This document shows, one piece after another, positions 1 to 64,000 of a stretch of DNA of 64,000 nt (position 1 is the stretch's first letter; every line of letters starts with the position of its first letter). The translations under genes were made by a program, and so were the position numbers. The stretch covers positions 620,001 through 684,000 of the forward strand of contig PNKZ01000001.1 in the NCBI GenBank assembly GCA_013822735.1, given 5' to 3'. The notes under the pieces are model-generated. The model did no database searches. It was not told the origin of the DNA and was given only the letters and a program-made list of their open reading frames with translations. Source of the stretch: Pirellula sp. Lineage in GTDB: Bacteria; Planctomycetota; Planctomycetia; Pirellulales; PNKZ01.

Positions 1-2
1 CG

Positions 3-695
3 CAGGCCGAGCCGGTGCGCATCTCATCGCTCCGCTGGGAAGCGGCCAATTGGGAACTCAACGAAAAGCTGCGCCACGTCGAACGGGTAACGGCGACTGC
101 CCGCCGCCGCTACGACGAACCGAGCCCGCATGCTTCCGCAGGCCCGCACTTCGCGCTGCCGTACGTTCCTACACAGCCCGCTTCGAATTTTCGCGCTGAA
201 GCGGAACCGCCGGCCTTCGCGCCGCCGCCGCGTCAACCGTATGGTCCGCCGGCGTACGCTCCGCAATATCCATCGCCGCATAGTCCGAGCGGTCCGCAAG
301 ATCCTTACCCGAGCGCGCCGGCTCCCGAGTCGGCGCCGCACGAATGGAACGAGCAGGACGATCGGCCGCGCCCGGGCGTGTTCGCCGCTTCGGTCGTGAC
401 GTGGATTTTTCTCGGCCTGGCAACCACGGCCTTCAGCTGCGGCGGATTCCTCGCCGCTTGGGGAGCCGTCGTCGAACGCGAAGCGTTGCAACGGCTCGGC
501 ATGCCGATCTTGCTCGGCGGCGTCTTGGCGCTGGTCGTCGGCGTCTTGCCGCAGGTGATGCTCAAGAGCCTCGAAGACGAACGGAAACGCCGCGAAGAGG
601 CGGCGCATGCGGCCTGGCTCGCGGCGAAACATGAATCCGCGCATCTGTCGGAATCGGCGCGCAGGCCGGCGCACTACGAACGCCGCGCCGCGTAA
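3..695 (+). CDS. Hypothetical two-TM membrane protein, 5' end cut by window edge
   Basis: The frame is open to the left edge of the window, so the first GTG (position 15) may be internal and the protein probably starts further upstream. From that GTG there are 226 residues. Residues 35-120 are a Pro/Tyr/Ala-rich low-complexity stretch. Two membrane segments follow at about 122-150 and 162-183, then a charged, Arg/Glu-rich tail. No catalytic motif or known domain is visible. The layout suggests a soluble Pro-rich arm attached to a hairpin membrane anchor. It converges on the TPR gene that follows, with a tandem-hairpin element between them. I do not recognise the family. Confidence 0.6.
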   Translation, partial: QAEPVRISSLRWEAANWELNEKLRHVERVTATARRRYDEPSPHASAGPHFALPYVPTQPASNFRAEAEPPAFAPPPRQPYGPPAYAPQYPSPHSPSGPQDPYPSAPAPESAPHEWNEQDDRPRPGVFAASVVTWIFLGLATTAFSCGGFLAAWGAVVEREALQRLGMPILLGGVLALVVGVLPQVMLKSLEDERKRREEAAHAAWLAAKHESAHLSESARRPAHYERRAA

Positions 696-703
696 CTAGA
701 CTT

Positions 704-755
704 GCTTAGCCCGCTCGACCACGAGCGGGATTCGCGCCGCGTGGACGCGGCGCCT
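704..755. repeat. Tandem-hairpin element with CTTAG...CTAAG ends
   Basis: Two adjacent hairpins are visible: CCCGCTCG-acca-CGAGCGGG and then CGCCGCGT-gg-ACGCGGCG. The outer ends are CTTAG and CTAAG. The unit lies between two convergent genes and could act as a bidirectional terminator. Related units occur at 42100-42155, 27488-27543, 11575-11672 and, reduced, at 9641-9666 and 61396-61428. Confidence 0.7.
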
Positions 756-791
756 AAGCCCGAGACGGACGTTGATTCCAGATATCGGGTT

Positions 792-2048
792 TTAGATCTC
801 TTGTCCCGCGGCGTCGGCCTTGGCTTGCGGCGGTAACGCTTGCGGCGGATTTGGGGCAGGGGCCCGTTTCACCACCGGCTGCCCGCCTTGTGCTTCCTCC
901 GCTTCCATCCGCTGCACGATCGTGCGAAAGACGTCGATGTGCCACGTTTCGCCGGCTTGCACCTCGCGGGCCTTTGTGAAAAACGGGGCCGAACGGAGCG
1001 GATCGGCATCGAAGAAGAGCATCACGCCGGTGAGGAAATAGAGATCGGCCGAAGGTTGATCGAGGGCGGCCTGCGCTAGCGCTTCGAGGTGCGAGGTCTG
1101 CGCGAGCCGATTGTCGCCGTAGAGCTTCGTGTATTTAAACTCACCGTCGACGTACGTGCTCGAAATGCGCAGGCCGTATTTCAAGGCGTCGACCGCCGCT
1201 TCATAGCGACGCTGCGCAACGGCCGCGGCCGCTTGATGAAAGTAAGCGTCGGCGACGTCCGGCGCAGCACGCGCCGCTTCCTTGTACGCGATCCACGCAT
1301 CGCCGTATTGCTGCTTGCGAAACCAATCGTCGCCGATTTCCAGTTGCCGCTTGCTGCGCGCGCGCGCTTCGGCGTTTGTCGGAGGAATGTGCAACTTCGG
1401 CGGGTTCACGCCCCCGGCATTCACACCGAAGCCGCCGCCGTTGCGAGGCACGCCGTTGTTCAACGCCGTGTTCGGCGCGTTGTTGACGTACGTCGTGTTG
1501 TTGACGACCGACGTGCCGAGCGGCGGCGCGATTCCCATCACGCGCTGCACGGCCGCGGGTCCGTACATCACCTCGGCCGGAATGATCGCCGGCGGGAGCG
1601 CGAAGCCGTTGATGAAGGGGCGGCCGTACCAGCCGCCGTAGCGACCGTAGAACGGATAACCGCCGTAGTTGAAACCGTAACCGCCGGGAGCGTAGCCGAC
1701 GAACGGTCCGCCGCCGTAGTAGCCCGAGCCATATCCCGGACCGAAGTAGCCGCCGTTCCAGCCGCCGATGCCGTAGTTGGTATAAGCGCCGTACGGACCG
1801 TACGTCACTGCGCCCGCCGTGATGCCGGGTGTGACGAGCAGCGTCGTGCCGGAAGTGAACGACGACTGCGAACCGTAGGAGCCGAAGCCGTTGGATAATC
1901 CAAACGACGCACCGCCGCCGACCACTGCGACTTGAGCGCGCGCGACGGATGAAGTCGACACGGAAAAAATAGACGAACCGACGCCGGGGATTTGCACTCC
2001 GCAAACCACCGCCGCGGCGACGACACAGGAAAGCAATTCTCTACGCAT
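792..2048 (-). CDS. Secreted Gly/Tyr-rich protein with C-terminal TPR repeats
   Basis: A 418-residue protein with a Sec-type signal peptide; the likely cleavage is near residue 38, after ARA. Residues 84-143 are dominated by Gly and Tyr (GGYFGPGYGSGYYGGG-like), and a linker at about 180-220 is rich in Asn, Gly and Pro. Tetratricopeptide-like helices follow at about 235-300 (DDWFRKQQYGDAWIAYKEAA, then YFHQAAAAVAQRRYEAAVDA). The C-terminus is Pro/Ala-rich. TPR units usually mediate protein contacts, so an envelope-associated scaffold is a reasonable inference; no enzymatic motif is seen. It is transcribed alone, convergent with the upstream gene. Confidence 0.8.
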   Translation of the reverse strand: MRRELLSCVVAAAVVCGVQIPGVGSSIFSVSTSSVARAQVAVVGGGASFGLSNGFGSYGSQSSFTSGTTLLVTPGITAGAVTYGPYGAYTNYGIGGWNGGYFGPGYGSGYYGGGPFVGYAPGGYGFNYGGYPFYGRYGGWYGRPFINGFALPPAIIPAEVMYGPAAVQRVMGIAPPLGTSVVNNTTYVNNAPNTALNNGVPRNGGGFGVNAGGVNPPKLHIPPTNAEARARSKRQLEIGDDWFRKQQYGDAWIAYKEAARAAPDVADAYFHQAAAAVAQRRYEAAVDALKYGLRISSTYVDGEFKYTKLYGDNRLAQTSHLEALAQAALDQPSADLYFLTGVMLFFDADPLRSAPFFTKAREVQAGETWHIDVFRTIVQRMEAEEAQGGQPVVKRAPAPNPPQALPPQAKADAAGQEI

Positions 2049-2217
2049 GGCCCCGGTCCTTTGCAGAGGTGAGTATCAAAGGACCCCTCTACTATTCACT
2101 AGAGCGAACGCGGACCGGAATTGCAACATTCGTCACAAAGCCGCGAGCGGTGGTCGCGGTCTGGAACGAGCGGGGCATACCCGCGACCACCGGTCGCGGC
2201 TTGATGGGAGCGATCGA

Positions 2218-3042
2218 CTATGTCCCCATATCCGCCAGGCCGAGCACCTTCCGCAGCGCCGTAATCGCGATTTCGCCGAATTGTCGTGGCGGAATCTGCC
2301 ACAGCTGCGGGTTCATTGATTCGACCGATACGGCGCCCGTGTAGCCGATGTCTCGAAGCCGCTGGACGATCGGCTCCAAGCGAAAGTCGCCGTCTCCCGG
2401 CAGGACGCGATCGCCGTCGGACGCCATTTCACGCGGCACGGCGACGACGTCGCAAAGCTGCACGTGGAACAGATTGTCCGGCGTGAGCAGCCCCAGGTCT
2501 TCTTCTTTGCTCGGGCCGGCGTAGTAATGAAACACGTCGAAGCAGAGGCCCAGGTTCGGCGAACCGATCTGCTCGACCAAGGCCACGGCCGTTTGCAGGT
2601 TGTTCCCCAAGGTCGCCGTCGCTTGAAACTCTAAGGCCAGCCGTACGCCGGCCGCTTGCGCCTTTTGCGCCGCTTGAGCGAGCGAGACATTGATGCGGTC
2701 GAGCGCCGCTTGATCAAGCGGGCCGTGGATATCGCCGGCGACGACGAGCGTGCCGACGCCGAGTTCCGCCAACAGCGCGAGCCGCTTCTCAAAGTGGTTC
2801 CAATGTTCGCGCCGCGCGTCCCCTTGGCTGATGAGCAAGCCCCCTTGGAACGACGCCACGGGCGCGGCGATGCCGTGCGTAGCCAGCAACTCTTTCAAGT
2901 CGCTGGGTGTGCGATCTTTAAGCCAACCCTCGACCTTGCCGAGCCAGAGTTCGATCGCCTCGACATGCCCGGCGGCGTAGTCTTCGACGTCTTTCTCCAG
3001 CGGAGCATGGAGCGAGCAGATTTGGCTGAGTGCGGGGAGCAT
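2218..3042 (-). CDS. Sugar phosphate isomerase/epimerase, AP-endonuclease-2-like TIM barrel
   Basis: A 274-residue protein of the xylose-isomerase-like TIM-barrel superfamily. Metal-ligand-type residues stand at the ends of predicted strands: E138 (LALEFQA), D169 (GLCFDVFHYY), the histidine in HVQLCD near 193, and E241 (VSVESMN). This pattern fits family members that isomerise or epimerise keto-sugars with a divalent metal. The substrate cannot be told from the sequence. It lies downstream of glyS on the same strand, separated by paired heptamer arrays, so cotranscription is possible but not shown. EboE belongs to the same superfamily, but no ebo genes flank this one. Confidence 0.85.
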   Translation of the reverse strand: MLPALSQICSLHAPLEKDVEDYAAGHVEAIELWLGKVEGWLKDRTPSDLKELLATHGIAAPVASFQGGLLISQGDARREHWNHFEKRLALLAELGVGTLVVAGDIHGPLDQAALDRINVSLAQAAQKAQAAGVRLALEFQATATLGNNLQTAVALVEQIGSPNLGLCFDVFHYYAGPSKEEDLGLLTPDNLFHVQLCDVVAVPREMASDGDRVLPGDGDFRLEPIVQRLRDIGYTGAVSVESMNPQLWQIPPRQFGEIAITALRKVLGLADMGT

Positions 3043-3055
3043 GAGGATGGGTCCG

Positions 3056-3138
3056 TGGTCAGTTGTCCGTAGTCCGTTGCATTATTACCGACGCTTCATC
3101 ACTCACCACTGACAACGGACTACTGACGACGGACAACT
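3056..3138. repeat. Inverted heptamer arrays (GTTGTCC / GGACAAC type)
   Basis: The left arm reads GTTGTCC GTAGTCC GTTGCA from 3062. The right arm reads TGACAAC GGACTAC TGACGAC GGACAAC at 3110-3137. Both have a strict 7-base step and are mutually complementary, so the transcript of the glyS downstream region could fold into a long imperfect hairpin. The core holds a short ATCACTC-like stretch. Confidence 0.8.
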
Positions 3139-3141
3139 CGC

Positions 3142-4809
3142 CTATTCCCCCTTCACCAGCTTGGTGATCTCGGCCGGGCAATCATCGGCTTTGATGCGCC
3201 ATTGCTTCAGGCTGTCGCGATCGCGCACCGTCACGGTGCCGTCGGTGAGCGTTTGGCCGTCGACCGTGATGCAGTACGGCGTGCCGATTTCGTCTTGGCG
3301 ACGATAACGGCGTCCGACCGCGCCGCCGTCGTCGTAGAAAGCGTTGAACTGTTTCTTGAGCGCGCGATAGATCTTCTGCGCCGCCTCGGGCATGCCGTCT
3401 TTCTTCACCAGCGGGAGCACCGCCGCTTTGATCGGCGCAAGCCGTGGATGTAGCTTCAGCACGACGCGCTCTTGCGGCTTGCCGTTTTCGTCCGGAGCGG
3501 TGTCTTCGTGATAGGCCTCGCAGAGGAACGCGAGCGTGGCCCGATCCGCGCCGGCCGACGGTTCGATCACGTGCGGAATGAACCGCTCCTTCGCTTGATC
3601 GTCGTAGTAGCTCAAATCCTTGCCGCTGCCGCGGTGCTTCGGCTTGCCGTCGGGGCCGAGCTCGACCTGCAAAGGCCGCGTTTCGGGATTGAGCTTTCCT
3701 TCCATGTGACTGCGAAGATCGAAGTCGCCGCGATGCGCCACCCCTTCCAGCTCGCCGAATTCGCCGGCCGGCAAGAACGGGAATGCGTACTCAATGTCGG
3801 CCGTGCCCGTCGAGTAGTGACTCAATTCTTCGGCATGGTGCTCGCGTAATTGCAACCGCTCGCGCGGCAGTCCGAGATCGAGATACCATTGATACCGGCG
3901 ATTGCGCCAGTAGGTGTACCAGGCTTGGCTGGATTCCGGCTTGCAGAAGAACTCAATCTCCATCTGCTCGAACTCGCGCGAGCGGAACGTAAAGTTGCGC
4001 GGCGTAATCTCGTTGCGGAAACTCTTGCCGATTTGTGCGATGCCCACGGGCACCTTCACGCGCGAACTATCGATGACGTTCTTGAAGTTGACGAAGATCC
4101 CTTGCGCCGTTTCGGGACGAAGGAAAGCGGCGTCGTCATCGCCGCCGAGCGCGCCGACGATGGTCTTGAACATCAGGTTGAACTCGCGCGGCTCCGTGAG
4201 CGAACCGGCGCCGTTCACATCAGGGCCGATCACGTCGGCCAGCGTGACCCCTTGTTTGAGCAAGTCCGGCAGTTTCTTGACGTCGGAAATCTTGAAGGCT
4301 TCGTCCACGTTCTTGGAACGGATAGACAGCTTTCCCCCGGCACGTTTGTAGACGTCGGCCTTTTGCTCGTCGGGCGTCGCGGCCAGCGTGGTCCAGTATT
4401 CGCCAAACTCGGCCCGCTTGCTGATCTCGGGATTCGTCGAGAACTTCGGCGTCACCTCGAGCCGAACGACATACAACTGGTCGAACCGATAGCGCTTCTT
4501 CGACTCTTTACAGTCGACCATGAAATCATGGAACAAGTCGTAGTGGCCTGAGCACTTCCAGACCTGCGGATGCATGATGATCGTGCAGTCGAGGCCGGCC
4601 ATGTCGAACGTCGACGGCGCGCCGGGCAGTTGCGAGAGCTCGTCATGGCCCGAGACCATGTCGTGCCACCAGGCTTCTTTAACGTTGCGCTTGAGCTCGA
4701 CGCCTAAGGGGCCGTAGTCCCAGAAGCCGTTGAAGCCGCCGTAGATTTCCGAGCTTTGGAAGAGAAAGCCTCGCCGTTTGCAGAGCGAGACGAGTTTGTC
4801 CATGTCCAT
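3142..4809 (-). CDS. glyS: Glycyl-tRNA synthetase, dimeric (single-chain) type
   Basis: A 555-residue class II aminoacyl-tRNA synthetase of the alpha2 (GlyQS) type, which charges tRNA-Gly in the cytoplasm. The N-terminus has the family signature (RRGFLFQSSEIYGG, then GFWDYGPLGVELK at 28-40). Motif 2 elements are clear: RPETAQG at 231-237 and GKSFRNEITPRNFTFRSREF at 261-280. The C-terminal anticodon-binding domain runs from about 430. Residues 125-200 form a longer insertion between the N-terminal module and motif 2. Two starts are possible: M1 or M3 (MDMDKLV). A heptamer array lies immediately upstream. Confidence 0.97.
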   Translation of the reverse strand: MDMDKLVSLCKRRGFLFQSSEIYGGFNGFWDYGPLGVELKRNVKEAWWHDMVSGHDELSQLPGAPSTFDMAGLDCTIIMHPQVWKCSGHYDLFHDFMVDCKESKKRYRFDQLYVVRLEVTPKFSTNPEISKRAEFGEYWTTLAATPDEQKADVYKRAGGKLSIRSKNVDEAFKISDVKKLPDLLKQGVTLADVIGPDVNGAGSLTEPREFNLMFKTIVGALGGDDDAAFLRPETAQGIFVNFKNVIDSSRVKVPVGIAQIGKSFRNEITPRNFTFRSREFEQMEIEFFCKPESSQAWYTYWRNRRYQWYLDLGLPRERLQLREHHAEELSHYSTGTADIEYAFPFLPAGEFGELEGVAHRGDFDLRSHMEGKLNPETRPLQVELGPDGKPKHRGSGKDLSYYDDQAKERFIPHVIEPSAGADRATLAFLCEAYHEDTAPDENGKPQERVVLKLHPRLAPIKAAVLPLVKKDGMPEAAQKIYRALKKQFNAFYDDGGAVGRRYRRQDEIGTPYCITVDGQTLTDGTVTVRDRDSLKQWRIKADDCPAEITKLVKGE

Positions 4810-4819
4810 GGCGGAGTCA

Positions 4820-4843
4820 GTTGTCCGTTGTCAGTGGTCAGGT
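4820..4843. repeat. Heptamer array upstream of glyS
   Basis: GTTGTCC GTTGTCA GTGGTCA GGTC runs with a 7-base step just 10 bases outside the glyS start codon. It uses the same word as the inverted arrays downstream of glyS (3056-3138) and between accB and accC (39054-39137). Confidence 0.75.
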
Positions 4844-4899
4844 CGTGAGCGAACGCGCCGAAGCGAACTAAAGAGTGTAATCCTGCGGAGAAAAATGGT

Positions 4900-5661
4900 C
4901 TACCGCAGCGTGATGCGGCCCGTCGCTTGGTCGAGCCTTGGCAGTACGCCGCAAGCGTCGATCGCCGCGGCGGTGTCAATGTCGGCGTCGAAGCCTTCGG
5001 CGATGAGGTTTCGGCCCCCTTGGCATTCGCGCAGGGCCATGCTAATCGCTACGGGGAAACGTATCGAGTCGCGGACAGAGGCAGGTACAGCGTTCTGCCA
5101 GGAATGGAAGGCAAGGCGAGCCTGATCGTTCCATTGCCATTCCGGACCTACATAGGAGCAGCAAACTCTCTCAATCAACGCTCCGGCAAAGAGCGCATCT
5201 TCAAACGTTATGGCTCCATTGGTGCCTGCACAGACAATATCGATGGCTTGTCGTTGTGAAAGATGTTTTGCAAGGGTCGAAAGATTGACGAACGCTCCCA
5301 TCAGCAACTCGCCGGCTTGCGCGGCTCGGCGCATGGCACGGGTGCCGTTCGTCGTGGTGAACACCACGGTGCGATCGGCGACGGCCGCGGCGGTGTATTC
5401 CGAAGGGGAGTTGCCGAAGTGGAATCCTTCGATGCGGCGTCCGAGCCGTTCGCCCCCCAGGAGCGCGTCGGGTCCGAGCTTCGCGGCCGTCTCGCGAGCC
5501 TCGTCGATCTCCAAGCACGGCACCACGCACGCGGCCCCGGCCTGGAGCGCACGGCAGATCGTCGTGGTCGCGCGCAGCACGTCGACGACGACCACGGTGC
5601 GGCCGGCCAGATCGGCGGGGTCGACGAGCGCGGGCAGGAGATGGACGCGAAGTTCTTGCAT
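4900..5661 (-). CDS. comB: 2-phosphosulfolactate phosphatase family protein (ComB)
   Basis: A 253-residue member of the ComB family. The founding member dephosphorylates 2-phosphosulfolactate in coenzyme M synthesis, a Mg-dependent reaction. The family hallmarks are present: VVVVDVLRATTTI near the N-terminus, then the LGGERLGRRIEGFHFGNSP stretch, then FTTTNGTRA, and CAGTNG near residue 165. ComB homologues are common in bacteria that make no coenzyme M, so the true substrate here is open (sulfolactate metabolism is one option). The reading frame is open for 27 more codons upstream, but MQELRVHLLP at 5661 matches the family N-terminus and was chosen. Confidence 0.9.
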   Translation of the reverse strand: MQELRVHLLPALVDPADLAGRTVVVVDVLRATTTICRALQAGAACVVPCLEIDEARETAAKLGPDALLGGERLGRRIEGFHFGNSPSEYTAAAVADRTVVFTTTNGTRAMRRAAQAGELLMGAFVNLSTLAKHLSQRQAIDIVCAGTNGAITFEDALFAGALIERVCCSYVGPEWQWNDQARLAFHSWQNAVPASVRDSIRFPVAISMALRECQGGRNLIAEGFDADIDTAAAIDACGVLPRLDQATGRITLR

Positions 5662-5761
5662 GGCAAAACGCGTGAAATCGCTCGGGAAAAGCCGCATCCT
5701 AGCACGAAGGCCCCCTTGCAACCCAGGGGCGGGCGACAACAATCTGAACTGACGCTTATTG

Positions 5762-5780
5762 CCTAACGCCTAACGCCTCG
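5762..5780. repeat. Short heptamer array (CCTAACG)
   Basis: CCTAACG CCTAACG CCTCG follows a 7-base step in the divergent spacer between comB and ubiE, ending 6 bases before the ubiE start. Confidence 0.5.
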
Positions 5781-5786
5781 TATTCC

Positions 5787-6500
5787 ATGGCCGTCGATAA
5801 AACAGAACGCAAGATTCGGAGCATGTTCGGCGAGATTGCGCCGCGCTACGATTTGCTGAACCACCTGTTGTCGATGTCGATCGATAAGCGTTGGCGGAAG
5901 AAAACGGTCGGTCTCGTGCCGCCGCTGGCCGGAGCGGGTCCGATCTTGGACCTTTGCACCGGCACGGGCGATTTGGCGCTGGCGTACGATCGCGCGGCCG
6001 GCGGCAAGCTGCCGATCGTCGGCGCGGACTTTTGCCACCCGATGTTGACGATCGGGCGCAAGAAGGGGATCGAAGCCGGCGGCGACGGACGGGTGACGTT
6101 CGTCGAAGCCGATGCGCAGCACCTGCCGTTTCCCGATGCGAAGTTTCAGATCGTCTGCGTGGCGTTCGGCCTGCGCAACGTGACCGACACGGACCAAGGA
6201 TTGCGCGAAATGACGCGCGTCTGTGCGCCGGGCGGAAAGGTGGCGGTGCTGGAGTTTTCGCAACCGGCGTGGAAGCCGTTCCGCGCGGTTTACAATTGGT
6301 ACTTCAAGAATATTCTGCCGCGCATCGGGCAATGGCTCAGCGGCTCGCCGCAACAGGCCTACACGTATCTGCCGGCGAGCGTCGGCGAGTTTCCCTGCGG
6401 TGAAGCGCTGGCCGTGCGGATGCGCAACGCCGGACTCCGCGAAGTGTGGTTTAAGCCGTTCACGCTGGGAATCGCGACGTTGTACGTCGGCACGAAGTGA
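5787..6500 (+). CDS. ubiE: Demethylmenaquinone/ubiquinone C-methyltransferase UbiE/MenG
   Basis: A 237-residue SAM-dependent methyltransferase that performs the last C-methylation of menaquinone. The SAM-binding motif I is ILDLCTGTGDLAL (53-65). The UbiE signature YDLLNHLLSMSIDKRWRK occupies 21-38. GADFCHPML and FGLRNVTDTDQGLREM follow in the usual order, and AVLEFSQPAW is the C-terminal signature. It opens a block of quinone genes (ubiX, ubiA and mqnE follow on the same strand). Because mqnE is the futalosine-pathway radical SAM enzyme, the product here is most likely menaquinone rather than ubiquinone. Confidence 0.96.
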   Translation: MAVDKTERKIRSMFGEIAPRYDLLNHLLSMSIDKRWRKKTVGLVPPLAGAGPILDLCTGTGDLALAYDRAAGGKLPIVGADFCHPMLTIGRKKGIEAGGDGRVTFVEADAQHLPFPDAKFQIVCVAFGLRNVTDTDQGLREMTRVCAPGGKVAVLEFSQPAWKPFRAVYNWYFKNILPRIGQWLSGSPQQAYTYLPASVGEFPCGEALAVRMRNAGLREVWFKPFTLGIATLYVGTK

Positions 6501-6502
6501 CG

Positions 6503-6617
6503 GAGTTCGCGCCAACACGCGAAGACGCCAAGTTCGCAAAGATAGGAAGAGAATGCAGGATACGCCGCGAGCACGACTTTCATTTCTGTCTTTGCGTCTT
6601 AGCGTCTTGGCGCGAGG
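6503..6617. repeat. Inverted octamer arrays (CGCCAAGA / CTTGGCGC type)
   Basis: The left arm reads CGCCAACA CGCGAAGA CGCCAAGT TCGCAAAG. The right arm, about 60 bases on, reads CTTTGCGT CTTAGCGT CTTGGCGC. Both step by 8 bases and are mutually complementary. They lie between ubiE and ubiX, inside the presumed transcription unit. A one-armed copy occurs at 26813-26850. Confidence 0.75.
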
Positions 6618-6626
6618 TTTTTCCGA

Positions 6627-7355
6627 ATGACCAGTGCGTCCCCCAAAATCGTGCTTGCCATCACCGGCGCCAGCGGGGCCGTTTATGCCGTGCGCCTGTT
6701 GGACGTGCTGTTGGCCGCCGGGTGCGACTTGGCCGTGAGCATTTCGCCAGCCGGAGCGTCAGTGCTCAAGCAGGAACTGGATCTTGATATCGATCTGAAG
6801 TCCGTCGGCTTCGGCGATCTCTTGCCGCCGACTGCGGAAGCGTTTGCCGGTGACGCGCGGTGGAAGACCTTGCGGGCAGTGTTGGGCGACGGGCCGCTCG
6901 CAACCCATGCGGTCCTATCCGCTGACCCCTCACCCCTGACCCCTCACCCCTCTTCCACAGATCGCTTCACCTATCACCATCATCAGAATCTATTCGCCCC
7001 GATCGCCAGCGGTTCTTCGCTTACGGCCGGTATGGTCGTCTGCCCTTGCAGCGGCGGAACCTTGAGCGGCATTGCGCACGGCACGAGTGCGAACCTCATT
7101 CAGCGGGCCGCCGACGTGCATCTCAAGGAACGACGCAAGTTGATTCTCGTGCCGCGCGAGACGCCGCTCTCGATGATTCAGCTCGACAACATGCGCCGCT
7201 GCGCCGAAGCCGGTGCGGTCGTTCTCCCCGCCATGCCGGGCTGGTACAGCGGGGCCCGTACGCTCAGAGACTTGGTCGACTTCGTCGTGGCCCGAATTTG
7301 CGACCAGCTCGGCGTGCCGAATGCGCTGATGAAGCGCTGGGGAGCGCCGGAATGA
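6627..7355 (+). CDS. ubiX: UbiX-like flavin prenyltransferase with repeat-encoded insert
   Basis: A 242-residue flavin prenyltransferase of the UbiX/Pad1 family. The family makes prenylated FMN, the cofactor of UbiD-type decarboxylases. Visible signatures are the N-terminal ITGASGAVYAVRLL (12-25), HHHQNLFAPIASGS (117-130), MVVCPCSGGTLSGIAHG (136-152), and RKLILVPRETPLS (170-182). Family members are about 190-210 residues; the excess lies at residues 66-112. Residues 98-110 are encoded by a CTGACCC/CTCACCC heptamer array (6918-6955) of the kind otherwise seen between genes. The stop overlaps the ubiA start by 4 bases (ATGA), so the two are translationally coupled. Confidence 0.93.
   Translation: MTSASPKIVLAITGASGAVYAVRLLDVLLAAGCDLAVSISPAGASVLKQELDLDIDLKSVGFGDLLPPTAEAFAGDARWKTLRAVLGDGPLATHAVLSADPSPLTPHPSSTDRFTYHHHQNLFAPIASGSSLTAGMVVCPCSGGTLSGIAHGTSANLIQRAADVHLKERRKLILVPRETPLSMIQLDNMRRCAEAGAVVLPAMPGWYSGARTLRDLVDFVVARICDQLGVPNALMKRWGAPE
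6918..6955. repeat. Heptamer array inside the ubiX coding sequence
   Basis: CTGACCC CTCACCC CTGACCC CTCACCC CTC, step 7 bases. It is read in a frame without stops and encodes Pro/Ser/Thr-rich residues in a surface-loop position of UbiX. Confidence 0.85.
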
Positions 7356-8404
7356 CGAATGTCGAAGCTCGAATGACGAATTCCGGGAAGCCTTCGGTTT
7401 GGGCGCGCGTGCGGATGTTCGGCGAATTGATCCGGTTCAGTCATACGATCTTCGCACTGCCGTTTGCGCTGCTGAGTGCGGCAATGGCCTTGTGGATGCG
7501 AAGTCTGATTTTTGACTACGTCGATCTCGCCGTCGCTCAAGCATTCGTTGAAGACACGCGGTCTCCTAGTGAACAGCAGGCCGGTCTGATTATCACGGCG
7601 AATTCCACATGGTGGAAAAGTTGGCGGTGGCAAGAAATTGTTGGCATCCTGCTGTGTATGGTTTTTGCACGGAGCGCCGCCATGGCTTTTAATCGAGTCG
7701 TCGATTGGAAGTTCGACGCCGAAAATCCGCGGACGGTGAAGCGGCACATTCCGGCCGGACTGATGTCGCGCGGCACGGTGATCGGTTGGACCATCGCTTG
7801 CTCCATCGGCTTCGTCGCTTCGACGGCGCTGTTTCTGCCGAACAAGTGGCCGCTGATTCTCTCGGTTCCGTTTCTCGCTTTCATCTGCGGCTATAGCCTA
7901 ACGAAGCGATTTACCTCGCTCGCGCACTTTTGGCTCGGCATGTCGTTGATGCTCGCTCCGGTATCTGCGTGGATTGCCGTTCTAGGAGACCTTACGTTTC
8001 ACATTTCGCACATTCCTAACCTCGCGCCGCCTCTGGTGCTCGGCGGAGCGGTGCTCCTCTGGGTCGCAGGCTTCGACATTATTTATTCCACGCAGGACGT
8101 CGACGTCGATCGCAAGCTCCGGCTTCGGAGCGTGCCGGCGCGGTTCGGCGTCGCCGGAGCTTTGCGCATTGCCGCATTGTGCCACTTGGGGACGATCGGC
8201 CTGCTGTTCTTAGTGCCAAGCGTTTTTCCGGCGTTTGGCTTCGTCTGGTACGGCGGGGTCGCGCTCGTCGCCCTGTTGCTGGCGTACGAGCACGCGCTGG
8301 TCCGGCCCGACGACTTGAGCCGCGTGAATGCGGCATTTTTTAACTGTAATGCCGTTGTGAGTTTAGGGCTGCTCGCGGTCGGCATCGCCGATTTGCTCGT
8401 TTGA
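7352..8404 (+). CDS. mqnP: UbiA-family polyprenyltransferase (MqnP-like)
   Basis: A 350-residue membrane prenyltransferase. Both Asp-rich motifs are present: NRVVDWKFD in the first conserved loop and YSTQDVDVD in the second, which bind Mg and the polyprenyl diphosphate. Eight to nine hydrophobic segments are visible. The enzyme would attach the polyprenyl tail to the dihydroxynaphthoate-type precursor in the inner membrane. The loop between the first segments (about 45-80, containing SPSEQQAGLI) is longer than usual. I chose the ATG at 7352 because it forms an ATGA overlap with ubiX; a second ATG lies 7 codons on. The neighbour mqnE favours MqnP over a ubiquinone role. Confidence 0.92.
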   Translation: MTNVEARMTNSGKPSVWARVRMFGELIRFSHTIFALPFALLSAAMALWMRSLIFDYVDLAVAQAFVEDTRSPSEQQAGLIITANSTWWKSWRWQEIVGILLCMVFARSAAMAFNRVVDWKFDAENPRTVKRHIPAGLMSRGTVIGWTIACSIGFVASTALFLPNKWPLILSVPFLAFICGYSLTKRFTSLAHFWLGMSLMLAPVSAWIAVLGDLTFHISHIPNLAPPLVLGGAVLLWVAGFDIIYSTQDVDVDRKLRLRSVPARFGVAGALRIAALCHLGTIGLLFLVPSVFPAFGFVWYGGVALVALLLAYEHALVRPDDLSRVNAAFFNCNAVVSLGLLAVGIADLLV

Positions 8405-8466
8405 GCTTGGTTGTTACGATTAGTTAGCGAAATAAGTGTTTGCCGAAGTTCGAGAAAGCAACGTAC

Positions 8467-9588
8467 ATGACTAAGTTCGCAGATATCCGCAGCAAGGTTC
8501 TCGCCGGCGAGCGGCTCACTTTTGACGACGGCGTGCATCTCTATTCGCCCGAAGTCGATTTGAACGAACTCGGCGCGCTGGCCAACGTCGTGCGCGAACG
8601 GATCAACGGCAACTTTGCGTATTACAATATCAATACGCATTTGAACCCGACCAATGTCTGCATCTACCGCTGCATCTTTTGCGCGTTTCGCAGCGATCTG
8701 AAAGATCCGCGCGGCTACCTGATGAGCGACGAGCAGATTCTCGAGCGCGGCCGAGAAGCGGTCGAGAGCGGCTGCACGGAGATGCACATCGTCGGCGGCC
8801 TGCACCATCAGCGGAAGTTTGATTGGTACTTGAACATCGTGCGCATCTTGCACGAGGCCTATCCGCGCCTGCATCTGAAGGCCTGGACCGGCGTCGAGAT
8901 CAATTGGTTTCAGCACCTCACCGGCTGGTCGATCGAAAAGATTCTCACGACCTTGCGCGAAGCCGGCCTCGGCAGCTTGCCCGGCGGCGGCGCGGAGATC
9001 TTTCACTCCGACGTCCGCGACATCATCTGCGAACACAAAGCCGATGCGGAAAACTGGATCGACATCCATCGCACGGCCCACAAGCTCGGGCTACGCAGCA
9101 ATTGCACAATGCTCTACGGCCACATCGAAACGGCCGAACATCGCATCGACCATCTCGTGCGGTTGCGTGCTTTGCAAGACGAGACCGGCGGCTTCCAAAC
9201 GTTCATTCCGCTGGCATTTCATCCGGACAACACGAAGCTCGACCATATCAAGAAGCCGTCGAGCTTGATGGACCTGCGGACGATGGCCGTGTCGCGACTG
9301 ATGCTCGACAACATCGCCCACATGAAGGCCTACTGGATCATGCTCGGCATCGGCACCGCGCAGACGGCGCTGTCGTACGGGGCCGACGATATCGACGGTA
9401 CCGTGCGGCACGAACTGATCTACCACGACGCCGGCGCTGAAACGCCCGAGATTCTGTCGGTCGACGACATTCGCAACCTGATCATCGAGACGGGGCGCGA
9501 GCCTGTCGAGCGCGATACGCTCTACCATCGCGTCGTGCGCGACGGTACGCGTTGGGAAGCGAGCGAACCGGTGGCGGTGGGAAGTTAG
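8467..9588 (+). CDS. mqnE: Aminofutalosine synthase MqnE (radical SAM)
   Basis: A 373-residue radical SAM enzyme that joins a chorismate-derived enolpyruvyl benzoate to SAM to give aminofutalosine in the futalosine menaquinone pathway. The 4Fe-4S site CIYRCIFC (CxxxCxxC) stands at about residues 61-68, preceded by NINTHLNPTNV. Further family stretches are MHIVGGLHHQ, AWTGVEINWF, GLGSLPGGGAEIF and the C-terminal LGIGTAQTALSYGADDIDGT. The frame also has a TTG 27 bases upstream; the ATG at 8467 was preferred because MTKFADIRSKVLAGERL fits the family N-terminus. It ends the quinone block. Confidence 0.95.
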   Translation: MTKFADIRSKVLAGERLTFDDGVHLYSPEVDLNELGALANVVRERINGNFAYYNINTHLNPTNVCIYRCIFCAFRSDLKDPRGYLMSDEQILERGREAVESGCTEMHIVGGLHHQRKFDWYLNIVRILHEAYPRLHLKAWTGVEINWFQHLTGWSIEKILTTLREAGLGSLPGGGAEIFHSDVRDIICEHKADAENWIDIHRTAHKLGLRSNCTMLYGHIETAEHRIDHLVRLRALQDETGGFQTFIPLAFHPDNTKLDHIKKPSSLMDLRTMAVSRLMLDNIAHMKAYWIMLGIGTAQTALSYGADDIDGTVRHELIYHDAGAETPEILSVDDIRNLIIETGREPVERDTLYHRVVRDGTRWEASEPVAVGS

Positions 9589-9591
9589 GGG

Positions 9592-9619
9592 TTGCTAGTA
9601 GCTGGTAGCAAGTTGCTAG
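9592..9619. repeat. Heptamer array (TTGCTAG/TAGCTGG)
   Basis: TTGCTAG TAGCTGG TAGCAAG TTGCTAG, four 7-base steps starting 4 bases after the mqnE stop codon. The same words recur at 13955-13982. Confidence 0.8.
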
Positions 9620-9640
9620 AAAGACAAACGATCACCTGCA

Positions 9641-9666
9641 TAGCCCGATCGGCCACGATCGGTTCC
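9641..9666. repeat. Single hairpin related to the TTTAGCCC element
   Basis: TAGCCCGATCG-gcca-CGATCGG is one hairpin with the TAGCCC lead seen in the full tandem-hairpin units. It lies just upstream of the next gene start. Confidence 0.4.
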
Positions 9667-9673
9667 GCCACGC

Positions 9674-10189
9674 ATGTTTGACCTGTTTCACGAAGTCGGC
9701 ATGTTGCCGTTTTGGCTCGGGGCGGGCCTCGTGCTGCTTTGCTTGGCCGCGGCTTGGTTTCGCAAGTCGCGCCGCGCGGCGGGGGCCGCCGTCACGCTCG
9801 TGTGGGTCGCCGGCTTCTTCTACGTGCCGTACTTCTTGTTTCAGTACGCGGCCTACAACCAGAAGCTGGAAGCGTCGCGGATCGGCGAACTGCTCGATCC
9901 GGCCGATCGGGCACATTTCGCCGAGACGCAACGGGCTGCGTTGATGTACGCCGTGCTGCTTTCCGTCACCGGCGCGACGTTCGTCGTGCTCAAGTCGTAC
10001 AAGGCGCCGCAACTGCGAACGAGCCGGCTGGAGATGGAGCTCGCCAAGGCGCTTCAGTTGAAGCACAAGAAGGCGGTAGAGAAGGCGGCCGAAGAAGCCG
10101 CGAAGAAGTCCGCCGTGAAATCGAATGCGTCGCCTAACGAGGATCACGGCGAACGCGACAACGAGCTTGACGACGGCACGACGAAGTAG
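9674..10189 (+). CDS. Hypothetical three-TM membrane protein
   Basis: A 171-residue protein with membrane segments at about 9-27, 36-57 and 91-111, followed by a Lys/Ala/Glu-rich tail (KKAVEKAAEEAAKKSA) likely to be helical and cytoplasmic. No recognised domain. It follows mqnE by about 85 bases on the same strand, with a heptamer array and a hairpin between them, so it may or may not belong to the quinone transcription unit. Nothing in the sequence supports a role in quinone synthesis. Confidence 0.7.
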   Translation: MFDLFHEVGMLPFWLGAGLVLLCLAAAWFRKSRRAAGAAVTLVWVAGFFYVPYFLFQYAAYNQKLEASRIGELLDPADRAHFAETQRAALMYAVLLSVTGATFVVLKSYKAPQLRTSRLEMELAKALQLKHKKAVEKAAEEAAKKSAVKSNASPNEDHGERDNELDDGTTK

Positions 10190-10213
10190 TGGGCCCGAGA
10201 GGACACGTCGGCC

Positions 10214-11719
10214 TTACGGCTCGACGCTCGCCTTCGTTGTTGGGAGCGACTCCGCATCCGCCGCCGACATCGCGATCACGGCCAGGGCCGTGCACAAGAT
10301 CGGGTCGTCTTCCTTCATGAGAAAGCCGGCGCGATTGACGAACGAGCCGTCGGCCCGTTGTTCCATGCGCAGGCCGCTCTGGAGATCGCTCTCCCAAGGG
10401 CCCGGCCAATGGAGTGCACGGTAACATTCGGCCCGCACGGCGTAGTGGTAGAACTGGATCGACGCACCCCAGTTCTCGTTCGAATCCTTCGGTACGCCTT
10501 CGGGGTAATGCAGGTTCGGATGTTTTTCGAGCCAGCCGATCGCGGCGCGTATCCGCTCGTCGTCGCGCGGCACGCCGCAGGCCAAGAGGGCGAGAATGCC
10601 GTCGCACGTCGCGGTCGCGTAGCTGCGGAAGTACGGCGTAGGGTGGGGCGAGCCTGCGAGGCCCACGCGGTCCGTCGTTGGCTTGTCCGCGTGGGCCTCA
10701 CTCCGTTCGACCCACCCTACGCCCCCTTTGTTGGCGGCCAGCACGACCGGCGAAAAGTAAAAGCCGCCGTCGTAGATTTGTTCGCGTACTTCGAGCGACA
10801 AACGACTCCGGTCGCTGACGCTCCCGGCTCGCTCCGGAGTTTCTTCTGCGAGCGACGGTTGCGGGCGGTCTTCGGTCGGGTGCTTCTGCACGAGTCGCAA
10901 GAATCGCTCGGCGCGGGCATACATCGCGGCATCTTTGTGACCGGCCGCGCGGAGCGCTTGGAGCACGTGCCGCGTATGGCCGATGTCCATGTGCCCCGGC
11001 GAACCGCCGACCGGTCGCGGGCCGCCGAAGCCCCAGCCGCCGTACGCGGGATGCTCCGGTCCGAAGCCGGTCGCCTCGCAGTATTGTTGTCCGACGAGGT
11101 AAGCCGTCATCCGCGCGATAAGCGGCTTATCAGTCGGGTCGTTCTCGGCGACGAGACATTGCAAGGCGAGCGAAGTCGCGTAGTTGGGGTATTCGAGCAG
11201 TTCGGGATCGTCGGCGCCGAGGGAGCCGGCGGCGCTAACATGTTGCCGAATGAACCCAAGCGGTCGTAGGTGTAGGCCGGGGCAACGTCGCAGACCTTCC
11301 GCGGTGTGGATTTGGGATTCGACGGCGATGCGCACCAACGGAGTGAGGGCCGCTCCGTTGCGAAGCTGCGCGTAGTTGGCGCTGTGCCAGCCGCCGTCCG
11401 CTTGTTGTCGACTTGCCAACCAATCGATCGCGGCGACGAGCGGATCGGCGGTTGTCGCCGGGGACTGAGACTTGGATAGGACGGGAGATGCCTGCTCGCA
11501 TCCTATCGCGAGGAGCGCCCCGCACGCTGCGCAGAACGTTGCGAGCCAACGGCGGCGCGTGATGCCCCCCGCATTCCGCTCGACGACGAGCGGCCTAAGC
11601 CGGAGAGAGCGCGGCGCGGCAAGTTCGCGTGGAAGCACATTAGCCCCCGGCGAGTCGCCGGGGGCAAGCGACGTTCCATACACCTCGGCCGTCTCCCCAA
11701 ATGAGCGACGATCCGCCAT
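10214..11719 (-). CDS. Squalene-cyclase/prenyltransferase-repeat lipoprotein-like protein carrying embedded repeats
   Basis: A 501-residue alpha/alpha-barrel-type repeat protein. Family repeats include ADGGWHSANY, AYGGWGFGGP, NWGASIQFYHYAV and ADGSFVNRAG. The acidic DxDD motif of true squalene-hopene cyclases is absent, so cyclase activity is unlikely. A Tat-like RRRW followed by a hydrophobic stretch and LAIGC (about 52-74) suggests an exported lipoprotein whose true start could be internal. Three segments are encoded by repeats found elsewhere in intergenic DNA: the N-terminal 20-50 region, ERAGSVSDRSRL (10805-10832) and an 89-bp palindrome giving GWVERSEAHADKPTTDRVGL (10635-10723). It follows the 560-residue paralogue by 44 bases. 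Confidence 0.75.
   Translation of the reverse strand: MADRRSFGETAEVYGTSLAPGDSPGANVLPRELAAPRSLRLRPLVVERNAGGITRRRWLATFCAACGALLAIGCEQASPVLSKSQSPATTADPLVAAIDWLASRQQADGGWHSANYAQLRNGAALTPLVRIAVESQIHTAEGLRRCPGLHLRPLGFIRQHVSAAGSLGADDPELLEYPNYATSLALQCLVAENDPTDKPLIARMTAYLVGQQYCEATGFGPEHPAYGGWGFGGPRPVGGSPGHMDIGHTRHVLQALRAAGHKDAAMYARAERFLRLVQKHPTEDRPQPSLAEETPERAGSVSDRSRLSLEVREQIYDGGFYFSPVVLAANKGGVGWVERSEAHADKPTTDRVGLAGSPHPTPYFRSYATATCDGILALLACGVPRDDERIRAAIGWLEKHPNLHYPEGVPKDSNENWGASIQFYHYAVRAECYRALHWPGPWESDLQSGLRMEQRADGSFVNRAGFLMKEDDPILCTALAVIAMSAADAESLPTTKASVEP
10635..10723. repeat. 89-bp palindromic repeat inside a coding sequence
   Basis: The left arm is GGCGTAGGGTGGGGCGAG... ending GGCCCACGCGG at 10670. 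The right arm begins CCGCGTGGGCC at 10687 and ends CCACCCTACGCC at 10723. The central spacer is 16 bases. A single-arm relative (CTAGGGTGGGTCGAG...GCCCACGCGG) lies in intergenic DNA at 26476-26509. Confidence 0.9.
10805..10832. repeat. Dispersed 28-bp repeat within CDS (copy 1)
   Basis: The 28 bases starting ACTCCGGTCGCT and ending CCCGGCTCGC match 26729-26756 at 27 of 28 positions. Here they are read antisense as part of the 501-residue protein. Confidence 0.8.
11575..11672. repeat. Degenerate tandem-hairpin element within CDS 5' region
   Basis: CCGCTCG-acga-CGAGCGG followed by CCTAAG, and about 55 bases on TTAGCCCCCGGCGA-g-TCGCCGGGGGC. These are the parts of a TTTAGCCC-type element, here spread over the region that encodes residues 16-50 of the cyclase-like protein. 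Confidence 0.6.
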
Positions 11720-11763
11720 GGCATGCTTGCTCGTTGGGGCAGAGGGAGAGAACAGGAAGCAAG

Positions 11764-13446
11764 TTATTGGTTCTTCACAAGAACTTCTTTCTTATCGTCA
11801 CTCTTCTCATCCACTTTCGCAATCGCCGCGGCTTCCTTCGCAAGCCGCGTGAGCATTTCGGCGTCGTGGTCGGCCGTCATGGTTTGCACGACCGCGGCCG
11901 TGCAGAACACCGGGCTCGTGATGCAATGGTGGCCGCTCCAACTGCCGTCGGGGTTTTGCACCTTCGAGAGTCGGCCGCTCATCCGGTCGTACCATTGGTT
12001 CCAATCTTTCTCGCCGAGAATCACCATCGATTCGCTCGCGAGCATGTAGCTCAAGAATTCTTCGCCGCCGTTGTTGCCGAAGCCGGCGAGCAGTGCTTCG
12101 TCGTCGGTCGCGGCGGCCGCTCCGGCCGGCAGGCCCGCCGAGGAACGGGTCACCGGGCTAGAAATGACGCCGCCGCTAAACGTTAATGTTCCCGCGCCGA
12201 CGACCGTTGTCCCAGCGGACCCCAAAGTAATGCCGCTCACGTCCGTGGTCGAAGCCACGCTCTCGATCGGCGGCGCCGCGGCGACGGGACCCGAGGTCGG
12301 CAAGGCCGGCTTGGCCGATGCGACCAAATCTCCCGACACGGTACTGGTACCGCCGGTGAACGTGTTCACGCCGTTGAGCGTCATCGATTGACTCGTCGCG
12401 CTGCCGTTGGCGCTCATTAGGAGACTCGCAACGCCCGCTTTGACGCCGGCGATCTTCAGATTCTCTTCATTGAGCGGCGCGTCGGCCGGCAGCTTGCCCT
12501 CTTGCTTGGCCTTCTCGATGAAATCGGTCGCGGCTCGGGAGTTGGCGGCATTGGCGCGGAACGAACTGTTGTTGGCGTACAGCGCAATGCCGGCCGATGC
12601 GCCCGTCTTCACGATGCCGGTCTTCGCGTCGAAATTGTCGCCGTGGTACTTGCGGGCCAAGTCGAGCCTTCCTTGATCGACTTTCTTGCCGGCCGCTTGC
12701 GCGTATTCGAAAGCCGAGCAGCCGAGCGACGATTGCAGCACGTTGGCCCAACCGCCGCCGACGTTCCAACTGCCGTCTTTCTGTTGCGCTTCGCCGAGTT
12801 TGGCGAGGCACTTGTCGAGCGCCTTATCGACCCGGCCATGGAGCGAATCGCTCTTCGGCAACACGGCCAAAGCGCGCGCTAGATACTGGGCCGTCATTGC
12901 CGTGTCTACCAGCGGACCGAGCTTCGATTGGATTTGCGTTCCTTCGAGTTCGGTGATCTTCGGGCCCGGCTTCGTGTATTCTTCGACGACCGAGCAAAGG
13001 TACTCCGTCGCGCGACGGGCGTTGGCTTGGTACTTGCCCGAGGCCGGCGTATGGCCGTAGCGCAAGAGCGCCGAGGCGACGAATGCGGTCGTCGCGGGAT
13101 CGACCACCACGGCATGCGGATCGCGAATGTCTTGTTTGGCGTGACTGCCGGCTCCCCAACCGCCGTCTTTATGTTGCGCGTCGATGAGCCAGACGAGCCC
13201 CTTGTCGATGAACTCCGGAGCAGGGCGGGCGCGCACGATGCCGGCAGCCGTGGATTTCGTCGGGTCGGCCGCTTCGCGATGTGCGACTTTCGTCAGCAGA
13301 GGTGCGGTGTGCGGCGTAGGGGCGCGGGCTTCACGATCGGCCGAGGCGTCGCCTCCGCAGAGCATGACGATCAGGCCCGCCGTGCCGAGGCCTGCGGCGA
13401 CCGCGGCGGCCGCTTTGCTGAAACCGGAGAGACTTTGAGTGCTCAT
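11764..13446 (-). CDS. Squalene-cyclase/prenyltransferase-repeat protein with PATR-like insert
   Basis: A 560-residue exported or membrane-anchored protein; the N-terminal hydrophobic segment is at 11-31. Cyclase-type repeats are seen at 92-102 (HKDGGWGAGS), 223-234 (KDGSWNVGGGWA) and 499-506 (PDGSWSGH), with ITSPVFCTAAVVQTM near the end. Lys-containing helices separate them. No DxDD acid motif is present. Residues 350-430 are foreign to this fold: LNGVNTFTGGTSTVSGDL and VGAGTLTFSGGV resemble autotransporter passenger-associated repeats. The ATG at 13446 was chosen over an upstream in-frame ATG because AGGAAAC precedes it at proper spacing. It lies 44 bases upstream of its paralogue, suggesting an operon. 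Confidence 0.85.
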   Translation of the reverse strand: MSTQSLSGFSKAAAAVAAGLGTAGLIVMLCGGDASADREARAPTPHTAPLLTKVAHREAADPTKSTAAGIVRARPAPEFIDKGLVWLIDAQHKDGGWGAGSHAKQDIRDPHAVVVDPATTAFVASALLRYGHTPASGKYQANARRATEYLCSVVEEYTKPGPKITELEGTQIQSKLGPLVDTAMTAQYLARALAVLPKSDSLHGRVDKALDKCLAKLGEAQQKDGSWNVGGGWANVLQSSLGCSAFEYAQAAGKKVDQGRLDLARKYHGDNFDAKTGIVKTGASAGIALYANNSSFRANAANSRAATDFIEKAKQEGKLPADAPLNEENLKIAGVKAGVASLLMSANGSATSQSMTLNGVNTFTGGTSTVSGDLVASAKPALPTSGPVAAAPPIESVASTTDVSGITLGSAGTTVVGAGTLTFSGGVISSPVTRSSAGLPAGAAAATDDEALLAGFGNNGGEEFLSYMLASESMVILGEKDWNQWYDRMSGRLSKVQNPDGSWSGHHCITSPVFCTAAVVQTMTADHDAEMLTRLAKEAAAIAKVDEKSDDKKEVLVKNQ

Positions 13447-13586
13447 GGCGGAGTTTCCTAAATGCAAGTTGCGAGATCGGCGCGCGAGAAACCGGGCGCG
13501 GACGACGGCGCAGCATACATTCGGGGGCCGTCGTCGAAGACTTGGACGCGGCAAGCCGGAAAAGAGTTTCCGAGAATTTTCGGAGA

Positions 13587-13656
13587 GCGAGCGGCAGGGT
13601 TGATCCCTGCCGTCGGGACTTCATTGGGGACGGCGGGGATTAACCCCGCCGCTCGC
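13587..13656. repeat. Cruciform-like double hairpin upstream of the cyclase-like gene
   Basis: An outer 9-bp stem, GCGAGCGGC (13587-13595) with GCCGCTCGC (13648-13656), encloses two hairpins: GGCAGGG-ttgat-CCCTGCC and GGCGGGG-attaa-CCCCGCC. It lies about 140 bases upstream of the start of the 560-residue gene. Confidence 0.7.
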
Positions 13657-13686
13657 CGAGAAGTCGTTGGGACTCGCCGGGTCGCT

Positions 13687-13821
13687 CTACCCGCGATTCG
13701 GAGTCGAGTCGGTCCAGCGGCCGAACCAGAGCGCAAAGCCCCCCAGGGCCGCAAGCATGGCCAAGCCGCCGCAAATCAGGAGGTCGCCGCCGGTGGTAAG
13801 AATGGTCGCGTGGTCCGACAT
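13687..13821 (-). CDS. Small single-pass membrane ORF, 44 residues
   Basis: An ATG-started frame encodes 44 residues: a polar start (MSDHATILTTGG), a hydrophobic segment from about 13 to 34 (DLLICGGLAMLAALGGFALW) and a short basic/polar tail ending RWTDSTPNRG. It is shorter than usual gene-calling limits. No strong ribosome-binding site precedes it. It lies upstream of the cyclase-like pair on the same strand. Function unknown; it could be a genuine small membrane protein or chance. Confidence 0.45.
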   Translation of the reverse strand: MSDHATILTTGGDLLICGGLAMLAALGGFALWFGRWTDSTPNRG

Positions 13822-13954
13822 GGCCGTAAACTCGTTAGCAATACGTGGGTAAGGGTAGGTCGCCGCTCAGGCCTGTCAAAAGGCCCCACGAACAACCGGC
13901 ATATTCGATGCCGACTGCTTGAGCGCGGTGACGTGCGAACTGTTACCGCGGCAG

Positions 13955-13982
13955 TAGCTAGTTGCTGGTAGCTAGTAGCTAG
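13955..13982. repeat. Heptamer array (TAGCTAG)
   Basis: TAGCTAG TTGCTGG TAGCTAG TAGCTAG, four exact 7-base steps. Same word family as 9592-9619. The surrounding spacer (13822-14070) holds no gene that I can see. Confidence 0.8.
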
Positions 13983-14070
13983 AACAGCGGAGAAAGTCGC
14001 CTAATGTCGACTGTCCTCATTTAGCTCCGGAGCTTGTCTCCGGGAGATATACCGCCGCCGCCGGCGCGTC

Positions 14071-14892
14071 TTACACGGAAGCCGGCCCTTTTTTCCCGCC
14101 CCGCAACGAAAGCAGTATCGGCGGCCCGGTAAGGAGGGCGAGAAACGCAAAGGCGATCGCCGTGGCCTGATATACGCCGTAGCGATGCGGAAGTTCGCCC
14201 ACGATGGGCCCGATCCCCAAGCCCAGGCCGATCGCCACGGCGATGCTGAAAAAGATCAGCAGGAAAAACACGACCATGCCGGCGTCGGGCATATACGTCG
14301 CCACGACCGCCGCGCCGCCGAAGAGCGTGCCGAATAGCGCCAAGATCACGAACATCGCGAACATGCTGAGAAACTGATACTCGGCAAACGCGGCGTACGA
14401 AACCTGCTCGGCCGTTTCGAGGCCTGACTCGCTGTCGATGTGATGCGGCGCCTGCACCGGCAGGATGAGCAAGCTTAAGAGCGCCATGATGAGCACCGGC
14501 GTCATGACGCCGAGGCCGTGCCAATAGGCATCGTCGCGTTCGGCTGCCTTATCGGCACTTCTGTCTGCCGAGCCTGCGACGGCAAACAGTCCGCGCCCGA
14601 TATAAAGCGCGACGAAGGCGAATGGCATGAACACGATCGCCACGATCACCCACCAAACCAGCATGAGCAGCAAGCTGAGAAATCCGGAGATGCCGTATTG
14701 AAACAGTTCGTCCCACGGTCGCAACCAAAACGGCACCTCGGCCGGATTTCCGACCATATATGCGCAGATGCCGCATACGAGAAAGTGCGCGACGACGGCA
14801 CACCACCACACGCCCGCCATGATGAGCACGGAGAACAACCCCGGCGGCGGAGCAGGGGTGGTAGGCAGAGATGCAGGTTTGGGTTTGGTCAT
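14071..14892 (-). CDS. Hypothetical polytopic membrane protein
   Basis: A 273-residue protein with a Pro-rich N-terminus and about six hydrophobic segments, near residues 19-47, 67-105 (long, probably two helices), 126-146, 171-198, 204-231 and 240-262. The polar loop 106-125 is rich in Asp, Arg and Ala. No transport signature or catalytic motif is recognisable. It is transcribed alone; recG lies about 160 bases upstream on the same strand with a repeat-rich spacer between them. Confidence 0.75.
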   Translation of the reverse strand: MTKPKPASLPTTPAPPPGLFSVLIMAGVWWCAVVAHFLVCGICAYMVGNPAEVPFWLRPWDELFQYGISGFLSLLLMLVWWVIVAIVFMPFAFVALYIGRGLFAVAGSADRSADKAAERDDAYWHGLGVMTPVLIMALLSLLILPVQAPHHIDSESGLETAEQVSYAAFAEYQFLSMFAMFVILALFGTLFGGAAVVATYMPDAGMVVFFLLIFFSIAVAIGLGLGIGPIVGELPHRYGVYQATAIAFAFLALLTGPPILLSLRGGKKGPASV

Positions 14893-14928
14893 GTCTCAGA
14901 ATAAAGCGATCAACGATGATGCCTGCCC

Positions 14929-14998
14929 CTCACCCCATCCCTCTCCCCGATAGTCGCCGCTCAATATCACCAACGTGAAGCGTCGGGGCGAGGGGGCC
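14929..14998. repeat. CCCTC/GAGGG hairpin element (copy 1)
   Basis: CCCCTCACCCCATCCCTCTCCCCGA, about 35 bases of core, then TCGGGGCGAGGGGGC. Close relatives lie at 26382-26455 (same order) and 26222-26295 (opposite orientation); a shorter one lies at 35888-35925. Confidence 0.6.
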
Positions 14999-15016
14999 GA
15001 ACAGGTTTTAAATTTA

Positions 15017-15044
15017 GCATTCAGCATTCAGCATTCCGCATTCT
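15017..15044. repeat. Heptamer array (AGCATTC)
   Basis: AGCATTC AGCATTC AGCATTC CGCATTC, four 7-base steps, 8 bases downstream of the recG stop side. The word recurs, in inverted pairs, at 26307-26380 and 35460-35529. Confidence 0.85.
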
Positions 15045-15051
15045 CTCGAAC

Positions 15052-17166
15052 TCATCCCACATCCCCCAGTTCCAGCACCGCCCCATACCGCTTCAGCATC
15101 TGTTTGCGCAACCGTTCATGCTCCGGCTTCGTCAGGCCGGGGTCTTGTTGCACGAGCGCCAGCGCATCGGATCGGGCCTCGGCGACCACGGCTTCATCGC
15201 GCGCGAGATCGGCGATGCGCAGCGGCGGCAGGCCGTGTTGCTTCGTGCCGAGCAGGTCGCCGGGGCCGCGCAGCTTGAAATCGACTTCGGCCAGTTCGAA
15301 CCCGTCGTTCGAGGCGACGAACGCTTCCAGCCGTTTCAAGCCCTCCGGCGTCGACGGCTTCGCGAACACCGTGCAGAAGCCGGGATGCGTGCCGCGCACG
15401 ATCCGGCCGCGGAGTTGATGCAGTTGCGAAAGTCCGAAACGTTCCCCCCCTTCGATCGTCATCAGCACCGCATTCGGCACGTCGACGCCGACTTCGACGA
15501 CCGTCGTCGCCACGAGAATCTGCGTCTTGCCGGCCGCGAACTCGGCCATTGCCGCTTCCTTTTCGTCGTTCGACATTCGGCCGTGCAGCAAGCCGAGACG
15601 GAACGCTTCGAGCGGCCCGTTCGCCAAGGCTTCGAACGTGCGCATGACGCTCGCGCGATCGTCTTCCGGATCGTCGCTCTGCTCGACGAGCGGTGCGATG
15701 ACGTATCCTTGCCGACCTTCGCGGAGCTTCTTGCGGACGAATTCCCACCACCGCTCACGCTGCTCGTCGTTGGCGAGATACGTCTTCACCGGCATCCGGC
15801 CGGGTGGAGCGTCGCGAATGGTGGAGACATCGAGATCGCCGAACATCGTCATGGTGACGCTGCGCGGGATGGGAGTTGCCGTCATCACTAAGTAATGCGG
15901 CGCTTGACCGGCTTTGCGCAGCTGTGCTCGTTGGCGGACGCCGAACTTGTGTTGCTCGTCGACCACGACAAGGCCGAGCTTGGCGAACTCAACGTCGTCT
16001 TGCAGGATGGCCTGCGTGCCGATGACGACGTCGATGTCGCCCGACTTGATCTGCGCGAGTATCTCGCGACGCTCCGCCGTGCCGAGCCCGCCGACGAGCG
16101 TCGTCCAACGAACACGGCTTTCGCTCAAGAGCTTGCCGAGCGTCCGGGCATGCTGCCGAGCTAGCACTTCCGTCGGGGCCATGATCGCCGCTTGCCGGCC
16201 GTGCGCGACGGCCGTAAGCACGGCGTACACCGCGACGATCGTCTTGCCGCTGCCGACTTCTCCTTGCAACAACCGGTTCATCGGAAAGTGCCGCGAAAGA
16301 TCGGCGCCGATCTCTTGAATGGCCTGCTCCTGGCCGGGCGTCAGGGCAAAGGGCAACAGCCGTCGGATGCGGGCGTCGATCTTGGCCGTCGGCTCCAACT
16401 GCGGCGCACTGCCGTCGACCTGCAGTCGCAAACGGCGCACGGCCAGCGCAAGCTGCAGGATAAAGAGCTCTTGGTAGACGAAGCGCCGGCGGGCCTGTTC
16501 GAGCTGCGCGCGATCGGTCGGGAAATGGATTTGCGTCAGAGCTTCGCGCAGCGGCAGCAGGTTGTGCGCCGCAAGGAATTCCGGCGGGAACACCTCGTCG
16601 AGCAGCGCCGCGCAGCCGTCGAGCGAGGCTTGCACGGCGCGGCGGACCGACGCTTGGTGCAGGCCTTCGGTGAGCGAGTAGACGGGCAAGATCTTCCGTT
16701 CGGCGTCGCCGGGCTCTTCCTGTTCGAGCCATTGCACGCGCGGGTGCGAAAACTCCCATCGCCCGCCCTTCTTCTTCGCCTTGCCGGTGAGCAGCACTTG
16801 TTGGCCATGCTCGAACCGCTTCCGCATATGCGGCATGTTGAACCACATCGCACGGACGTAGTCGGCCGCGGCCCCTTCACCGCATTGGACGAGCACGCCG
16901 AGCATCGAGCGGCCGCTGTAGCCGCCGCGCATCTCGATTTCGACCACGGTGCCGCGCAGTCGCACCAGTTTATCCGGCTCAAGCTCCGCAACCGACTGGA
17001 GATCGGTGAGGTCCTGGTAATCGCGCGGGAAGAAGAAGAGGCAATCCGCGGCCGTGAACAGCTCGAGCTTCGCGAGAAGCTCGGCGCGTTGCGGACCGAC
17101 CCCCTTCAGAAATTGCACGGGTGTGGCAAGCGTGAGCGGAGCGGAAGTCGCCGGGCCGGTCGTCAT
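15052..17166 (-). CDS. recG: ATP-dependent DNA helicase RecG
   Basis: A 704-residue superfamily 2 helicase that drives branch migration and regression of stalled replication forks. An N-terminal OB-fold wedge domain comes first (GVGPQRAELLAKL near the start is the helix-hairpin-helix-like lead). Motif I is GEVGSGKT, motif II is DEQH, motif III is TATPIPRS, and TTVVEVGVDVPNA and QLRGRIVRG supply motifs V and VI. In motif VI the usual second Gly of RVGRG is Val (RIVRG). Length is typical. It is preceded by inverted octamer arrays and has no obvious operon partner. Confidence 0.97.
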   Translation of the reverse strand: MTTGPATSAPLTLATPVQFLKGVGPQRAELLAKLELFTAADCLFFFPRDYQDLTDLQSVAELEPDKLVRLRGTVVEIEMRGGYSGRSMLGVLVQCGEGAAADYVRAMWFNMPHMRKRFEHGQQVLLTGKAKKKGGRWEFSHPRVQWLEQEEPGDAERKILPVYSLTEGLHQASVRRAVQASLDGCAALLDEVFPPEFLAAHNLLPLREALTQIHFPTDRAQLEQARRRFVYQELFILQLALAVRRLRLQVDGSAPQLEPTAKIDARIRRLLPFALTPGQEQAIQEIGADLSRHFPMNRLLQGEVGSGKTIVAVYAVLTAVAHGRQAAIMAPTEVLARQHARTLGKLLSESRVRWTTLVGGLGTAERREILAQIKSGDIDVVIGTQAILQDDVEFAKLGLVVVDEQHKFGVRQRAQLRKAGQAPHYLVMTATPIPRSVTMTMFGDLDVSTIRDAPPGRMPVKTYLANDEQRERWWEFVRKKLREGRQGYVIAPLVEQSDDPEDDRASVMRTFEALANGPLEAFRLGLLHGRMSNDEKEAAMAEFAAGKTQILVATTVVEVGVDVPNAVLMTIEGGERFGLSQLHQLRGRIVRGTHPGFCTVFAKPSTPEGLKRLEAFVASNDGFELAEVDFKLRGPGDLLGTKQHGLPPLRIADLARDEAVVAEARSDALALVQQDPGLTKPEHERLRKQMLKRYGAVLELGDVG

Positions 17167-17187
17167 GACGGCATTCTAGCAAACGGC

Positions 17188-17281
17188 AGGGAGACTAGGA
17201 GACGGAGAGACTCGGAGAACGGGAGACGACAAGCGTAGTGCCTTTCTCCTAGTCTCCGCGTCTCCCGCTCTCCCAGTCTTC
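17188..17281. repeat. Inverted octamer arrays (GGAGAC / GTCTCC type)
   Basis: Left arm: AGGGAGAC TAGGAGAC GGAGAGAC TCGGAGAA CGGGAGAC. Right arm from 17251: GTCTCCGC GTCTCCCG CTCTCCCA GTC. Both step by 8 bases and are complementary, separated by a core of about 22 bases. The element fills the spacer between recG and the 133-residue gene. Confidence 0.85.
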
Positions 17282-17282
17282 T

Positions 17283-17657
17283 TCAGTAGCCCGCCTTGCG
17301 TTGGATCGCCTCACGCACTTCCGGGAGCGGGTAGTTGATGATGGCCGCTTCCGTGTTCAGGACCTCGCGGAGCCGCCGCCAGCCGCGGGTCACGAGAGTT
17401 TCGCGTTCGCGCACGTACGCGGGATCGAGTAAGCGCTTATCGAACGCGCCTTCGACGACGACCGGAGCGCCGAACTCCGGATCGACGATAAATTGTGCGA
17501 TCGTCGGATTGCAGCGAATGTGGCGCTCGGGCGAAGTGTGGAGCACCTCGGGATCGAGCTCGCCGATGACGTAACGCAAATAGAGATCACTCTCGACAAT
17601 CTCAGCGACGTCGAGCCCACACACTTCGCAGAGATATCCCTCGTCGCATTTGGCCAT
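17283..17657 (-). CDS. Conserved hypothetical protein with N-terminal CxxC
   Basis: The protein starts MAKCDEGYLCEVCGLDV, giving a possible metal-binding trio (C4, C10, C13), and continues with charged and hydrophobic segments without a recognised catalytic motif. From the ATG at 17657 it has 124 residues. An in-frame ATG at 17693 would overlap dapB by 23 bases; the inner start, 13 bases after the dapB stop, is more likely. The close spacing makes it part of a dapB transcription unit. The Cys cluster hints at zinc or iron binding, but only three cysteines are seen. Confidence 0.8.
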   Translation of the reverse strand: MAKCDEGYLCEVCGLDVAEIVESDLYLRYVIGELDPEVLHTSPERHIRCNPTIAQFIVDPEFGAPVVVEGAFDKRLLDPAYVRERETLVTRGWRRLREVLNTEAAIINYPLPEVREAIQRKAGY

Positions 17658-17670
17658 TGCAGAGAAGTAG

Positions 17671-18471
17671 CTAGCTACTGAGTCCGAGGACATCGGCCAT
17701 TCCGTACAGTTTCGGCGGCTTGCCGACTAAGAACTTTGCAGCAGCCAGTGCGCCTTGCGCGTAGCAGTCGCGGTTCGTCGCTTTCACGGTGATTTCGAGA
17801 GTCTCACCTAGTAGGCCGAAGATGATCGTGTGCTCGCCCGGGTTATCGCCGGTGCGTACGGCGTGATAGCCGATCTCGTTGTGCGGCCGTGCGCCGGGGC
17901 GGCCTTCGCGGCCGTGGGCGACGCCCGTCTGCCCCATCTCGGCGGCGATGATCTGGCCGAACTTTAAGGCCGTGCCGCTCGGGGAGTCTTCCTTGTAGCG
18001 ATGGTGCCGCTCGATGATTTCGACATCGGCGCCGCTCGGATGATCCTTCAGCGCGCTGCCGGCCGTGGCGCAGAGCTTCATCGCCAGATTCACCGCCATG
18101 CTCATGCTCGGCGACCAGAGCACGGGGATCTTGGTCGTCGCTTCGCGCAGGGCGTTGATTTGATCGGGCTCTAAGCCGGTCGTGGCGACGACGAGCGGTA
18201 CCTTCTGGGCGGCGCAGCGTTCGACGATGCCCGGCACTGCGGCCGGGACCGAAAAGTCGATCACCACGTCGCAAGGTACGTTGAGCAGCGAAGTAATCGG
18301 CACGCCGATCAGGCCGACGCCGGCGACCGCGCCCGCATCCTGTCCGAGTTTGGGATGGGTCGGATTCTCCAAAGCCGCGACGATTTGAAACGCGGAATCG
18401 GCCGAAGCCAGGGCGATCAGCCGTTGGCCCATGCGACCGGCGGCTCCATGAAAGGCAATGCGTACCGACAT
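17671..18471 (-). CDS. dapB: 4-hydroxy-tetrahydrodipicolinate reductase
   Basis: A 266-residue enzyme of lysine/diaminopimelate synthesis that reduces 4-hydroxy-tetrahydrodipicolinate with NAD(P)H in the cytoplasm. The nucleotide-binding motif HGAAGRMGQRL is at 8-18, VIDFSVPAA at about 69-77, VVATTGL at about 93-99, and the substrate signature HHRYKEDSPSGTA at about 155-167. Length and motif order are normal for the family. A small CxxC protein follows 13 bases downstream. Confidence 0.96.
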   Translation of the reverse strand: MSVRIAFHGAAGRMGQRLIALASADSAFQIVAALENPTHPKLGQDAGAVAGVGLIGVPITSLLNVPCDVVIDFSVPAAVPGIVERCAAQKVPLVVATTGLEPDQINALREATTKIPVLWSPSMSMAVNLAMKLCATAGSALKDHPSGADVEIIERHHRYKEDSPSGTALKFGQIIAAEMGQTGVAHGREGRPGARPHNEIGYHAVRTGDNPGEHTIIFGLLGETLEITVKATNRDCYAQGALAAAKFLVGKPPKLYGMADVLGLSS

Positions 18472-18714
18472 AAGCGCTCGACGTGAGTAAGGGGTTTCCG
18501 TTCGTAAAACTCGCGGTTCCGGCGACTTATTGAATCGGTTACGCGGCCGATTGTCTACCGCCGCGTGGGGGAAATCGCCGCGAAGGCCCGCAGAATCGGA
18601 CCTTTCCGTATAAGCGTGCCCGAAGCGCGATCGATTTCTGACCTAAGCTTCAGCCGGACAACTTTACGCGGTCCGTTTTTGCGCGGCCGCGAGGCGCTTC
18701 AGTTGGGGAAATTC

Positions 18715-20205
18715 GTGACGAGCCAGCTTATGGAACGGTCGGAACATTGTGCGGTCGTCGAACGAGGTGACGCGGGCGCAGCCAAGCGCGGCGATACGCT
18801 GCGGCTCGGCGAGGTGCTCAGCGCACTCTCCTACGCGCTCGACATCACCGAAGGGCAACCGTGCGGTCACGCCGCGCGTTCGTGTCTCGTCGGGATGCAC
18901 TTGGCGGAAAAGCTGCATCTGTTGTCGTCGGATCGATCCTCACTCTTCTACGCGCTATTGCTTAAAGACGCCGGTTGCTCGAGCAACGCGGCGAAGATGG
19001 CGTACTTGTTCGGGGCCGACGATCGCAAGATCAAGCACGATCTGAAGGAGATCGATTGGTCGAAGGCGGCCGAAGGGCTCCGCTTCATGCGACAAAACGT
19101 GTCGCCCGAAGGTTCGCGGACCGAACGTTTCCTGAAGATGGCGGCCATGCTGCTGCACGGCCCCGGCGGCGCAAAGAAATTGGTGCAAACACGCTGTGAG
19201 CGCGGCGCCGCGGTTGCGCGCACGCTCGGCTTTCCGGAGATGACCGCGCAAGCGATCCTCGATCTCGACGAACATTGGAACGGCCAAGGACATCCGCGCG
19301 GCTTGCGCGGTGAAGAAATTTCGCTCGCCGGACGGATCGCCGGCCTGGCGCAAACGTTTGAAGTTTTCTACACGAAGCTGGGCCTGACGGCGGCGCTCGA
19401 GATGACGCTGGCCCGCAGCGGCACGTGGTTCGACCCGACGCTGGTGAGCCTGCTACACGGCTTGGCGGCCGAAGACGAATTCCGCAGCGAGTTGGCTCGC
19501 CGCGACGCCGACGTGGCCGTGGCCTGTTACGAACCGCACGACGTGCCGCGCTACGCCGACGACGCGCTCTTGGATCGCGTGGCCGAGGCGTTCGCGCAGG
19601 TGGTCGACGCCAAAAGCCCGTGGACGCACAAACATTCGCGCGGCGTGGCCGACTTGGCCCTGGGCATGGGCCGCGCCGTCGGCTTCGAGGCCGATCGCCT
19701 GCGTCGACTTCGTCGCACGGCGCTCCTGCACGATATCGGCAAGCTCGGCGTATCGAACCTCGTGCTCGACAAGCCGGGCAAGCTGACCGACGAAGAGTTT
19801 GCGGCGATGAAGAAGCATCCCGATTTCTCCGAGCGAATTCTGGCCCGGGTGCCGGCCTTTGCGAGCATGGCGGAGATCGCCGGCGCGCACCACGAACGAC
19901 TCGACGGCCGCGGCTACTATCGGGGCGTGGCATCGGAAACGCTGCCGCTGGAGTCGCGCATCGTGATGGTCGCCGACGTATTCGAAGCGCTCACCGCCGC
20001 GCGGCCGTATCGCGCCGGAATGCCTGCCGAGAAGGTGATCGACATGCTCGAACGCGATGCCGGAACGAGCGTCTGCCCGACGGCGCTGAACCTACTGAAG
20101 CGTCACTTGGAGCGCAAGGATTTCACGTCGCGCGTGGAGCATCAGCTCGAAGCCTTGGATCTCTTGCACCAAGACCTCGCCGCGCCGGTGTGCATGGCCT
20201 GCTAA
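18715..20205 (+). CDS. HD-GYP-type phosphohydrolase with degenerate N-terminal HD domain
   Basis: About 496 residues from the GTG at 18715, which is preceded by a G-rich GGGGAA; an ATG 15 bases on and an earlier GTG at 18565 are alternatives. The C-terminal half carries LLHDIGKLGV (H339, D340) and HHERLDGRGYYRG (about 391-403), then VMVADVFEALTAARPYRAG. These fit the HD-GYP family, which hydrolyses cyclic di-GMP, except that the GYP tripeptide is GYY. The N-terminal half holds a second HD-like region (ALLLKDAGCSSNAAKMAYLFG) in which the HD pair is KD, so probably not catalytic. The tandem layout matches planctomycete response proteins of this class. Confidence 0.85.
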   Translation: MTSQLMERSEHCAVVERGDAGAAKRGDTLRLGEVLSALSYALDITEGQPCGHAARSCLVGMHLAEKLHLLSSDRSSLFYALLLKDAGCSSNAAKMAYLFGADDRKIKHDLKEIDWSKAAEGLRFMRQNVSPEGSRTERFLKMAAMLLHGPGGAKKLVQTRCERGAAVARTLGFPEMTAQAILDLDEHWNGQGHPRGLRGEEISLAGRIAGLAQTFEVFYTKLGLTAALEMTLARSGTWFDPTLVSLLHGLAAEDEFRSELARRDADVAVACYEPHDVPRYADDALLDRVAEAFAQVVDAKSPWTHKHSRGVADLALGMGRAVGFEADRLRRLRRTALLHDIGKLGVSNLVLDKPGKLTDEEFAAMKKHPDFSERILARVPAFASMAEIAGAHHERLDGRGYYRGVASETLPLESRIVMVADVFEALTAARPYRAGMPAEKVIDMLERDAGTSVCPTALNLLKRHLERKDFTSRVEHQLEALDLLHQDLAAPVCMAC

Positions 20206-20262
20206 GTGATCACGGCGTCGGAAACGCTTTCGGCAACGGTCCCTAATCCAGGCGGGGCGCTT

Positions 20263-21537
20263 ATGACTACCTCGGAACTCCGGCAACGGCTGGCGCGCTT
20301 TGCTGTTCTGCTGACGATGGCGGCGTTTGTCGTCGGGCTTTCCGCAACCGTTGCAAGCCACCTGGTGGCGCGACAAATCGCGCCGCTCTTGGCGCGGCTC
20401 AAGCCGGCGGAAACTCCGCTTGTTCCGGCGCGCGCGAGTCCCGTCGTCGAGCTCGGTTTCTACGAGGCGACGGGAATCCGTCGCGAACAGCTTGAGGGAT
20501 ATCTAAAAGAGGTGGTCCGTCGCGATCATCTCGACGACTATCCCGCTCATCTTACGTTCGAGAACGCCCGCGGCGACTGCCTCGTCGATTACCCGGTAAA
20601 AGTTCTCTGGGACGGCGGGAGCGATCTCGTAACGATCGGATCATCGGGCGTGTTGCGAATCATGCTTCGTCCGGAGTTGCTGCCGGGGCTGCGATTCGGC
20701 GTTCCGCCGGAGTATGTTCGGATTCGGCAGTGGACGATTCCGTTGGGCGTCGGGCATGAGGAGTATCGCCGTGGTCCCGACCCGGTGCTCGGCGGCAACG
20801 TGGTGAACGACTACGAATTGCAAATGGAGGTGTGGCGCCAGTTGTCACGACAGCGCGCGGCGGGCCCATCGCTCTCTCGCGAGCGATGGCAAGAGCAAAT
20901 CGTCAGGACACGCTGCGATTGGAAGCCCGCGAAACCGAACGCTCCGTCCGGCTTGCTGGATGCGGCGACGATCTATCGACAGAAGCGACAGACGGTCGTG
21001 ATCGTAGCCCATCTCCTGCCCGACGGAGAGGTGATTTACGCGGCGGGCGTGGTCGTCGACCCGTCGGGCGTCATTGCCACGGCCTGCCACGTCGTCGATA
21101 AGCCGACGGCGGTCGCGCGCACGGTGCTGACGTTCGACGGCCAAGCTTTTCCTGTGCAAGAGATCCTCGCCGCAGATCGCATTGCCGACGTCGCGCTCAT
21201 TCGCGTAGATGCCGAGAATCTCGTCGCGGCAACGCTCTCCGCCGGTGATCCCGAAGGCTCTCCGCTGACGATCGTCTCGCATCCGGCCGCGGAGTTCTAC
21301 AGCGTGACCGAGGGGCTATTACGCAGGTATCAATCTTCCGTCACCCTCGGCAAGCAAACGGTGCAGATGTCGGTGACCGCCGACTTCGTCGACGGCGCAA
21401 GCGGCGGGCCGGTATTCAACGCGCGCGGCGAAGTCGCGGGAATCGTCTCCGCGCGCCGACGGGGTACGGAACACGAACTCGCCAAGATCGCCGCGCCGGC
21501 GGCCGCGATCCGGGCTCTGTCGGCCGACGCTCCTTAG
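20263..21537 (+). CDS. Membrane-anchored trypsin-like serine protease (S1 family)
   Basis: A 424-residue protein with one N-terminal membrane segment at about 12-33 and a periplasmic or extracytoplasmic protease domain in the C-terminal half. The catalytic triad is visible: H276 (TACHVV), D309 (ADVALIR) and S380 (GASGGPVF). No PDZ domain follows, unlike DegP/HtrA. The central part (40-250) has no recognised domain. The start at 20263 was chosen because the hydrophobic segment follows directly; a GTG at 20206 is possible. It follows the HD-GYP gene by 57 bases on the same strand. Confidence 0.85.
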   Translation: MTTSELRQRLARFAVLLTMAAFVVGLSATVASHLVARQIAPLLARLKPAETPLVPARASPVVELGFYEATGIRREQLEGYLKEVVRRDHLDDYPAHLTFENARGDCLVDYPVKVLWDGGSDLVTIGSSGVLRIMLRPELLPGLRFGVPPEYVRIRQWTIPLGVGHEEYRRGPDPVLGGNVVNDYELQMEVWRQLSRQRAAGPSLSRERWQEQIVRTRCDWKPAKPNAPSGLLDAATIYRQKRQTVVIVAHLLPDGEVIYAAGVVVDPSGVIATACHVVDKPTAVARTVLTFDGQAFPVQEILAADRIADVALIRVDAENLVAATLSAGDPEGSPLTIVSHPAAEFYSVTEGLLRRYQSSVTLGKQTVQMSVTADFVDGASGGPVFNARGEVAGIVSARRRGTEHELAKIAAPAAAIRALSADAP

Positions 21538-21796
21538 CAAAGTACTTTTCTCCGGTTGGGAGTACCGGACCTGAAACGCTTCGCCTGGTTTTCGTTGCTT
21601 TGTTTGTACTCGCCGTCATGTCGGTGTCGGCGCGTTCGGTCCCCTCTCTCGAACGACGGCCCCATTGCCTAAGCCGCACAAGCGTTATTGCCGACGCCTG
21701 CATGCGGGTTGCCGCGTCGAAGTTCGATAGCAGTGCATAGCTCGCCATACCGTTCGACGGCAATGTGCGGCGACTCCACGGAAGGAGCATTCGGCC

Positions 21797-22768
21797 GTGA
21801 CTTGGCTGGTCCATATCATTCGTTTGACGCTTTGCTTCGCCACCATCGCGGCGGTCGTCGGTTCCGTGATGGGATCGACGGCGCGCGGCCAATCGCCGAC
21901 GTTGACCGAAGTCCCAAACGGCCGCGCCGCGGATGGTCTCTGGCTCGATAACCTCCCCGTCGCGCAGAACTTTTCGCTTTTCGCCGGCCTGGAAGGTTCG
22001 AAGCAGCCGCAGGATTTCGGCGTCAACGCGGCCTTCGGCGGGCGCGTGGCGCTCGACGGCGCGATTCCGCTTTGGCGCGACGCCGGGCTTGGGCTGCAAT
22101 TCGGCACGTCGCTCAACGCCACGGCTAACGCCGTGCAGGTCACCGAACGCGTCGAAGGCTCCACCGGCAGAACGCAAAACTTTACGACCCTCGGCATCTT
22201 CCAGCGGCTCGACTCCGGCCTCGTCTGGGGTCTGGGCTACGACGTGCTCTACCAAGAGTACTATGACGACTTCCTCCTCACGCAGTGGCGCGGCAAAGTC
22301 GGCTATCGAATCTTCCCCACGGACGAGTTCGGCGTGCAGGCGGCCGTGCACGACCGCGGCGATTCCGGCAGTTTCGTCGTCGGCGGCGTCGGTGCGGTGC
22401 CGGTTACGCTCCGTCCGCTGACGCAAGGCAGCTTCTACTACCGGCATTGGTTCGAAAACGGCGCGATGCTCGGCTGCTGGTTTGGCGCTTCGCAGAGCCA
22501 CGGCGAAGTGAATGCCGCGCTCGGCGACCTGCCGCGCACCGGCGCCGAGTTTTTGTTCGGCAGCGATCTGCGTGTGCCGCTCACGTCGCGCATGTCGCTC
22601 TACGGCGAGGCGAACTTCATCATGCCTGCCGATACCGGCACGGTCGACGCCTTTCTCGGCTTCGAGTTCCGCTTCGCCGGCGGTAGCTACACGGTCGGCC
22701 GCAACCGCTTTGCGCCGCTCCTCTCGACGTCCGGCAGCACGACGATGTCGGTCGACATGCGGCGCTAA
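21797..22768 (+). CDS. DUF6666-like outer membrane beta-barrel protein
   Basis: A 323-residue secreted protein with a signal peptide (cleavage near 31, after ARG). Alternating aromatic/polar strands follow throughout (for example GLGLQFGTSLNATAN, WGLGYDVLYQEYYD, FYYRHWFENGAMLGCWFG, and a terminal FLGFEFRFAGGSY), typical of an outer membrane barrel. The pattern matches the planctomycete family now called DUF6666, whose function is unknown. The start is a GTG; GGAAGGAG stands 9 bases upstream. Confidence 0.85.
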   Translation: MTWLVHIIRLTLCFATIAAVVGSVMGSTARGQSPTLTEVPNGRAADGLWLDNLPVAQNFSLFAGLEGSKQPQDFGVNAAFGGRVALDGAIPLWRDAGLGLQFGTSLNATANAVQVTERVEGSTGRTQNFTTLGIFQRLDSGLVWGLGYDVLYQEYYDDFLLTQWRGKVGYRIFPTDEFGVQAAVHDRGDSGSFVVGGVGAVPVTLRPLTQGSFYYRHWFENGAMLGCWFGASQSHGEVNAALGDLPRTGAEFLFGSDLRVPLTSRMSLYGEANFIMPADTGTVDAFLGFEFRFAGGSYTVGRNRFAPLLSTSGSTTMSVDMRR

Positions 22769-22964
22769 CAATTGCTCGCCGCGCGCATGCACTCCGCCGT
22801 CGATGTGCGCGAAGCCGCTTTCTGCATCTACCGGCTCCGATGGGTTCCTTGTGGCCTCGGCCGCTTCCCTTTATGGTAAACGGTTCGCCGTTTCGTTTTT
22901 TCTACGACCGTTTTATTGCCGGGCCGCTGCGCGCGCTCCGTCTCTTCTCCTCGGAGTGTCTCTC

Positions 22965-23864
22965 ATGTCGCGTTTTACCGATCAAGGTTGGCAAAAAATT
23001 CTGGAGCTCTCCAACCGCTACGGGGTGAGCACCGATGCCGTCACGAATATGTTGCAAGCCGTGCAGAACGGCGGCGGCACGATGGCCCAATTCTATATTT
23101 CCGAACTCGGCGGCGGCGGGCAGTGGATGCAAGGGGGCATGACCATGGTCGGCGACATGTTCAACTACGGCCTGAAGTCGAAGGTCGACAACCTCTGCTC
23201 GGAACTCTCGCAGCTCTTGGCGCAGCAGCCGTTCGTGCCGACGCCGCCGGTGAATAATCAATCGCAATATCAAGGGGGCGGCCAGCAGCAGCAACAGGGC
23301 GCCGGCTACGGTCAGCAGCAGAGCAACGGCTCGAGCGGCGGCAATCCGGTGAGCTTGTTCGTGCCGGGCTCAAGCGGCGGCTACGGCTCGTGGTGGCCCG
23401 GCGACTTGGGAAGCCCCAATTCCAGCGGCGGCCAAAACAACGTGCGCTATGCTTACTTCGCGAACTCGCACCGCCTGGCGGTCGACGTCAACGGGCAGGT
23501 GACGGTCTACGATACGCTCGACCATCAGATCGGCGGCGTCTCGCAACAGCAAAGCGGCGACGGCTCCGTGACGTTCACCAGCCAATACGGCACGGTCAAC
23601 GTCGGCAGCTTGCCGGTGATCTCCGGCCAGGGCTTCCAACAAAACAGTTCGCAGCAGAGCTACGCGCCGCAGACGCAATATGCTCCGCAAACGCAATACG
23701 CACCACCGCCGCCGCCACCGATGTCGAACAACTCCGGCAACGGCAGCGCACACGAGGCCGACATCTTTGCGAAGATCGAACGCCTGGCCGAACTCTACGA
23801 CAAGAAAATCCTGTCGCAAGAAGAGTACGCGGCGAAGAAGTCGGAACTCTTGTCGCGCCTGTAA
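22965..23864 (+). CDS. SHOCT-domain protein with Gln/Gly-rich linker
   Basis: A 299-residue soluble protein. Residues 1-80 form a helical domain (QGWQKILELSNRYGVSTDAV). A low-complexity Gln/Gly/Ser/Asn linker covers about 95-145 and another Gln/Pro/Tyr-rich linker about 220-260 (TQYAPQTQYA repeated, PPPPPP). The final 35 residues are a SHOCT domain (FAKIERLAELYDKKILSQEE, then FxxKKxELL-like end), a short helical hairpin found at protein termini in many phyla and thought to mediate oligomerisation. The ATG at 22965 is preceded by CGGAGTG; the frame stays open upstream but that region is not protein-like. Confidence 0.85.
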   Translation: MSRFTDQGWQKILELSNRYGVSTDAVTNMLQAVQNGGGTMAQFYISELGGGGQWMQGGMTMVGDMFNYGLKSKVDNLCSELSQLLAQQPFVPTPPVNNQSQYQGGGQQQQQGAGYGQQQSNGSSGGNPVSLFVPGSSGGYGSWWPGDLGSPNSSGGQNNVRYAYFANSHRLAVDVNGQVTVYDTLDHQIGGVSQQQSGDGSVTFTSQYGTVNVGSLPVISGQGFQQNSSQQSYAPQTQYAPQTQYAPPPPPPMSNNSGNGSAHEADIFAKIERLAELYDKKILSQEEYAAKKSELLSRL

Positions 23865-23872
23865 CGGAATGA

Positions 23873-23971
23873 GAGTGGCGGGTGACGAGTGGTGAGTGAC
23901 GAGTGAAGACGAATCACTCTCTCAAGTTCATCAATCACCATCCGCCACTCATCACTCATCACTCATCACCC
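23873..23971. repeat. Inverted heptamer arrays (GAGTGAC / ATCACTC type)
   Basis: Left arm: GAGTGGC GGGTGAC GAGTGGT GAGTGAC GAGTGAA (23873-23907). Right arm: ATCACTC ATCACTC ATCACCC (23951-23971), preceded by CGCCACTC. All step by 7 bases and the arms are complementary across a core of about 40 bases. The spacer to the next gene continues to 24168 with no other feature seen. Confidence 0.9.
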
Positions 23972-24168
23972 CGACTTCCCCCGTCTCTTCCCGCGACAGC
24001 GCGTCGTCAAATCGATCGCGCTCGTCGGACCCGTCGCAGGGGTTGGATTTGCGATTTCTTCGGGAAAAGCGGCTTCTCAGACGTGCGGCGTCACCTTTGG
24101 CATGCCGGCTGCATCTTACTCCGGTAGATCTCGCAAAGGAGTAAAGCCCCCGCTTAGGAGCCCCGGCC

Positions 24169-24585
24169 ATGAAACGCTTCGCCATCACCTTAATTGCCTT
24201 GTTTGCTCTTGCCGCCGTGTCGGTGCCGGCCGAAGCCGCCAATAACAATTGGGACCTCGCGAAGTCGCCGTCGCGGCCGAGCGTCTCCGGCTTTCGCTTC
24301 GAGCAGGGCAACGTCAACAACGGCAACAACGGCAACGCGAACGTCAACGTGGGTAACACCAACGCCAACCGGAACGGCCGCCACCATCATCATCACCACG
24401 GCGACTACGGTCGCTCGGGCTATCCCTACGGCTACGGCTATGGTGTCGGCTACGCTCCGGTCGTGGCTTATCCCAGCTACGGTTATGGCGGCTACGGCTA
24501 CGGTTACAACACCGGCATCCCGGCCGCGAGCTTCGGCAACGCGGCGTCGTACGGCTTCGGCCCCGGCGCAGTGTTTGGTTGGTAA
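24169..24585 (+). CDS. Small secreted His- and Gly/Tyr-rich protein
   Basis: A 138-residue protein with a clear signal peptide (cleavage after AEA, residue 23). The mature part has an Asn/Gly-rich stretch (NNGNNGNANVNVGNTNANRN), a natural run of six histidines at about 71-76 and a Gly/Tyr repeat region (YPYGYGYGVGY, YGYGGYGYGY). Such composition suggests a structural envelope or surface protein; the histidines could bind metal ions. CAAAGGAG lies about 30 bases upstream and GGAGCCCC nearer the start. Function unknown. Confidence 0.8.
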   Translation: MKRFAITLIALFALAAVSVPAEAANNNWDLAKSPSRPSVSGFRFEQGNVNNGNNGNANVNVGNTNANRNGRHHHHHHGDYGRSGYPYGYGYGVGYAPVVAYPSYGYGGYGYGYNTGIPAASFGNAASYGFGPGAVFGW

Positions 24586-24679
24586 GCACTGTTCGGCTGG
24601 TAATAATTCATCGGCGGGTGCCTGGGGCAGAACGAAGTGATGCCCCAGCCGACGCATGCGACGCTTTCGTATAACTCGC

Positions 24680-26101
24680 TTACCCGACGCGCGAGCGCAG
24701 CAGTACGAAGTAGGCGATCAAGAGTACCGCTAAGATCACCATCAGCAGGTTCACGTCGCGCCGCCGGCCGCTTAAGAGTTTGATGATCGGGTAGCTGATC
24801 AGCCCGAGCGCCAGGCCGTCGGCGATCGAGTACGAGAGCGGAATGCCGACGAGCGTGAGAAACGCGGGCGTGGCTTCCGAGGGATCGTCCCAGGCGATGC
24901 GCGTCACGCTGTGCATCATCATCGCGCCGACCAAGACCAACGCGGGCGCCACGATCGGCGGATAGCTGCCGACCATCGCAATCACCGGGCTGAAAAACGG
25001 CGCGAATAAAAACAGCCCGGCGGTCGTCAGGCTCGTCAGTCCCGTGCGGCCCCCTTGTTCCACGCCTGCAGCGCTCTCGATGAAGCTCGTCACCGTGCTC
25101 GTTCCCAAGCATGCGCCGGCCACGGTGCCGACGGCGTCGGACAGCATCGCCTGCTGAGCCCGGGGCAATTTGTTGTCGCGCAGTAAGCCGGCCTGCTGCC
25201 CGACGCCGATCAATGTGCCCACGGTGTCGAACAGCACCATGAACAGAAAAATCAGAATAAACGGGAGCATCGCGACGTCGAGCGCCCCGACCAAATCCAT
25301 CTGAAACGCCAATGGCGCTACCGACGGCGCTCGCGACACGACGGCGTCGGCAATCGTAAACCGCGTCATCAGCAAGGACTCTTTCACGATCGCCGCCTCG
25401 GCGAGTTCCGGCACCTGGGGTAGGGCGGTACGCAGCGCGATCGCCAGCAGCGTACTTCCGGCCATGCCCCATAGCAGGGAGCCCGGCACGCGCCGCGCGT
25501 GCAGCACGGCCGTGAGCAGCAGGCCGAAGAAGAAGACGAGCAAGTCGGGCGAATTGAAGTGCGGGTTCAGCGTCACCGCCGTGCCGGGATGCTTGAGAAT
25601 CACGCCGGCGTTCTGCAACCCGATGAAGGCGACGAAAATGCCGATCCCCGCGGCAATCGCACTCTTCAAGCTCGGGCTCACGGCATCCAGAATGCGTTCG
25701 CGGATGCCGGTAAGCGTGAGCAAGAGAAAGAGCACGCCGGAGTAAAACACCACGCCGAGCCCGACTTGCCAAGGAGCGACCCCGCGCGCGGCAGCCACGG
25801 CCGCGGCGGCCGGCAACGTCGTGAGCACGAAGAAGAAATTCTCCCCCATGCCCGGCGCTTGCGCAATCGGATACCGCGCATAGAGCGCCATGACGGCGGA
25901 AGCGAGCGCCGCGGAGAGGCAAGTGGCAGTCGTCACCGCGCCGAAATCCATCCCGGTATCCAACCCAAACATCCGCCCCGAAAGCACGGCCGGCTGCACG
26001 ACGATGATGTACGCCATCGTGAGGAAAGTAGCGAGCCCGGCGAAGAGCTCGACGCGCACCGTAGTGCCGTTTTCCTTGAGACGAAACCAACGCTCGAACA
26101 T
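24680..26101 (-). CDS. NCS2-family purine permease (AzgA-like)
   Basis: A 473-residue inner-membrane permease with about 12-14 hydrophobic segments. The AzgA-type N-terminus is clear: FRLKENGTTVRVELFAGLAT, then FLTMAYIIVVQPAVL. The conserved QAPGMGENFFF segment stands near 83-93, and TSFIESAAGVEQGGRTGLTS near 312-331 carries the acidic residue of the substrate region. The family imports hypoxanthine, guanine or adenine with protons. Specificity cannot be told here. GGAAGGA precedes the start at suitable distance. Transcribed alone. Confidence 0.93.
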   Translation of the reverse strand: MFERWFRLKENGTTVRVELFAGLATFLTMAYIIVVQPAVLSGRMFGLDTGMDFGAVTTATCLSAALASAVMALYARYPIAQAPGMGENFFFVLTTLPAAAAVAAARGVAPWQVGLGVVFYSGVLFLLLTLTGIRERILDAVSPSLKSAIAAGIGIFVAFIGLQNAGVILKHPGTAVTLNPHFNSPDLLVFFFGLLLTAVLHARRVPGSLLWGMAGSTLLAIALRTALPQVPELAEAAIVKESLLMTRFTIADAVVSRAPSVAPLAFQMDLVGALDVAMLPFILIFLFMVLFDTVGTLIGVGQQAGLLRDNKLPRAQQAMLSDAVGTVAGACLGTSTVTSFIESAAGVEQGGRTGLTSLTTAGLFLFAPFFSPVIAMVGSYPPIVAPALVLVGAMMMHSVTRIAWDDPSEATPAFLTLVGIPLSYSIADGLALGLISYPIIKLLSGRRRDVNLLMVILAVLLIAYFVLLRSRVG

Positions 26102-26221
26102 AAGTGGGTCCTTCCACGAACTCGGCTGGCTGTTTCCGCGTGCCCATCATCGTCATTCAAACTCAGATGCGGCAAGATCGAACCGCCCGACTCGTCTAAA
26201 ATACGTCCCCCGTTCGGTCCC

Positions 26222-26295
26222 CTCGCCCCCGCGTGCGAGCTTGATTGTTCCCAAGCTTGGATCGGGGGAGAGGGAGAGGGTGAGGGGCGAGGGCG
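26222..26295. repeat. CCCTC/GAGGG hairpin element (inverted copy)
   Basis: Reads CCTCGCCCCCGCG, core, then GGGGGAGAGGGAGAGGGTGAGGG. It is the reverse-complement arrangement of the units at 14929 and 26382. Confidence 0.55.
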
Positions 26296-26306
26296 AATGA
26301 AGAAAG

Positions 26307-26380
26307 GCGACTGCTGAATGCTGAACAAGCTTTGAATCGGCGTCGGCTTGTTCAGCATTCCGCATTCAGCAGTCAGCATT
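26307..26380. repeat. Inverted heptamer arrays (GCTGAAT / CAGCATT)
   Basis: Left arm GACTGCTGAATGCTGAACAAGC, right arm from 26346 GCTTGTTCAGCATTC followed by CGCATTC AGCAGTC AGCATT. The arms pair perfectly over GCTTGTTCAGCATTC; the right arm has one extra heptamer. The core is about 16 bases. Confidence 0.9.
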
Positions 26381-26381
26381 T

Positions 26382-26455
26382 CCTGCCCCTTACCCTCTCC
26401 CTCTCCCCGAATTCACGTCGGCGGCAATTGGTCGCGTCGTTCGTCGGGGCGAGGG
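26382..26455. repeat. CCCTC/GAGGG hairpin element (copy 2)
   Basis: GCCCCTTACCCTCTCCC then TCCCCGA, a core of about 38 bases, then TCGGGGCGAGGG. Same order as the unit at 14929-14998. Confidence 0.6.
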
Positions 26456-26475
26456 ACCAAACAAGTTTATGGGGT

Positions 26476-26509
26476 CTAGGGTGGGTCGAGTAGCGCGAGG
26501 CCCACGCGG
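26476..26509. repeat. Half copy of the GGTGGG/GCCCACGCGG palindrome
   Basis: CTAGGGTGGGTCGAG then GCGAGGCCCACGCGG, matching the left arm of the 89-bp palindrome at 10635-10723. No right arm follows. Confidence 0.75.
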
Positions 26510-26728
26510 TTGCGACGGCGTTTCGATTTGCGTGTGTTGAAAACGAATGCTCGGTAAAATCGAACGGGCCACGTCGTTAACGATCTCTGAGCCAAGCGTG
26601 ATGCCGCGCGACCCTCACCCGCCGAGCTTGCGCTCGTCGACCTCTCCCAGCGGGAAACGTGGTTTGTGACGGCGTCGATGGCGATAGCGGAAGGCGACGG
26701 CACACGGAGTGTGCCTACTACATTGCGG

Positions 26729-26756
26729 ACTCCGGTCGCTCACGCTCCCGGCTCGC
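26729..26756. repeat. Dispersed 28-bp repeat (copy 2)
   Basis: ACTCCGGTCGCTCACGCTCC and eight more bases, 27 of 28 identical to 10805-10832 inside the cyclase-like gene. It is preceded by GGCACACGGAGTGTGCC, a short palindrome. Confidence 0.8.
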
Positions 26757-27098
26757 CTGCCCAGCTATTTCCCACCCCCCTCCTCATTTCATCTCCCCAA
26801 TCTCCCTTTCTTCTTTGCGTCTGCTTCGCGTCTTTGCGTCTTGGCGCGCACTCTGAAAGAAAATTACAGCCGGCCAAAAATCGCCTGGAAATGGGGCCGG
26901 CAGGTTTGGGAGAATGCGGCGTGATATTCCCTATGCGCCTCGTTGTGAGTCATTCGTCATGCCGAACATTGCGTGGATCGATCGCTCTGCGAAGGAGACG
27001 ACGCCCCCTCAACCGCCCTTCGGGCACCTTCTCCCGCGAGGGGAGAAGGAGGCAACGCAAGTCCCGCGAGGGTCGAAGGAAGACTTGCCGGAAGCGTC

Positions 27099-27256
27099 GC
27101 AAAATCGACGTAAGTGGTGCGCACTAAATGGCGAGAATGCGCACAATCGCCCCCTCGTTGTGCGCGTCGGAGCGCTTACCAACAAGGGGGCGCACTGCGT
27201 GTTTACCGTAGTGCGCACGGGGCAGGGGGCGCTGCGAGGACTTACGTCGATTTTGC
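27099..27256. repeat. 158-bp nested palindromic element
   Basis: Perfect 17-bp ends: GCAAAATCGACGTAAGT (27099-27115) and ACTTACGTCGATTTTGC (27240-27256). Inside them GTGCGCACTA (27117-27126) faces TAGTGCGCAC (27209-27218), and CGCCCCCTcGTTG faces AACAAGGGGGCG. The three nested inverted repeats give a long imperfect hairpin. No coding frame is supported inside. Confidence 0.85.
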
Positions 27257-27340
27257 TCGCGGCGATGGGCAACATTTGCCGCGAACGGCGCGGTGTTTCA
27301 CGGAGAGTGATCAGCGACGTGCGCGTTGCTGCGCACATTG

Positions 27341-27367
27341 CGGAACGCCGCGCAGCGCGTTCCCTAC
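27341..27367. repeat. Degenerate half of the GGAACGCC element
   Basis: CGGAACGCCGCGCAGC then GCGTTCCCTAC resembles the right arm of the element at 40558-40633 (CGGAACGCCACAGAGG then GCGTTCCCTGC). Confidence 0.5.
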
Positions 27368-27487
27368 AAGGCAATGCGCGAACCGCGCACTTAGATGTGG
27401 TTGCGGCGCATGAAAATGTGCGTACTCAGCATGATGCGCGCAGTAAACGGCGCGAAACTTTAAACCGTCGCTGCCATTCCTATTTCT

Positions 27488-27543
27488 ATTTCGCCCCCGG
27501 TCGGCGACCGGGGGCGCCCGCCGTCGCCGACGGCGGGCTAAAT
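27488..27543. repeat. Tandem-hairpin element, inverted copy
   Basis: CCCCCGGTC-ggc-GACCGGGGG followed by GCCCGCCGTC-gcc-GACGGCGGGC and CTAAAT. It is almost the exact reverse complement of 42100-42155. It sits just downstream of the thrC stop. Confidence 0.85.
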
Positions 27544-27570
27544 ACGCGTCAGATCAACAACCGGCGCACG

Positions 27571-28998
27571 CTACGAGTAGAGCTGAATGGCGCGGATGAT
27601 TTCGTCGAGATTGTTGTTCACCGCGACCGCTCGGTTCGCAAACGCCGCGCGCTTCACGCCCCGGCTGCCGAGGATCTTGTTGAACATCTCTTGGTCGGTC
27701 GTGTGGTAGCCGACCGTCGCGTCGGGGTCTTTGAGTTGATGCCCGGTGAGAATGCAGACCACGGTTTCATCGTGGCCGATGATTCCTTCTTCGACGAGTT
27801 TCTTCGCGCCGGCGACGCTCGCGGCGCTGGCCGGTTCGCAGCCGAGGCCCCCCGCGCCGACTTGCGCTTTAGCGTCGAGGATCTCTTGGTCCGTGGTTTC
27901 GCGAACCACGCCGTCGCATACCTCAAGGGCTCGCAGGCACTTCGTCAGGTTTACCGGACGATTGATTTCGATGGCGCTGGCGATCGTCGAGGCGCGGCGA
28001 TTCTCGGCGTCGAGCTCTTCGTAATAGTTGCAGGCGATCGCCAGGTCGGGCTTCGCGTTGTTCCAACGGAGTCCGCGTTTTTCGTAGAGTTGGTAGAGCG
28101 TGTTGCTTCCGGCGGCGTTGATCACGGCGAGCCGCGGAATGCGGTCGATGAGCCCGAGCTGGTGGAGCTCGAAGAAAGCCTTGCCGAAGGCGCTGGAGTT
28201 GCCGAGGTTGCCGCCGGGAACGACGATCCAATCGGGCACTTGCCAGCGGAGCGCTTCGAGCACGCGGAACATGATCGTCTTCTGCCCTTCGAGGCGGAAG
28301 GGATTCACGCTGTTCACCAAGTAGATGCCGAGCTCTTTGGAGACTTCGCGGACGCGCTGCATGGCGTCGTCGAAATCGCCGGCGATTTGCACGGTGAGCG
28401 CGCCGTAGTCGAGGGCTTGCGAAAGTTTGCCGTACGAAATCTTGCCGGAGCCGATGAAGATGACCGCCTTCATCAGCTTGCTCACCGAGCAGTAGGCGGC
28501 GAGCGACGCGCTGGTGTTGCCGGTCGACGCGCAGGCGGCCCGCTTCGCCCCGATGCTATGGGCATGCGTGAAGGCGGCCGACATGCCGTTGTCTTTGAAG
28601 CTGCCCGAGGGGTTCATTCCTTCGTATTGCAGATGAAGCTTGCCGCCGCGGAGTCCGACGAACCTGGCCACGGCCGGGGCATGCTGAAGCAGGGTTTGCC
28701 CTTCGCCGATGGTGACGATGTTGTCCGGCTTGGCGAACGGCAGCAGCCGGTGGAACCGCCAGACGCCGCTGAACGCCAGAGGGTCGTAGCGTCGCGACCA
28801 GAGGGCCTCGAACTCGCTCAGCGATTTCGGGGGGCGGACGCGGTCCCAGTCGTAGAGGACGTCGAGCAGGCCGCCGCACTTGGGGCACTCGGTCAGGACC
28901 TCGTCGACGCCGTGCGTGGAGCCGCAAGCCGGGTTGATGCAGCGCTGGAAGGCCAGATCGGTGGTGGCGGCGACGGCGGCGATGGCGAACTCTCCCAA
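27571..28998 (-). CDS. thrC: Threonine synthase
   Basis: A PLP enzyme that converts O-phosphohomoserine to threonine. The N-terminus has a zinc-ribbon-like pair (CINPACG and CPKCGG), as in many threonine synthases. The PLP-lysine site is [10 protein letters not shown], followed by [16 protein letters not shown], and the phosphate-binding stretch is [15 protein letters not shown]. The start is uncertain: no ATG exists in frame near the homologous beginning ([12 protein letters not shown]). The nearest is the TTG at 28998, giving 475 residues; a TTG at 29181 would add 61 Arg/Pro-rich residues that do not look like protein. A non-ATG start is therefore likely. Confidence 0.93.
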
Positions 28999-29319
28999 GC
29001 GGGGGCGACGGGCAAAGGGGCGATTTTGCGAAGAGATTGCCAGTCTATTCGTGTCGGCGAAAACGGACAAGCGAAGCGCCCCAGGCACGGACTTCGCGAC
29101 AACGGGACGGTTTTCGTGCCGCAGGGCCGGGATGCGATGCCGGATGTGGGGGGGCGCAGCCGGCGGAAGAAGTTCGAACAAACAGGCGCGCTGGGCCGTA
29201 TGGGGTGGGCGGAGAGACGCCGCGGGGCGTACGCCGTGAGTGGCCTCCTAGGATGGCTAAGTATTGCAAAAACCGCGGTTTTTTCGGGGTTTTGCGGCAT
29301 TGCGCGGTGGTCGGATTAT
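28999..29319. other. Spacer upstream of thrC and dksA-like gene
   Basis: A divergent spacer. It contains a self-complementary AAAACCGCGGTTTT at about 29270 and otherwise no gene that I can support. It must hold the thrC promoter, which I could not place. Confidence 0.4.
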
Positions 29320-29349
29320 TTGACACCCCCTGCCTACGGATATTACAAT
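29320..29349 (+). promoter_or_regulatory. Sigma-70-type promoter for the DksA/TraR-like gene
   Basis: TTGACA at 29320-29325 is a perfect -35 box. After 18 bases, TACAAT at 29344-29349 matches TATAAT at five of six positions. The start codon lies about 110 bases beyond. Confidence 0.65.
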
Positions 29350-29465
29350 GGCGATTCTAGGCCTTTCCGCAAGCACTTCTGCCGTGCTTGCGCGGCGTCT
29401 GAGAGTGAGCGTTTTGCACGTTATGGTCTGAATTGCCCGAGCCTGCCTAAGGGGGAGAATCGCTG

Positions 29466-29828
29466 ATGAAGAAGACCGAGATGAAGCCCTATCGCGAACG
29501 CCTCCTGGCTTTGCGAGCCCGTTTGCGAGGGGAAGTGCATCAATTGGCCGATAATGCGTTGCGAGGTTCCGGCGGCGACCATTCGACCATGCCGATCCAC
29601 ATGGCCGACCTCGGCAGCGACACGTTTGAGCAAGATTTCACGCTGCAACTGATGGAGTCGGAAGAAGGGACGCTGACGGCGATTGAAGACGCGTTGGACC
29701 GAATGGACGAAGGGACTTACGGCGAATGTGAAGCCTGCGGTTCGAAGATCCCGAAGCTCCGGCTCGAGGCCATTCCGTTCGTATCGCTCTGCGTGAAATG
29801 CGCCGAGAAGGAACAAAAGCCTCGCTAG
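29466..29828 (+). CDS. DksA/TraR-family zinc-finger protein
   Basis: A 120-residue protein with a helical N-terminal part and a C-terminal four-cysteine zinc finger: C88 and C91 (CEACG), C109 and C112 (CVKC). DksA family members enter the RNA polymerase secondary channel and modulate initiation, often with ppGpp. It is shorter than E. coli DksA (151) and lacks a plain DxxDxA tip, so it may be a DksA-like paralogue rather than the ppGpp partner itself. GGGGGAG stands 9 bases before the start, a strong promoter lies upstream, and a terminator follows. Confidence 0.92.
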   Translation: MKKTEMKPYRERLLALRARLRGEVHQLADNALRGSGGDHSTMPIHMADLGSDTFEQDFTLQLMESEEGTLTAIEDALDRMDEGTYGECEACGSKIPKLRLEAIPFVSLCVKCAEKEQKPR

Positions 29829-29926
29829 CTGGCGACGGCCGCCGTTTCGCACGACGTACTCTGCGACGCTCAGGCGGGGCCGGCCGAATTTAGCATTGCG
29901 AGTTTGCCGAAAGATTGCGACTTTAG

Positions 29927-29959
29927 AGCCCGGGGACGAAAGGTTCCCGGGCTTTTTTT
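29927..29959 (+). terminator. Intrinsic terminator after the DksA/TraR-like gene
   Basis: AGCCCGGGGA, loop CGAAAGG, TTCCCGGGCT, then a run of seven T. The stem has ten pairs including one G-T. It ends a single-gene transcript before lspA. Confidence 0.9.
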
Positions 29960-30024
29960 GTTCGTATACGACGAGCTTCGCAAGAGGCCGTCGGTGAGAA
30001 GACTTAGCAGCGAAGGCGGCGGCC

Positions 30025-30630
30025 ATGAAGGGATTTGGCGCGGGACGAATTCTGCTCTTCCTTGCGATTGCGCTCGGCGGCACGGGGCTCGATTTGTGGT
30101 CGAAAGATCGGCTGTTTGCCGAGCTGGGGCCGCCGGGGGCTTATCGCGCGGCCGACAATATGGAAAGCGTCCGCTGGATTTGGACCGACTTCTTCGGGCT
30201 GCAAACCGCGCTCAATCAGGGAGCGCTCTTCGGCATGGGCCAAGGCAAGGTTTGGCTCTTCGCCACGTTGAGCATCGGGGCTGCCGTGGCGATCGTGTAT
30301 TGGCTGTTCGTCGTCGGCGCGGCCCGCGATCGGTTGCTGCTGGTATCGCTTTCGGGCATTACGGGCGGGATTCTGGGGAACCTCTACGACCGGCTAGGGC
30401 TCTGGTGCACGCCCGAGTTGGAGGCCGTCGGTTATCCGCGCCATGCGGTGCGCGACTGGATCCTATTTCGCTTCAGCGGCTGGACTTGGCCGAACTTCAA
30501 CGTGGCCGACATGCTGTTAGTCGGCGGCGCGGGGCTGTTGATTCTGCACGCTTGGACAATGCCGAACCCGGCGGCGCAGGGTACCTTGAATGAAACGCCA
30601 AAGGAACCGGCGGCTGAACCGGTGCGGTAG
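30025..30630 (+). CDS. lspA: Signal peptidase II (lipoprotein signal peptidase)
   Basis: A 201-residue inner-membrane aspartyl protease that removes signal peptides from diacylglyceryl prolipoproteins. Family motifs are present: LDLWSKDRLFA in helix 1, ALNQGALFG (N-x-G-A-x-F), GNLYDRL with the first catalytic Asp, and NFNVADMLL with the second. About four membrane segments are visible. The loop WCTPELEAVGYPRHAVRDWI between the two catalytic helices is longer than in E. coli LspA, and the tail is polar. It fits a proteome rich in predicted lipoproteins. Confidence 0.95.
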   Translation: MKGFGAGRILLFLAIALGGTGLDLWSKDRLFAELGPPGAYRAADNMESVRWIWTDFFGLQTALNQGALFGMGQGKVWLFATLSIGAAVAIVYWLFVVGAARDRLLLVSLSGITGGILGNLYDRLGLWCTPELEAVGYPRHAVRDWILFRFSGWTWPNFNVADMLLVGGAGLLILHAWTMPNPAAQGTLNETPKEPAAEPVR

Positions 30631-30853
30631 CGATCGCTCGAATTTGCCGACGTTCTGCGGTCCGGCGAGTTCGTCTCGGATGCATTGTCGCAAGGGGTAG
30701 CGTGGTGCTCTGGAACGGCGCGATGCGAGCGTCGTTGTACGAGTGCCGGGCGAGACCGATCTGAAATGGTTTCGCGCCGACGATACGCATCGTGATTTAT
30801 TTCACGGTGTGGTTTAACGAAAACGCGCGGATATTGTTTGACTCTGTCACGTG

Positions 30854-30928
30854 CGATTCCGACAATCCTCCCAATGTGGGGCTTTTGCATAGGAGTTCGG
30901 GACAATGCGATTCCGAGCGTCGGAATCG
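30854..30928. promoter_or_regulatory. Candidate operator: perfect CGATTCCGA-gcg-TCGGAATCG palindrome plus upstream half site
   Basis: The 21-bp palindrome at 30908-30928 has perfect 9-bp arms. A lone half site CGATTCCGA lies 54 bases upstream at 30854-30862. Both precede the Rrf2-type regulator gene, so autoregulation is a reasonable guess. TTGACA at 30933 follows directly, but a convincing -10 box was not found. The rest of the spacer 30631-31017 shows nothing else. Confidence 0.5.
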
Positions 30929-31017
30929 AGATTTGACATCAAGCAGATGTGAACTCAGCACGCAGGGCCGCGCGCGACGACCGGAACCGTTGCGCACGGG
31001 CCTCGAAAGGGGGCGCA

Positions 31018-31437
31018 GTGAAGCTCTCGCGCACGGTGGAATACGCAGTGCAAGCCATGTTGGCTCTTTCCCAACATGAGCGCGGCACGCCTGTTCCTTG
31101 CAGCAAACTCGCCGCAGGCGGGCACATGCCCGAGCGGTTCTTGTTGCAGATTCTGCGTAGTTTGGTGACGCACGGCATTCTCTCGTCGACGCGCGGCGTT
31201 GACGGCGGCTACGCCTTGGAGCGGACTGTCGACGAGGTGTCGCTGCTGGAAGTGATCGAAGCGATCGACGGCCCGATGAGCGGCGAACCGTCGTCGGCCA
31301 AGGGAATGCCGGAAGAAACGCACCGCCGCTTGGCCGACGTGCTGAACGAAGTTACGGCGACGACGCGGCGCGAACTATCGGCGATTAAGCTCTCGCAATT
31401 GATGCCGCCGCCGGCGCGAATGCAGAGTGCGGACTGA
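31018..31437 (+). CDS. Rrf2-family transcriptional regulator
   Basis: A 139-residue winged-helix DNA-binding protein. The family N-terminus is clear (MKLSRTVEYAVQAMLALSQH with GTG start), followed by the recognition region MPERFLLQILRSL and the wing STRGVDGGYAL. The three cysteines that ligate an iron-sulfur cluster in IscR and NsrR are missing; the only Cys is in PVPCSKL within the first half. It is therefore probably not an Fe-S sensor of the usual kind. AAAGGGGG precedes the GTG. A perfect palindrome lies 90 bases upstream. The next gene, hisN, is in the same direction after inverted heptamer arrays. Confidence 0.92.
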   Translation: MKLSRTVEYAVQAMLALSQHERGTPVPCSKLAAGGHMPERFLLQILRSLVTHGILSSTRGVDGGYALERTVDEVSLLEVIEAIDGPMSGEPSSAKGMPEETHRRLADVLNEVTATTRRELSAIKLSQLMPPPARMQSAD

Positions 31438-31455
31438 AGTCTAGAGCAAGATTGC

Positions 31456-31578
31456 AGACTGAAGACGGGAGACCGAAGTGAAGACTTCGGCGGCCGGCCA
31501 AATCCGTCCTTCGCGCCGACAATGCCGCACCCTATTCTGGATGCCGACGTTGTTTACTTCGGTCTCCAGTCTCCGGTT
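31456..31578. repeat. Inverted heptamer arrays (AGACTGA / TCCAGTC type)
   Basis: Left arm AGACTGA AGACGGG AGACCGA (31456-31476), right arm TTCGGTC TCCAGTC TCCGGTT (31558-31578), each stepping by 7 bases. The core is about 80 bases, longer than in the other paired loci. The right arm ends 5 bases before hisN. Confidence 0.8.
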
Positions 31579-31583
31579 TTCTC

Positions 31584-32372
31584 ATGTCCGAACTCGCCGC
31601 ACGTTTGCAACTTGCCGTCGCCGCCGCTCGCAAGGCCGGCGACCTGACGCTGACCTACTTCCAGCGCGACGACCTGGGCGTCGAGATCAAGGCCGATGAC
31701 TCGCCGGTGACCGTGGCGGATCGCGGGGCGGAGCAACTGCTGCGTCGGGAGATTGCCGCCGCCTTTCCCAGCGACGGGATTCTCGGCGAGGAGTTCGGCG
31801 AGCAGGCGGGCGCCTCGGGTTACCGCTGGATTCTCGACCCGATCGACGGCACGAAAAGCTTCATTTCGGGCGTGCCGCTGTATGGAACGCTGATCGGCGT
31901 CGAACACGAGGGGCGCAGTGTCGTCGGCGTGATCCATATTCCCGGCCTCGCGGAAACCGCGTATGCCGCCAAAGGCGAAGGGGCCTGGTACGTGAAGGGA
32001 GATGCGGCGCCGCGACCGGCGCGCGTGTCGAAGAAGCAGGCCTTGCGCGAAGGCTTGTTTTGCACGTCGGAGGTGCGCAACTTCGAACGGATCGGGCGGC
32101 GCGACGCCTATGACAAGTTGCAGGCAGCCGCAAGGATCAGCCGCTCATGGGGCGACGCTTACGGATATCTGCTCGTCGCCACAGGCCGGGCCGAGTTGAT
32201 GGTCGACCCGATGATGCATGTGTGGGACTGTGCGGCCTTGCAACCGGTGATCGAAGAAGCCGGCGGCACGTTCACGGATTGGAACGGCACGCCGACAATT
32301 CATGCGACAAACAGCATCGCCACGAACGGCCTAGTGCTCGACGAAGTGCTGGCGGTGACGCGGCAAGCGTAA
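31584..32372 (+). CDS. hisN: Histidinol-phosphatase, inositol-monophosphatase family
   Basis: A 262-residue Mg-dependent phosphatase. Metal-binding motifs are GEEFGE (about 71-76), LDPIDGTKSFISG (about 88-100) and WDCAAL near 214-219. The FISG stretch and the VPLYGTLIGVE sequence are typical of HisN, the histidinol-phosphatase of actinobacterial and related type, rather than of inositol monophosphatase SuhB. No other his genes are nearby, so the assignment relies on sequence alone; a general phosphatase role is the alternative. Confidence 0.85.
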   Translation: MSELAARLQLAVAAARKAGDLTLTYFQRDDLGVEIKADDSPVTVADRGAEQLLRREIAAAFPSDGILGEEFGEQAGASGYRWILDPIDGTKSFISGVPLYGTLIGVEHEGRSVVGVIHIPGLAETAYAAKGEGAWYVKGDAAPRPARVSKKQALREGLFCTSEVRNFERIGRRDAYDKLQAAARISRSWGDAYGYLLVATGRAELMVDPMMHVWDCAALQPVIEEAGGTFTDWNGTPTIHATNSIATNGLVLDEVLAVTRQA

Positions 32373-32396
32373 CGCCGGCGACTTTAACACCCGGAT

Positions 32397-33884
<1,488 letters not shown>

Positions 33885-33889
33885 GGCTT

Positions 33890-35431
33890 TCACGCAAGCT
33901 TGGGGCGGCGGGTGTGCCAGTCGGTGGCCGTTTGATACATATGGGCCGCGCGGAGCAGTTTGTCTTCGGCGAGCGGCGGGCCTTGCAGTTGTAGGCCGAT
34001 CGGCAGGCCTTGCTTGCTGAAGCCGCACGGGATCGATATGCCGCCGACGCCCGCGAGGTTGGCGCTCACGGTGTAGAGATCAACGAGATACATAGCCAAC
34101 GGGTCGTCGACCTTCTCGCCGATCTTGAAGGCGGGCGACGTCGTGCAGGGGCCGGCGATGAGGTCGACCTGCTCGAACGCTTTGTCATAGTCTTGGCGGA
34201 TCAAGCGGCGGACTTTCAGGGCCTTGAGATAGTAGGCGTCGTAGTATCCGGACGACAGTGCGTAGGTGCCGAGCATGATGCGCCGCTTGACCTCGGAGCC
34301 GAAGCCTTCGGCGCGGCTCTTGCGATAGAGCCGTACGAGCGACGTATCAAGGCTTTCCGCTTCGCGCTTCTTGCCGGCCGCGAGAAGTTGCTTCCGTTCG
34401 GCATCGAGCTCGGCGATGAGCTTCGCTTCGTCCGTGCGGCGGCCGTAGTGCACGCCGTCGTACCGCGCCAAATTGCTCGAGGCTTCGCACGGCGCGATGA
34501 TGTAGTAGACGGCCACGCCGTATTCGGCGTGCGGGAACGAGACCTCTTTCACCTTCGCGCCAAGCGATTCGTACACCTTCACGGCTTCGCGTACGGCCGA
34601 CTCGACTTCACCATCAAGCCCTGCGGCGAAGTGCTCGCGTACGAGGCCGACGGTCAGTCCTTGAAGCGGCTCGCGCACGTTTTGTGAATAGCTGGGGACG
34701 GGCACATTTACGCTCGTCGCGTCGTGCGGATCGTGCCCGGAGATGACTTCCAGGAGCAGCGCGGCATCTTCGGCCGTGCGCGCCATGGGGCCTGCTTGGT
34801 CGAGGCTGCTGGCGAACGCGACGAGCCCGTAGCGGCTCACGCGCCCATAGGTCGGCTTCATGCCGGTGATGCCGCAAAGTGCGGCGGGCTGGCGGATCGA
34901 ACCGCCGGTGTCGGTGCCGATCGAAAGGCAGGCTTCATCCGCGGCCACGCACGCCGCCGCGCCTCCGCTGGAGCCGCCGGGCGTACGCTCGAGATCCCAA
35001 GGATTGCGCGTCTTTTGGAAGGCTGAGTTTTCGGTCGAGCCTCCCATGGCAAACTCGTCCATGTTCGTGCGTCCTAGCAGCACGGCGTCGGCGGCTCGCA
35101 GTTTGGCGACGACCGTCGAATCGTACGGAGCGCGATACGTTTCTAGCATCCGCGAGGCGCAGGTCGTCAGTTCGCCTTGCGCGCAAAGCAGGTCTTTCAC
35201 GGCCACCGGCACGCCGGCCAACTTACCAAGCGGCTCGCCGCGCTTGCGACGGGCGTCGATCGTACGGGCCTGTTCCAGAGCGCCGTTGACGTCGACCCGT
35301 AGATAGGCGCCGACCTTGGGATCGACTTGCGCGATGCGCTCGGCGTAAGCGCGCGTTAGTTCCTCGGAAGTCACTTGCCCGGCGTTGAGCAAGCCGAGCA
35401 GTTCGGTCGCCGTCTTCTGATAGAGAGCCAC
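33890..35431 (-). CDS. gatA: Aspartyl/glutamyl-tRNA amidotransferase subunit A
   Basis: A 513-residue amidase-signature enzyme that releases ammonia from glutamine for tRNA amidation. The Ser-cisSer-Lys catalytic set is visible: VAVKDLLCAQ with the Lys near 78, GGSSGGAAACVA at about 152-163 and GTDTGGSIRQPAALCG at about 173-188. The start is a GTG preceded by a weak AGGAC. It follows gatC after inverted heptamer arrays and runs into gatB with a 5-base gap. Confidence 0.97.
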   Translation of the reverse strand: MALYQKTATELLGLLNAGQVTSEELTRAYAERIAQVDPKVGAYLRVDVNGALEQARTIDARRKRGEPLGKLAGVPVAVKDLLCAQGELTTCASRMLETYRAPYDSTVVAKLRAADAVLLGRTNMDEFAMGGSTENSAFQKTRNPWDLERTPGGSSGGAAACVAADEACLSIGTDTGGSIRQPAALCGITGMKPTYGRVSRYGLVAFASSLDQAGPMARTAEDAALLLEVISGHDPHDATSVNVPVPSYSQNVREPLQGLTVGLVREHFAAGLDGEVESAVREAVKVYESLGAKVKEVSFPHAEYGVAVYYIIAPCEASSNLARYDGVHYGRRTDEAKLIAELDAERKQLLAAGKKREAESLDTSLVRLYRKSRAEGFGSEVKRRIMLGTYALSSGYYDAYYLKALKVRRLIRQDYDKAFEQVDLIAGPCTTSPAFKIGEKVDDPLAMYLVDLYTVSANLAGVGGISIPCGFSKQGLPIGLQLQGPPLAEDKLLRAAHMYQTATDWHTRRPKLA

Positions 35432-35459
35432 GCTTAGTCGGTCCTGGAATCAAATGCAG

Positions 35460-35529
35460 AATGCTGAGTGCTGAATGCTGAACAAGCGAGGCATAAATCC
35501 GTTCAGCATTCAGCATTCCGCATTCAGCA
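35460..35529. repeat. Inverted heptamer arrays between gatC and gatA
   Basis: Left arm AATGCTG AGTGCTG AATGCTG AACAAGC; right arm TTCAGCA TTCAGCA TTCCGCA TTCAGCA (35502-35529). Each steps by 7 bases; the core between them is about 14 bases. The element lies within a single operon, so it must be transcribed with gat mRNA. Confidence 0.9.
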
Positions 35530-35537
35530 TCGCCTGC

Positions 35538-35828
35538 TTATTCTCCCAACACGGCGGGCACGAGATAAAACTCGCCGTCGGCATGCGGCGCGTTGCTCAA
35601 GATCAGGGCACGGTCGGCGCTCGGCGTCACGACATCGTCGCGGAAGACGTTTGACGTCGGCACGGCGTGCGCCATCGGCTCGACGTCGTCCGTGCTGAGC
35701 TCCTTCAGCTGCTCGATGTAGCCGACGACGGCGCTGAGCTGCGTCGTCATGAGGTCGAGCTCGGCGGGCGTGAGTTGCAGTCGCCCGAGCAGCGAGACTT
35801 TTTCGACTTCGGCGCGGGAGAGGCTCAT
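35538..35828 (-). CDS. gatC: Aspartyl/glutamyl-tRNA amidotransferase subunit C
   Basis: A 96-residue linker subunit that stabilises GatA and GatB. Family features are the N-terminal SRAEVEKVSLLGRLQLTPAE, the central QLSAVVGYIEQLKELSTDDVEPMAH and the FRDDVVTPSADR region. Length is normal. First gene of the gatCAB unit; about 100 bases of heptamer-array spacer precede gatA. Confidence 0.95.
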   Translation of the reverse strand: MSLSRAEVEKVSLLGRLQLTPAELDLMTTQLSAVVGYIEQLKELSTDDVEPMAHAVPTSNVFRDDVVTPSADRALILSNAPHADGEFYLVPAVLGE

Positions 35829-35887
35829 GCGAGGGTTCCGGCTCGGAAGAATTGGTACGAGGCGACGGTACGGCCGCTAGGTATCCG

Positions 35888-35925
35888 CTGACCCCTCACC
35901 TCTGCCCCCTCTCCCGCAAGGGGCG
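35888..35925. repeat. Short CCCTC/GAGGG hairpin element
   Basis: TGACCCCTCACCTC, then CCCTCTCCC-gcaa-GGGGCGAGGGG. A compact relative of the units near 14.9 and 26.4 kb, located between gatC and rpmB. Confidence 0.5.
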
Positions 35926-35947
35926 AGGGGAACAAAGCATTTACCGC

Positions 35948-36331
35948 TTACTTGCCGGTCTTCGGATTCTTCACGGCCGTCGCTGCCTTGGCTTCCGGCT
36001 TCTTGACCGGGGCCTTCTTCGCGTCAGTCTTTTTCACTTCCGGCTTCGACGGGCCCTTCTTGGCGGCATCGGGAGCGGCGGGCAAGCGGAAAGGCTTGGC
36101 CTTCACGAGCTTGGTAATCATGCCGCTGCGGATACATTGCACGCAAGCCATGATGGTCTTGTTCGTGCCCCCTTCGGTGACGCGAACCCGTTGCAGGTTC
36201 GGCTTGAAGGTGCGGCGCGTGATGCCGGTGATTTTCGTACCGACGCCGCCGAGGTATTTCGCCTTACCGCGGATCGTAACCTGATTGCCCGTTTGAGGGC
36301 CTTTGCCGCAGACGTTGCATACCCGAGCCAT
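35948..36331 (-). CDS. rpmB: 50S ribosomal protein L28 with basic C-terminal extension
   Basis: Residues 1-75 are L28: MARVCNVCGKGPQTGNQV, KYLGGVGTKITGITRRTFKPN and MACVQCIRSGM. Two CxxC pairs (CNVC and CVQC) make this the zinc-binding form. Residues 82-127 are a Lys/Ala/Pro-rich tail (KKTDAKKAPVKKPEAKAATA) absent from short bacterial L28 proteins, giving 127 residues instead of about 60-80. The tail is likely disordered and rRNA-binding. The inner ATG at 36331 was chosen because MARVC is the conserved start. A good promoter lies 47 bases upstream. Confidence 0.95.
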   Translation of the reverse strand: MARVCNVCGKGPQTGNQVTIRGKAKYLGGVGTKITGITRRTFKPNLQRVRVTEGGTNKTIMACVQCIRSGMITKLVKAKPFRLPAAPDAAKKGPSKPEVKKTDAKKAPVKKPEAKAATAVKNPKTGK

Positions 36332-36377
36332 CGCCGCACTCTCCAAACGTTATCACTGCCAAAATAGGAAACCGCCC

Positions 36378-36405
36378 AGTATATCCGATCGTCCCCGGCC
36401 GACAA
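36378..36405 (-). promoter_or_regulatory. Sigma-70-type promoter of rpmB
   Basis: On the minus strand, TTGTCG (36405-36400), 16 bases, TATACT (36383-36378). Matches to consensus are four and five of six. The expected start point lies about 40 bases before the L28 start codon. Confidence 0.55.
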
Positions 36406-36484
36406 GGCGGGTTCGCTGTTCGGCGAACCGTGAAAAACTGGGGATACCCGTGGATTCGGGCTTAGCCGCCGCATGTCCGCGCGC

Positions 36485-37402
36485 TCATTTACCGGCGGCA
36501 ATCGCCGATTGCACGGCAGGCGGCAAATAGCGGATCAGATCGCTCGCAATCAGCGACGGCATCCCGAGGTCGGCGGCCGCCAGATCGCCGGCCAACCCGT
36601 GGACAAACACCCCGAGGCAGGCTGCGTCCCATGGTTCGAATTCTTGGCAGAGTAGGGCCGTGAGGATGCCGGTGAGCACGTCCCCCGTGCCGCCGGTCGC
36701 CATGCCCGGATTGCCCGTGGTGTTGGTGTAACCGCGGGTGCCGTCGGTGACGAAGGTGCCGTGCCCTTTGAGGACGATGACCGTCTGCGTGTCGGCCGCC
36801 AGCTTCGCCGCGGCCTCGCACATGGTCGAGCGGTCGGCAAACTTGCGTCCGCCGACGAGGCGTTCAAACTCGCCGGGGTGCGGGGTGAGAATGCGAGGAC
36901 CAATGTGCGTGCTGAGTGTATTGCGATGCTCGGCGAGTGCATTAAGAGCGTCGGCGTCGAAGACGGCCGGTTGCTTGACTTCGGCGAAGAGCCGCAAGGC
37001 GATTTCGCTCACGCCGGCGCCGCGTCCTAAGCCGGGGCCGACGGCGACGACCGTGGCCGGCTTTGTTGCTTCCATCAACGACGCCGTTGCCGAACGATGG
37101 AGCCGTCCGTCGTCGTCTTCCGCCAGCGGCGTCGTCATATATGCCGGCTCGTAGGAGGCGACGATGGAGACGATGCCGCGCGGCACGGCTAAGCGCACCA
37201 GTCCTGCGCCGGCACGAAGCGCCGCCATGCCGGAAAGTCCGACGGCCCCGGCCATGCCAAGCGAGCCGCCGACGATGAGCGCGCGCCCGTACGTTCCTTT
37301 GTGTCCGTCGACATCGCGAGGCTTCAGCAACGTCAATCCCGAAGGTCGAGTGGCTGAAAGTATCTGTTTTCCGCGGTCGGAGAGCGTGGCGGGGTCAATC
37401 AT
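36485..37402 (-). CDS. nnrD: ADP-dependent NAD(P)H-hydrate dehydratase
   Basis: A 305-residue repair enzyme of the ribokinase-like fold that restores hydrated NADH and NADPH. Signatures: GTYGRALIVGGSLGMAGAV (36-54), AVGPGLGRG, ILTPHPGEFERL, VLKGHGTFVTDG and GNPGMATGGTGDVLTG with the catalytic Asp. The N-terminal epimerase domain (NnrE) of bifunctional forms is absent. Its ATG overlaps the larB stop by 4 bases (ATGA), so it is cotranslated with larB. Confidence 0.95.
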   Translation of the reverse strand: MIDPATLSDRGKQILSATRPSGLTLLKPRDVDGHKGTYGRALIVGGSLGMAGAVGLSGMAALRAGAGLVRLAVPRGIVSIVASYEPAYMTTPLAEDDDGRLHRSATASLMEATKPATVVAVGPGLGRGAGVSEIALRLFAEVKQPAVFDADALNALAEHRNTLSTHIGPRILTPHPGEFERLVGGRKFADRSTMCEAAAKLAADTQTVIVLKGHGTFVTDGTRGYTNTTGNPGMATGGTGDVLTGILTALLCQEFEPWDAACLGVFVHGLAGDLAAADLGMPSLIASDLIRYLPPAVQSAIAAGK

Positions 37403-38190
37403 GAGCCGGCTTCCTGACGAATGCGCGAGGCAATGAGTCCGGCGAGGTAGCCTCCTTTAAATCCGGCGTCGATGTTTACGACGGTGACGTTCGCTGCGCA
37501 GCTGGTGAGCATGCCGAGCAGCGCCGTAAGTCCGCCGAGGCTGGCACCGTAGCCGACGCTCGTGGGGACTCCGATCACCGGACAATCGACGTGCCCGCCG
37601 ACGACGCTCGGGAGCGCCGCTTCCATGCCTGCCACCACGACGACGACGTCGGCCGTGCGAATCTCGGGAAGCCTTGCGATGAGCCGTTGCGGGCCTGCGA
37701 CGCCGACGTCTTGAATGAGCGCGACGTCGGCTCCCATCCAGTCGGCCGTTTCGCGAGCTTCTTCGGCCACCGGCAAGTCGCTGGTGCCGGCGGTGACGAT
37801 GACCACCCGACCAAGCGGCTTTGCCGGAGTTTGGGTCTGTTGTCGCGCCGCGATATTTCGCGCCACGCGAAACGTGCGCGCCACGGGGTTGTAGCGTCCC
37901 GCAGCGTAGCGCGGCAGCAACGCCGTCGCCTTCTCGGCCGCAACGCGTGTGGCGAGCACTTCATCGCCGTCGGCCAGAAGTACGTCGAAGATCTTCGCGA
38001 GCTGCTCGACCGTTTTCCCTTCGCCGTAGACGACCTCGGGGAAGCCGCAACGGCGACGACGATCGAGGTCGACCTGGGCGTCGCCGAGGTCGGCGACCGT
38101 CGATCGGGCCGCCGCCGCGAGAAATTGGTCGATATCCAGGCCGCCGGCCAAAAGCCGTTCGGCCAAGGTGCGAAGTGGGTCGGAGTTCAT
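37399..38190 (-). CDS. larB: Nickel pincer cofactor biosynthesis protein LarB
   Basis: A 263-residue protein of the AIR-carboxylase-like LarB family, which carboxylates and hydrolyses nicotinic acid adenine dinucleotide at the first step of nickel-pincer nucleotide synthesis. Seen: FPEVVYGEGKTVEQL, ARQQ region, VTAGTSDLPVAEEA, the PurE-like GMEAALPSVVGG and GVPTSVGYGASLGGL. No larA, larC or larE is in this window. The frame is open upstream, but the ATG at 38190 fits the family. It is coupled to nnrD by an ATGA overlap, placing two nicotinamide-nucleotide enzymes together. Confidence 0.93.
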   Translation of the reverse strand: MNSDPLRTLAERLLAGGLDIDQFLAAAARSTVADLGDAQVDLDRRRRCGFPEVVYGEGKTVEQLAKIFDVLLADGDEVLATRVAAEKATALLPRYAAGRYNPVARTFRVARNIAARQQTQTPAKPLGRVVIVTAGTSDLPVAEEARETADWMGADVALIQDVGVAGPQRLIARLPEIRTADVVVVVAGMEAALPSVVGGHVDCPVIGVPTSVGYGASLGGLTALLGMLTSCAANVTVVNIDAGFKGGYLAGLIASRIRQEAGS

Positions 38191-38555
38191 GCGTGCATCG
38201 TAAGCGACGCCCCCGCGACGGGGCAGGGGATTACCGGCGGAACGCCGCTGTTCGAGCTCTACGTCATCTTGACGGTCGCGCGCCGCCGGGGGTACATTGT
38301 CGCCCAAACCTGAGCACTCATATAGGTTTCAGGCGAGGGCTCGAGACGACGATTCACGTCGCCGCGGGGTAACCGCAACTGGTATCGCGGACCGTGGGTG
38401 ATTACCATCTCTCGATGCGCTTTCGGTTGGACGCATTCACAAAATGCCGCCGTGCTCGCTTCGGTGAGCGGATTTGCCGCAAACGTTGAAGCCGCCGGCC
38501 GGTACTCCTTTTAGTAGGTTAGCAAAACTTTATGGGGTCGGACTCGGAGAACGAA
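38191..38555. other. Divergent spacer between larB and accB
   Basis: About 365 bases without a gene. AAACCT-(12)-AGGTTT forms a weak inverted repeat near 38308-38331. No convincing promoter could be placed for either gene. Confidence 0.35.
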
Positions 38556-39032
38556 ATGACCAATTCCCCCGGCGGCGATGTGTTCGACGTGCGCAAGATT
38601 CGACGCCTGATCGAGTTAATGAAAGAACACGATCTGAACGAAGTCGACCTTCGCGACGGCGACGTACGCGTTCGCTTGCGCAAAGGCGGCGAAACGATTG
38701 TCGCCGATACTCGCCCTTATATGGCCGCCCCGGCCCCTGCAGCACCCGCAGCGCCTGCTGCCGCGGCGCCTGCCGCAGCGGTGGACAATCACGCGGTGAT
38801 CAAGTCGCCGATGGTAGGCACGTTCTACACCTCGCCCAATCCGGATGCGCCGGCGTTTGTGAAGGTCGGCGATCATGTCGGCGCGGAAACGGTTGTTTGC
38901 GTGATCGAGGCGATGAAGGTGTTCAACGAGATTCCCGGCGAAGTCGTCGGTAAGATCGTCGCCTGCCTCGTGCAAAACGGTTCGCCCGTGGAATATGGTC
39001 AGCCGTTGTTCAAGGTCGATCCCAAGGGCTAG
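38556..39032 (+). CDS. accB: Biotin carboxyl carrier protein of acetyl-CoA carboxylase
   Basis: A 158-residue carrier. The N-terminal helix region (VRKIRRLIELMKEHDLNEVD) is followed by an Ala/Pro-rich linker (about 62-84) and the biotinyl domain with KSPMVGTFYTSPNP and the biotin-accepting Lys in EAMKVFNE. It carries CO2 from biotin carboxylase to the carboxyltransferase in fatty acid synthesis. The ATG at 38556 was preferred to that at 38532 because GGAG stands 6 bases before it. It is followed by accC after inverted heptamer arrays. Confidence 0.96.
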   Translation: MTNSPGGDVFDVRKIRRLIELMKEHDLNEVDLRDGDVRVRLRKGGETIVADTRPYMAAPAPAAPAAPAAAAPAAAVDNHAVIKSPMVGTFYTSPNPDAPAFVKVGDHVGAETVVCVIEAMKVFNEIPGEVVGKIVACLVQNGSPVEYGQPLFKVDPKG

Positions 39033-39053
39033 TCTCTCGGGCGTCCGTGGTTC

Positions 39054-39137
39054 GTTGTCCGTTGTCCGTTGCAACGGTCGAATAGCACCTCTTGCGCCCG
39101 CCGCCGTAAGCGCAACTGACTACAGACAACGGACCAC
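39054..39137. repeat. Inverted heptamer arrays between accB and accC
   Basis: Left arm GTTGTCC GTTGTCC GTTGCAA (39054-39074); right arm TGACTAC AGACAAC GGACCAC (39117-39137). Same word as at 3056-3138 and 4820-4843. It lies in the spacer of an accBC operon. Confidence 0.8.
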
Positions 39138-39158
39138 CGATACCCAGACATCGCCCCC

Positions 39159-40502
39159 ATGTTCAAACGTATTCTAGTCGCCAACCGCGGTGAGATCGCT
39201 CTGCGCATCATGCGCGCCTGTCGCGAGATGGGCATCGAGACCGTGGCCATTTACAGCGAAGCCGATCGCGGCGCGCAATATCTCGAGCTTGCCGACGAGG
39301 CCTACTGCGTTGGTCCGGCCAAGTCGAATCAGAGCTATCTGAAAATCGATCGGGTGATCAGCGCCGCGGAAGTCGGCAACGTGCAGGCCATTCACCCCGG
39401 CTTCGGATTCCTTTCCGAGAACGCGCATTTCAACGACGTTTGTCGGCAGTGCAAAATCGACTTCATCGGCCCTTCGCCGGAAGCGATGCGGCAGCTCGGC
39501 GATAAGAACACGGCGAAACAACTCGCGCGCAAGGCCAATGTGCCGTGCGTGCCGGGGAGCCAGGGGCTGATCGCCGACGAGAAGGAAGCGATGCGGATTG
39601 CCGGGGAAATCGGCTACCCGGTGCTCATCAAAGCCACGGCCGGCGGCGGCGGACGCGGCATGCGCGTGGCTGCAAACGAACTCGCATTGGCGAGCGCTTT
39701 CGGTCAGGCCCGGCAAGAAGCCGAGGCGGCGTTCGGCAATCCCGACGTGTATATGGAGAAGTACGTCGAGAATCCGCGGCACGTGGAAGTGCAGATTATC
39801 GCCGACCATCACGGCAACGCCGTGCACTTGTGGGAACGTGATTGCTCGACGCAACGTCGGCATCAGAAGATCATCGAAGAGAGCCCGTCGCCGTTTCTGA
39901 AGCCGGAAACGCGCAAGGCGCTCTGCGACGCGGCCGTGCGGCTCGTGAAGGAAGCGGGCTATACGAATGCAGGCACCGTCGAGTTTATCGTCGACAAGGA
40001 CCAGAACTTCTACTTCATCGAAGTCAACGCGCGGATTCAGGTCGAGCACCCCGTCACGGAGTTGGTGACCGGAATCGATCTGATCAAGCAGCAGATTCGC
40101 GTGGCGGCCGGCGAACCGCTGCCGTGGAAGCAATCGGACATCGCGGCCAAGGGGCATGCCCTGGAGTGCCGTATCAACGCCGAAGATCCGGCCCGCAACT
40201 TCCAACCCTGCCCGGGCAAGATCACGCAGATGTACATCCCGGGCGGCTACGGCGTGCGGTTCGATTCGCATGCCCACGCGGGCTATACGGTGCCGGCGCA
40301 TTACGACTCGATGATCGCAAAGCTCATCGTGCATCAGCCGACGCGTAACGAAGCGATCGCCAGCATGAAGCGAGCGCTCCGCGAAATGCGCATCGAAGGG
40401 ATCAAGACCACGATTCCGCGCCTGATCGAGATTCTCGATCACCAAGCGTTTGTGAACGCGGAAGTCGACACGCGATTCATCGAGCGCACCTGGCCGGCAT
40501 AG
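39159..40502 (+). CDS. accC: Acetyl-CoA carboxylase, biotin carboxylase subunit
   Basis: A 447-residue ATP-grasp enzyme that carboxylates biotin on AccB with bicarbonate and ATP. Seen: [20 protein letters not shown] at the start, [14 protein letters not shown] (ATP lid), [30 protein letters not shown], and [14 protein letters not shown] with the catalytic Arg region. Length equals that of E. coli AccC. Forms a two-gene unit with accB. Confidence 0.98.
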
Positions 40503-40557
40503 TTCGCGCCACGCAAACTTGCGCGATCAGAAAAGTGTGGAACTTTCTGACGAATCT

Positions 40558-40633
40558 GTAGGGAACGCCCTCCGCGGCGTTCCGCGGTCTGAGAGATTGC
40601 ATCGAACGGAACGCCACAGAGGGCGTTCCCTGC
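40558..40633. repeat. GGAACGCC inverted-repeat element (MITE-like)
   Basis: A 27-base left arm beginning GTAGGGAACGCCCTCCG and ending CGTTCCG, a 22-base core, and a 27-base right arm beginning CGGAACGCC and ending GGGCGTTCCCTGC. The arms match at 24 of 27 positions. It lies between accC and the phosphofructokinase gene. A degenerate half copy is at 27341-27367. Confidence 0.9.
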
Positions 40634-40761
40634 GGGCTATCCCCGCGAAGCACGCCTTGGCGAACCTCCGCGCGCCTTTCTAGAATGGCGGCTTGTCTTG
40701 GGCCGGCGCATCGCACCCGTACGGCCCCCATCTCGGTCTCGTACTAGAAAGTTCTCGCTCG

Positions 40762-42084
40762 ATGAACACGCTCGAATCTCCCTCGTCCGTCGCGACGCCC
40801 ATCAAGAAGGTCGCCATCCTGTTTGCCGGCGGGCCCGCTCCCGGCGCGAATGCCGTCATTTCCACTGCCGCCGCATCGTTTATTCGCAACGGCATTCAAG
40901 TGCTCGGCATCCGCCACGGTTACTCAGGCCTGATGGAGTTTGGCCCGGAACGGCCGATGACGGAAGGACGCGATTGGATTCCGCTCGATCAGAAGGCGCT
41001 CCGTCGGACGCGCAACAGCGCAGGGATCATCATCGGCACGGCACGCTCGAACCCGGGCAAGAAGGTGTCGAGCCCCGAGCATCTCGACGACGCGGAGAAG
41101 ACGAAGCCGCTGCGGACGGTATACGACGCCCTCTGCTCGCTCGGCGTCGATGCCTTGGTTTCGATCGGCGGCGACGACACGCTGAAGACCGCCAACAAGC
41201 TGCAGATGTTTCAGCGCAAAATGCCGGCCGGTGCGAAGCAGATTCCGGTCGTGCACCTGCCGAAGACCATTGATAACGACTATTGGGGAATCGACTTCAC
41301 GTTCGGCTATTTTACGGCCGTCGAAACGCTGGCCGGGGAAGTGCGCAACCTGCTGGCCGATGCCGAGGCCGGGCGCAACTACTTCCTCGTCGAATCGATG
41401 GGACGCAGCGCCGGCTGGTTGGCCTACGGCGTGGCGATCGCAGGCGAAGCGAGCTTGGTCATCAGTGTCGAAGATATTCGCGGCAAGTACCGGACGACGG
41501 AAACTTACACGGATGAAACGAGCGGGGAATCCAAAACGCGCGACGTGATGGAAGTCGACGAAGTGATTCGTCGCATCGTCCGCACGATGCTCGCACGCGA
41601 ACGAGAAGGAAAAGAGTTCGGCGTGATCGTCGTCGCCGAAGGTCTCGCGGAGCTCTTGCCGCACAAGTTCTTAGCCGGCGTCCCGCGCGATGACCACGGG
41701 CATATCGCGATTTCGCAGCTCAACCTGGGACGGACGCTCGCGAAGCTGGTGGGCGAAGAATACAAGAAGGTGACCGGCGGCAAGTCGCGCAAGATCGTGG
41801 GGCTGCAATTGGGCTACGAAGCGCGTTGCGCACGGCCGCACGCGTTCGACGTGATGCTCGGCAGCCAACTCGGCGTCGGCGCGTATCGGTCGCTGGTCGA
41901 GCAGGGGATGAGCGGCGTGATGGTTTCCGTCTCGGGACAACTCGACCTGCGGTATGTGCCGTTTGAAGACCTCGTCGACCAAACGACGCTCGTCACGAAG
42001 GTGCGTTTCGTGGAGCACAACTCCGACTTTCACAAGTTGGCTCGTTTCCTCGAGACGTACATCAACAACGATCCTGGGAAGTAA
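40762..42084 (+). CDS. pfp: 6-phosphofructokinase, pyrophosphate-dependent type
   Basis: A 440-residue PFK. The phosphate-donor site reads GGDD (136-139), where ATP-type enzymes have GGDG, and the catalytic loop reads PKTIDND (167-173), where ATP types have PGTIDND. Both substitutions mark the pyrophosphate-using enzymes, which act reversibly in glycolysis and gluconeogenesis. Also seen: FAGGPAPGAN (21-30), MGRSAGWLAYG and GYEARCARPHAFD. The ATG at 40762 fits; the frame is open upstream without a good start. Confidence 0.93.
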   Translation: MNTLESPSSVATPIKKVAILFAGGPAPGANAVISTAAASFIRNGIQVLGIRHGYSGLMEFGPERPMTEGRDWIPLDQKALRRTRNSAGIIIGTARSNPGKKVSSPEHLDDAEKTKPLRTVYDALCSLGVDALVSIGGDDTLKTANKLQMFQRKMPAGAKQIPVVHLPKTIDNDYWGIDFTFGYFTAVETLAGEVRNLLADAEAGRNYFLVESMGRSAGWLAYGVAIAGEASLVISVEDIRGKYRTTETYTDETSGESKTRDVMEVDEVIRRIVRTMLAREREGKEFGVIVVAEGLAELLPHKFLAGVPRDDHGHIAISQLNLGRTLAKLVGEEYKKVTGGKSRKIVGLQLGYEARCARPHAFDVMLGSQLGVGAYRSLVEQGMSGVMVSVSGQLDLRYVPFEDLVDQTTLVTKVRFVEHNSDFHKLARFLETYINNDPGK

Positions 42085-42099
42085 CGCGTCGTGTGAATA

Positions 42100-42155
42100 T
42101 TTAGCCCGCCGTCGGCGACGGCGGGCGCCCCCGGGTCGCCGACCGGGGGCTAAAT
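42100..42155. repeat. Tandem-hairpin element with TTTAGCCC...GGGGCTAAAT ends
   Basis: TTTA GCCCGCCGTC-ggc-GACGGCGGGC then GCCCCCGGGTC-gcc-GACCGGGGGC TAAAT. It lies between two convergent genes (pfp and rluA-type) and could terminate both. An almost identical inverted copy is at 27488-27543. Confidence 0.9.
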
Positions 42156-42159
42156 GGCG

Positions 42160-43044
42160 TTACGTCTTAAAGAGTCGTCGTAGCGGCGGCGGGAGCGGAG
42201 ACTCCAAGCGAATCTCCGCGCCGCCGACCGGATGCGGGAACGCCAAACTGCCGGCGTGCAATGCGAGGCGACCGCAGAGGTCGAGCTTGGCGCCGTAACG
42301 CACGTCGCCGGTGACCGGGCAGCCGAGATCGGCCAAGTGGACGCGGATCTGGTGCTTCCGGCCGGTCTCGAGATCGATCTCGACGAGCGTGCATCCGTCG
42401 CCGATCTGCCGTGTGCGGTAATGGGTCATCGCTTCGCGGCCGCCTTCCGTGGGATGGGGGCTGCTGTAAACGCGGAGCGACTTGCTCTCGACGAGAAAAC
42501 TGTGCACGTTTCCTTTCGCCGGCATCGGACGTCCTTCGACGACGGCCCAATACGTCTTCTTCACCTCGGGCCAGGACGCTTGTAGCACTTGTTTCACCTC
42601 GGCCGACTTGGCGAACAAGACGAGACCTGACGTTTCGCGATCGAGCCGATGGACGACATGCGGATGTGCGGCACGCGAGCCGTCGCGCTCGATGAGAAAG
42701 GCGCGAAGCCTGGCAAAGAGGGTGTCGGTCTTGTTGTCGTCGGTGGCGACCGTGAGTAGGCCGGACGGCTTGTCGACGACGAGCAACGCCTCATCTTCAT
42801 GCACGATGCGAATGCGGGCCGCCTGCAATTGGTTGCTTGCGGCGGCGCTTTTGAGATCGCCAACGACGATTTGGTCGCCCGACGCCAGTGCTAAGTCGAA
42901 CTGGCGCGTTGGGTTTCCGTTGACCGAAACGGCGCCGAAGCGGAGCAGATTCTTTACGGCCGTGCGCTTCAAGCCGAGCTTGGCCAGCAATTGAGCCAGC
43001 AGTTGGTCGGGGCGCTCTACGGTCCAACGTCGTGAGCCGGAAAT
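42160..43044 (-). CDS. RluA-family pseudouridine synthase
   Basis: An S4 RNA-binding domain (ERPDQLLAQLLAKLGLKRTA, GAVSVNG) is followed by the synthase domain with the catalytic Asp in HRLDRETSG, LLVVDKPSGLLTV before it and GRKHQIRVHLADLGCPV after it. It would isomerise uridines in rRNA or tRNA; the target cannot be told. The start is unclear: no ATG, GTG or TTG lies in frame between the PII stop and the S4 domain. The coordinate given uses an ATT just before the homologous region; a TTG at 42990 or a start inside glnB (43215) are the alternatives. It follows glnB on the same strand. Confidence 0.9.
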   Translation of the reverse strand: MSGSRRWTVERPDQLLAQLLAKLGLKRTAVKNLLRFGAVSVNGNPTRQFDLALASGDQIVVGDLKSAAASNQLQAARIRIVHEDEALLVVDKPSGLLTVATDDNKTDTLFARLRAFLIERDGSRAAHPHVVHRLDRETSGLVLFAKSAEVKQVLQASWPEVKKTYWAVVEGRPMPAKGNVHSFLVESKSLRVYSSPHPTEGGREAMTHYRTRQIGDGCTLVEIDLETGRKHQIRVHLADLGCPVTGDVRYGAKLDLCGRLALHAGSLAFPHPVGGAEIRLESPLPPPLRRLFKT

Positions 43045-43117
43045 GGCTATGCTCCGCGGCTGAAGGTAACGACGACCTGCCGGGCACCGACGAGCCGTAC
43101 CAAGGCTTACATCGGGC

Positions 43118-43465
43118 CTAGATGGCTTCCGAGCCCCGTTCGCCGGTGCGGATGCGGATGCAATCGTCCATCGGGAGCACGAAGATCTTGCCGTCGCCAA
43201 TTTCTCCCTGGGCACCGCTCTTGCCCCCCTTGATCACCGCCTGAATCGTCGGTTCGACGAATTCTTCGTTGACGGCGATTTGGAGTTGGACCTTGCGGAG
43301 CAGATTCACGGAGAATTCGTGGCCGCGGTAGAGCTCGGTATGCCCCTTTTGCCGGCCGAAGCCTTGGACGTCCATGACGGTGAGCCGGAAGACTTCGACC
43401 TCGGTGAGGGCCGCTTTGACCGCTTCGAGCTTGCTGGGCTGGATAATGGCGATAATCAGCTTCAT
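43118..43465 (-). CDS. glnB: PII nitrogen-regulatory protein with Phe at position 51
   Basis: A 115-residue PII signal protein, which senses 2-oxoglutarate, ATP and ADP and controls nitrogen enzymes or transporters. The family core is intact: MKLIIAIIQPSKLEAV, VQGFGRQKGHTELYRG (33-48), GKSGAQGEIGDGKIFVLP and IRIRTGERG. In the T-loop, residue 51 is Phe (RGHEF) where the uridylylated proteins have Tyr; Tyr46 is kept. Modification by GlnD at the usual site is therefore not possible. The inner ATG at 43465 matches the conserved start. No amtB or glnA is adjacent. Confidence 0.95.
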   Translation of the reverse strand: MKLIIAIIQPSKLEAVKAALTEVEVFRLTVMDVQGFGRQKGHTELYRGHEFSVNLLRKVQLQIAVNEEFVEPTIQAVIKGGKSGAQGEIGDGKIFVLPMDDCIRIRTGERGSEAI

Positions 43466-43519
43466 AGTCACGATCAACCGGGCCAAAGAGCGAACGATAC
43501 GCGGCGAAACTCTGCCTTA

Positions 43520-43548
43520 ATCGTAGGCGGCCAACCTTGCGATCTCAA
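43520..43548 (-). promoter_or_regulatory. Sigma-70-type promoter of glnB
   Basis: On the minus strand, TTGAGA (43548-43543), 17 bases, TACGAT (43525-43520). Five and four of six consensus matches at ideal spacing; the glnB start codon is about 55 bases downstream. Confidence 0.5.
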
Positions 43549-43631
43549 GGGCGTGCCGCGGCATAGCCGTTCGATCGAGCACTTTGCCATGGGCGGGCTG
43601 CGAAAGGCCTATCGGCTCAGTAGACCGCAAA

Positions 43632-43880
43632 TCATCGTAGATACGGCGGATGGACAAAATAGTTGGGTCCGTTGTATCGTCGCGGGTCGGACTTCAACAG
43701 CAAGTAGTGCGGCGTCGGCGCACTGGACGTATTGCGACGCGCCGTGTAGCGGCGCGCGACCAATTGCATGGATGATGGCGCGACGGCTACCGAGGTCGGA
43801 CGATTGGCGGCACGAGCGGCCGTCGCAGGAAATATGCTCGGCAAGAACGCCAATGCAACGATAAGAACGAGCTTTAGCAT
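43632..43880 (-). CDS. Small secreted protein, SDPRRYN family (82 residues)
   Basis: A signal peptide (MLKLVLIVALAFLPSIFPATAARA) is followed by a Ser/Thr/Arg-rich mature part of about 58 residues that ends LLLKSDPRRYNGPNYFVHPP. The same LL-x-SDPRRYN word ends the 106-residue protein at 46365. GGAG stands 9 bases before the ATG, supporting real translation. No cysteine is present in the mature part. Function unknown; the shared C-terminal motif suggests a common binding partner or processing signal. Confidence 0.7.
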   Translation of the reverse strand: MLKLVLIVALAFLPSIFPATAARAANRPTSVAVAPSSMQLVARRYTARRNTSSAPTPHYLLLKSDPRRYNGPNYFVHPPYLR

Positions 43881-44261
43881 GAAGTGATCTCCAAGGCGGG
43901 GGCGATGCGTGGTCTAAACCTCGCGTCTTCGGCAGAATCCGCGCGGCTATTATCTTTCTACGCTCGTCACGCGGCCGCAGCCTTGATAATCCTCATGAAA
44001 AGCTTGAAATGGGCACGAACGCCCCCGACGGCGCGGCGAGTGAAGAATCGTCCCCGATCGAAAAGTACTAAAAGGCTTTCGGAGCAAGGATTCGTCGAAC
44101 TCACAACGTTCGGGAAGTGATATCGTCGGTGCAACTCGCGGCCTAAGACGAAAAACGCCAAGATGCCGTCGAAAAACGCCGGCAAGCCGAGAAATGGGTG
44201 TTGCATCCCATGTGAACGGGCTCGAGCAGGGGGTGGCTTCATCCAAAGGACGAAGCCTAAA

Positions 44262-44300
44262 AAAAAGCTGCCCGCGGCTAAGGGCCCTCAGCCGCGGGCA
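44262..44300 (-). terminator. Strong intrinsic terminator of an unidentified minus-strand transcript
   Basis: On the minus strand: TGCCCGCGGCT, loop of ten bases, AGCCGCGGGCA, then GC and a run of eight T. The 11-bp stem is perfect. The nearest upstream gene, the porin, already has its own terminator. Confidence 0.8.
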
Positions 44301-44450
44301 ACGCATCGCACGCCCAAGCCCCTCTAATGCAACCGTTATGCCGAAGTGCGCCGCTTGAGAATGCGACAACGGCGGGAGGCAAACTGCCGCAAGCACTTAG
44401 GGTTTGAAATGCTCAAACGATGTTTTTTCGACTGACAGTTTTGCGTTCGT
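44262..44450 (-). ncRNA. Candidate small RNA between the porin terminator and a second terminator
   Basis: The stretch shows no coding frame but ends in a strong intrinsic terminator. Internal pairing is possible: CCCTAA-g-TGC with GCA-TT-ag-AGGG (about 44400 with 44318), GCGGC with GCCGT, and GTCGC with GCGGC. The 5' end and promoter are not identified; the start given is arbitrary. Read-through of the porin mRNA with a tandem terminator is the simpler alternative. Confidence 0.3.
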
Positions 44451-44522
44451 TTGCTGCCTGATTACATCGCAAGCAAAGTACAAGAACCGGGCAGACAACA
44501 CACGTCGACTCGCCAAAACAAT

Positions 44523-44552
44523 CAGGCCTCGGGTCTTGCGACCCGAGGCCTG
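44523..44552 (-). terminator. Intrinsic terminator of the porin gene
   Basis: CAGGCCTCGGGT, loop of six, ACCCGAGGCCTG, followed on the minus strand by ATTGTTTTGG. A perfect 12-bp stem, 35 bases after the porin stop codon. Confidence 0.85.
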
Positions 44553-44587
44553 TTGTTGAGCTTTAACTCCGTTCTTCCCGGTGAGGG

Positions 44588-45778
44588 TTAGAACGTGAGG
44601 ATGGCGTCGCAACCGACGATCGTACGGTTGAACAAGCCGTTCGGATCGCCGTTCGAATCGTTGCGGCGAACTTCCGGACGAATGATCAGGTTCGGGGTAA
44701 TCTTGTAGTTGATGCCGCCGGTGTACGTGTAGTACGAGATACCGTCCGCCTTGTACCATTCGCTACGACCGCCCAGGGCCAGGCGATCGGTGAGTTGGTA
44801 GAAGGAGTAACCGATCGCACCGACCGAGTTGTTGGTGATACCGTTCGTTTGGAACGTGCCGCCCGAGCTCGGAGGTCCGCCGGGACCGCCGTTGTTCGTG
44901 TTGAGCACGTCCATTTGACCGATCACGGTCCACTTGTCGGTCATCTTTACGGTGAGGATACCGCTGGAGATGTTGCCGTCACCGCGCCAGCCGAAGTTGC
45001 CGAGCGAACCGGCCCAAGCGAGCGTGATGTTGTCGGTGAGCGTGGCGGTGAAGCCGTAAAGGGCTTGCGATCCGTCGTTGAACCGGTAGAAGCCGGTATC
45101 CCAGCCGGCCGCCCAGCCGCCGATGACCGACAAGTTGTCGGAAATCTTGTACGTGCTGAGGAAACCGGTGTGGGTAAACGGTTCGCTATTGTAGAACGTC
45201 AACTGACGGCTCAGGAAGAAGTTGTTCGGCGAGGTGACCACTTCGTACCCGATCGGGGTGTAAAAGTGTCCGATCTTCGTTGAGAGATCGCCGAGGGCCA
45301 CTTCGGCATATGCCTGCGGCAGCGCGATTTCATACGGGCCGTGATCCACCGGATCACCGACGCCGCCGAAGCCGTTCAAGTAATCCCAACGTCCGGCGTT
45401 CCAGTTACCGAAGGATTGACCTTCGTTGCCGTCGACGCCGTACATGCTGTCGAAGCGGAAGCCCCAGTCGAGGCCTTGCGAGCCGTCGGCCACTTTCGCG
45501 ACGTACGTGTAGAGTTGGTTGAGGTTCAGGTTGCCGGCTTCATTTTGGTTTTGCAAGAAGCCGTTGCCGGTGAACGCACCGTCATTGCGATCTTGCACGC
45601 CCATTTGAATCCAACCCCCGTAGTCGAAACCGGAAAGGTCTTTCACTTTCCAAGGTTCGCCCAACGAACGGGTCGGAACTACGCCGAAGCCGAACAGGCC
45701 GTCAGACTGTGCGGACGCTGCCGTTGTCCAAAGGCAGCAAACCAGGGCCCACATCAGGGCCTTCAAGGACCATTTCAT
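44588..45778 (-). CDS. Outer membrane beta-barrel porin (BBP2/OmpL-like)
   Basis: A 396-residue protein with a signal peptide (cleavage after ASA, about residue 22). The mature part is a series of amphipathic strands (GGWIQMGVQDRNDG, LDWGFRFDSMYG, AYAEVALGDLSTKIGHFYTP, LTFYNSEPFTHTGFLSTYKI) and ends in Phe, the typical barrel signal. It fits the putative beta-barrel porin-2 family common in planctomycetes. It would form a diffusion channel in the outer membrane. The ATG at 45778 follows GGGAGAAC; an in-frame start 16 codons earlier lacks a signal-peptide start. It has its own terminator. Upstream spacer 45779-46299 shows no gene. Confidence 0.88.
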   Translation of the reverse strand: MKWSLKALMWALVCCLWTTAASAQSDGLFGFGVVPTRSLGEPWKVKDLSGFDYGGWIQMGVQDRNDGAFTGNGFLQNQNEAGNLNLNQLYTYVAKVADGSQGLDWGFRFDSMYGVDGNEGQSFGNWNAGRWDYLNGFGGVGDPVDHGPYEIALPQAYAEVALGDLSTKIGHFYTPIGYEVVTSPNNFFLSRQLTFYNSEPFTHTGFLSTYKISDNLSVIGGWAAGWDTGFYRFNDGSQALYGFTATLTDNITLAWAGSLGNFGWRGDGNISSGILTVKMTDKWTVIGQMDVLNTNNGGPGGPPSSGGTFQTNGITNNSVGAIGYSFYQLTDRLALGGRSEWYKADGISYYTYTGGINYKITPNLIIRPEVRRNDSNGDPNGLFNRTIVGCDAILTF

Positions 45779-46299
45779 AACTCTGTTCTCCCATCCGTGG
45801 ATAAGGTTCGCTCGGCATCCGCCCACGCCGAGTTTTTACACAATTCCGATACGGCTCAGCCGGCATTACGCCGCCTTGCGCGTCGACTCCGTTCGGATAC
45901 TGATTGCATCGGTGAGTCCGCGGGAGCGAGTTCAGGTGAAAGTCGCCGTTGCGACTCCGATTCTGAGTGGAAATCAGCCCGGCGCGTTAAGCTGTAACGG
46001 TCGCATTGACTTTGATTTGCCTTACATGCCTGTAACCGACTTCGGAGAGAAATCGAGACGATGATTTCGCCTTCAAAGCAATGACGGGGAAGCATGTTCG
46101 CAACCGGTTCGGGATCGTACGGCTGCGCTTCGGGCCGTTTGTACGTTGCGGATGCATTGCCGGCGTCGTCATGCTCGACCCATGCCGGCGATTACTACCT
46201 GCCGAATGCTCAGCGCGGTTCCCGCGCGGGTAGGTGCATCTGTCGTCGCTTCGATGAAACCTTCACGGGTGCGAACGCTTTTTGGGCACCACCAGGCAC

Positions 46300-46337
46300 A
46301 AAAAAACGCTCGGTCCAAAATTTGGACCGAGCGTTTT
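46300..46337 (-). terminator. Terminator of the 106-residue secreted-protein gene
   Basis: ACGCTCGGTCCAAA, two-base loop, TTTGGACCGAGCGT, followed on the minus strand by a T run (the A run at 46299-46306). It is 27 bases after the stop codon. The T-rich other side may make it bidirectional. Confidence 0.88.
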
Positions 46338-46364
46338 GGCTAAACGGCGGGCGATCGCCGCGTT

Positions 46365-46685
46365 CTAGTCGGTGAGCCGATCGTTGTAGCGACGCGGATC
46401 CGATTCCGGCAGTAGGTCGATCGGCGTCTGAGAACGGTAGCTGCGCGGAGCATGAAAGGTTCGCGTCGGGGTCGTCTTCGGCAGTACCGAGATGCTGCGC
46501 GTGCCTTGGGCGACGGCGTCGGGCGTCGGAGCAGCCGGCGTGGTCGCGGCTACGCTGGGAGCACAAGCGTTCTGCGTTGCACAACAATTCGACGCGGTGT
46601 TGCCGCAGCGGCGACCCCGTGCGTCGGCGTTCAGCGCGCACGACCAGACGGCGAAGCCAAGCGAGAATGAAACAAGTTTTACCAT
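46365..46685 (-). CDS. Small secreted protein, SDPRRYN family (106 residues)
   Basis: A signal peptide (MVKLVSFSLGFAVWSCALNADA) precedes a mature region with a Cys-rich start (RRCGNTASNCCATQNACAP, four cysteines), a Thr/Ala/Pro-rich middle and the end DLLPESDPRRYNDRLTD. The SDPRRYN motif is shared with the 82-residue protein 3 kb away. GAGGAG stands 8 bases before the ATG and a terminator follows, so this is a real, separately transcribed gene. It lies between the porin and a two-component system. Function unknown. Confidence 0.75.
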   Translation of the reverse strand: MVKLVSFSLGFAVWSCALNADARGRRCGNTASNCCATQNACAPSVAATTPAAPTPDAVAQGTRSISVLPKTTPTRTFHAPRSYRSQTPIDLLPESDPRRYNDRLTD

Positions 46686-46891
46686 GGGAAAACTCCTCTA
46701 CAGCAAAATGGACGCGCCCGGATCGACCGGGCATTTTAAGGGCCCTGTTCCCCCGACAACCCGCGGCGCATGGGCGAACTTTTGCAAAATTAGCGGCCGA
46801 TAGTCGGGAATTGTTGGAGAAGCGACCTCCGAATCGCCACTAACGGCCGGCGCGGATCGCGACTGTTAGGTCTTCCAAGTCGCTTCCGACC

Positions 46892-47593
46892 TCAGTCGTC
46901 GGCCAACCGGTACCCGACGCCTTGTTCGGTCAAGAGATAGCGAGGCTGCGCGGAATCGACCTCAAGCTTGCGCCGTAAACCGGCCATGAACACGCGGAGG
47001 TAATTGACCTCCGCGAGATGCTCCGGTCCCCAGACTTGCGCTAAGAGCATGGAGTGGGTAAGTACTTTGCCGGCGTGTCGGGCCATCAAGGATAGAAGCC
47101 GATACTCCGTCGGCGTCAGGCGAATTTCACGTTGGGCGACAAATATTCGTCTCGCCACGAAATCGACGACCAATTCTCCGACTTCGAAGCGAGGAGTCGT
47201 AGACTCGCCGGACGACGTCGGACTTGAACGGCGTAGCACGGCGCGCACGCGCGCCAAGAGTTCCGGTACTCCAAAAGGCTTCGTGAGATAGTCGTCGGCC
47301 CCGGCGCCGAATGCCTCGACCTTCTGCAATTCATGGCCGACCGCTGAAAGCACGATGACCGGTATCTGCGACCACCTTCGCAACTCGACCAGCACCTCCT
47401 GGCCCGAAAGGTCGGGCAATCCGATGTCGAGAATCATCAAGTCCGGCGGCCGGTGCATGGCTGCCGCCAAAGCTTCCTGACCCGTCCCGACCGCGGCCAC
47501 TCCGTATCCCGCACCGTCGAGGGCGGCGGTGAGGAACGCGCGGATGGCCGCTTCGTCGTCAACAATGAGAATGGTCGATCGCGCGTCGGTCAT
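46892..47593 (-). CDS. kdpE: Response regulator, KdpE/OmpR type
   Basis: A 233-residue two-domain regulator: receiver (VDDEAAIRAFL, phospho-acceptor D56 in MILDIGLPD, conserved Lys in DYLTKPFG) and OmpR winged helix (RLTPTEYRLLSLMARHAGKV, VNYLRVFMAGLRRKLE). It resembles KdpE. Its ATG overlaps the kinase stop by 4 bases (ATGA), so kinase and regulator are cotranslated. No kdpFABC potassium pump is in the window, so the target genes are unknown. The frame is open upstream into the kinase gene; the overlap start was chosen. Confidence 0.92.
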   Translation of the reverse strand: MTDARSTILIVDDEAAIRAFLTAALDGAGYGVAAVGTGQEALAAAMHRPPDLMILDIGLPDLSGQEVLVELRRWSQIPVIVLSAVGHELQKVEAFGAGADDYLTKPFGVPELLARVRAVLRRSSPTSSGESTTPRFEVGELVVDFVARRIFVAQREIRLTPTEYRLLSLMARHAGKVLTHSMLLAQVWGPEHLAEVNYLRVFMAGLRRKLEVDSAQPRYLLTEQGVGYRLADD

Positions 47594-49257
47594 AGTTCCG
47601 TTTCCGTCGAAGCTACCATGATGGGTTGCGGGGCTATTAACTGAGGCGATGCGAGTTCCGTTGCGGCGGCGGAGTGAACCGGCAACCACAGTCGAAAGCG
47701 AGCTCCTCCCTCGGGCCGATTCTCCACGGCAATGGAGCCGCCGTGCGCCGCGACGATAGCGCGGCAAATGGTTAGGCCGAGCCCGCTCCCCAATTGATCG
47801 TTGCGAAATGCCGCTCCGCGGAAGAACTTGTCGAATACCCGCGATTCCTCGCCGGGAGCAATTCCGGTCCCGTGGTCGCTCACATCGACACGTAGCCGTT
47901 CGCCGTCGATTGCCGCCGCGAGTTCGATGGGGGTTTCTTTAGGACTATACTTTTGGGCGTTGTCCAAGAGATTGATCAGCACTTGTTGGAAGAGAATCTC
48001 ATCCATGGGGACGAGCGGCAAGTCGGCGGGGATGCGCACTTCGATGCGGCGTCCTTGGAGGGTTTCCGTCATGCTGCGCAGAGTCGAACCGACCACTTCT
48101 TCGAGCACATGCGATTGCTTGGCGACTTTGAAGACGCCGGACTCGATTCTTGTCATATTCAAGAGGTTGTCGACGATCCGCGACAAGCGATTGGCATTGT
48201 CGAAGATGGTGACTTGCAGACTGCGCCGGGCTTCTTCGGTGAGGTGAACTTGCGCGTCAAGCAACGTGCTGCTGGCTCCGGCGATTACGGCCAGCGGCGT
48301 GCGGAGGTCGTGGGAAACGGAACTGAGCAGCGCGGCCCGCATCCGTTCGTTTTCCATTTCATCTTGAGCGGTTTGGATCTGATGGGAAAGTCGGTCGCGT
48401 TCGAGCGCTCCGGTAAGCTGATTGGCGAGCATCAATAACATGCGGTGTTGCTCTTCGGTGAAGTCGTGATGCCCGTCAGGCGGCCGTGCGGCCAGCACTC
48501 CGACGGCATTCTGGCCAAGTGCCAGCGGCAGAAATTGGGCTGTGACGTTCGGCGTGGTGTGCGTCCCGAGGCCGGTCGCCGTGCGGGCGTCGAAGGCCGC
48601 ACGCGCCGCCGACCATTCGCGAGCCCGGAAGTCGGCGGCCAAAGGGGCGGCCGGGATGGGACGAAACCCACGGCGCGGGTCGGGCAATAGCACCGTCGCC
48701 ATGCCGCCGACGACCGATTCGATATGGCGAACGGTTGCACGAATGAGGTGTTCGCTGCCCGCCAGATCCGCAAGTTCGCGACTAAGTCGATACAAGGCCT
48801 CAAAGCGTTTGGCCGTGCTTCTCGCCACATCGGCTTGGTGCATGACCTGCGACGTGAGATTGCTGATGACGATGCCGATGGTAGCCATCACAAGCAATGT
48901 GAAGACGTGTTGGATATCGGACACCGCGAAACTGAAAATCGGCGGCATGAAGAAGAAGGCGAGTAGTGCCGTGCTGATGCACGAAGCCCAAACGCTTGGA
49001 GCAGTCCCATAAACGACCGCGACGACGGCGACGCCCAGTAAGAAGACGAGAAAGCCGTTTTGCACGCCGAAGACTCGCTGCAACGTCCAGCTGAGAAGCG
49101 TGCAAAGGATGGCAACTGTGGTCGCGACTAGGTACGCGTCATAACCGGAGCCGCGCCGTCGACGATTGAGTTGGAACCGAAGACCGAGAAAGTGGATGGG
49201 TTCGCAGTCGTCGACGATCGACATATTGCCGTTCCGCAGTGGCCTGATGGGCTGCAC
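47590..49257 (-). CDS. KdpD-like sensor histidine kinase lacking the N-terminal KdpD/Usp domains
   Basis: A 555-residue kinase with four membrane segments (about 40-140, DUF4118-like: FLVFLLGVAVVAVVYGTAPSV), a GAF-like region (about 155-290), the dimerisation helix with H316 (SVSHDLRTPLAVIAGASS) and an ATPase domain (NLLDNAQKYSP, DHGTGI, GSGLGLTICRAI). True KdpD is about 900 residues and begins with a cytoplasmic KdpD domain and a Usp domain; both are missing. M12 (MSIVDDCEP) is a possible alternative start. It is paired with kdpE by ATGA overlap. Stimulus unknown. Confidence 0.9.
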   Translation of the reverse strand: MQPIRPLRNGNMSIVDDCEPIHFLGLRFQLNRRRRGSGYDAYLVATTVAILCTLLSWTLQRVFGVQNGFLVFLLGVAVVAVVYGTAPSVWASCISTALLAFFFMPPIFSFAVSDIQHVFTLLVMATIGIVISNLTSQVMHQADVARSTAKRFEALYRLSRELADLAGSEHLIRATVRHIESVVGGMATVLLPDPRRGFRPIPAAPLAADFRAREWSAARAAFDARTATGLGTHTTPNVTAQFLPLALGQNAVGVLAARPPDGHHDFTEEQHRMLLMLANQLTGALERDRLSHQIQTAQDEMENERMRAALLSSVSHDLRTPLAVIAGASSTLLDAQVHLTEEARRSLQVTIFDNANRLSRIVDNLLNMTRIESGVFKVAKQSHVLEEVVGSTLRSMTETLQGRRIEVRIPADLPLVPMDEILFQQVLINLLDNAQKYSPKETPIELAAAIDGERLRVDVSDHGTGIAPGEESRVFDKFFRGAAFRNDQLGSGLGLTICRAIVAAHGGSIAVENRPEGGARFRLWLPVHSAAATELASPQLIAPQPIMVASTETEL

Positions 49258-49384
49258 AATCCGACCGCTTCAGTGCATCACGAAGCGGTGGAGGCGTAAA
49301 GCGGCGTTAAGGAAGAATTAGCGCCCTTACGCTCCTTAGCCGAGTGTTGGAGAGCCGGTTTTGCGATCGAACCGTCGCCTTTTC

Positions 49385-50311
49385 TCAGTCGGAGGCCGAT
49401 TCGGCAAACATCGCGTCTACGAACGGCACGGGGTCGAACAGCGCAATGTCGTCGGCCTGTTCGCCGATGCCGATGTATTTGACCGGCAAGCCGACTTGCT
49501 TGCGAATGGCCGTGACGACGCCGCCTTTGGCCGTGCCGTCGATCTTGGCCAGCACGATGCCGGTGCATTGCACGGCGTCGGTAAAATGCTTGGCTTGGCT
49601 GATCCCGTTTTGGCCGGTCGTGGCGTCGAGCACGAGCAACACTTCGTGCGGAGCGTCGGGGATCTGCTTGGAAATCACCCGGCGAATCTTGGTCAGCTCG
49701 TTCATCAGGTTGGCCTGCGTCTGCAGCCGGCCGGCCGTGTCGACGATGCAAACGTCCATCTGCTTATCGATCGCCGCTTGAACGGCGCGATGTGCGACGC
49801 TGGCCGGATCGCCGCCGGCCGGTCCCGTGACGATTTCCGCTCCCAGGCGTTGCGACCATATGGTGAGTTGTTCGACCGCCGCGGCGCGAAACGTGTCGGC
49901 GGCGCCGAGCAGCACGCGCTTTCCTTCGCCGGTAAGCATCTTGGTCAGCTTTGCGATCGACGTCGTCTTGCCTGCCCCGTTGACGCCGCAGACCATGATC
50001 ACGGTCGGACCCGTCGGCGCGAAGCGAATCGGCGCGCTGGGCTGCGCCATGAGCTCTTTGAGCTGTTGCTTGATGTCGTCGACGATCTCGCTCATGTGTA
50101 CGACGCGGGCCCGATACTTCGTGCCGATCTGCGCGATGATTTCTTTCGTGGCAGGCACCCCCATGTCGGTCTTGATGAGGGCCGCGAAGAGTTCGTCGAG
50201 GAACGCGTCGTCGACGAGGCGACCTTGCGCCTTGAACAGGTCGCGCACGTCGGTGTTGAGCAGTCGCGAAGTTTTCCGCAGACCATCCTTAAGCTTGTCG
50301 AAAAATCCCAT
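49385..50311 (-). CDS. ftsY: Signal recognition particle receptor FtsY
   Basis: A 308-residue SRP-type GTPase that docks SRP-ribosome complexes at the membrane. Only the N and G domains are present; the acidic A domain of E. coli FtsY is absent. P-loop GVNGAGKTTSIAKL (about 109-122), DTFRAAAVEQL, DTAGRLQTQ and KIDGTAKGG are clear. The guanine motif reads AKID instead of TKxD. It lies downstream of nusB with a 52-base gap on the same strand. Confidence 0.97.
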   Translation of the reverse strand: MGFFDKLKDGLRKTSRLLNTDVRDLFKAQGRLVDDAFLDELFAALIKTDMGVPATKEIIAQIGTKYRARVVHMSEIVDDIKQQLKELMAQPSAPIRFAPTGPTVIMVCGVNGAGKTTSIAKLTKMLTGEGKRVLLGAADTFRAAAVEQLTIWSQRLGAEIVTGPAGGDPASVAHRAVQAAIDKQMDVCIVDTAGRLQTQANLMNELTKIRRVISKQIPDAPHEVLLVLDATTGQNGISQAKHFTDAVQCTGIVLAKIDGTAKGGVVTAIRKQVGLPVKYIGIGEQADDIALFDPVPFVDAMFAESASD

Positions 50312-50363
50312 CGGTGCGTATTCGTTCCGGTCTGTGTTTTATGACGACGGCCCGAGCCCGGGC

Positions 50364-50780
50364 TTAGGTCGAGGTCGAGCGACGGTGCGAGGAGAGCAGT
50401 TTGTCGAGAATGCCGTTCACGAATTGCGATGAATGGGCCGAGCCGTATCGTTTGGCGAGGTCGATCGCTTCGTCGATGGCCACGGCCCCCGGCGTGTCGG
50501 TATAGAGCAGTTCGAAGGCGCCAAGTCGGAGCACGTTGCGATCCGTGGCGGCCATCCGTTCTAGGCCCCAGTTATCGGCCGTTTTGCCGAGCAGCGCGTC
50601 GAGTTCTTGGCGGTTGCGGCGGACGCCGGCGACCAGGGACCGAGCAAATTCCGTTAGTTCGCCGCTGCGCAGCCGACGTTGCAAGAACGCGTCCGTTTCG
50701 GCCGGATTGTGGCCGGGATTGAGATCGTCTTGAAACAAGACCTGCAGAGCAATGGCGCGAGCACGGCTACGACGGGACAT
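50364..50780 (-). CDS. nusB: Transcription antitermination factor NusB
   Basis: A 138-residue all-helical protein that joins NusE (S10) on boxA RNA in rRNA antitermination. Seen: RRSRARAIALQVLFQDDLNP at the start, DRNVLRLGAFELLYTDTPGAVAIDEAIDLAKRYG, and a final VNGILDKLL. Length is normal. It follows ribH by 120 bases and precedes ftsY by 52 bases; the ribH-nusB order is widespread in bacteria. Confidence 0.95.
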   Translation of the reverse strand: MSRRSRARAIALQVLFQDDLNPGHNPAETDAFLQRRLRSGELTEFARSLVAGVRRNRQELDALLGKTADNWGLERMAATDRNVLRLGAFELLYTDTPGAVAIDEAIDLAKRYGSAHSSQFVNGILDKLLSSHRRSTST

Positions 50781-50900
50781 CAGAACGGTTGCCTACCTGA
50801 ACTAGAAAACGGAGACTGCACGCTACGGCTCGACCTGCGACGCCGGAAGCGATGAAAATATTATACCGCGACGGCCCGACGGACCGGTGAAAACGGCCGA

Positions 50901-51377
50901 CTAGACCTTTTCCGCCACTTGCTGTAACAAATGAGCCATGCGCAAAGCCGCTTCGGCGCATTCGGCTCCCTTATTGCCGACGTTGCCGCCGGCCCGATGG
51001 AGCGCCTGTTCGAGGGTATCGCAGGTGAGCACTCCGAACAAGACGGGGACGCTTTCCCGGACGCCGAGCTCGGCCAGCTGCATACTCACGGCGCGATTGA
51101 TGTGTTGGTCGTGCGTCGTCTCGCCGCGAATTACTGCGCCCAAGCACAGCACGGCGTTGTAGTCGTGGTGCGCGATGGCCACGGCCGCGACGGTCGGCAG
51201 CTCAAATGCGCCGGGCACCCAATAGACGTCGATATCGGCATCAGCGGCGCCTGCATCGACGAACGTCGACACGGCCCCTTCGAGCAGCCTGCCCGTCAAG
51301 TGATCGTTGTAGCGCGAGACGACGATCGCCCATTTGCCGGCGACGGCCTGCGGTTGTCCTTCAAAAACGTTCGGCAT
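50901..51377 (-). CDS. ribH: 6,7-dimethyl-8-ribityllumazine synthase
   Basis: A 158-residue enzyme of riboflavin synthesis that forms icosahedral or pentameric shells. Seen: VVSRYNDHLTGRLLEGA, VYWVPGAFELPTVA, LGAVIRGETTHDQHIN and FGVLTCDTLEQALHRAGG. The frame is open upstream into the rho gene, but MPNVFEGQPQ at 51377 is 11 bases after the rho stop and was chosen. Part of rho-ribH-nusB-ftsY, all on the minus strand. Confidence 0.97.
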   Translation of the reverse strand: MPNVFEGQPQAVAGKWAIVVSRYNDHLTGRLLEGAVSTFVDAGAADADIDVYWVPGAFELPTVAAVAIAHHDYNAVLCLGAVIRGETTHDQHINRAVSMQLAELGVRESVPVLFGVLTCDTLEQALHRAGGNVGNKGAECAEAALRMAHLLQQVAEKV

Positions 51378-51388
51378 GGTGTGACTCT

Positions 51389-52852
51389 CTAGCTCTTCAT
51401 GCTCATCAAGAACTCCGCGTTCGTGCGGGTCTTCCCGAGCCGCGTCGTCAGAAGTTCCATCGAATCCACAGGGTTCATTTCGTTCAACACGCGCCGCAAG
51501 ACGCACACGCGACGATACTCTTCAGGGTCGAGCAACATTTCTTCGCGCCGGGTGCCGCTACGATTGATGTCGATGGCCGGCCAAACGCGTTTGTCGACTA
51601 GCTTTCGATCGAGCACGATTTCGAGATTGCCCGTCCCTTTGAACTCTTCAAAGATTACGTCGTCCATCTTGCTGCCGGTGTCGACCAAGGCGGTGGCGAC
51701 GATCGTCAGCGAGCCTCCTTCTTCGACCTTGCGAGCCGCGCCGAAGAATCGCTTCGGCTTTTGCAACGCGTTGGCGTCGACGCCGCCGGAGAGGATTTTG
51801 CCGGAATGCGGCACTTCGGCGTTCCAAGCGCGCGCCAGTCGCGTGATGCTGTCGAGGAAAATGATGACGTCGTGGCCGTATTCGACCATTCGCTTCGCCT
51901 TCTCGATCACCATTTCCGACACTTGAATGTGTCGGGCCTGGACTTCGTCGAACGTGCTGCTGATGACCTCGCAATTCGGGCCTTTGATTTGCCGCTCCAT
52001 GTCCGTGACTTCTTCCGGCCGCTCGTCGATGAGCAGCATGATCACATAGACTTCCGGATGATTCGTGAGTACGGCCTTGGCCATCTTCTGCAACAGGATG
52101 GTTTTGCCGGCGCGCGGCGGGCTGACGACGAGCCCGCGCTGACCGAAGCCGATTGGTACGATCAGGTCGATGACGCGCGTGCTCGGCTCATCGGCCGTGG
52201 TTTCCAACCGCACTCGCTTGTCAGGATGCAGCGGCGTGAGGTCGTCGAAGAAGACCTTTTCCGCGTGAAGGCTTGGGTCTTGGAAGTTGATCGCTTCGAC
52301 CCGCAGCAATGCGAAGTAGCGCTCGTTCTCTTTCGGTGGACGAATCTGGCCGCTGACGACCGTACCGGTGCGCAGACCAAAGCGACGGATCTGGCTCGGC
52401 GATACGTAAATGTCGTCCGGGCAGGAAAGGTAGTGATAGTCGGGGCTGCGCAAAAAGCCGAACCCGTCGGGAAGCACTTCGAGCGTTCCTTCGCCGAACA
52501 TCAGTCCGTTGAGTTTCACGCGCTCTTTGAGGATCTTGAAGATCAGATCCTGCTTCTTCATCCCCATGTAGTCGGTGAGGTTTTCCATCCTGGCCTGTTC
52601 GATCAACTGGCCCATACTCATCCGCTGCAATTCGGCGATGTGAATGTCGCCTTGCTTGATTTGCTCGTAGCGCCGATCGGTCTCGTCGAACCCTTGTTCG
52701 GCTTCCTCAGCGAGTTCTTCGGCAAGGCTCAGCGGTTCCTTTTCGTCGTTCAGTTCTTCGTGCGCAACATCGGGCGGCGGCGACAAGCCGGGTTTTGAAC
52801 TGACACGCCGACCGAGTGGTCCCTGGGGCCGGGAGCCGCGAGGTTCGGTCAT
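51389..52852 (-). CDS. rho: Transcription termination factor Rho
   Basis: A 487-residue hexameric RNA helicase that ends transcription. An acidic N-terminal extension (about 1-60, [20 protein letters not shown]) precedes the Rho N-domain ([17 protein letters not shown]), the cold-shock-like RNA-binding domain ([20 protein letters not shown]) and the ATPase with P-loop [28 protein letters not shown] and [13 protein letters not shown] are the further motor motifs. The rho leader (52853-53167) shows no gene. Confidence 0.98.
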
Positions 52853-53167
52853 GATGGGAAACTCCGAAATGGGAACGATCCTTGCCCCGCGCGAACGGCC
52901 GGGCGGCAGGATGCATTGGCGAGCGAGATGGGAAGCAAACGAGAAGCGGGTGCGAGCAGATTGGGATTCGACCTTGCCGGCGTTCTCCGACGGCGACGAG
53001 CCTTATCGGCCGATCGCGACGGAGTGCGATGCTAGGAGGAAGGGATCGAGCAGGCGAACGAGAAATCGGGAAATGGGATACGCGGGCGGAAGGCAAGCGC
53101 GAGCCGTCGAACACGTGTTGAGTCAAACACGAGGGATGTGAGTCGGGCGATGTTCGACCGCTCTATT
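52853..53167. other. Spacer between coaE and rho
   Basis: 315 bases upstream of rho. Frames in both directions are low-quality (Arg-rich, no ribosome-binding site). I see no hairpin-T-run terminator and no promoter that I would defend. In other bacteria rho leaders are sites of autoregulation, which could hold here. Confidence 0.4.
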
Positions 53168-53809
53168 CTACCCGACTAACGACGGCCACAAGCGAGTTAT
53201 TTGCAAATTCGTCCCCCCGGCAGAACCAGAATTGTCGACCGTAAAGTCGGCGCGTCGCTTCTTTTCGTCGACCGGTTCTTGTCGCGCTTCCCGCGCTGCG
53301 AACTCGGAGTCGGACCAACCCCGGCTCCGCGCTCTTTCGCGTCGCATTTCTAGTGGTGCATCCACAAAGAGCAGGTGGTCGCAAAGCTTGTCCCAACCGG
53401 CCTTTAGCATGACGGGGGCGTCGAGCACGAGGAGCGGCGTACCCGACTCGGCCATTGCCGTGGCCCGCTCCCGCAGAACTTCGCCGATGAGAGGATGGGT
53501 GATTTGTTCCAGATGCGCAAGATCGGCTCGTCCTTGGGGAGTGTCCACAAACACGAGCCGAGCGAGGGCAGGGCGGACCACATGTCCCGCAGCATCGAGC
53601 ACTCCGTCCCCCCAGCGAAGCCGGATCGCCTCACGGACGTCGGGACGCCGCAGCACTTCGTGTCCGGCCGCGTCGGCGTCTAAGAGCCCGGCCCCCAGCG
53701 CAACGAGCTGTGCCGCGACGAGACTTTTGCCTGAGGCAATGCCGCCAAGCAGCCCGACGATGCGCGGCTTGGTGCGGGAACCAGAGGTTGGCGGAAGGAG
53801 CGAAGTCAT
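53168..53809 (-). CDS. coaE: Dephospho-CoA kinase
   Basis: A 213-residue P-loop kinase that phosphorylates dephospho-CoA in the last step of CoA synthesis. P-loop GLLGGIASGKSLVA (19-32), DADAAGHEVL, HPLIGEVLRE, LVLDAPVMLKAGWDKLCD and the Arg-rich lid RRERARSRGWS are in family order. It starts 18 bases after the polA stop, so both are likely cotranscribed. Confidence 0.96.
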   Translation of the reverse strand: MTSLLPPTSGSRTKPRIVGLLGGIASGKSLVAAQLVALGAGLLDADAAGHEVLRRPDVREAIRLRWGDGVLDAAGHVVRPALARLVFVDTPQGRADLAHLEQITHPLIGEVLRERATAMAESGTPLLVLDAPVMLKAGWDKLCDHLLFVDAPLEMRRERARSRGWSDSEFAAREARQEPVDEKKRRADFTVDNSGSAGGTNLQITRLWPSLVG

Positions 53810-53827
53810 TGTTGGCGGGAGATGGTC

Positions 53828-56770
53828 TTACACCACTTCCGTTTCCGCCCAGTTCTTGCCGAGTTTCACGTCGACTTGTAGCGGCACCTTGAGTTGCATC
53901 ACGTTTTGCATCTCGTCGCGGACCATTGTGATCAATCGGTCCTGCTCCGCCGCCGGCGTTTCAAACAGCAGTTCGTCGTGGATTTGCAGCAGCATCTTGG
54001 CCTCGGCAAATTCCTTTTGCAGTCGTCGGTGAACGTTGATCATCGCCAGCTTGATCAAGTCGGCGGCCGAGCCTTGGATAACGGTATTGATCGCCGTGCG
54101 CTCGGCGAGGTTGCGCTGTCGACCGCCGTTGGTACGAACACCGTTGATCGCGCGCCGACGCCCGAGGATGGTGCTGACATACCCGTCTCGCGCGCAGTCT
54201 TCCAATACGCCGGTCATGAAACGTTCGACGCCCGGATACTGTGCGAAGTAGCCCTCGATAAACCGCGAGGCTTCGTCCTGCGGGATGCCGAGCACCTTGG
54301 CGAGGCCGAAAGCACTCTGTCCGTAGAGGATTCCGAAGTTGACCGTCTTGGCCGTGCGGCGCTGATCGCGCGTCACCTGATCGAGCGGCACGCCGTACAC
54401 TTGCCCGGCGACACGCGTATGAATGTCTTCTCCGGCGGCGAAGGAAGCCAGCATGCCGGGGTCTTCCGAGCAGTGGGCCAGCAATCGCAGCTCGATCTGC
54501 GAATAGTCGGCCGACACCAGCATCCAATCGGCATGGCCGGAGAGAAATGCCGAACGGATTTCGCGGCCTTCTTCGGTGCGAATCGGAATGTTTTGCAGGT
54601 TCGGATCGCTGGAGGAGAGGCGACCGGTCGCCGCCACGGCTTGATGCAGCGAGCAATGGACGCGCTCCGTTCGCGGGTTCACCAGCAGCGGCAGCGCGTC
54701 GACGTACGTTCCTTTCAACTTCGAGTACTGGCGAAACTCGATGATCTTCGCCGGCAGCGGATGTTGGCGGCCAAGTTCTTCCAACACGTCGGCATCGGTG
54801 CTCGGGCCGGTCTTCGTCTTCGAGATTACCGGCAGCTTCAATTCTTCGAAGAGCACGGTGCCCAGCTGCTTCGGCGACGCGATATTAAATTCGTGGCCGG
54901 CGATGGCGTAGATCTCTTGTTCGAGCTCGGCCATGCGCACGGTATAGCGAGCGCTCAGCTCTGCTAACCGTTCGGGATTGATGCGGATGCCCGTACACTC
55001 AAGGTCGACGAGCACGTCCACGAGCGGCATTTCGACAGTGCGGAAAAGCTCGGTGAGGCCTTGCTCCGCCAGCCGCGGTTCCAGTAGATCGACGAGCCGT
55101 AGCGCGACGTCGGCGTCTTCGGCGGCGTACTTCGTTACATCCTTCACCGGCGCTTCGTCCATCCGGCGTTGATTCTTGCCGGAGCCGATGAGGCTTTCGA
55201 TCGTGATGTTCGTGTGGTTGAGGTAGCGTTGCGCCAACTCGTCGAGATTGTGATTGCGTTCGCCCGCGTCGAGCAAGTACGCGGCCAGCAGCGTGTCGAA
55301 CGACACACCTTTGAGATGGATGCCGACGCCGCGAAACACGATCTGGTCGTACTTCAGATTCTGGCCGACTTTGGCGATGGACGGGTTTTCCAAGATCGGC
55401 TTGAGCACGGCGACGACCATCTCCAACGGCAGCGTTGGCTCGCCGGCGGGCCCTTTTACGGGGATGTAATAGCTGGTGCCCGCCTCCCAGGCGACGCTCA
55501 CGCCGACGAGCTCCGCCTGGGTTGCCGTAACGCTCGTGGTTTCCGTATCGACGGATAGCCGCGGCTGGGCCGCCATCGCCGCCGAGAGCGTTTGCAGCTT
55601 CTCCGGCGTGTCGATCGTTTGGTAGTCGACGATCCACGCCGGTGCGGGAGCCTTCGGCGCCGCCGTGGCTGCGGGCAACGTTCGCATCTGTTGCGTCAGG
55701 CGGTGGAAGCCGAACTCGTTGCCGAGCGCGACGCTCGCCGCCGCGTTGATGCCGCGCACGCGAGCGGCCCGCCAATCGATGGCCAGCGGCATTCGTCGTT
55801 CGAGCCGTACGAGCATCTGGCTCAAGTACGCTTTATCTTTGTTCTCAATGAGCGTCTTCTTGCGCGCTGCGCCGCTGATCTCTTCCACATGTTCGTAGAT
55901 GCCGTCGAGAGTGCCGTACTTTTCGAGCAGTTCTTTGGCCGCCTTCGGCCCGATCTGCGGCACGCCCGGCACGTTGTCGACCGAATCGCCGACGAGCGCT
56001 TGGAAGTCGACGACCTGTTCCGGTCGCACGCCCCAATCGGCCATAAGCGCCGCGGCGTCGTACGTGCTGTTCTTGCGAAGGTTGAAGATCTTTACCTGGT
56101 CGCTAAGCAACTGCCGGCAGTCTTTATCGGCCGTGACGACATAGCACTCACCGCCGAGTTCTTCCGAGAGTTGCGCAATAGTCGCCAGAGCGTCGTCGGC
56201 TTCGTAGTCGGGATGTTCGAGAATCGGAATATTGAACGCCGAGATCATTTGCCGGATCAGCGGGAACTGGGGAATCAGTTCGGTCGGACATTCCGAGCGC
56301 GTTCCCTTGTATTCGGTGTACTGCTGATGCCGAAACGTCGGTTCGCTGAGGTCGAACGCGCAGAACAGAAAGTCGGGCTTCTTCACCTCCAGCAGATACA
56401 TCAGATCGCGTGTAAACCCGAACAGCGCATTGACCGGCTGCCCTTTGGGGCTCGTCATCTCCGGAATTGCGTGGAACACCTGGAAGATGAGAGAGTTGGC
56501 GTCGATCACCCAGACTTTCTTCCCCGCGAGGTTCGGCGGATCGAATGATTCGGCGTCGTCGAGCGAAGCGGCGTCGGAACCCACTTCCGGCCCGAGTTGG
56601 CCCGACTCGGCCTGGCGGATAACGTCGTCCGGAAGCCCCGAGCCTTCGTCGCCGACCCCTGCGCCGAGGGGTGCCGATTTGGTCGCCGGCGGCGCTTCGG
56701 AAGGCTCTGAGTCGGCAAAGCCCGCCAGAAGCGCCTGATTCTGGTTTTTCGCAGTCTTCCGAGCAGCCAT
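53828..56770 (-). CDS. polA: DNA polymerase I with 5'-3' and 3'-5' exonuclease domains
   Basis: A 980-residue polymerase. After a Ser/Glu-rich N-terminal tail (1-75) comes the 5'-3' exonuclease (WVIDANSLIFQVFHA, EYKGTR, HPDYEADD). The 3'-5' proofreading domain keeps its acidic residues (SVDTETTS, NLKYDQ, YAAEDADVAL). The polymerase domain has DYSQIELRLLAH, RRTAKTVNFGILYGQS and IHDELLFE. It fills gaps in repair and Okazaki fragments. Proofreading is therefore intact, unlike in some thermophile Pol I enzymes. First gene of polA-coaE. Confidence 0.98.
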   Translation of the reverse strand: MAARKTAKNQNQALLAGFADSEPSEAPPATKSAPLGAGVGDEGSGLPDDVIRQAESGQLGPEVGSDAASLDDAESFDPPNLAGKKVWVIDANSLIFQVFHAIPEMTSPKGQPVNALFGFTRDLMYLLEVKKPDFLFCAFDLSEPTFRHQQYTEYKGTRSECPTELIPQFPLIRQMISAFNIPILEHPDYEADDALATIAQLSEELGGECYVVTADKDCRQLLSDQVKIFNLRKNSTYDAAALMADWGVRPEQVVDFQALVGDSVDNVPGVPQIGPKAAKELLEKYGTLDGIYEHVEEISGAARKKTLIENKDKAYLSQMLVRLERRMPLAIDWRAARVRGINAAASVALGNEFGFHRLTQQMRTLPAATAAPKAPAPAWIVDYQTIDTPEKLQTLSAAMAAQPRLSVDTETTSVTATQAELVGVSVAWEAGTSYYIPVKGPAGEPTLPLEMVVAVLKPILENPSIAKVGQNLKYDQIVFRGVGIHLKGVSFDTLLAAYLLDAGERNHNLDELAQRYLNHTNITIESLIGSGKNQRRMDEAPVKDVTKYAAEDADVALRLVDLLEPRLAEQGLTELFRTVEMPLVDVLVDLECTGIRINPERLAELSARYTVRMAELEQEIYAIAGHEFNIASPKQLGTVLFEELKLPVISKTKTGPSTDADVLEELGRQHPLPAKIIEFRQYSKLKGTYVDALPLLVNPRTERVHCSLHQAVAATGRLSSSDPNLQNIPIRTEEGREIRSAFLSGHADWMLVSADYSQIELRLLAHCSEDPGMLASFAAGEDIHTRVAGQVYGVPLDQVTRDQRRTAKTVNFGILYGQSAFGLAKVLGIPQDEASRFIEGYFAQYPGVERFMTGVLEDCARDGYVSTILGRRRAINGVRTNGGRQRNLAERTAINTVIQGSAADLIKLAMINVHRRLQKEFAEAKMLLQIHDELLFETPAAEQDRLITMVRDEMQNVMQLKVPLQVDVKLGKNWAETEVV

Positions 56771-56983
56771 GCAAAGTCCTAACGTGAGCCGGTACGAGTG
56801 TTAATCGAGGCGTATATTATGGCGGGCAGCAGCCTCGAAACGGCCCCGCCGCGCATCGTACGGGGGTCGGAAAGGGGCTGTCAACCGACGGGCCGTTGCC
56901 GTGCTTAAACGCGTTGTCGCCAAGCGACAACGATGTGGCGTTTCGGCAACGTCCGCACTCGCCGACAAACGCTCGAATTTGTT
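56771..56983. other. Spacer upstream of polA with a 9-3-9 palindrome
   Basis: The divergent spacer contains the palindrome CGTTGTCGC-caa-GCGACAACG (56912-56932) and no gene. No polA promoter was placed. Confidence 0.4.
56912..56932. promoter_or_regulatory. Perfect 9-3-9 palindrome, possible operator
   Basis: CGTTGTCGC-CAA-GCGACAACG between polA and the coiled-coil protein gene, about 50 bases upstream of a plausible promoter. Its geometry (9-bp arms, 3-base spacer) equals that of the palindrome before the Rrf2 gene but its sequence differs. Confidence 0.4.
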
Positions 56984-57012
56984 TTGACGCACCGTAACGC
57001 CCTGCATAGACT
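56984..57012 (+). promoter_or_regulatory. Sigma-70-type promoter of the coiled-coil protein gene
   Basis: TTGACG (56984-56989), 17 bases, TAGACT (57007-57012): five and four of six consensus matches at ideal spacing. The start codon lies about 170 bases downstream. Confidence 0.4.
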
Positions 57013-57185
57013 TGAATTCATGTATACCGACGCGGCTTTCTGCTGCGCCGGAACGTCGTTTGCTTGACGGTTTGTACCGCATACTCCATCGCTGCCGTGC
57101 CCGCGGCTTCCTATCTCTTCCGCGGGGCGCGGCTCGATCCTAAGTTCTCGCCGCCCCACATCGTTGCCGTTAGAGGAATTCGTCC

Positions 57186-58619
57186 ATGGCCAATCAAAAC
57201 CAAGGCATGACGATCGCCGTGATCATCTTCGTGATTCTCACGGTGATCTCGATGGCGATTGCCGTCGTATTCGTGCAGCAGTCGGGCGAACTGCAAAAGC
57301 AATTGAGTGTGGCGGAGAAGAAGGCGAAGGATAGTTCCGACTTGGCCGACGCGACCACGTTGGAATTCAACGAGGTGAAGGAGATCATCATGCCGGCCGC
57401 CGACTCGAACGGCGTGGCGATGTCGGCCGTGAGCGAGCGGTTTAAGGCCGACCTCAAAAAGCACGGCGATCGGTTGAAGAATATTGCGACGGAAACGACG
57501 GTTCCGCAAAGCTATTCGCAAATGCTCGACAGCGCCATGGCGGCGCTCGATCAGCGCAACACGGCGCTCGAAGCCGAACGGGTCCGACTCGTCGATACGG
57601 AAAAGCAGAAGGCCTCGCTTCAGGGAACATACGAAGCGCAGGTTACGCAGTTCAAGCAGCAAGCCGATGCCGTGGTCAAGGAGAAGGCCGATCTACAAAG
57701 TAAGCTCACCTCTTCGGAAGAGCGTTTAAAGAACGTTCAATTGGAGGTGACCGCTAAAATCGACCAGTCCCAGGCCGAGACGCAGAAGGTTCGCCAGGAG
57801 TTGCAAAAGACGATCGACGATCAAAAAGAAAAGATTCTCCAACTCGAAGGCGCCCTCGCCAAGCTGAATGAACGCTTGACGAGCTTTATCGAGGTTCAAT
57901 TCGCGGCAACTTACGACGGCGAAGTGACGAAGGTCAACCCGTCGGCGCGAACGGTGTGGATCAACCTCGGCTCGTACGACAACCTCCCGAAGAGCCTCAC
58001 GTTCAGCGTGCAGGCTCGCGGAGTTCCGGCGGGCAGCCAAGTGCCGCCTAAGGCAAAGTTGGAAGTCACTGAAATTCTTTCCGATCACTTGGCCGAGTGC
58101 CGCATCATCGAAGACGATCTGCGCAATCCGATTCTCCCGGGCGACAATATCTTCACACAGATGTGGGCCCCCGGCCAACGCACCCGGTTCGCCTTCGCCG
58201 GCAAGATCGACATCGACAACAACGGCTCCGACGACATGGATCGCGTTCGGGCCATGGTGGCCCGCGCCGGCGGTCAGATCGACGCCGAAGTCGTCAACGG
58301 CGAACTACGCGGCAAGCTCGACATCGAGACCCGGTACTTGGTGCTCGGTGCGGTTCCGGCCGACAAGAACTCGGCCGATCGCTACAACGAACTGACCGCC
58401 GAGGCCGAACGCCTGGGCATTCAGCGCGTGCCGATGGCCGTGTTCTTCGATCAGATCGGCTATAAGCGTGAGGCGCGCACCCAGACCTTCGGCAGCGGTG
58501 CAAGCGGCACGCGAGATTTGGAAGCCCCCGACGGCGGTCAGCGCGTCTCCAACGGTCGGGTCACGCCGATCTTCGAACGTCGCAAGCCGCCCGCCGCCAT
58601 CGGCGGTAGCAGCTACTAA
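57186..58619 (+). CDS. Membrane-anchored coiled-coil protein with BRCT-like C-terminal domain
   Basis: A 477-residue protein. One membrane segment at about 9-31 is followed by long coiled-coil stretches (about 32-55 and 110-235, rich in Glu, Gln, Lys and Ala). A beta-rich domain follows (YDGEVTKVNPSARTVWINLG). Residues about 335-395 (FAFAGKIDIDNNGSDDM, RVRAMVARAGGQIDAEV, ETRYLVLG) resemble a BRCT-like fold, which in other proteins binds phosphopeptides or DNA ends. AGAGGAATT precedes the ATG. The layout suggests a periplasm-spanning or cell-division-type tether; function unknown. Confidence 0.8.
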   Translation: MANQNQGMTIAVIIFVILTVISMAIAVVFVQQSGELQKQLSVAEKKAKDSSDLADATTLEFNEVKEIIMPAADSNGVAMSAVSERFKADLKKHGDRLKNIATETTVPQSYSQMLDSAMAALDQRNTALEAERVRLVDTEKQKASLQGTYEAQVTQFKQQADAVVKEKADLQSKLTSSEERLKNVQLEVTAKIDQSQAETQKVRQELQKTIDDQKEKILQLEGALAKLNERLTSFIEVQFAATYDGEVTKVNPSARTVWINLGSYDNLPKSLTFSVQARGVPAGSQVPPKAKLEVTEILSDHLAECRIIEDDLRNPILPGDNIFTQMWAPGQRTRFAFAGKIDIDNNGSDDMDRVRAMVARAGGQIDAEVVNGELRGKLDIETRYLVLGAVPADKNSADRYNELTAEAERLGIQRVPMAVFFDQIGYKREARTQTFGSGASGTRDLEAPDGGQRVSNGRVTPIFERRKPPAAIGGSSY

Positions 58620-58646
58620 CGCGTTCTTTTCGGCTAGTCCGCCTCG

Positions 58647-59075
58647 TTAAGCCGCTTTAGGTACGTCGTCGCCGAAAAGTCGCAGGCGGAGTTCCGCGAG
58701 GGCTTCGGAGTATCCTTCTTCTTCTCGGTCGTTTGTCGGCTGGAAGTATTCCGGGTGCACGAAGAGCAGTCCCGGCGTATCGAGCCGTCGCTCCTTGGCT
58801 AACGTGTGGAGCAGCATGATCTCGTTCCGTTGCAAGCGGTGCAACTTGCAAAGTTCGTCGAACAGCTTTCTCGGCTGATAGAGATTCGGACGCCGATCGC
58901 GGCCGCGCATCGTCGTCGCCGCCCACCATCCCAAGGCGCCCACGGCGATCAACGCCGCAATCCGCCATGCGTAGTCGCTTCCCTGCAGCGAGGCTCCTGA
59001 ACTCCGCATCCAAGTATTTTGGGCGAAGAGCGCCGCGACGGCCTGCGCTCCCGCGACCGGTAGACTAAGGTCCAT
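58647..59075 (-). CDS. Hypothetical single-TM protein coupled to HEAT-repeat gene
   Basis: A 142-residue protein with one strong membrane segment at about 36-55 (RIAALIAVGALGWWAATTM) and a cytoplasmic C-terminal domain (KLFDELCKLHRLQRNEIMLL, LDTPGLLFVHPEYF). The first 30 residues are weakly hydrophobic. Its ATG overlaps the end of the upstream HEAT-repeat gene by 11 bases, so the two are translated together and probably act together. No domain name is assigned. Confidence 0.8.
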   Translation of the reverse strand: MDLSLPVAGAQAVAALFAQNTWMRSSGASLQGSDYAWRIAALIAVGALGWWAATTMRGRDRRPNLYQPRKLFDELCKLHRLQRNEIMLLHTLAKERRLDTPGLLFVHPEYFQPTNDREEEGYSEALAELRLRLFGDDVPKAA

Positions 59076-60813
59076 AGCCGGTCTCCGTCGGAGCGTGGAT
59101 GGGGCCGGAGAATGTGCCCGGTATCGAGCTGGGCAGAGGTGCCGGAGTAGCGACCGGAGCCGCAGGCGTCGGGCTCGGAACCTTGGACGGGAGCCCGGCT
59201 AAGCTCTCTCGAAGTTCGTTCAGCTCTTCGAGCTGCAGCAATCCCTCGTCCCTCGCTACGTCTTCCATCGCCGACCAGGCCGCCTCGCGTACTGAGAAGC
59301 TGGCGTCGGCGGCCATCGACAACAGCTTTTCCTGCGCCGCCGCCGAAGGCGCAATGGCCAGCACCCGAGCCGCTTCGACGCGCACCAAATGGTCTTCGTC
59401 GTCCGCCCGTTGGAGCACGGCGTCTTCCAATTCTTGCGACAGGTCCATCGCCGCAATCACGCGCAAGGCCCGCATTCGGCGTTTTCCTTGCGGCGATTCG
59501 AGTTCCTCGCGCAATTGCTGCGGCGCCGAATAGTCGATCTTGCGCACAAGGCCGGCCGTCGTCCGGCGCACCTCTTCTTCCATCATGTCGAACGCGGGCA
59601 GGAATCGTTTGAAGCTGAACTCTTCCAGATTCGATCGCGCCGCATCGCGCACCGGCCGGGAAGGACTATCCAGCGCGTCGAGTAGGCTCGTGAGCGCGCC
59701 GGGAATGCCGCGCATTCGCAATTGTCCGAGGGCCGCCGCTTGCACGTAGACGTCGGCGTCGCGCAAGGCTCGCAAGACTACGACGTTGACGTCGGCGCCG
59801 TTGTAAGCGCGTAGCCCCTCGAGCGCCGCACGCCGCCCCCCCGGCTTGCCGCGCTGCGCGATGTAGTCGAGCGCTTTGACGATCTCGTCCCGCTTCAGGC
59901 TTACCAGGGTGACCAGCCGCACCAGCGATTGCTGCTGCGCATCTTCAAGGTCGGCGATCAACGTGTGGTCGCCGAGCCAAGCAATGTTGTCGACATGCTT
60001 TAGATTGTTGCGAATTGCCGGGTTCGGCTCCCCCCCGAGCTTTTTTAGCAACGCATCGACGCAGCGGCGATCGGTGCGGCGGAACAACGACGTAAGCCCG
60101 GCCGACGGCGGCCGAGGGTCGTCGAGGAAACCGATCAACAGCCGCAGCACTCCCGGCCGGCAGCTCCCGTGCAGCACTTGCAGCAGCGGTACGAACGTCG
60201 ATTCATGCACGTCGTTGAGAAATCGCGTCACCGCCGCATTGTCGCGCGTCGTCAACTGTAGGAATGCCTCGAGCGGCTCCAATCGCTGGTGTCGCGGATA
60301 CCGTCGCACCGACGACTCCAATGCCGTCACGGCGTTGCGCCGCGAAAGTTGCGGATCGCGCCGACGCCGCTCGTCGCGCGTGCCGGCCAGATCTTGAAAC
60401 AACGCATCGGCCAGATTGATGAGCGTTGAAGCAACCGTCTCGCGATACGCGTTCCCTTCGTCTTCCAGCGCCACGAGCAACGTCGGGATGAGATCGTATT
60501 CGTAGAAATACTCGGCCGCTTGGCAGCCGTTTTCTACAAGGTGGGCATCGCTGCTCAGTACGGCGTCGCGCAGGGCCGGCAGCATTCTGCCGTGAAACTC
60601 GCGGATGACGTCGCGCCATGCTTCGTCCATCTCATGGAAGCGGTTCAACAGTTCGCGCATTCCGGTCGGGCAGCGACGTTGCAAAATGGCGCGCACCGCG
60701 CCCAATTGCACATCGCGCGACGGCGAATCGAGCGCCGCCGTGAGCACCGGCACGGCCGCCTCGTTCTTCGTCTTCGCCAGCAGTTCGAAAGTGGCGGTCA
60801 GGGCCGCATTCAC
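59065..60813 (-). CDS. HEAT-repeat protein
   Basis: A 582-residue protein built of repeated helix pairs: AVPVLTAALDSPSRDVQLGA near the start, IPTLLVALEDEGNAYRETVA, VVLRALRDADVYVQAAALGQ, ALTSLLDALDSPSRPVRDAA, and DEDHLVRVEAARVLAIAP later. These form a curved scaffold used for protein contacts, related to phycocyanobilin-lyase-type HEAT repeats. The C-terminus is Pro/Ala-rich. The start is a GTG preceded by AAGGAAG. It overlaps the 142-residue membrane protein gene, suggesting recruitment of the HEAT scaffold to the membrane. Confidence 0.85.
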   Translation of the reverse strand: MNAALTATFELLAKTKNEAAVPVLTAALDSPSRDVQLGAVRAILQRRCPTGMRELLNRFHEMDEAWRDVIREFHGRMLPALRDAVLSSDAHLVENGCQAAEYFYEYDLIPTLLVALEDEGNAYRETVASTLINLADALFQDLAGTRDERRRRDPQLSRRNAVTALESSVRRYPRHQRLEPLEAFLQLTTRDNAAVTRFLNDVHESTFVPLLQVLHGSCRPGVLRLLIGFLDDPRPPSAGLTSLFRRTDRRCVDALLKKLGGEPNPAIRNNLKHVDNIAWLGDHTLIADLEDAQQQSLVRLVTLVSLKRDEIVKALDYIAQRGKPGGRRAALEGLRAYNGADVNVVVLRALRDADVYVQAAALGQLRMRGIPGALTSLLDALDSPSRPVRDAARSNLEEFSFKRFLPAFDMMEEEVRRTTAGLVRKIDYSAPQQLREELESPQGKRRMRALRVIAAMDLSQELEDAVLQRADDEDHLVRVEAARVLAIAPSAAAQEKLLSMAADASFSVREAAWSAMEDVARDEGLLQLEELNELRESLAGLPSKVPSPTPAAPVATPAPLPSSIPGTFSGPIHAPTETGYGP

Positions 60814-61122
60814 AAAATCGCTTCCTTTGTCCGGCGCCGAATCAGCCGTATCATTTCTCTGCTATCGTCCCCCCGTAACGTGCGGCTTGAATGCCGGCCC
60901 GGTCATGCCGGTTGGGCAAGCTGCGGATTGTTCGCGCGACCGTGCCGTCGCCATGGCGCCCGTCGAAGTGCTTGATTTCCCGGCTCCCGCGATCCAAACT
61001 GACGGGATACGATCTTCTTCAGCCGCCGACGGAGCCTTGACGCAAAGGTCTCCCGAAGCGCCCCGCCCACGGCTGTTTCCGGCCGTCTGCAGCTACCGAA
61101 TTCCCACCGGGAGAACTCGCCG
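60814..61122. other. Divergent spacer with a possible plus-strand promoter
   Basis: About 310 bases. TTGTCC (60827-60832), 16 bases, TATCAT (60849-60854) could serve the 85-residue gene. No frame here is convincing as a gene. Confidence 0.35.
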
Positions 61123-61380
61123 ATGTCCGTGCCGATCTCCGCCCCCGAGTTGCTCTCTCGCGACTTCCTCGAGGTTCGCGCCAAGATTCTCGAACTGGCC
61201 GCCTGTCTCGATCGCTTTCAACGGGCCGCAGGTTCCGTCGAAGGCGACCCGCGCATGCGCCGCATCGCCGAGGGCCTGCACCTTCTGCAATCGGCCGACC
61301 AACCCGACCGCGCCGAGCAAGTGCAACTCATCTTCTCGCTCCCGTACGAAGAGGGCTGGCGCGGCAAGTGGAACGTCTGA
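61123..61380 (+). CDS. Small conserved hypothetical protein
   Basis: An 85-residue, largely helical protein (LSRDFLEVRAKILELAACLDRF, then RMRRIAEGLHLLQ) ending with EGWRGKWNV. GGGAG stands 9 bases before the ATG. It has no signal peptide or cysteine. The next gene, an EboB-like hydrolase, follows by about 100 bases in the same direction with a hairpin and a heptamer array between them. Their proximity hints at a shared role but nothing proves it. Confidence 0.75.
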   Translation: MSVPISAPELLSRDFLEVRAKILELAACLDRFQRAAGSVEGDPRMRRIAEGLHLLQSADQPDRAEQVQLIFSLPYEEGWRGKWNV

Positions 61381-61395
61381 GCGGTCGCCCGCTCG

Positions 61396-61428
61396 GCGAA
61401 TCCCCCGGTGACAAGCCCCGGGGCTAAA
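61396..61428. repeat. Single hairpin of the ...GGGGCTAAAT type
   Basis: CCCCCGGtgacaagCCCCGGGGCTAAATG carries the GGGGCTAAAT end of the tandem-hairpin family but only one stem. Confidence 0.5.
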
Positions 61429-61445
61429 TGACGGTCTTCAAATCT

Positions 61446-61473
61446 TGAACCCTGAACTCCGAACCCTGAACTA
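61446..61473. repeat. Heptamer array (TGAACCC)
   Basis: TGAACCC TGAACTC CGAACCC TGAACTA, four 7-base steps ending 8 bases before the TatD-like gene start. Confidence 0.8.
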
Positions 61474-61481
61474 CTCCGACC

Positions 61482-62318
61482 ATGTACTACATCGATCCGC
61501 ACATCCACATGGTCTCGCGCACGACCGACGACTACGAGACGCTCGCCAAGATGGGCTGCGTCGCCATGAGCGAGCCGGCGTTTTGGGCCGGTTTCGATCG
61601 CGGCAGCGTCGACGGCTTTCGCGACTACTTCCGGCAGCTCACTTCCTTCGAACCGAAGCGGGCCGGCTGGTACCACATGCAGCACTTCACTTGGATGTGC
61701 ATCAACGCCAAGGAAGCGGAGAACGTCAAGCTCTCGCGCGAAGTCATCGCCATGATGCCCGAATTTCTCGACATGCCCGGCGTGCTCGGCATCGGCGAAA
61801 TCGGCCTCAACAAAAACACGAAGAACGAATCAATCGTCTTTCTCGAACATCTCGACCTTGCCGCCAAACGCAGCGAGCAAATCCTAATCCACACGCCGCA
61901 CTTGGAGGACAAGCTCAAGGGAACACGGATGATCGTCGACATGCTGTGCGATGATCGCCGCCTCGATCATTCGCGCGTGCTCGTCGATCACGTCGAAGAG
62001 CACACGATTCGCGGCGTGCTCGAAGAGGGATTTTGGGCCGGCATGACCTTGTATCCCGTCAGCAAGTGCACGCCCGAACGGGCCGTCGACATGATCGAGC
62101 TCTACGGACCGGAACGCCTCATGGTGAACTCCGCCGGCGATTGGGGGCCGTCGAAGCCCACGGCCGTGCCCGACTTCATCATGGCGATGCGCCGCCGCGG
62201 GCATCCCGAATCGCTAATTCGGAAAATCGTGTACGAAAACCCGCTTGAGTTTTTCAGCCAGAGCCGCAACTTCCAATTTACGCCTCCCGAAGGCCTGCCG
62301 ACGGCCGCCGCAAAGTAG
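61482..62318 (+). CDS. TatD-family metal-dependent hydrolase, EboB-like
   Basis: A 278-residue TIM-barrel hydrolase. The metal-binding start is YIDPHIHMVSRTTDDYE (HxH), with GIGEIGLNKNT (Glu), ILIHTPH, VLVDHVEEHTIRGVLEEGFWAG and NSAGDWG (Asp) in barrel order. The pattern TTDDYE and EPAFWAGF matches EboB, the TatD-like member of the ebo export/precursor-transfer cluster known from cyanobacteria and algae. No other ebo genes are in this window, so the assignment is to the subfamily, not the pathway. It converges on the next gene with a strong terminator between them. Confidence 0.87.
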   Translation: MYYIDPHIHMVSRTTDDYETLAKMGCVAMSEPAFWAGFDRGSVDGFRDYFRQLTSFEPKRAGWYHMQHFTWMCINAKEAENVKLSREVIAMMPEFLDMPGVLGIGEIGLNKNTKNESIVFLEHLDLAAKRSEQILIHTPHLEDKLKGTRMIVDMLCDDRRLDHSRVLVDHVEEHTIRGVLEEGFWAGMTLYPVSKCTPERAVDMIELYGPERLMVNSAGDWGPSKPTAVPDFIMAMRRRGHPESLIRKIVYENPLEFFSQSRNFQFTPPEGLPTAAAK

Positions 62319-62382
62319 CTTTCTAGGCGAGCGTTGAGCCGCAAGGCCGACGTGTTCGCTTCCGCTTGCAACATCAACGACG

Positions 62383-62420
62383 AACGGCCCGGGGACTTAA
62401 TCCCCGGGCCGTTCTGTTTT
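62383..62420. terminator. Bidirectional intrinsic terminator
   Basis: AACGGCCCGGGGA, loop CTTAA, TCCCCGGGCCGTT followed by CTGTTTT. A perfect 13-bp stem between convergent genes; the plus-strand T tract serves the TatD-like gene. Confidence 0.85.
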
Positions 62421-62443
62421 CAGTCGCTATCGCTTCGTAGTAC

Positions 62444-63361
62444 TTACGGAGCGGGGGGCGCGGCAGCGCCCGGAGGACCACCGCCGCCGCCGAACATCGG
62501 CAGGAAGGCGAGGATGCCTTGCAGGGCCGCGTCGAACGAGGCTTGATCCTTCGCGGCGGCTAAGTTGTCGAGCATGCCGTCGGCCAGGGCCGTCAGCTGC
62601 ATGACTTGGGCCTTTTGTTCCGGCGGGATCTTCAACTGTTCGAGCCCCTTCATGGCCTTCTCGATGTTGTCGTCCCATTCTTCCACCATCTTCGAAGGGA
62701 GCCATTTGCCTTCGACTTGCGTAAACTTTTCTTCCTTCGGTTCTTCCCCTTCGGTTTCAAGCTTCAGCGTCGCTTCGTCCCCTTCTTGGCTGACGAGCGT
62801 GACCTTGGCCTTCTTGAACTTTTCCATGCCTTCGGCGGCATCCGGATTCGAGTTGGCGGCGGCCACGAGGTCGCTGATGAGCTTGTCGCCCGTGCCCTTG
62901 AGATACTCGCCGACGTCCAGGTCCTTTACGCCGTCGAGCGTCTTGATGTCCGACGACACGAGCGTGTCGAGGCTCGTCACCGCGGCGTCCCAGTGCTTCT
63001 TCATTTCATCTTTTTGTTCGGCCGGCATCGAAGCCGTCAGAGCCGAACCGAGAATGAATTCCTTCTTGTCTTTCAGCACCTTCACCAACTTGCCGGCGGT
63101 CTTGAATACGCTGTTCCAAAGGTCGGCGTCCATCTTCTCGCCGAATTCGCCGATTACGTCGTGCACATCGTCTTGGTAGCTCTCGGGAAGCGCATTCCAA
63201 AGGGCCGAGCCGTTGCCGGCGCCCGCGTCTTTCATGAGCTTTTGCACGTACACGTCCGGCGCTTCGGCCGCCACGACCTTGGCGAAACCGGCGGTCATCG
63301 TAAACATTCCGACCGCCGGCAGGGTCGCCAGAACGACCATGCGGTAAACCCAACTCTTCAT
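62444..63361 (-). CDS. Secreted hypothetical protein, first of two paralogues
   Basis: A 305-residue protein with a signal peptide (cleavage near 32, after VAA). The mature part is helical and Lys/Asp/Glu-rich, with a beta segment (VTLVSQEGDEATLKLETEGE, then KFTQVEGKWLPSKMVEEWDD) that resembles lipoprotein-type small folds. The end is Gly/Pro-rich (FGGGGGPPGAAAPPAP). Its last 50 residues (MLDNLAAAKDQASFDAALQG) match the edge-truncated gene that follows upstream, so the two are tandem copies. Function unknown. Confidence 0.8.
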   Translation of the reverse strand: MKSWVYRMVVLATLPAVGMFTMTAGFAKVVAAEAPDVYVQKLMKDAGAGNGSALWNALPESYQDDVHDVIGEFGEKMDADLWNSVFKTAGKLVKVLKDKKEFILGSALTASMPAEQKDEMKKHWDAAVTSLDTLVSSDIKTLDGVKDLDVGEYLKGTGDKLISDLVAAANSNPDAAEGMEKFKKAKVTLVSQEGDEATLKLETEGEEPKEEKFTQVEGKWLPSKMVEEWDDNIEKAMKGLEQLKIPPEQKAQVMQLTALADGMLDNLAAAKDQASFDAALQGILAFLPMFGGGGGPPGAAAPPAP

Positions 63362-63645
63362 AACTGTTTCCTTACTTTCAGGATGAAAAAAGCCGCTCGT
63401 CGCGGCATAGCCTTATCCGGCGAACTCGCTCACCATACCGCTTCGCGCCCTGGCGGGCTATTACCGTACGAAACAAACGGTCGAAAGATCGCCGGCAGCG
63501 ACGAAATTTCGAAAATTCGCCGCTGTCGATTTCGTGAGCATCTCTCAGCGTGCCGCCGCGCCGATTGTTACGGCCGGGCGGCTCACCATCTGCAAACCCA
63601 GTCCTCACACGGCTTCCGAGCCCGTGCGAAGTGCTTGTCGGCGAA
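63362..63645. other. Spacer between the two paralogous secreted-protein genes
   Basis: About 285 bases. No gene, terminator or recognisable repeat was found in it. Confidence 0.4.
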
Positions 63646-64000
63646 TTATTTCGGCACGCTCGGCAAGTTCGGCCCTGCCCCCGGAGCGGTCGGCAGCGTG
63701 GGCGTCGAGCCCGAAGTCGTCGTTCCCGGCAGCGTCGTGCCCGGCAACGTAGGACCGGTGCTCGGCAAGGTCGGTGTGGTGCCGGTCGGCATCGGCATCG
63801 GCAAACTTCCCGGCGTCGGCAACGTGCCCGGACCGGTCGGCTTCGGTCCGCCAAGCCCGACGGGGCCTCCCGCGCCGGGCGGCGGTCCGCCGAGTTGCGG
63901 CAGCATCATCGGGATCATGGCGGCGATCGGCGCGAGCTCTTCATCAAACGCCTTTTGATCCTTCGCCGCCAAGAGCTTGTCGAGCACCATGTCGGCCATG
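63646..64000 (-). CDS. C-terminal part of a second paralogous secreted protein (cut by window edge)
   Basis: Only the last 118 or so codons are in the window; the frame is open to the right edge. The first part (MVLDKLLAAKDQKAFDEELA, PMMLPQLGGPPPGAGG) parallels the end of the 305-residue neighbour. The remaining 70 residues are Pro/Thr/Gly repeats (TGTTPTLPSTGPTLPGTTLP), a long disordered tail not present in the neighbour. The N-terminus is outside the window. Confidence 0.75.
   Translation of the reverse strand, partial: MADMVLDKLLAAKDQKAFDEELAPIAAMIPMMLPQLGGPPPGAGGPVGLGGPKPTGPGTLPTPGSLPMPMPTGTTPTLPSTGPTLPGTTLPGTTTSGSTPTLPTAPGAGPNLPSVPK

Follow-up and report, generated by a model that had tools for sequence, protein, structure and literature searches.

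In a 64,000-nt stretch of DNA from Pirellula sp. (hereafter the window; positions 620001–684000 of contig C1), the gene before position 23873 is followed by a foldback with two 26-nt arms (23880–23905 and 23946–23971) that are complementary at 23 positions and enclose a 40-nt core. Between 23905 and 23946 the core carries extra ATCACTC-like units, and because it contains these further copies of the unit, the pairing register of the foldback is ambiguous: in the predicted minimum of the RNA fold, the left arm pairs with the ATCACTC-like units of the core, and the final 24 nt are left unpaired. The sequence-only reading of this DNA had five GAGTGAC-like heptamers facing three ATCACTC heptamers at 23873–23971; the complementary arms stand, but the best arms are the two given above, and the core holds further units. 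The predicted fold agrees with its claim that such units can form a hairpin. The features of the window are the following (window coordinates).

3051–3077 (+), left arm of a foldback, GTCCGTT/GTCAGTT word; same word in congener G001, another in congener G002
3108–3134 (-), right arm of the 3051 element
4813–4843 (+), array with no partner arm detected, GTCAGTT/GTCCGTT word; lag-7 array scan
6507–6532 (+), left arm of a non-heptad foldback, CGCGAAGACGCCAAG type; spacer 126 nt here and 6 nt in G001
6590–6615 (-), right arm of the 6507 element
13952–13985 (+), array with no partner arm detected, AGTAGCT word; lag-7 array scan
15005–15047 (-), array with no partner arm detected, TTCAGCA word; lag-7 array scan
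17189–17222 (+), left arm of a foldback of GGAGAC type, period about 8
17241–17274 (-), right arm of the 17189 element
23880–23905 (+), left arm of the target foldback, GAGTGAC word; 23 of 26 positions complementary to 23946–23971, shuffles 0 of 200
23946–23971 (-), right arm of the target foldback; same pairing and shuffle test
26265–26288 (+), outer left arm of a compound element, GGGGAGAGGG; second copy near C1:747625
26309–26330 (+), inner left arm of the compound element, TGCTGAA word; sequence and predicted fold
26346–26377 (-), inner right arm of the compound element, TTCAGCA word; sequence and predicted fold
26385–26408 (-), outer right arm of the compound element
31463–31482 (+), left arm of a foldback, GGAGAC/GAAGAC word; G001 holds another word
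31553–31572 (-), right arm of the 31463 element
35454–35483 (+), left arm of a foldback, TGCTGAA word; identical in G001
35501–35530 (-), right arm of the 35454 element; identical in G001
39044–39072 (+), left arm of a foldback, GTCCGTT word; same word in G001, other words in congeners G004 and G006
39112–39140 (-), right arm of the 39044 element
61444–61471 (-), array with no partner arm detected, GAACCCT word; lag-7 array scan

Complementary arms were found in all eight spacers for which the sequence-only reading had described arrays built as inverted arms, and dinucleotide shuffles reached the observed score in 0 of 200 cases at each (best ungapped inverted scores of 15.0–22.5, shuffle means of 6.3–7.3), with the best shuffle of spacer 17167–17282 (16.0) lying near the observed 16.5. 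The description of the arms as heptamer arrays fails at two of these loci, 6503 and 17188, which are foldbacks without heptads (arm lag-7 identity of 0.16–0.33, best period of 8). Locus 26307 belongs to a larger element at 26265–26408, in which a TGCTGAA foldback (the locus itself) lies inside a GGGGAGAGGG foldback; a second copy of this compound element is located at C1:747655–747741 (90.8 per cent identical over 87 nt).

The census covered all of contig C1 (1,113,433 bases) and 140 kb of contig C2, together 1.25 Mb of the 6.88-Mb genome, for which our own crude gene calls gave 785 (C1) and 96 (C2) genes and a coding fraction of 85–86 per cent. The 711 spacers (183 kb) contain 71 lag-7 arrays and at most six arrays at every other lag from 4 to 13, while the 39 arrays at lag 14 are a harmonic of lag 7; inside genes, eight lag-7 arrays were found in approximately 1.06 Mb. 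An inverted-repeat scan of the same 1.25 Mb returned 127 foldbacks with arms of at least 14 nt, 28 of which have heptad arms at a mean lag-7 identity of 0.58 (36 at 0.50). The heptad words of the genome are GTCCGTT, TGCTGAA, GAGTGAC, GTAGCTA, GGTTCAG, TTGCAAA, AGTTATG, GGAGACT, AAGACTT and CCAATGA, among others. Inversion is common, as had been proposed, but not universal, since 35 lag-7 arrays in the 1.25 Mb lie outside detected foldbacks. Where two strict arrays lie within 150 nt of each other in one spacer (n = 12), seven pairs are inverted copies of the same word, none are direct copies and five consist of unrelated words; together with the recurrence of one word at unrelated loci, this upholds the earlier claim that independent slippage is insufficient.

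The elements follow a common plan, X-core-X', in which X is usually a G-rich heptad array leading into the core. In the direction of the core, G outnumbers C in the arms of 30 of 36 foldbacks of this genome, five of the six exceptions being members of the CCAA family, and in those of all 22 foldbacks from related spacers. The arrays outside detected foldbacks obey the same polarity rule, 30 of 35 pointing away from the nearest gene (P-value = 3e-5), and thus retain the polarity of half an element. G-rich polarity would be expected of elements that form G-quadruplexes or i-motifs, a proposal made for GGGAATC repeats, the inversion then being a by-product; this explanation is very improbable, and quadruplexes were rejected, because most words, among them TGCTGAA, GTCCGTT, GAGTGAC, GTAGCTA and TTGCAAA, lack G tracts and nevertheless show the same polarity.

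The 28 heptad foldbacks lie between co-directional (24), convergent (3) and divergent (1) genes, the corresponding spacers numbering 464, 99 and 148 of 711, and divergent-gene spacers are under-represented (1/28 foldbacks versus 148/711 spacers; P-value = 0.019 by number). Co-directional elements (n = 30) begin a median of 12.5 nt past the stop codon of the upstream gene and stop 17.5 nt short of the next start, and a heptad element occupies a median of 75 per cent of its spacer. Both the co-directional context and the short distance from the stop codon would suit selected RNA hairpins, intercistronic or at 3' ends, in which pairing is kept while the sequence is free, so that words could be swapped, and in Xanthomonas citri most such repeats are transcribed, according to the accessible text of PMC4692102; we nevertheless consider this explanation unlikely. 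Convergent genes are not enriched among heptad foldbacks, as they would be for intrinsic terminators (3/28 foldbacks versus 99/711 spacers; 33/99 for other inverted repeats), and a T-rich tract (at least five T in seven), although it adjoins 6 of 28 stems versus 6.4 per cent of random spacer points, is missing from the other 22. Terminators were considered and found weakly supported. No Rfam family matched the 64-kb window at gathering scores. The region C1:480–730 kb, which was picked after the list had been seen, holds 17 of the 28 heptad foldbacks and 39 of the 99 other inverted repeats. Genes in this region, which includes the window, are shorter than those in C1:0–500 kb.

Unrelated loci share arms of the same word around mostly unrelated cores. 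The TGCTGAA word has 31 two-unit matches in the 1.25 Mb, and TTCAGCATTCAGCATTC, a 17-base sequence of this word, has 18 exact matches across the whole genome and is present in 5 of 391 other genomes sampled from the phylum, a sample without the three other species of the genus. Of 35 heptad cores, seven have another match in the 1.25 Mb; in the set of 36, 29 have none. The cores of REP-like elements in the same genome behave similarly: another match exists for 9 of 42 in nine named families, among them 0/5 and 0/4 in the two families found beside a Y1 transposase gene. Since the cores of REP-like families are here equally mostly unique, unique cores are no argument against mobility. Across whole elements, related cores are confined to the CCAA family (four copies), the compound element (two copies) and, weakly, C1:980590, and movement of whole elements including the core (MITE-like) was rejected on this ground.

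A link between the heptad foldbacks and Y1 transposases was likewise rejected: of eight Y1 matches in the genome, seven of them above the family cut-off, none is flanked within approximately 1.5 kb by any of the eight heptad words searched (two minor words were left out). Non-heptad REP families flank two of the eight (L140 and L142). Non-heptad REP-like inverted pairs are abundant on C1 and C2, in at least nine families (e.g. TGTAGGGAACGCC, CTGCGCAGATAAC and GTAGGGTGGGTCG), and are located, for example, at window positions 27487 and 40560 and in the 33587–33660 region of C1 (13587).

Orthologous spacers were placed via both flanking genes in 211 pairs (71 with G001, 50 with G002, 69 with G003 and 21 with G004–G006), a comparison that covers C1:495–690 kb and the contigs examined, with one genome per species. 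The target spacer falls outside it, because the 3 of 39 other genomes that match the gene before 23873 all lie outside the genus. In G001, seven of the 10 placeable heptad foldbacks are same-word foldbacks, one has another word and two have none; this count excludes 621926, whose arms pass the lag-7 limit without a recognizable word. A preponderance of one-armed loci, which the sequence-only reading had named as refuting its claim, was thus not seen in G001. A heptad foldback occupies the orthologous spacer in 0 of 9 cases in G003, 1 of 7 in G002, 1 of 3 in G004, 0 of 2 in G005 and 1 of 2 in G006, and its word is always different. The 8 of 10 G001 orthologues with a foldback of any word would be in keeping with selected RNA hairpins, but the low retention in G003 and G002 speaks against them.

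Individual spacers show all of these outcomes. Spacer 659033 (the 39044 element) holds GTCCGTT here and in G001, TTGCCAG in G006 and GTGCTTA in G004; spacer 623043 (the 3051 element) holds GCAAAAT in G002, and spacer 651438 (the 31463 element) another word in G001. Spacer 551288 has an array here, foldbacks of two other words in G001 and G002, and a fourth word in G003 (by eye). Presence and absence are also seen: spacer 653885 measures 5 nt here, 12 nt in G003, 38 nt in G002 and 211 nt with a foldback in G001, where one foldback is nested in another (by eye); spacer 637658 measures 13 nt here and 94 nt with a foldback in G003; and spacer 626501, with the non-heptad 6507 element, measures 126 nt here and 6 nt in G001, the spacers of the nearest genomes being too diverged to reveal a target duplication or a base-level empty site. 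Two stretches of spacer in the window, at 36332–36484 and 45779–46891, are conserved with congeners and have no heptad array; they may contain RNA elements or upstream regulatory sequences.

Over the seven loci that keep their word, identity to G001 is 374/432 in the arms, 133/272 in the cores, 267/399 in the rest of the spacer and 341/420 in the adjoining 30-nt coding ends, and the contrast between arms and cores is a further point in favor of RNA hairpins. Arms are, however, nearly as similar to those at other same-word loci (0.798, n = 44) as to their orthologues (0.837, n = 14), which weakens a strong locus-specific reading and, on sequence comparison, would also fit gene conversion. In the element at 35454–35530, both 30-nt arms are identical between the species, three mispaired positions included, while the core matches at 7 of 17 positions.

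Against G001, the seven orthologous foldbacks differ by 71 edits (43 in the left arm and 28 in the right; counts are approximate because of small indels in some arms) at 63 paired positions. Eight positions are edited in both arms and four of these are matched, three of them at 623043 (the window 3043 spacer), where both arms changed alike. The arms therefore vary largely independently, which the sequence-only reading had named as evidence against itself, yet 158 of 216 positions in the same register still pair in G001 (186 of 216 here). The mostly unmatched edits, in what is a small sample, speak against selection on an RNA stem, and the compensatory changes offered earlier as a sign of such selection are not borne out by wobble pairing: among 51 co-directional foldbacks from this and related genomes, mismatches in the transcript orientation were G.U-compatible in 37 cases and of A.C type in 47 (P-value = 0.885).

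The same edits bear on a local origin, in which replication slippage with a seven-base step builds an array and a foldback or template switch copies its inverted arm. Period 7 alone is enriched, cores are unrelated, the two arms at 623043 carry matched changes, and authors cited in the accessible parts of PMC4679880 and PMC4692102 have suggested that heptamers stem from a seven-base contact of the polymerase. One word nevertheless occurs at many unrelated loci, the mispairs at 35454–35530 are retained across species, the matched positions number 4 of 63, and the order of units in the two arms does not correspond, since permuting the units of one arm did not significantly lower pairing (combined P-value = 0.18, 28 foldbacks). 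We regard a local origin as distinctly unlikely. Arm copying by foldback was rejected as a general origin on the permutation result and the 4 of 63 matched positions; of the inverted-duplication or foldback mechanism that the sequence-only reading took to be implied, what survives is 623043, which does fit it.

The elements look more like dispersed hairpins that are kept, lost or word-replaced between species than like arms copied on the spot. In favor of this view stand the recurrence of words at many loci, the presence, absence and word swapping of elements in congener spacers, the nested and compound elements, the polarity, and the regional concentration shared with other inverted repeats. 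With about even confidence, we interpret them as REPIN-like dispersed foldbacks whose arms are degenerate seven-base tandem arrays, and a mover would have to be postulated. The spreading unit would be the arm pair, because its hairpin, as single-stranded DNA or a cruciform, would be the substrate of an enzyme yet to be named; that the many words would imply a mover that does not read sequence counts against this reading. Within an arm, the word would expand, contract and drift by slippage that preserves the seven-base step, and lone arms would be decayed elements. Insertions would survive mainly between co-directional genes and be purged from the promoter regions of divergent genes. A function at the transcript level may come later, but the interpretation does not depend on it.

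Foldbacks of the pattern GTTGTCMGTTGTCMGTTG-core-CAACKGACAAC, that is, of GTC(A/C)GTT, occur in at least 113 stretches; the 80 matches listed belong, by our own assignment from record titles, to Bacteroidota, Desulfobacterota, Planctomycetota, Acidobacteriota, Cyanobacteria, Chloroflexota, Schekmanbacteria and Gammaproteobacteria. In these 80 and 40 further stretches, 31 of 38 foldbacks built on words different from GTC(A/C)G obey the polarity rule. A vocabulary common to the phyla was rejected: for words apart from GTC(A/C)GTT, a reversed-arm control matched as often or more (9 same versus 19 reversed of 53 at a score of at least 14), and since chance sharing is also expected among many genomes with many words, we claim none. 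Period-7 enrichment was absent in three of the five genomes sampled (three arrays in 200 kb of Hymenobacter, two in 200 kb of Flavobacteriales and none in 86 kb of Acidobacteria). Desulfobacterales bacterium HSG2 (L291–L296, 41 kb) has very dense heptad foldbacks of several words, with a good inverted partner for 17 of 23 arrays. An uncultured Lewinella (G436) matched the reversed TTCAGCA control pattern 71 and 79 times, so that CTTACGA is a very abundant heptad word in that genome. As a tentative extension, which we consider somewhat unlikely, heptad foldbacks may be a broad and so far unrecognized class of mobile hairpins in several phyla, in which the architecture, G-rich seven-base arms pointing inward around a disposable core, stays conserved while the word is free, the same spacer is emptied and refilled, and an enzyme that reads the hairpin and the seven-base step, not the sequence, moves the elements.

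Repeats of seven bases are on record in bacteria, but there is no consensus on how they arose or what they do. Where many words coexist in one genome, architecture can be told apart from sequence: inversion, polarity and the seven-base step recur, and the word is exchangeable at a fixed slot, which argues against explanations tied to one word, such as quadruplexes or one binding protein. The origin of seven-base foldbacks thereby becomes testable with strain-level genomes and transcript maps. In the literature searched, whose coverage mostly leaves out subscription journals, we found no paper on multi-word heptad foldbacks in one genome. As far as that literature shows, the many words in one genome and the reuse of slots with word swapping across many spacers are new; already known, from the accessible parts of the papers, are convergent one-word pairs with the same gene context and polarity in Xanthomonas (PMC4692102) and word replacement in a Nostoc intron stem (PMC4476775).

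The comparison with known systems sharpens this division. The GGGAATC heptamers of Xanthomonas and the GGGGA(C/T)T heptamers of Nostoc, as far as the available portion of PMC4692102 describes them, resemble the present repeats in their seven-base unit and their location in spacers, mostly between co-directional and seldom between divergent genes; 70 and 75 convergent inverted pairs are reported in two Xanthomonas species, and the polarity rule, with the G-rich strand leading away from the gene, was already published there for one word and is followed here. Those repeats have one word per genome and form quadruplexes, whereas here the words are many, most of them lacking G tracts, and congeners differ in the word that one spacer holds (PMC4692102). 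The P6b stem-loop of the Nostoc trnL intron is likewise built on one of two seven-base words, the whole region being repeatedly replaced by the other word, but it is a single slot in a self-splicing intron, whereas many spacers and many words are involved here (PMC4476775, accessible text).

Cyanobacterial STRR heptamers likewise form degenerate tandem arrays of a seven-base unit between genes. Of the 41 arrays in 125 kb of one cyanobacterium, six had a good inverted partner within 150 nt and 35 did not (score below 14). The TAACTGA arrays of Beggiatoaceae, Cyanobacteria and Bacteroidetes, in the part of PMC4679880 that is accessible, are also seven-base direct repeats in spacers, and their complement, TCAGTTA, differs by one base from TCAGTTG, a frame in which the GTCAGTT units of the 3051, 4813 and 39044 elements can be read; they mostly share a single orientation and precede start codons, inversion being reported for one of 170 sets, whereas inverted pairs are common here. 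REPINs, which are inverted REP doublets moved by RAYT transposases, share with the present elements the conserved inverted arms, the less conserved spacer and the dispersal between genes, and their single arms are interpreted as decayed pairs, a reading that we have applied here. The arms of REPINs are palindromes tied to RAYT, whereas those described here are heptad arrays for which no link to a Y1 transposase was found (PMC3116915, in its available part).
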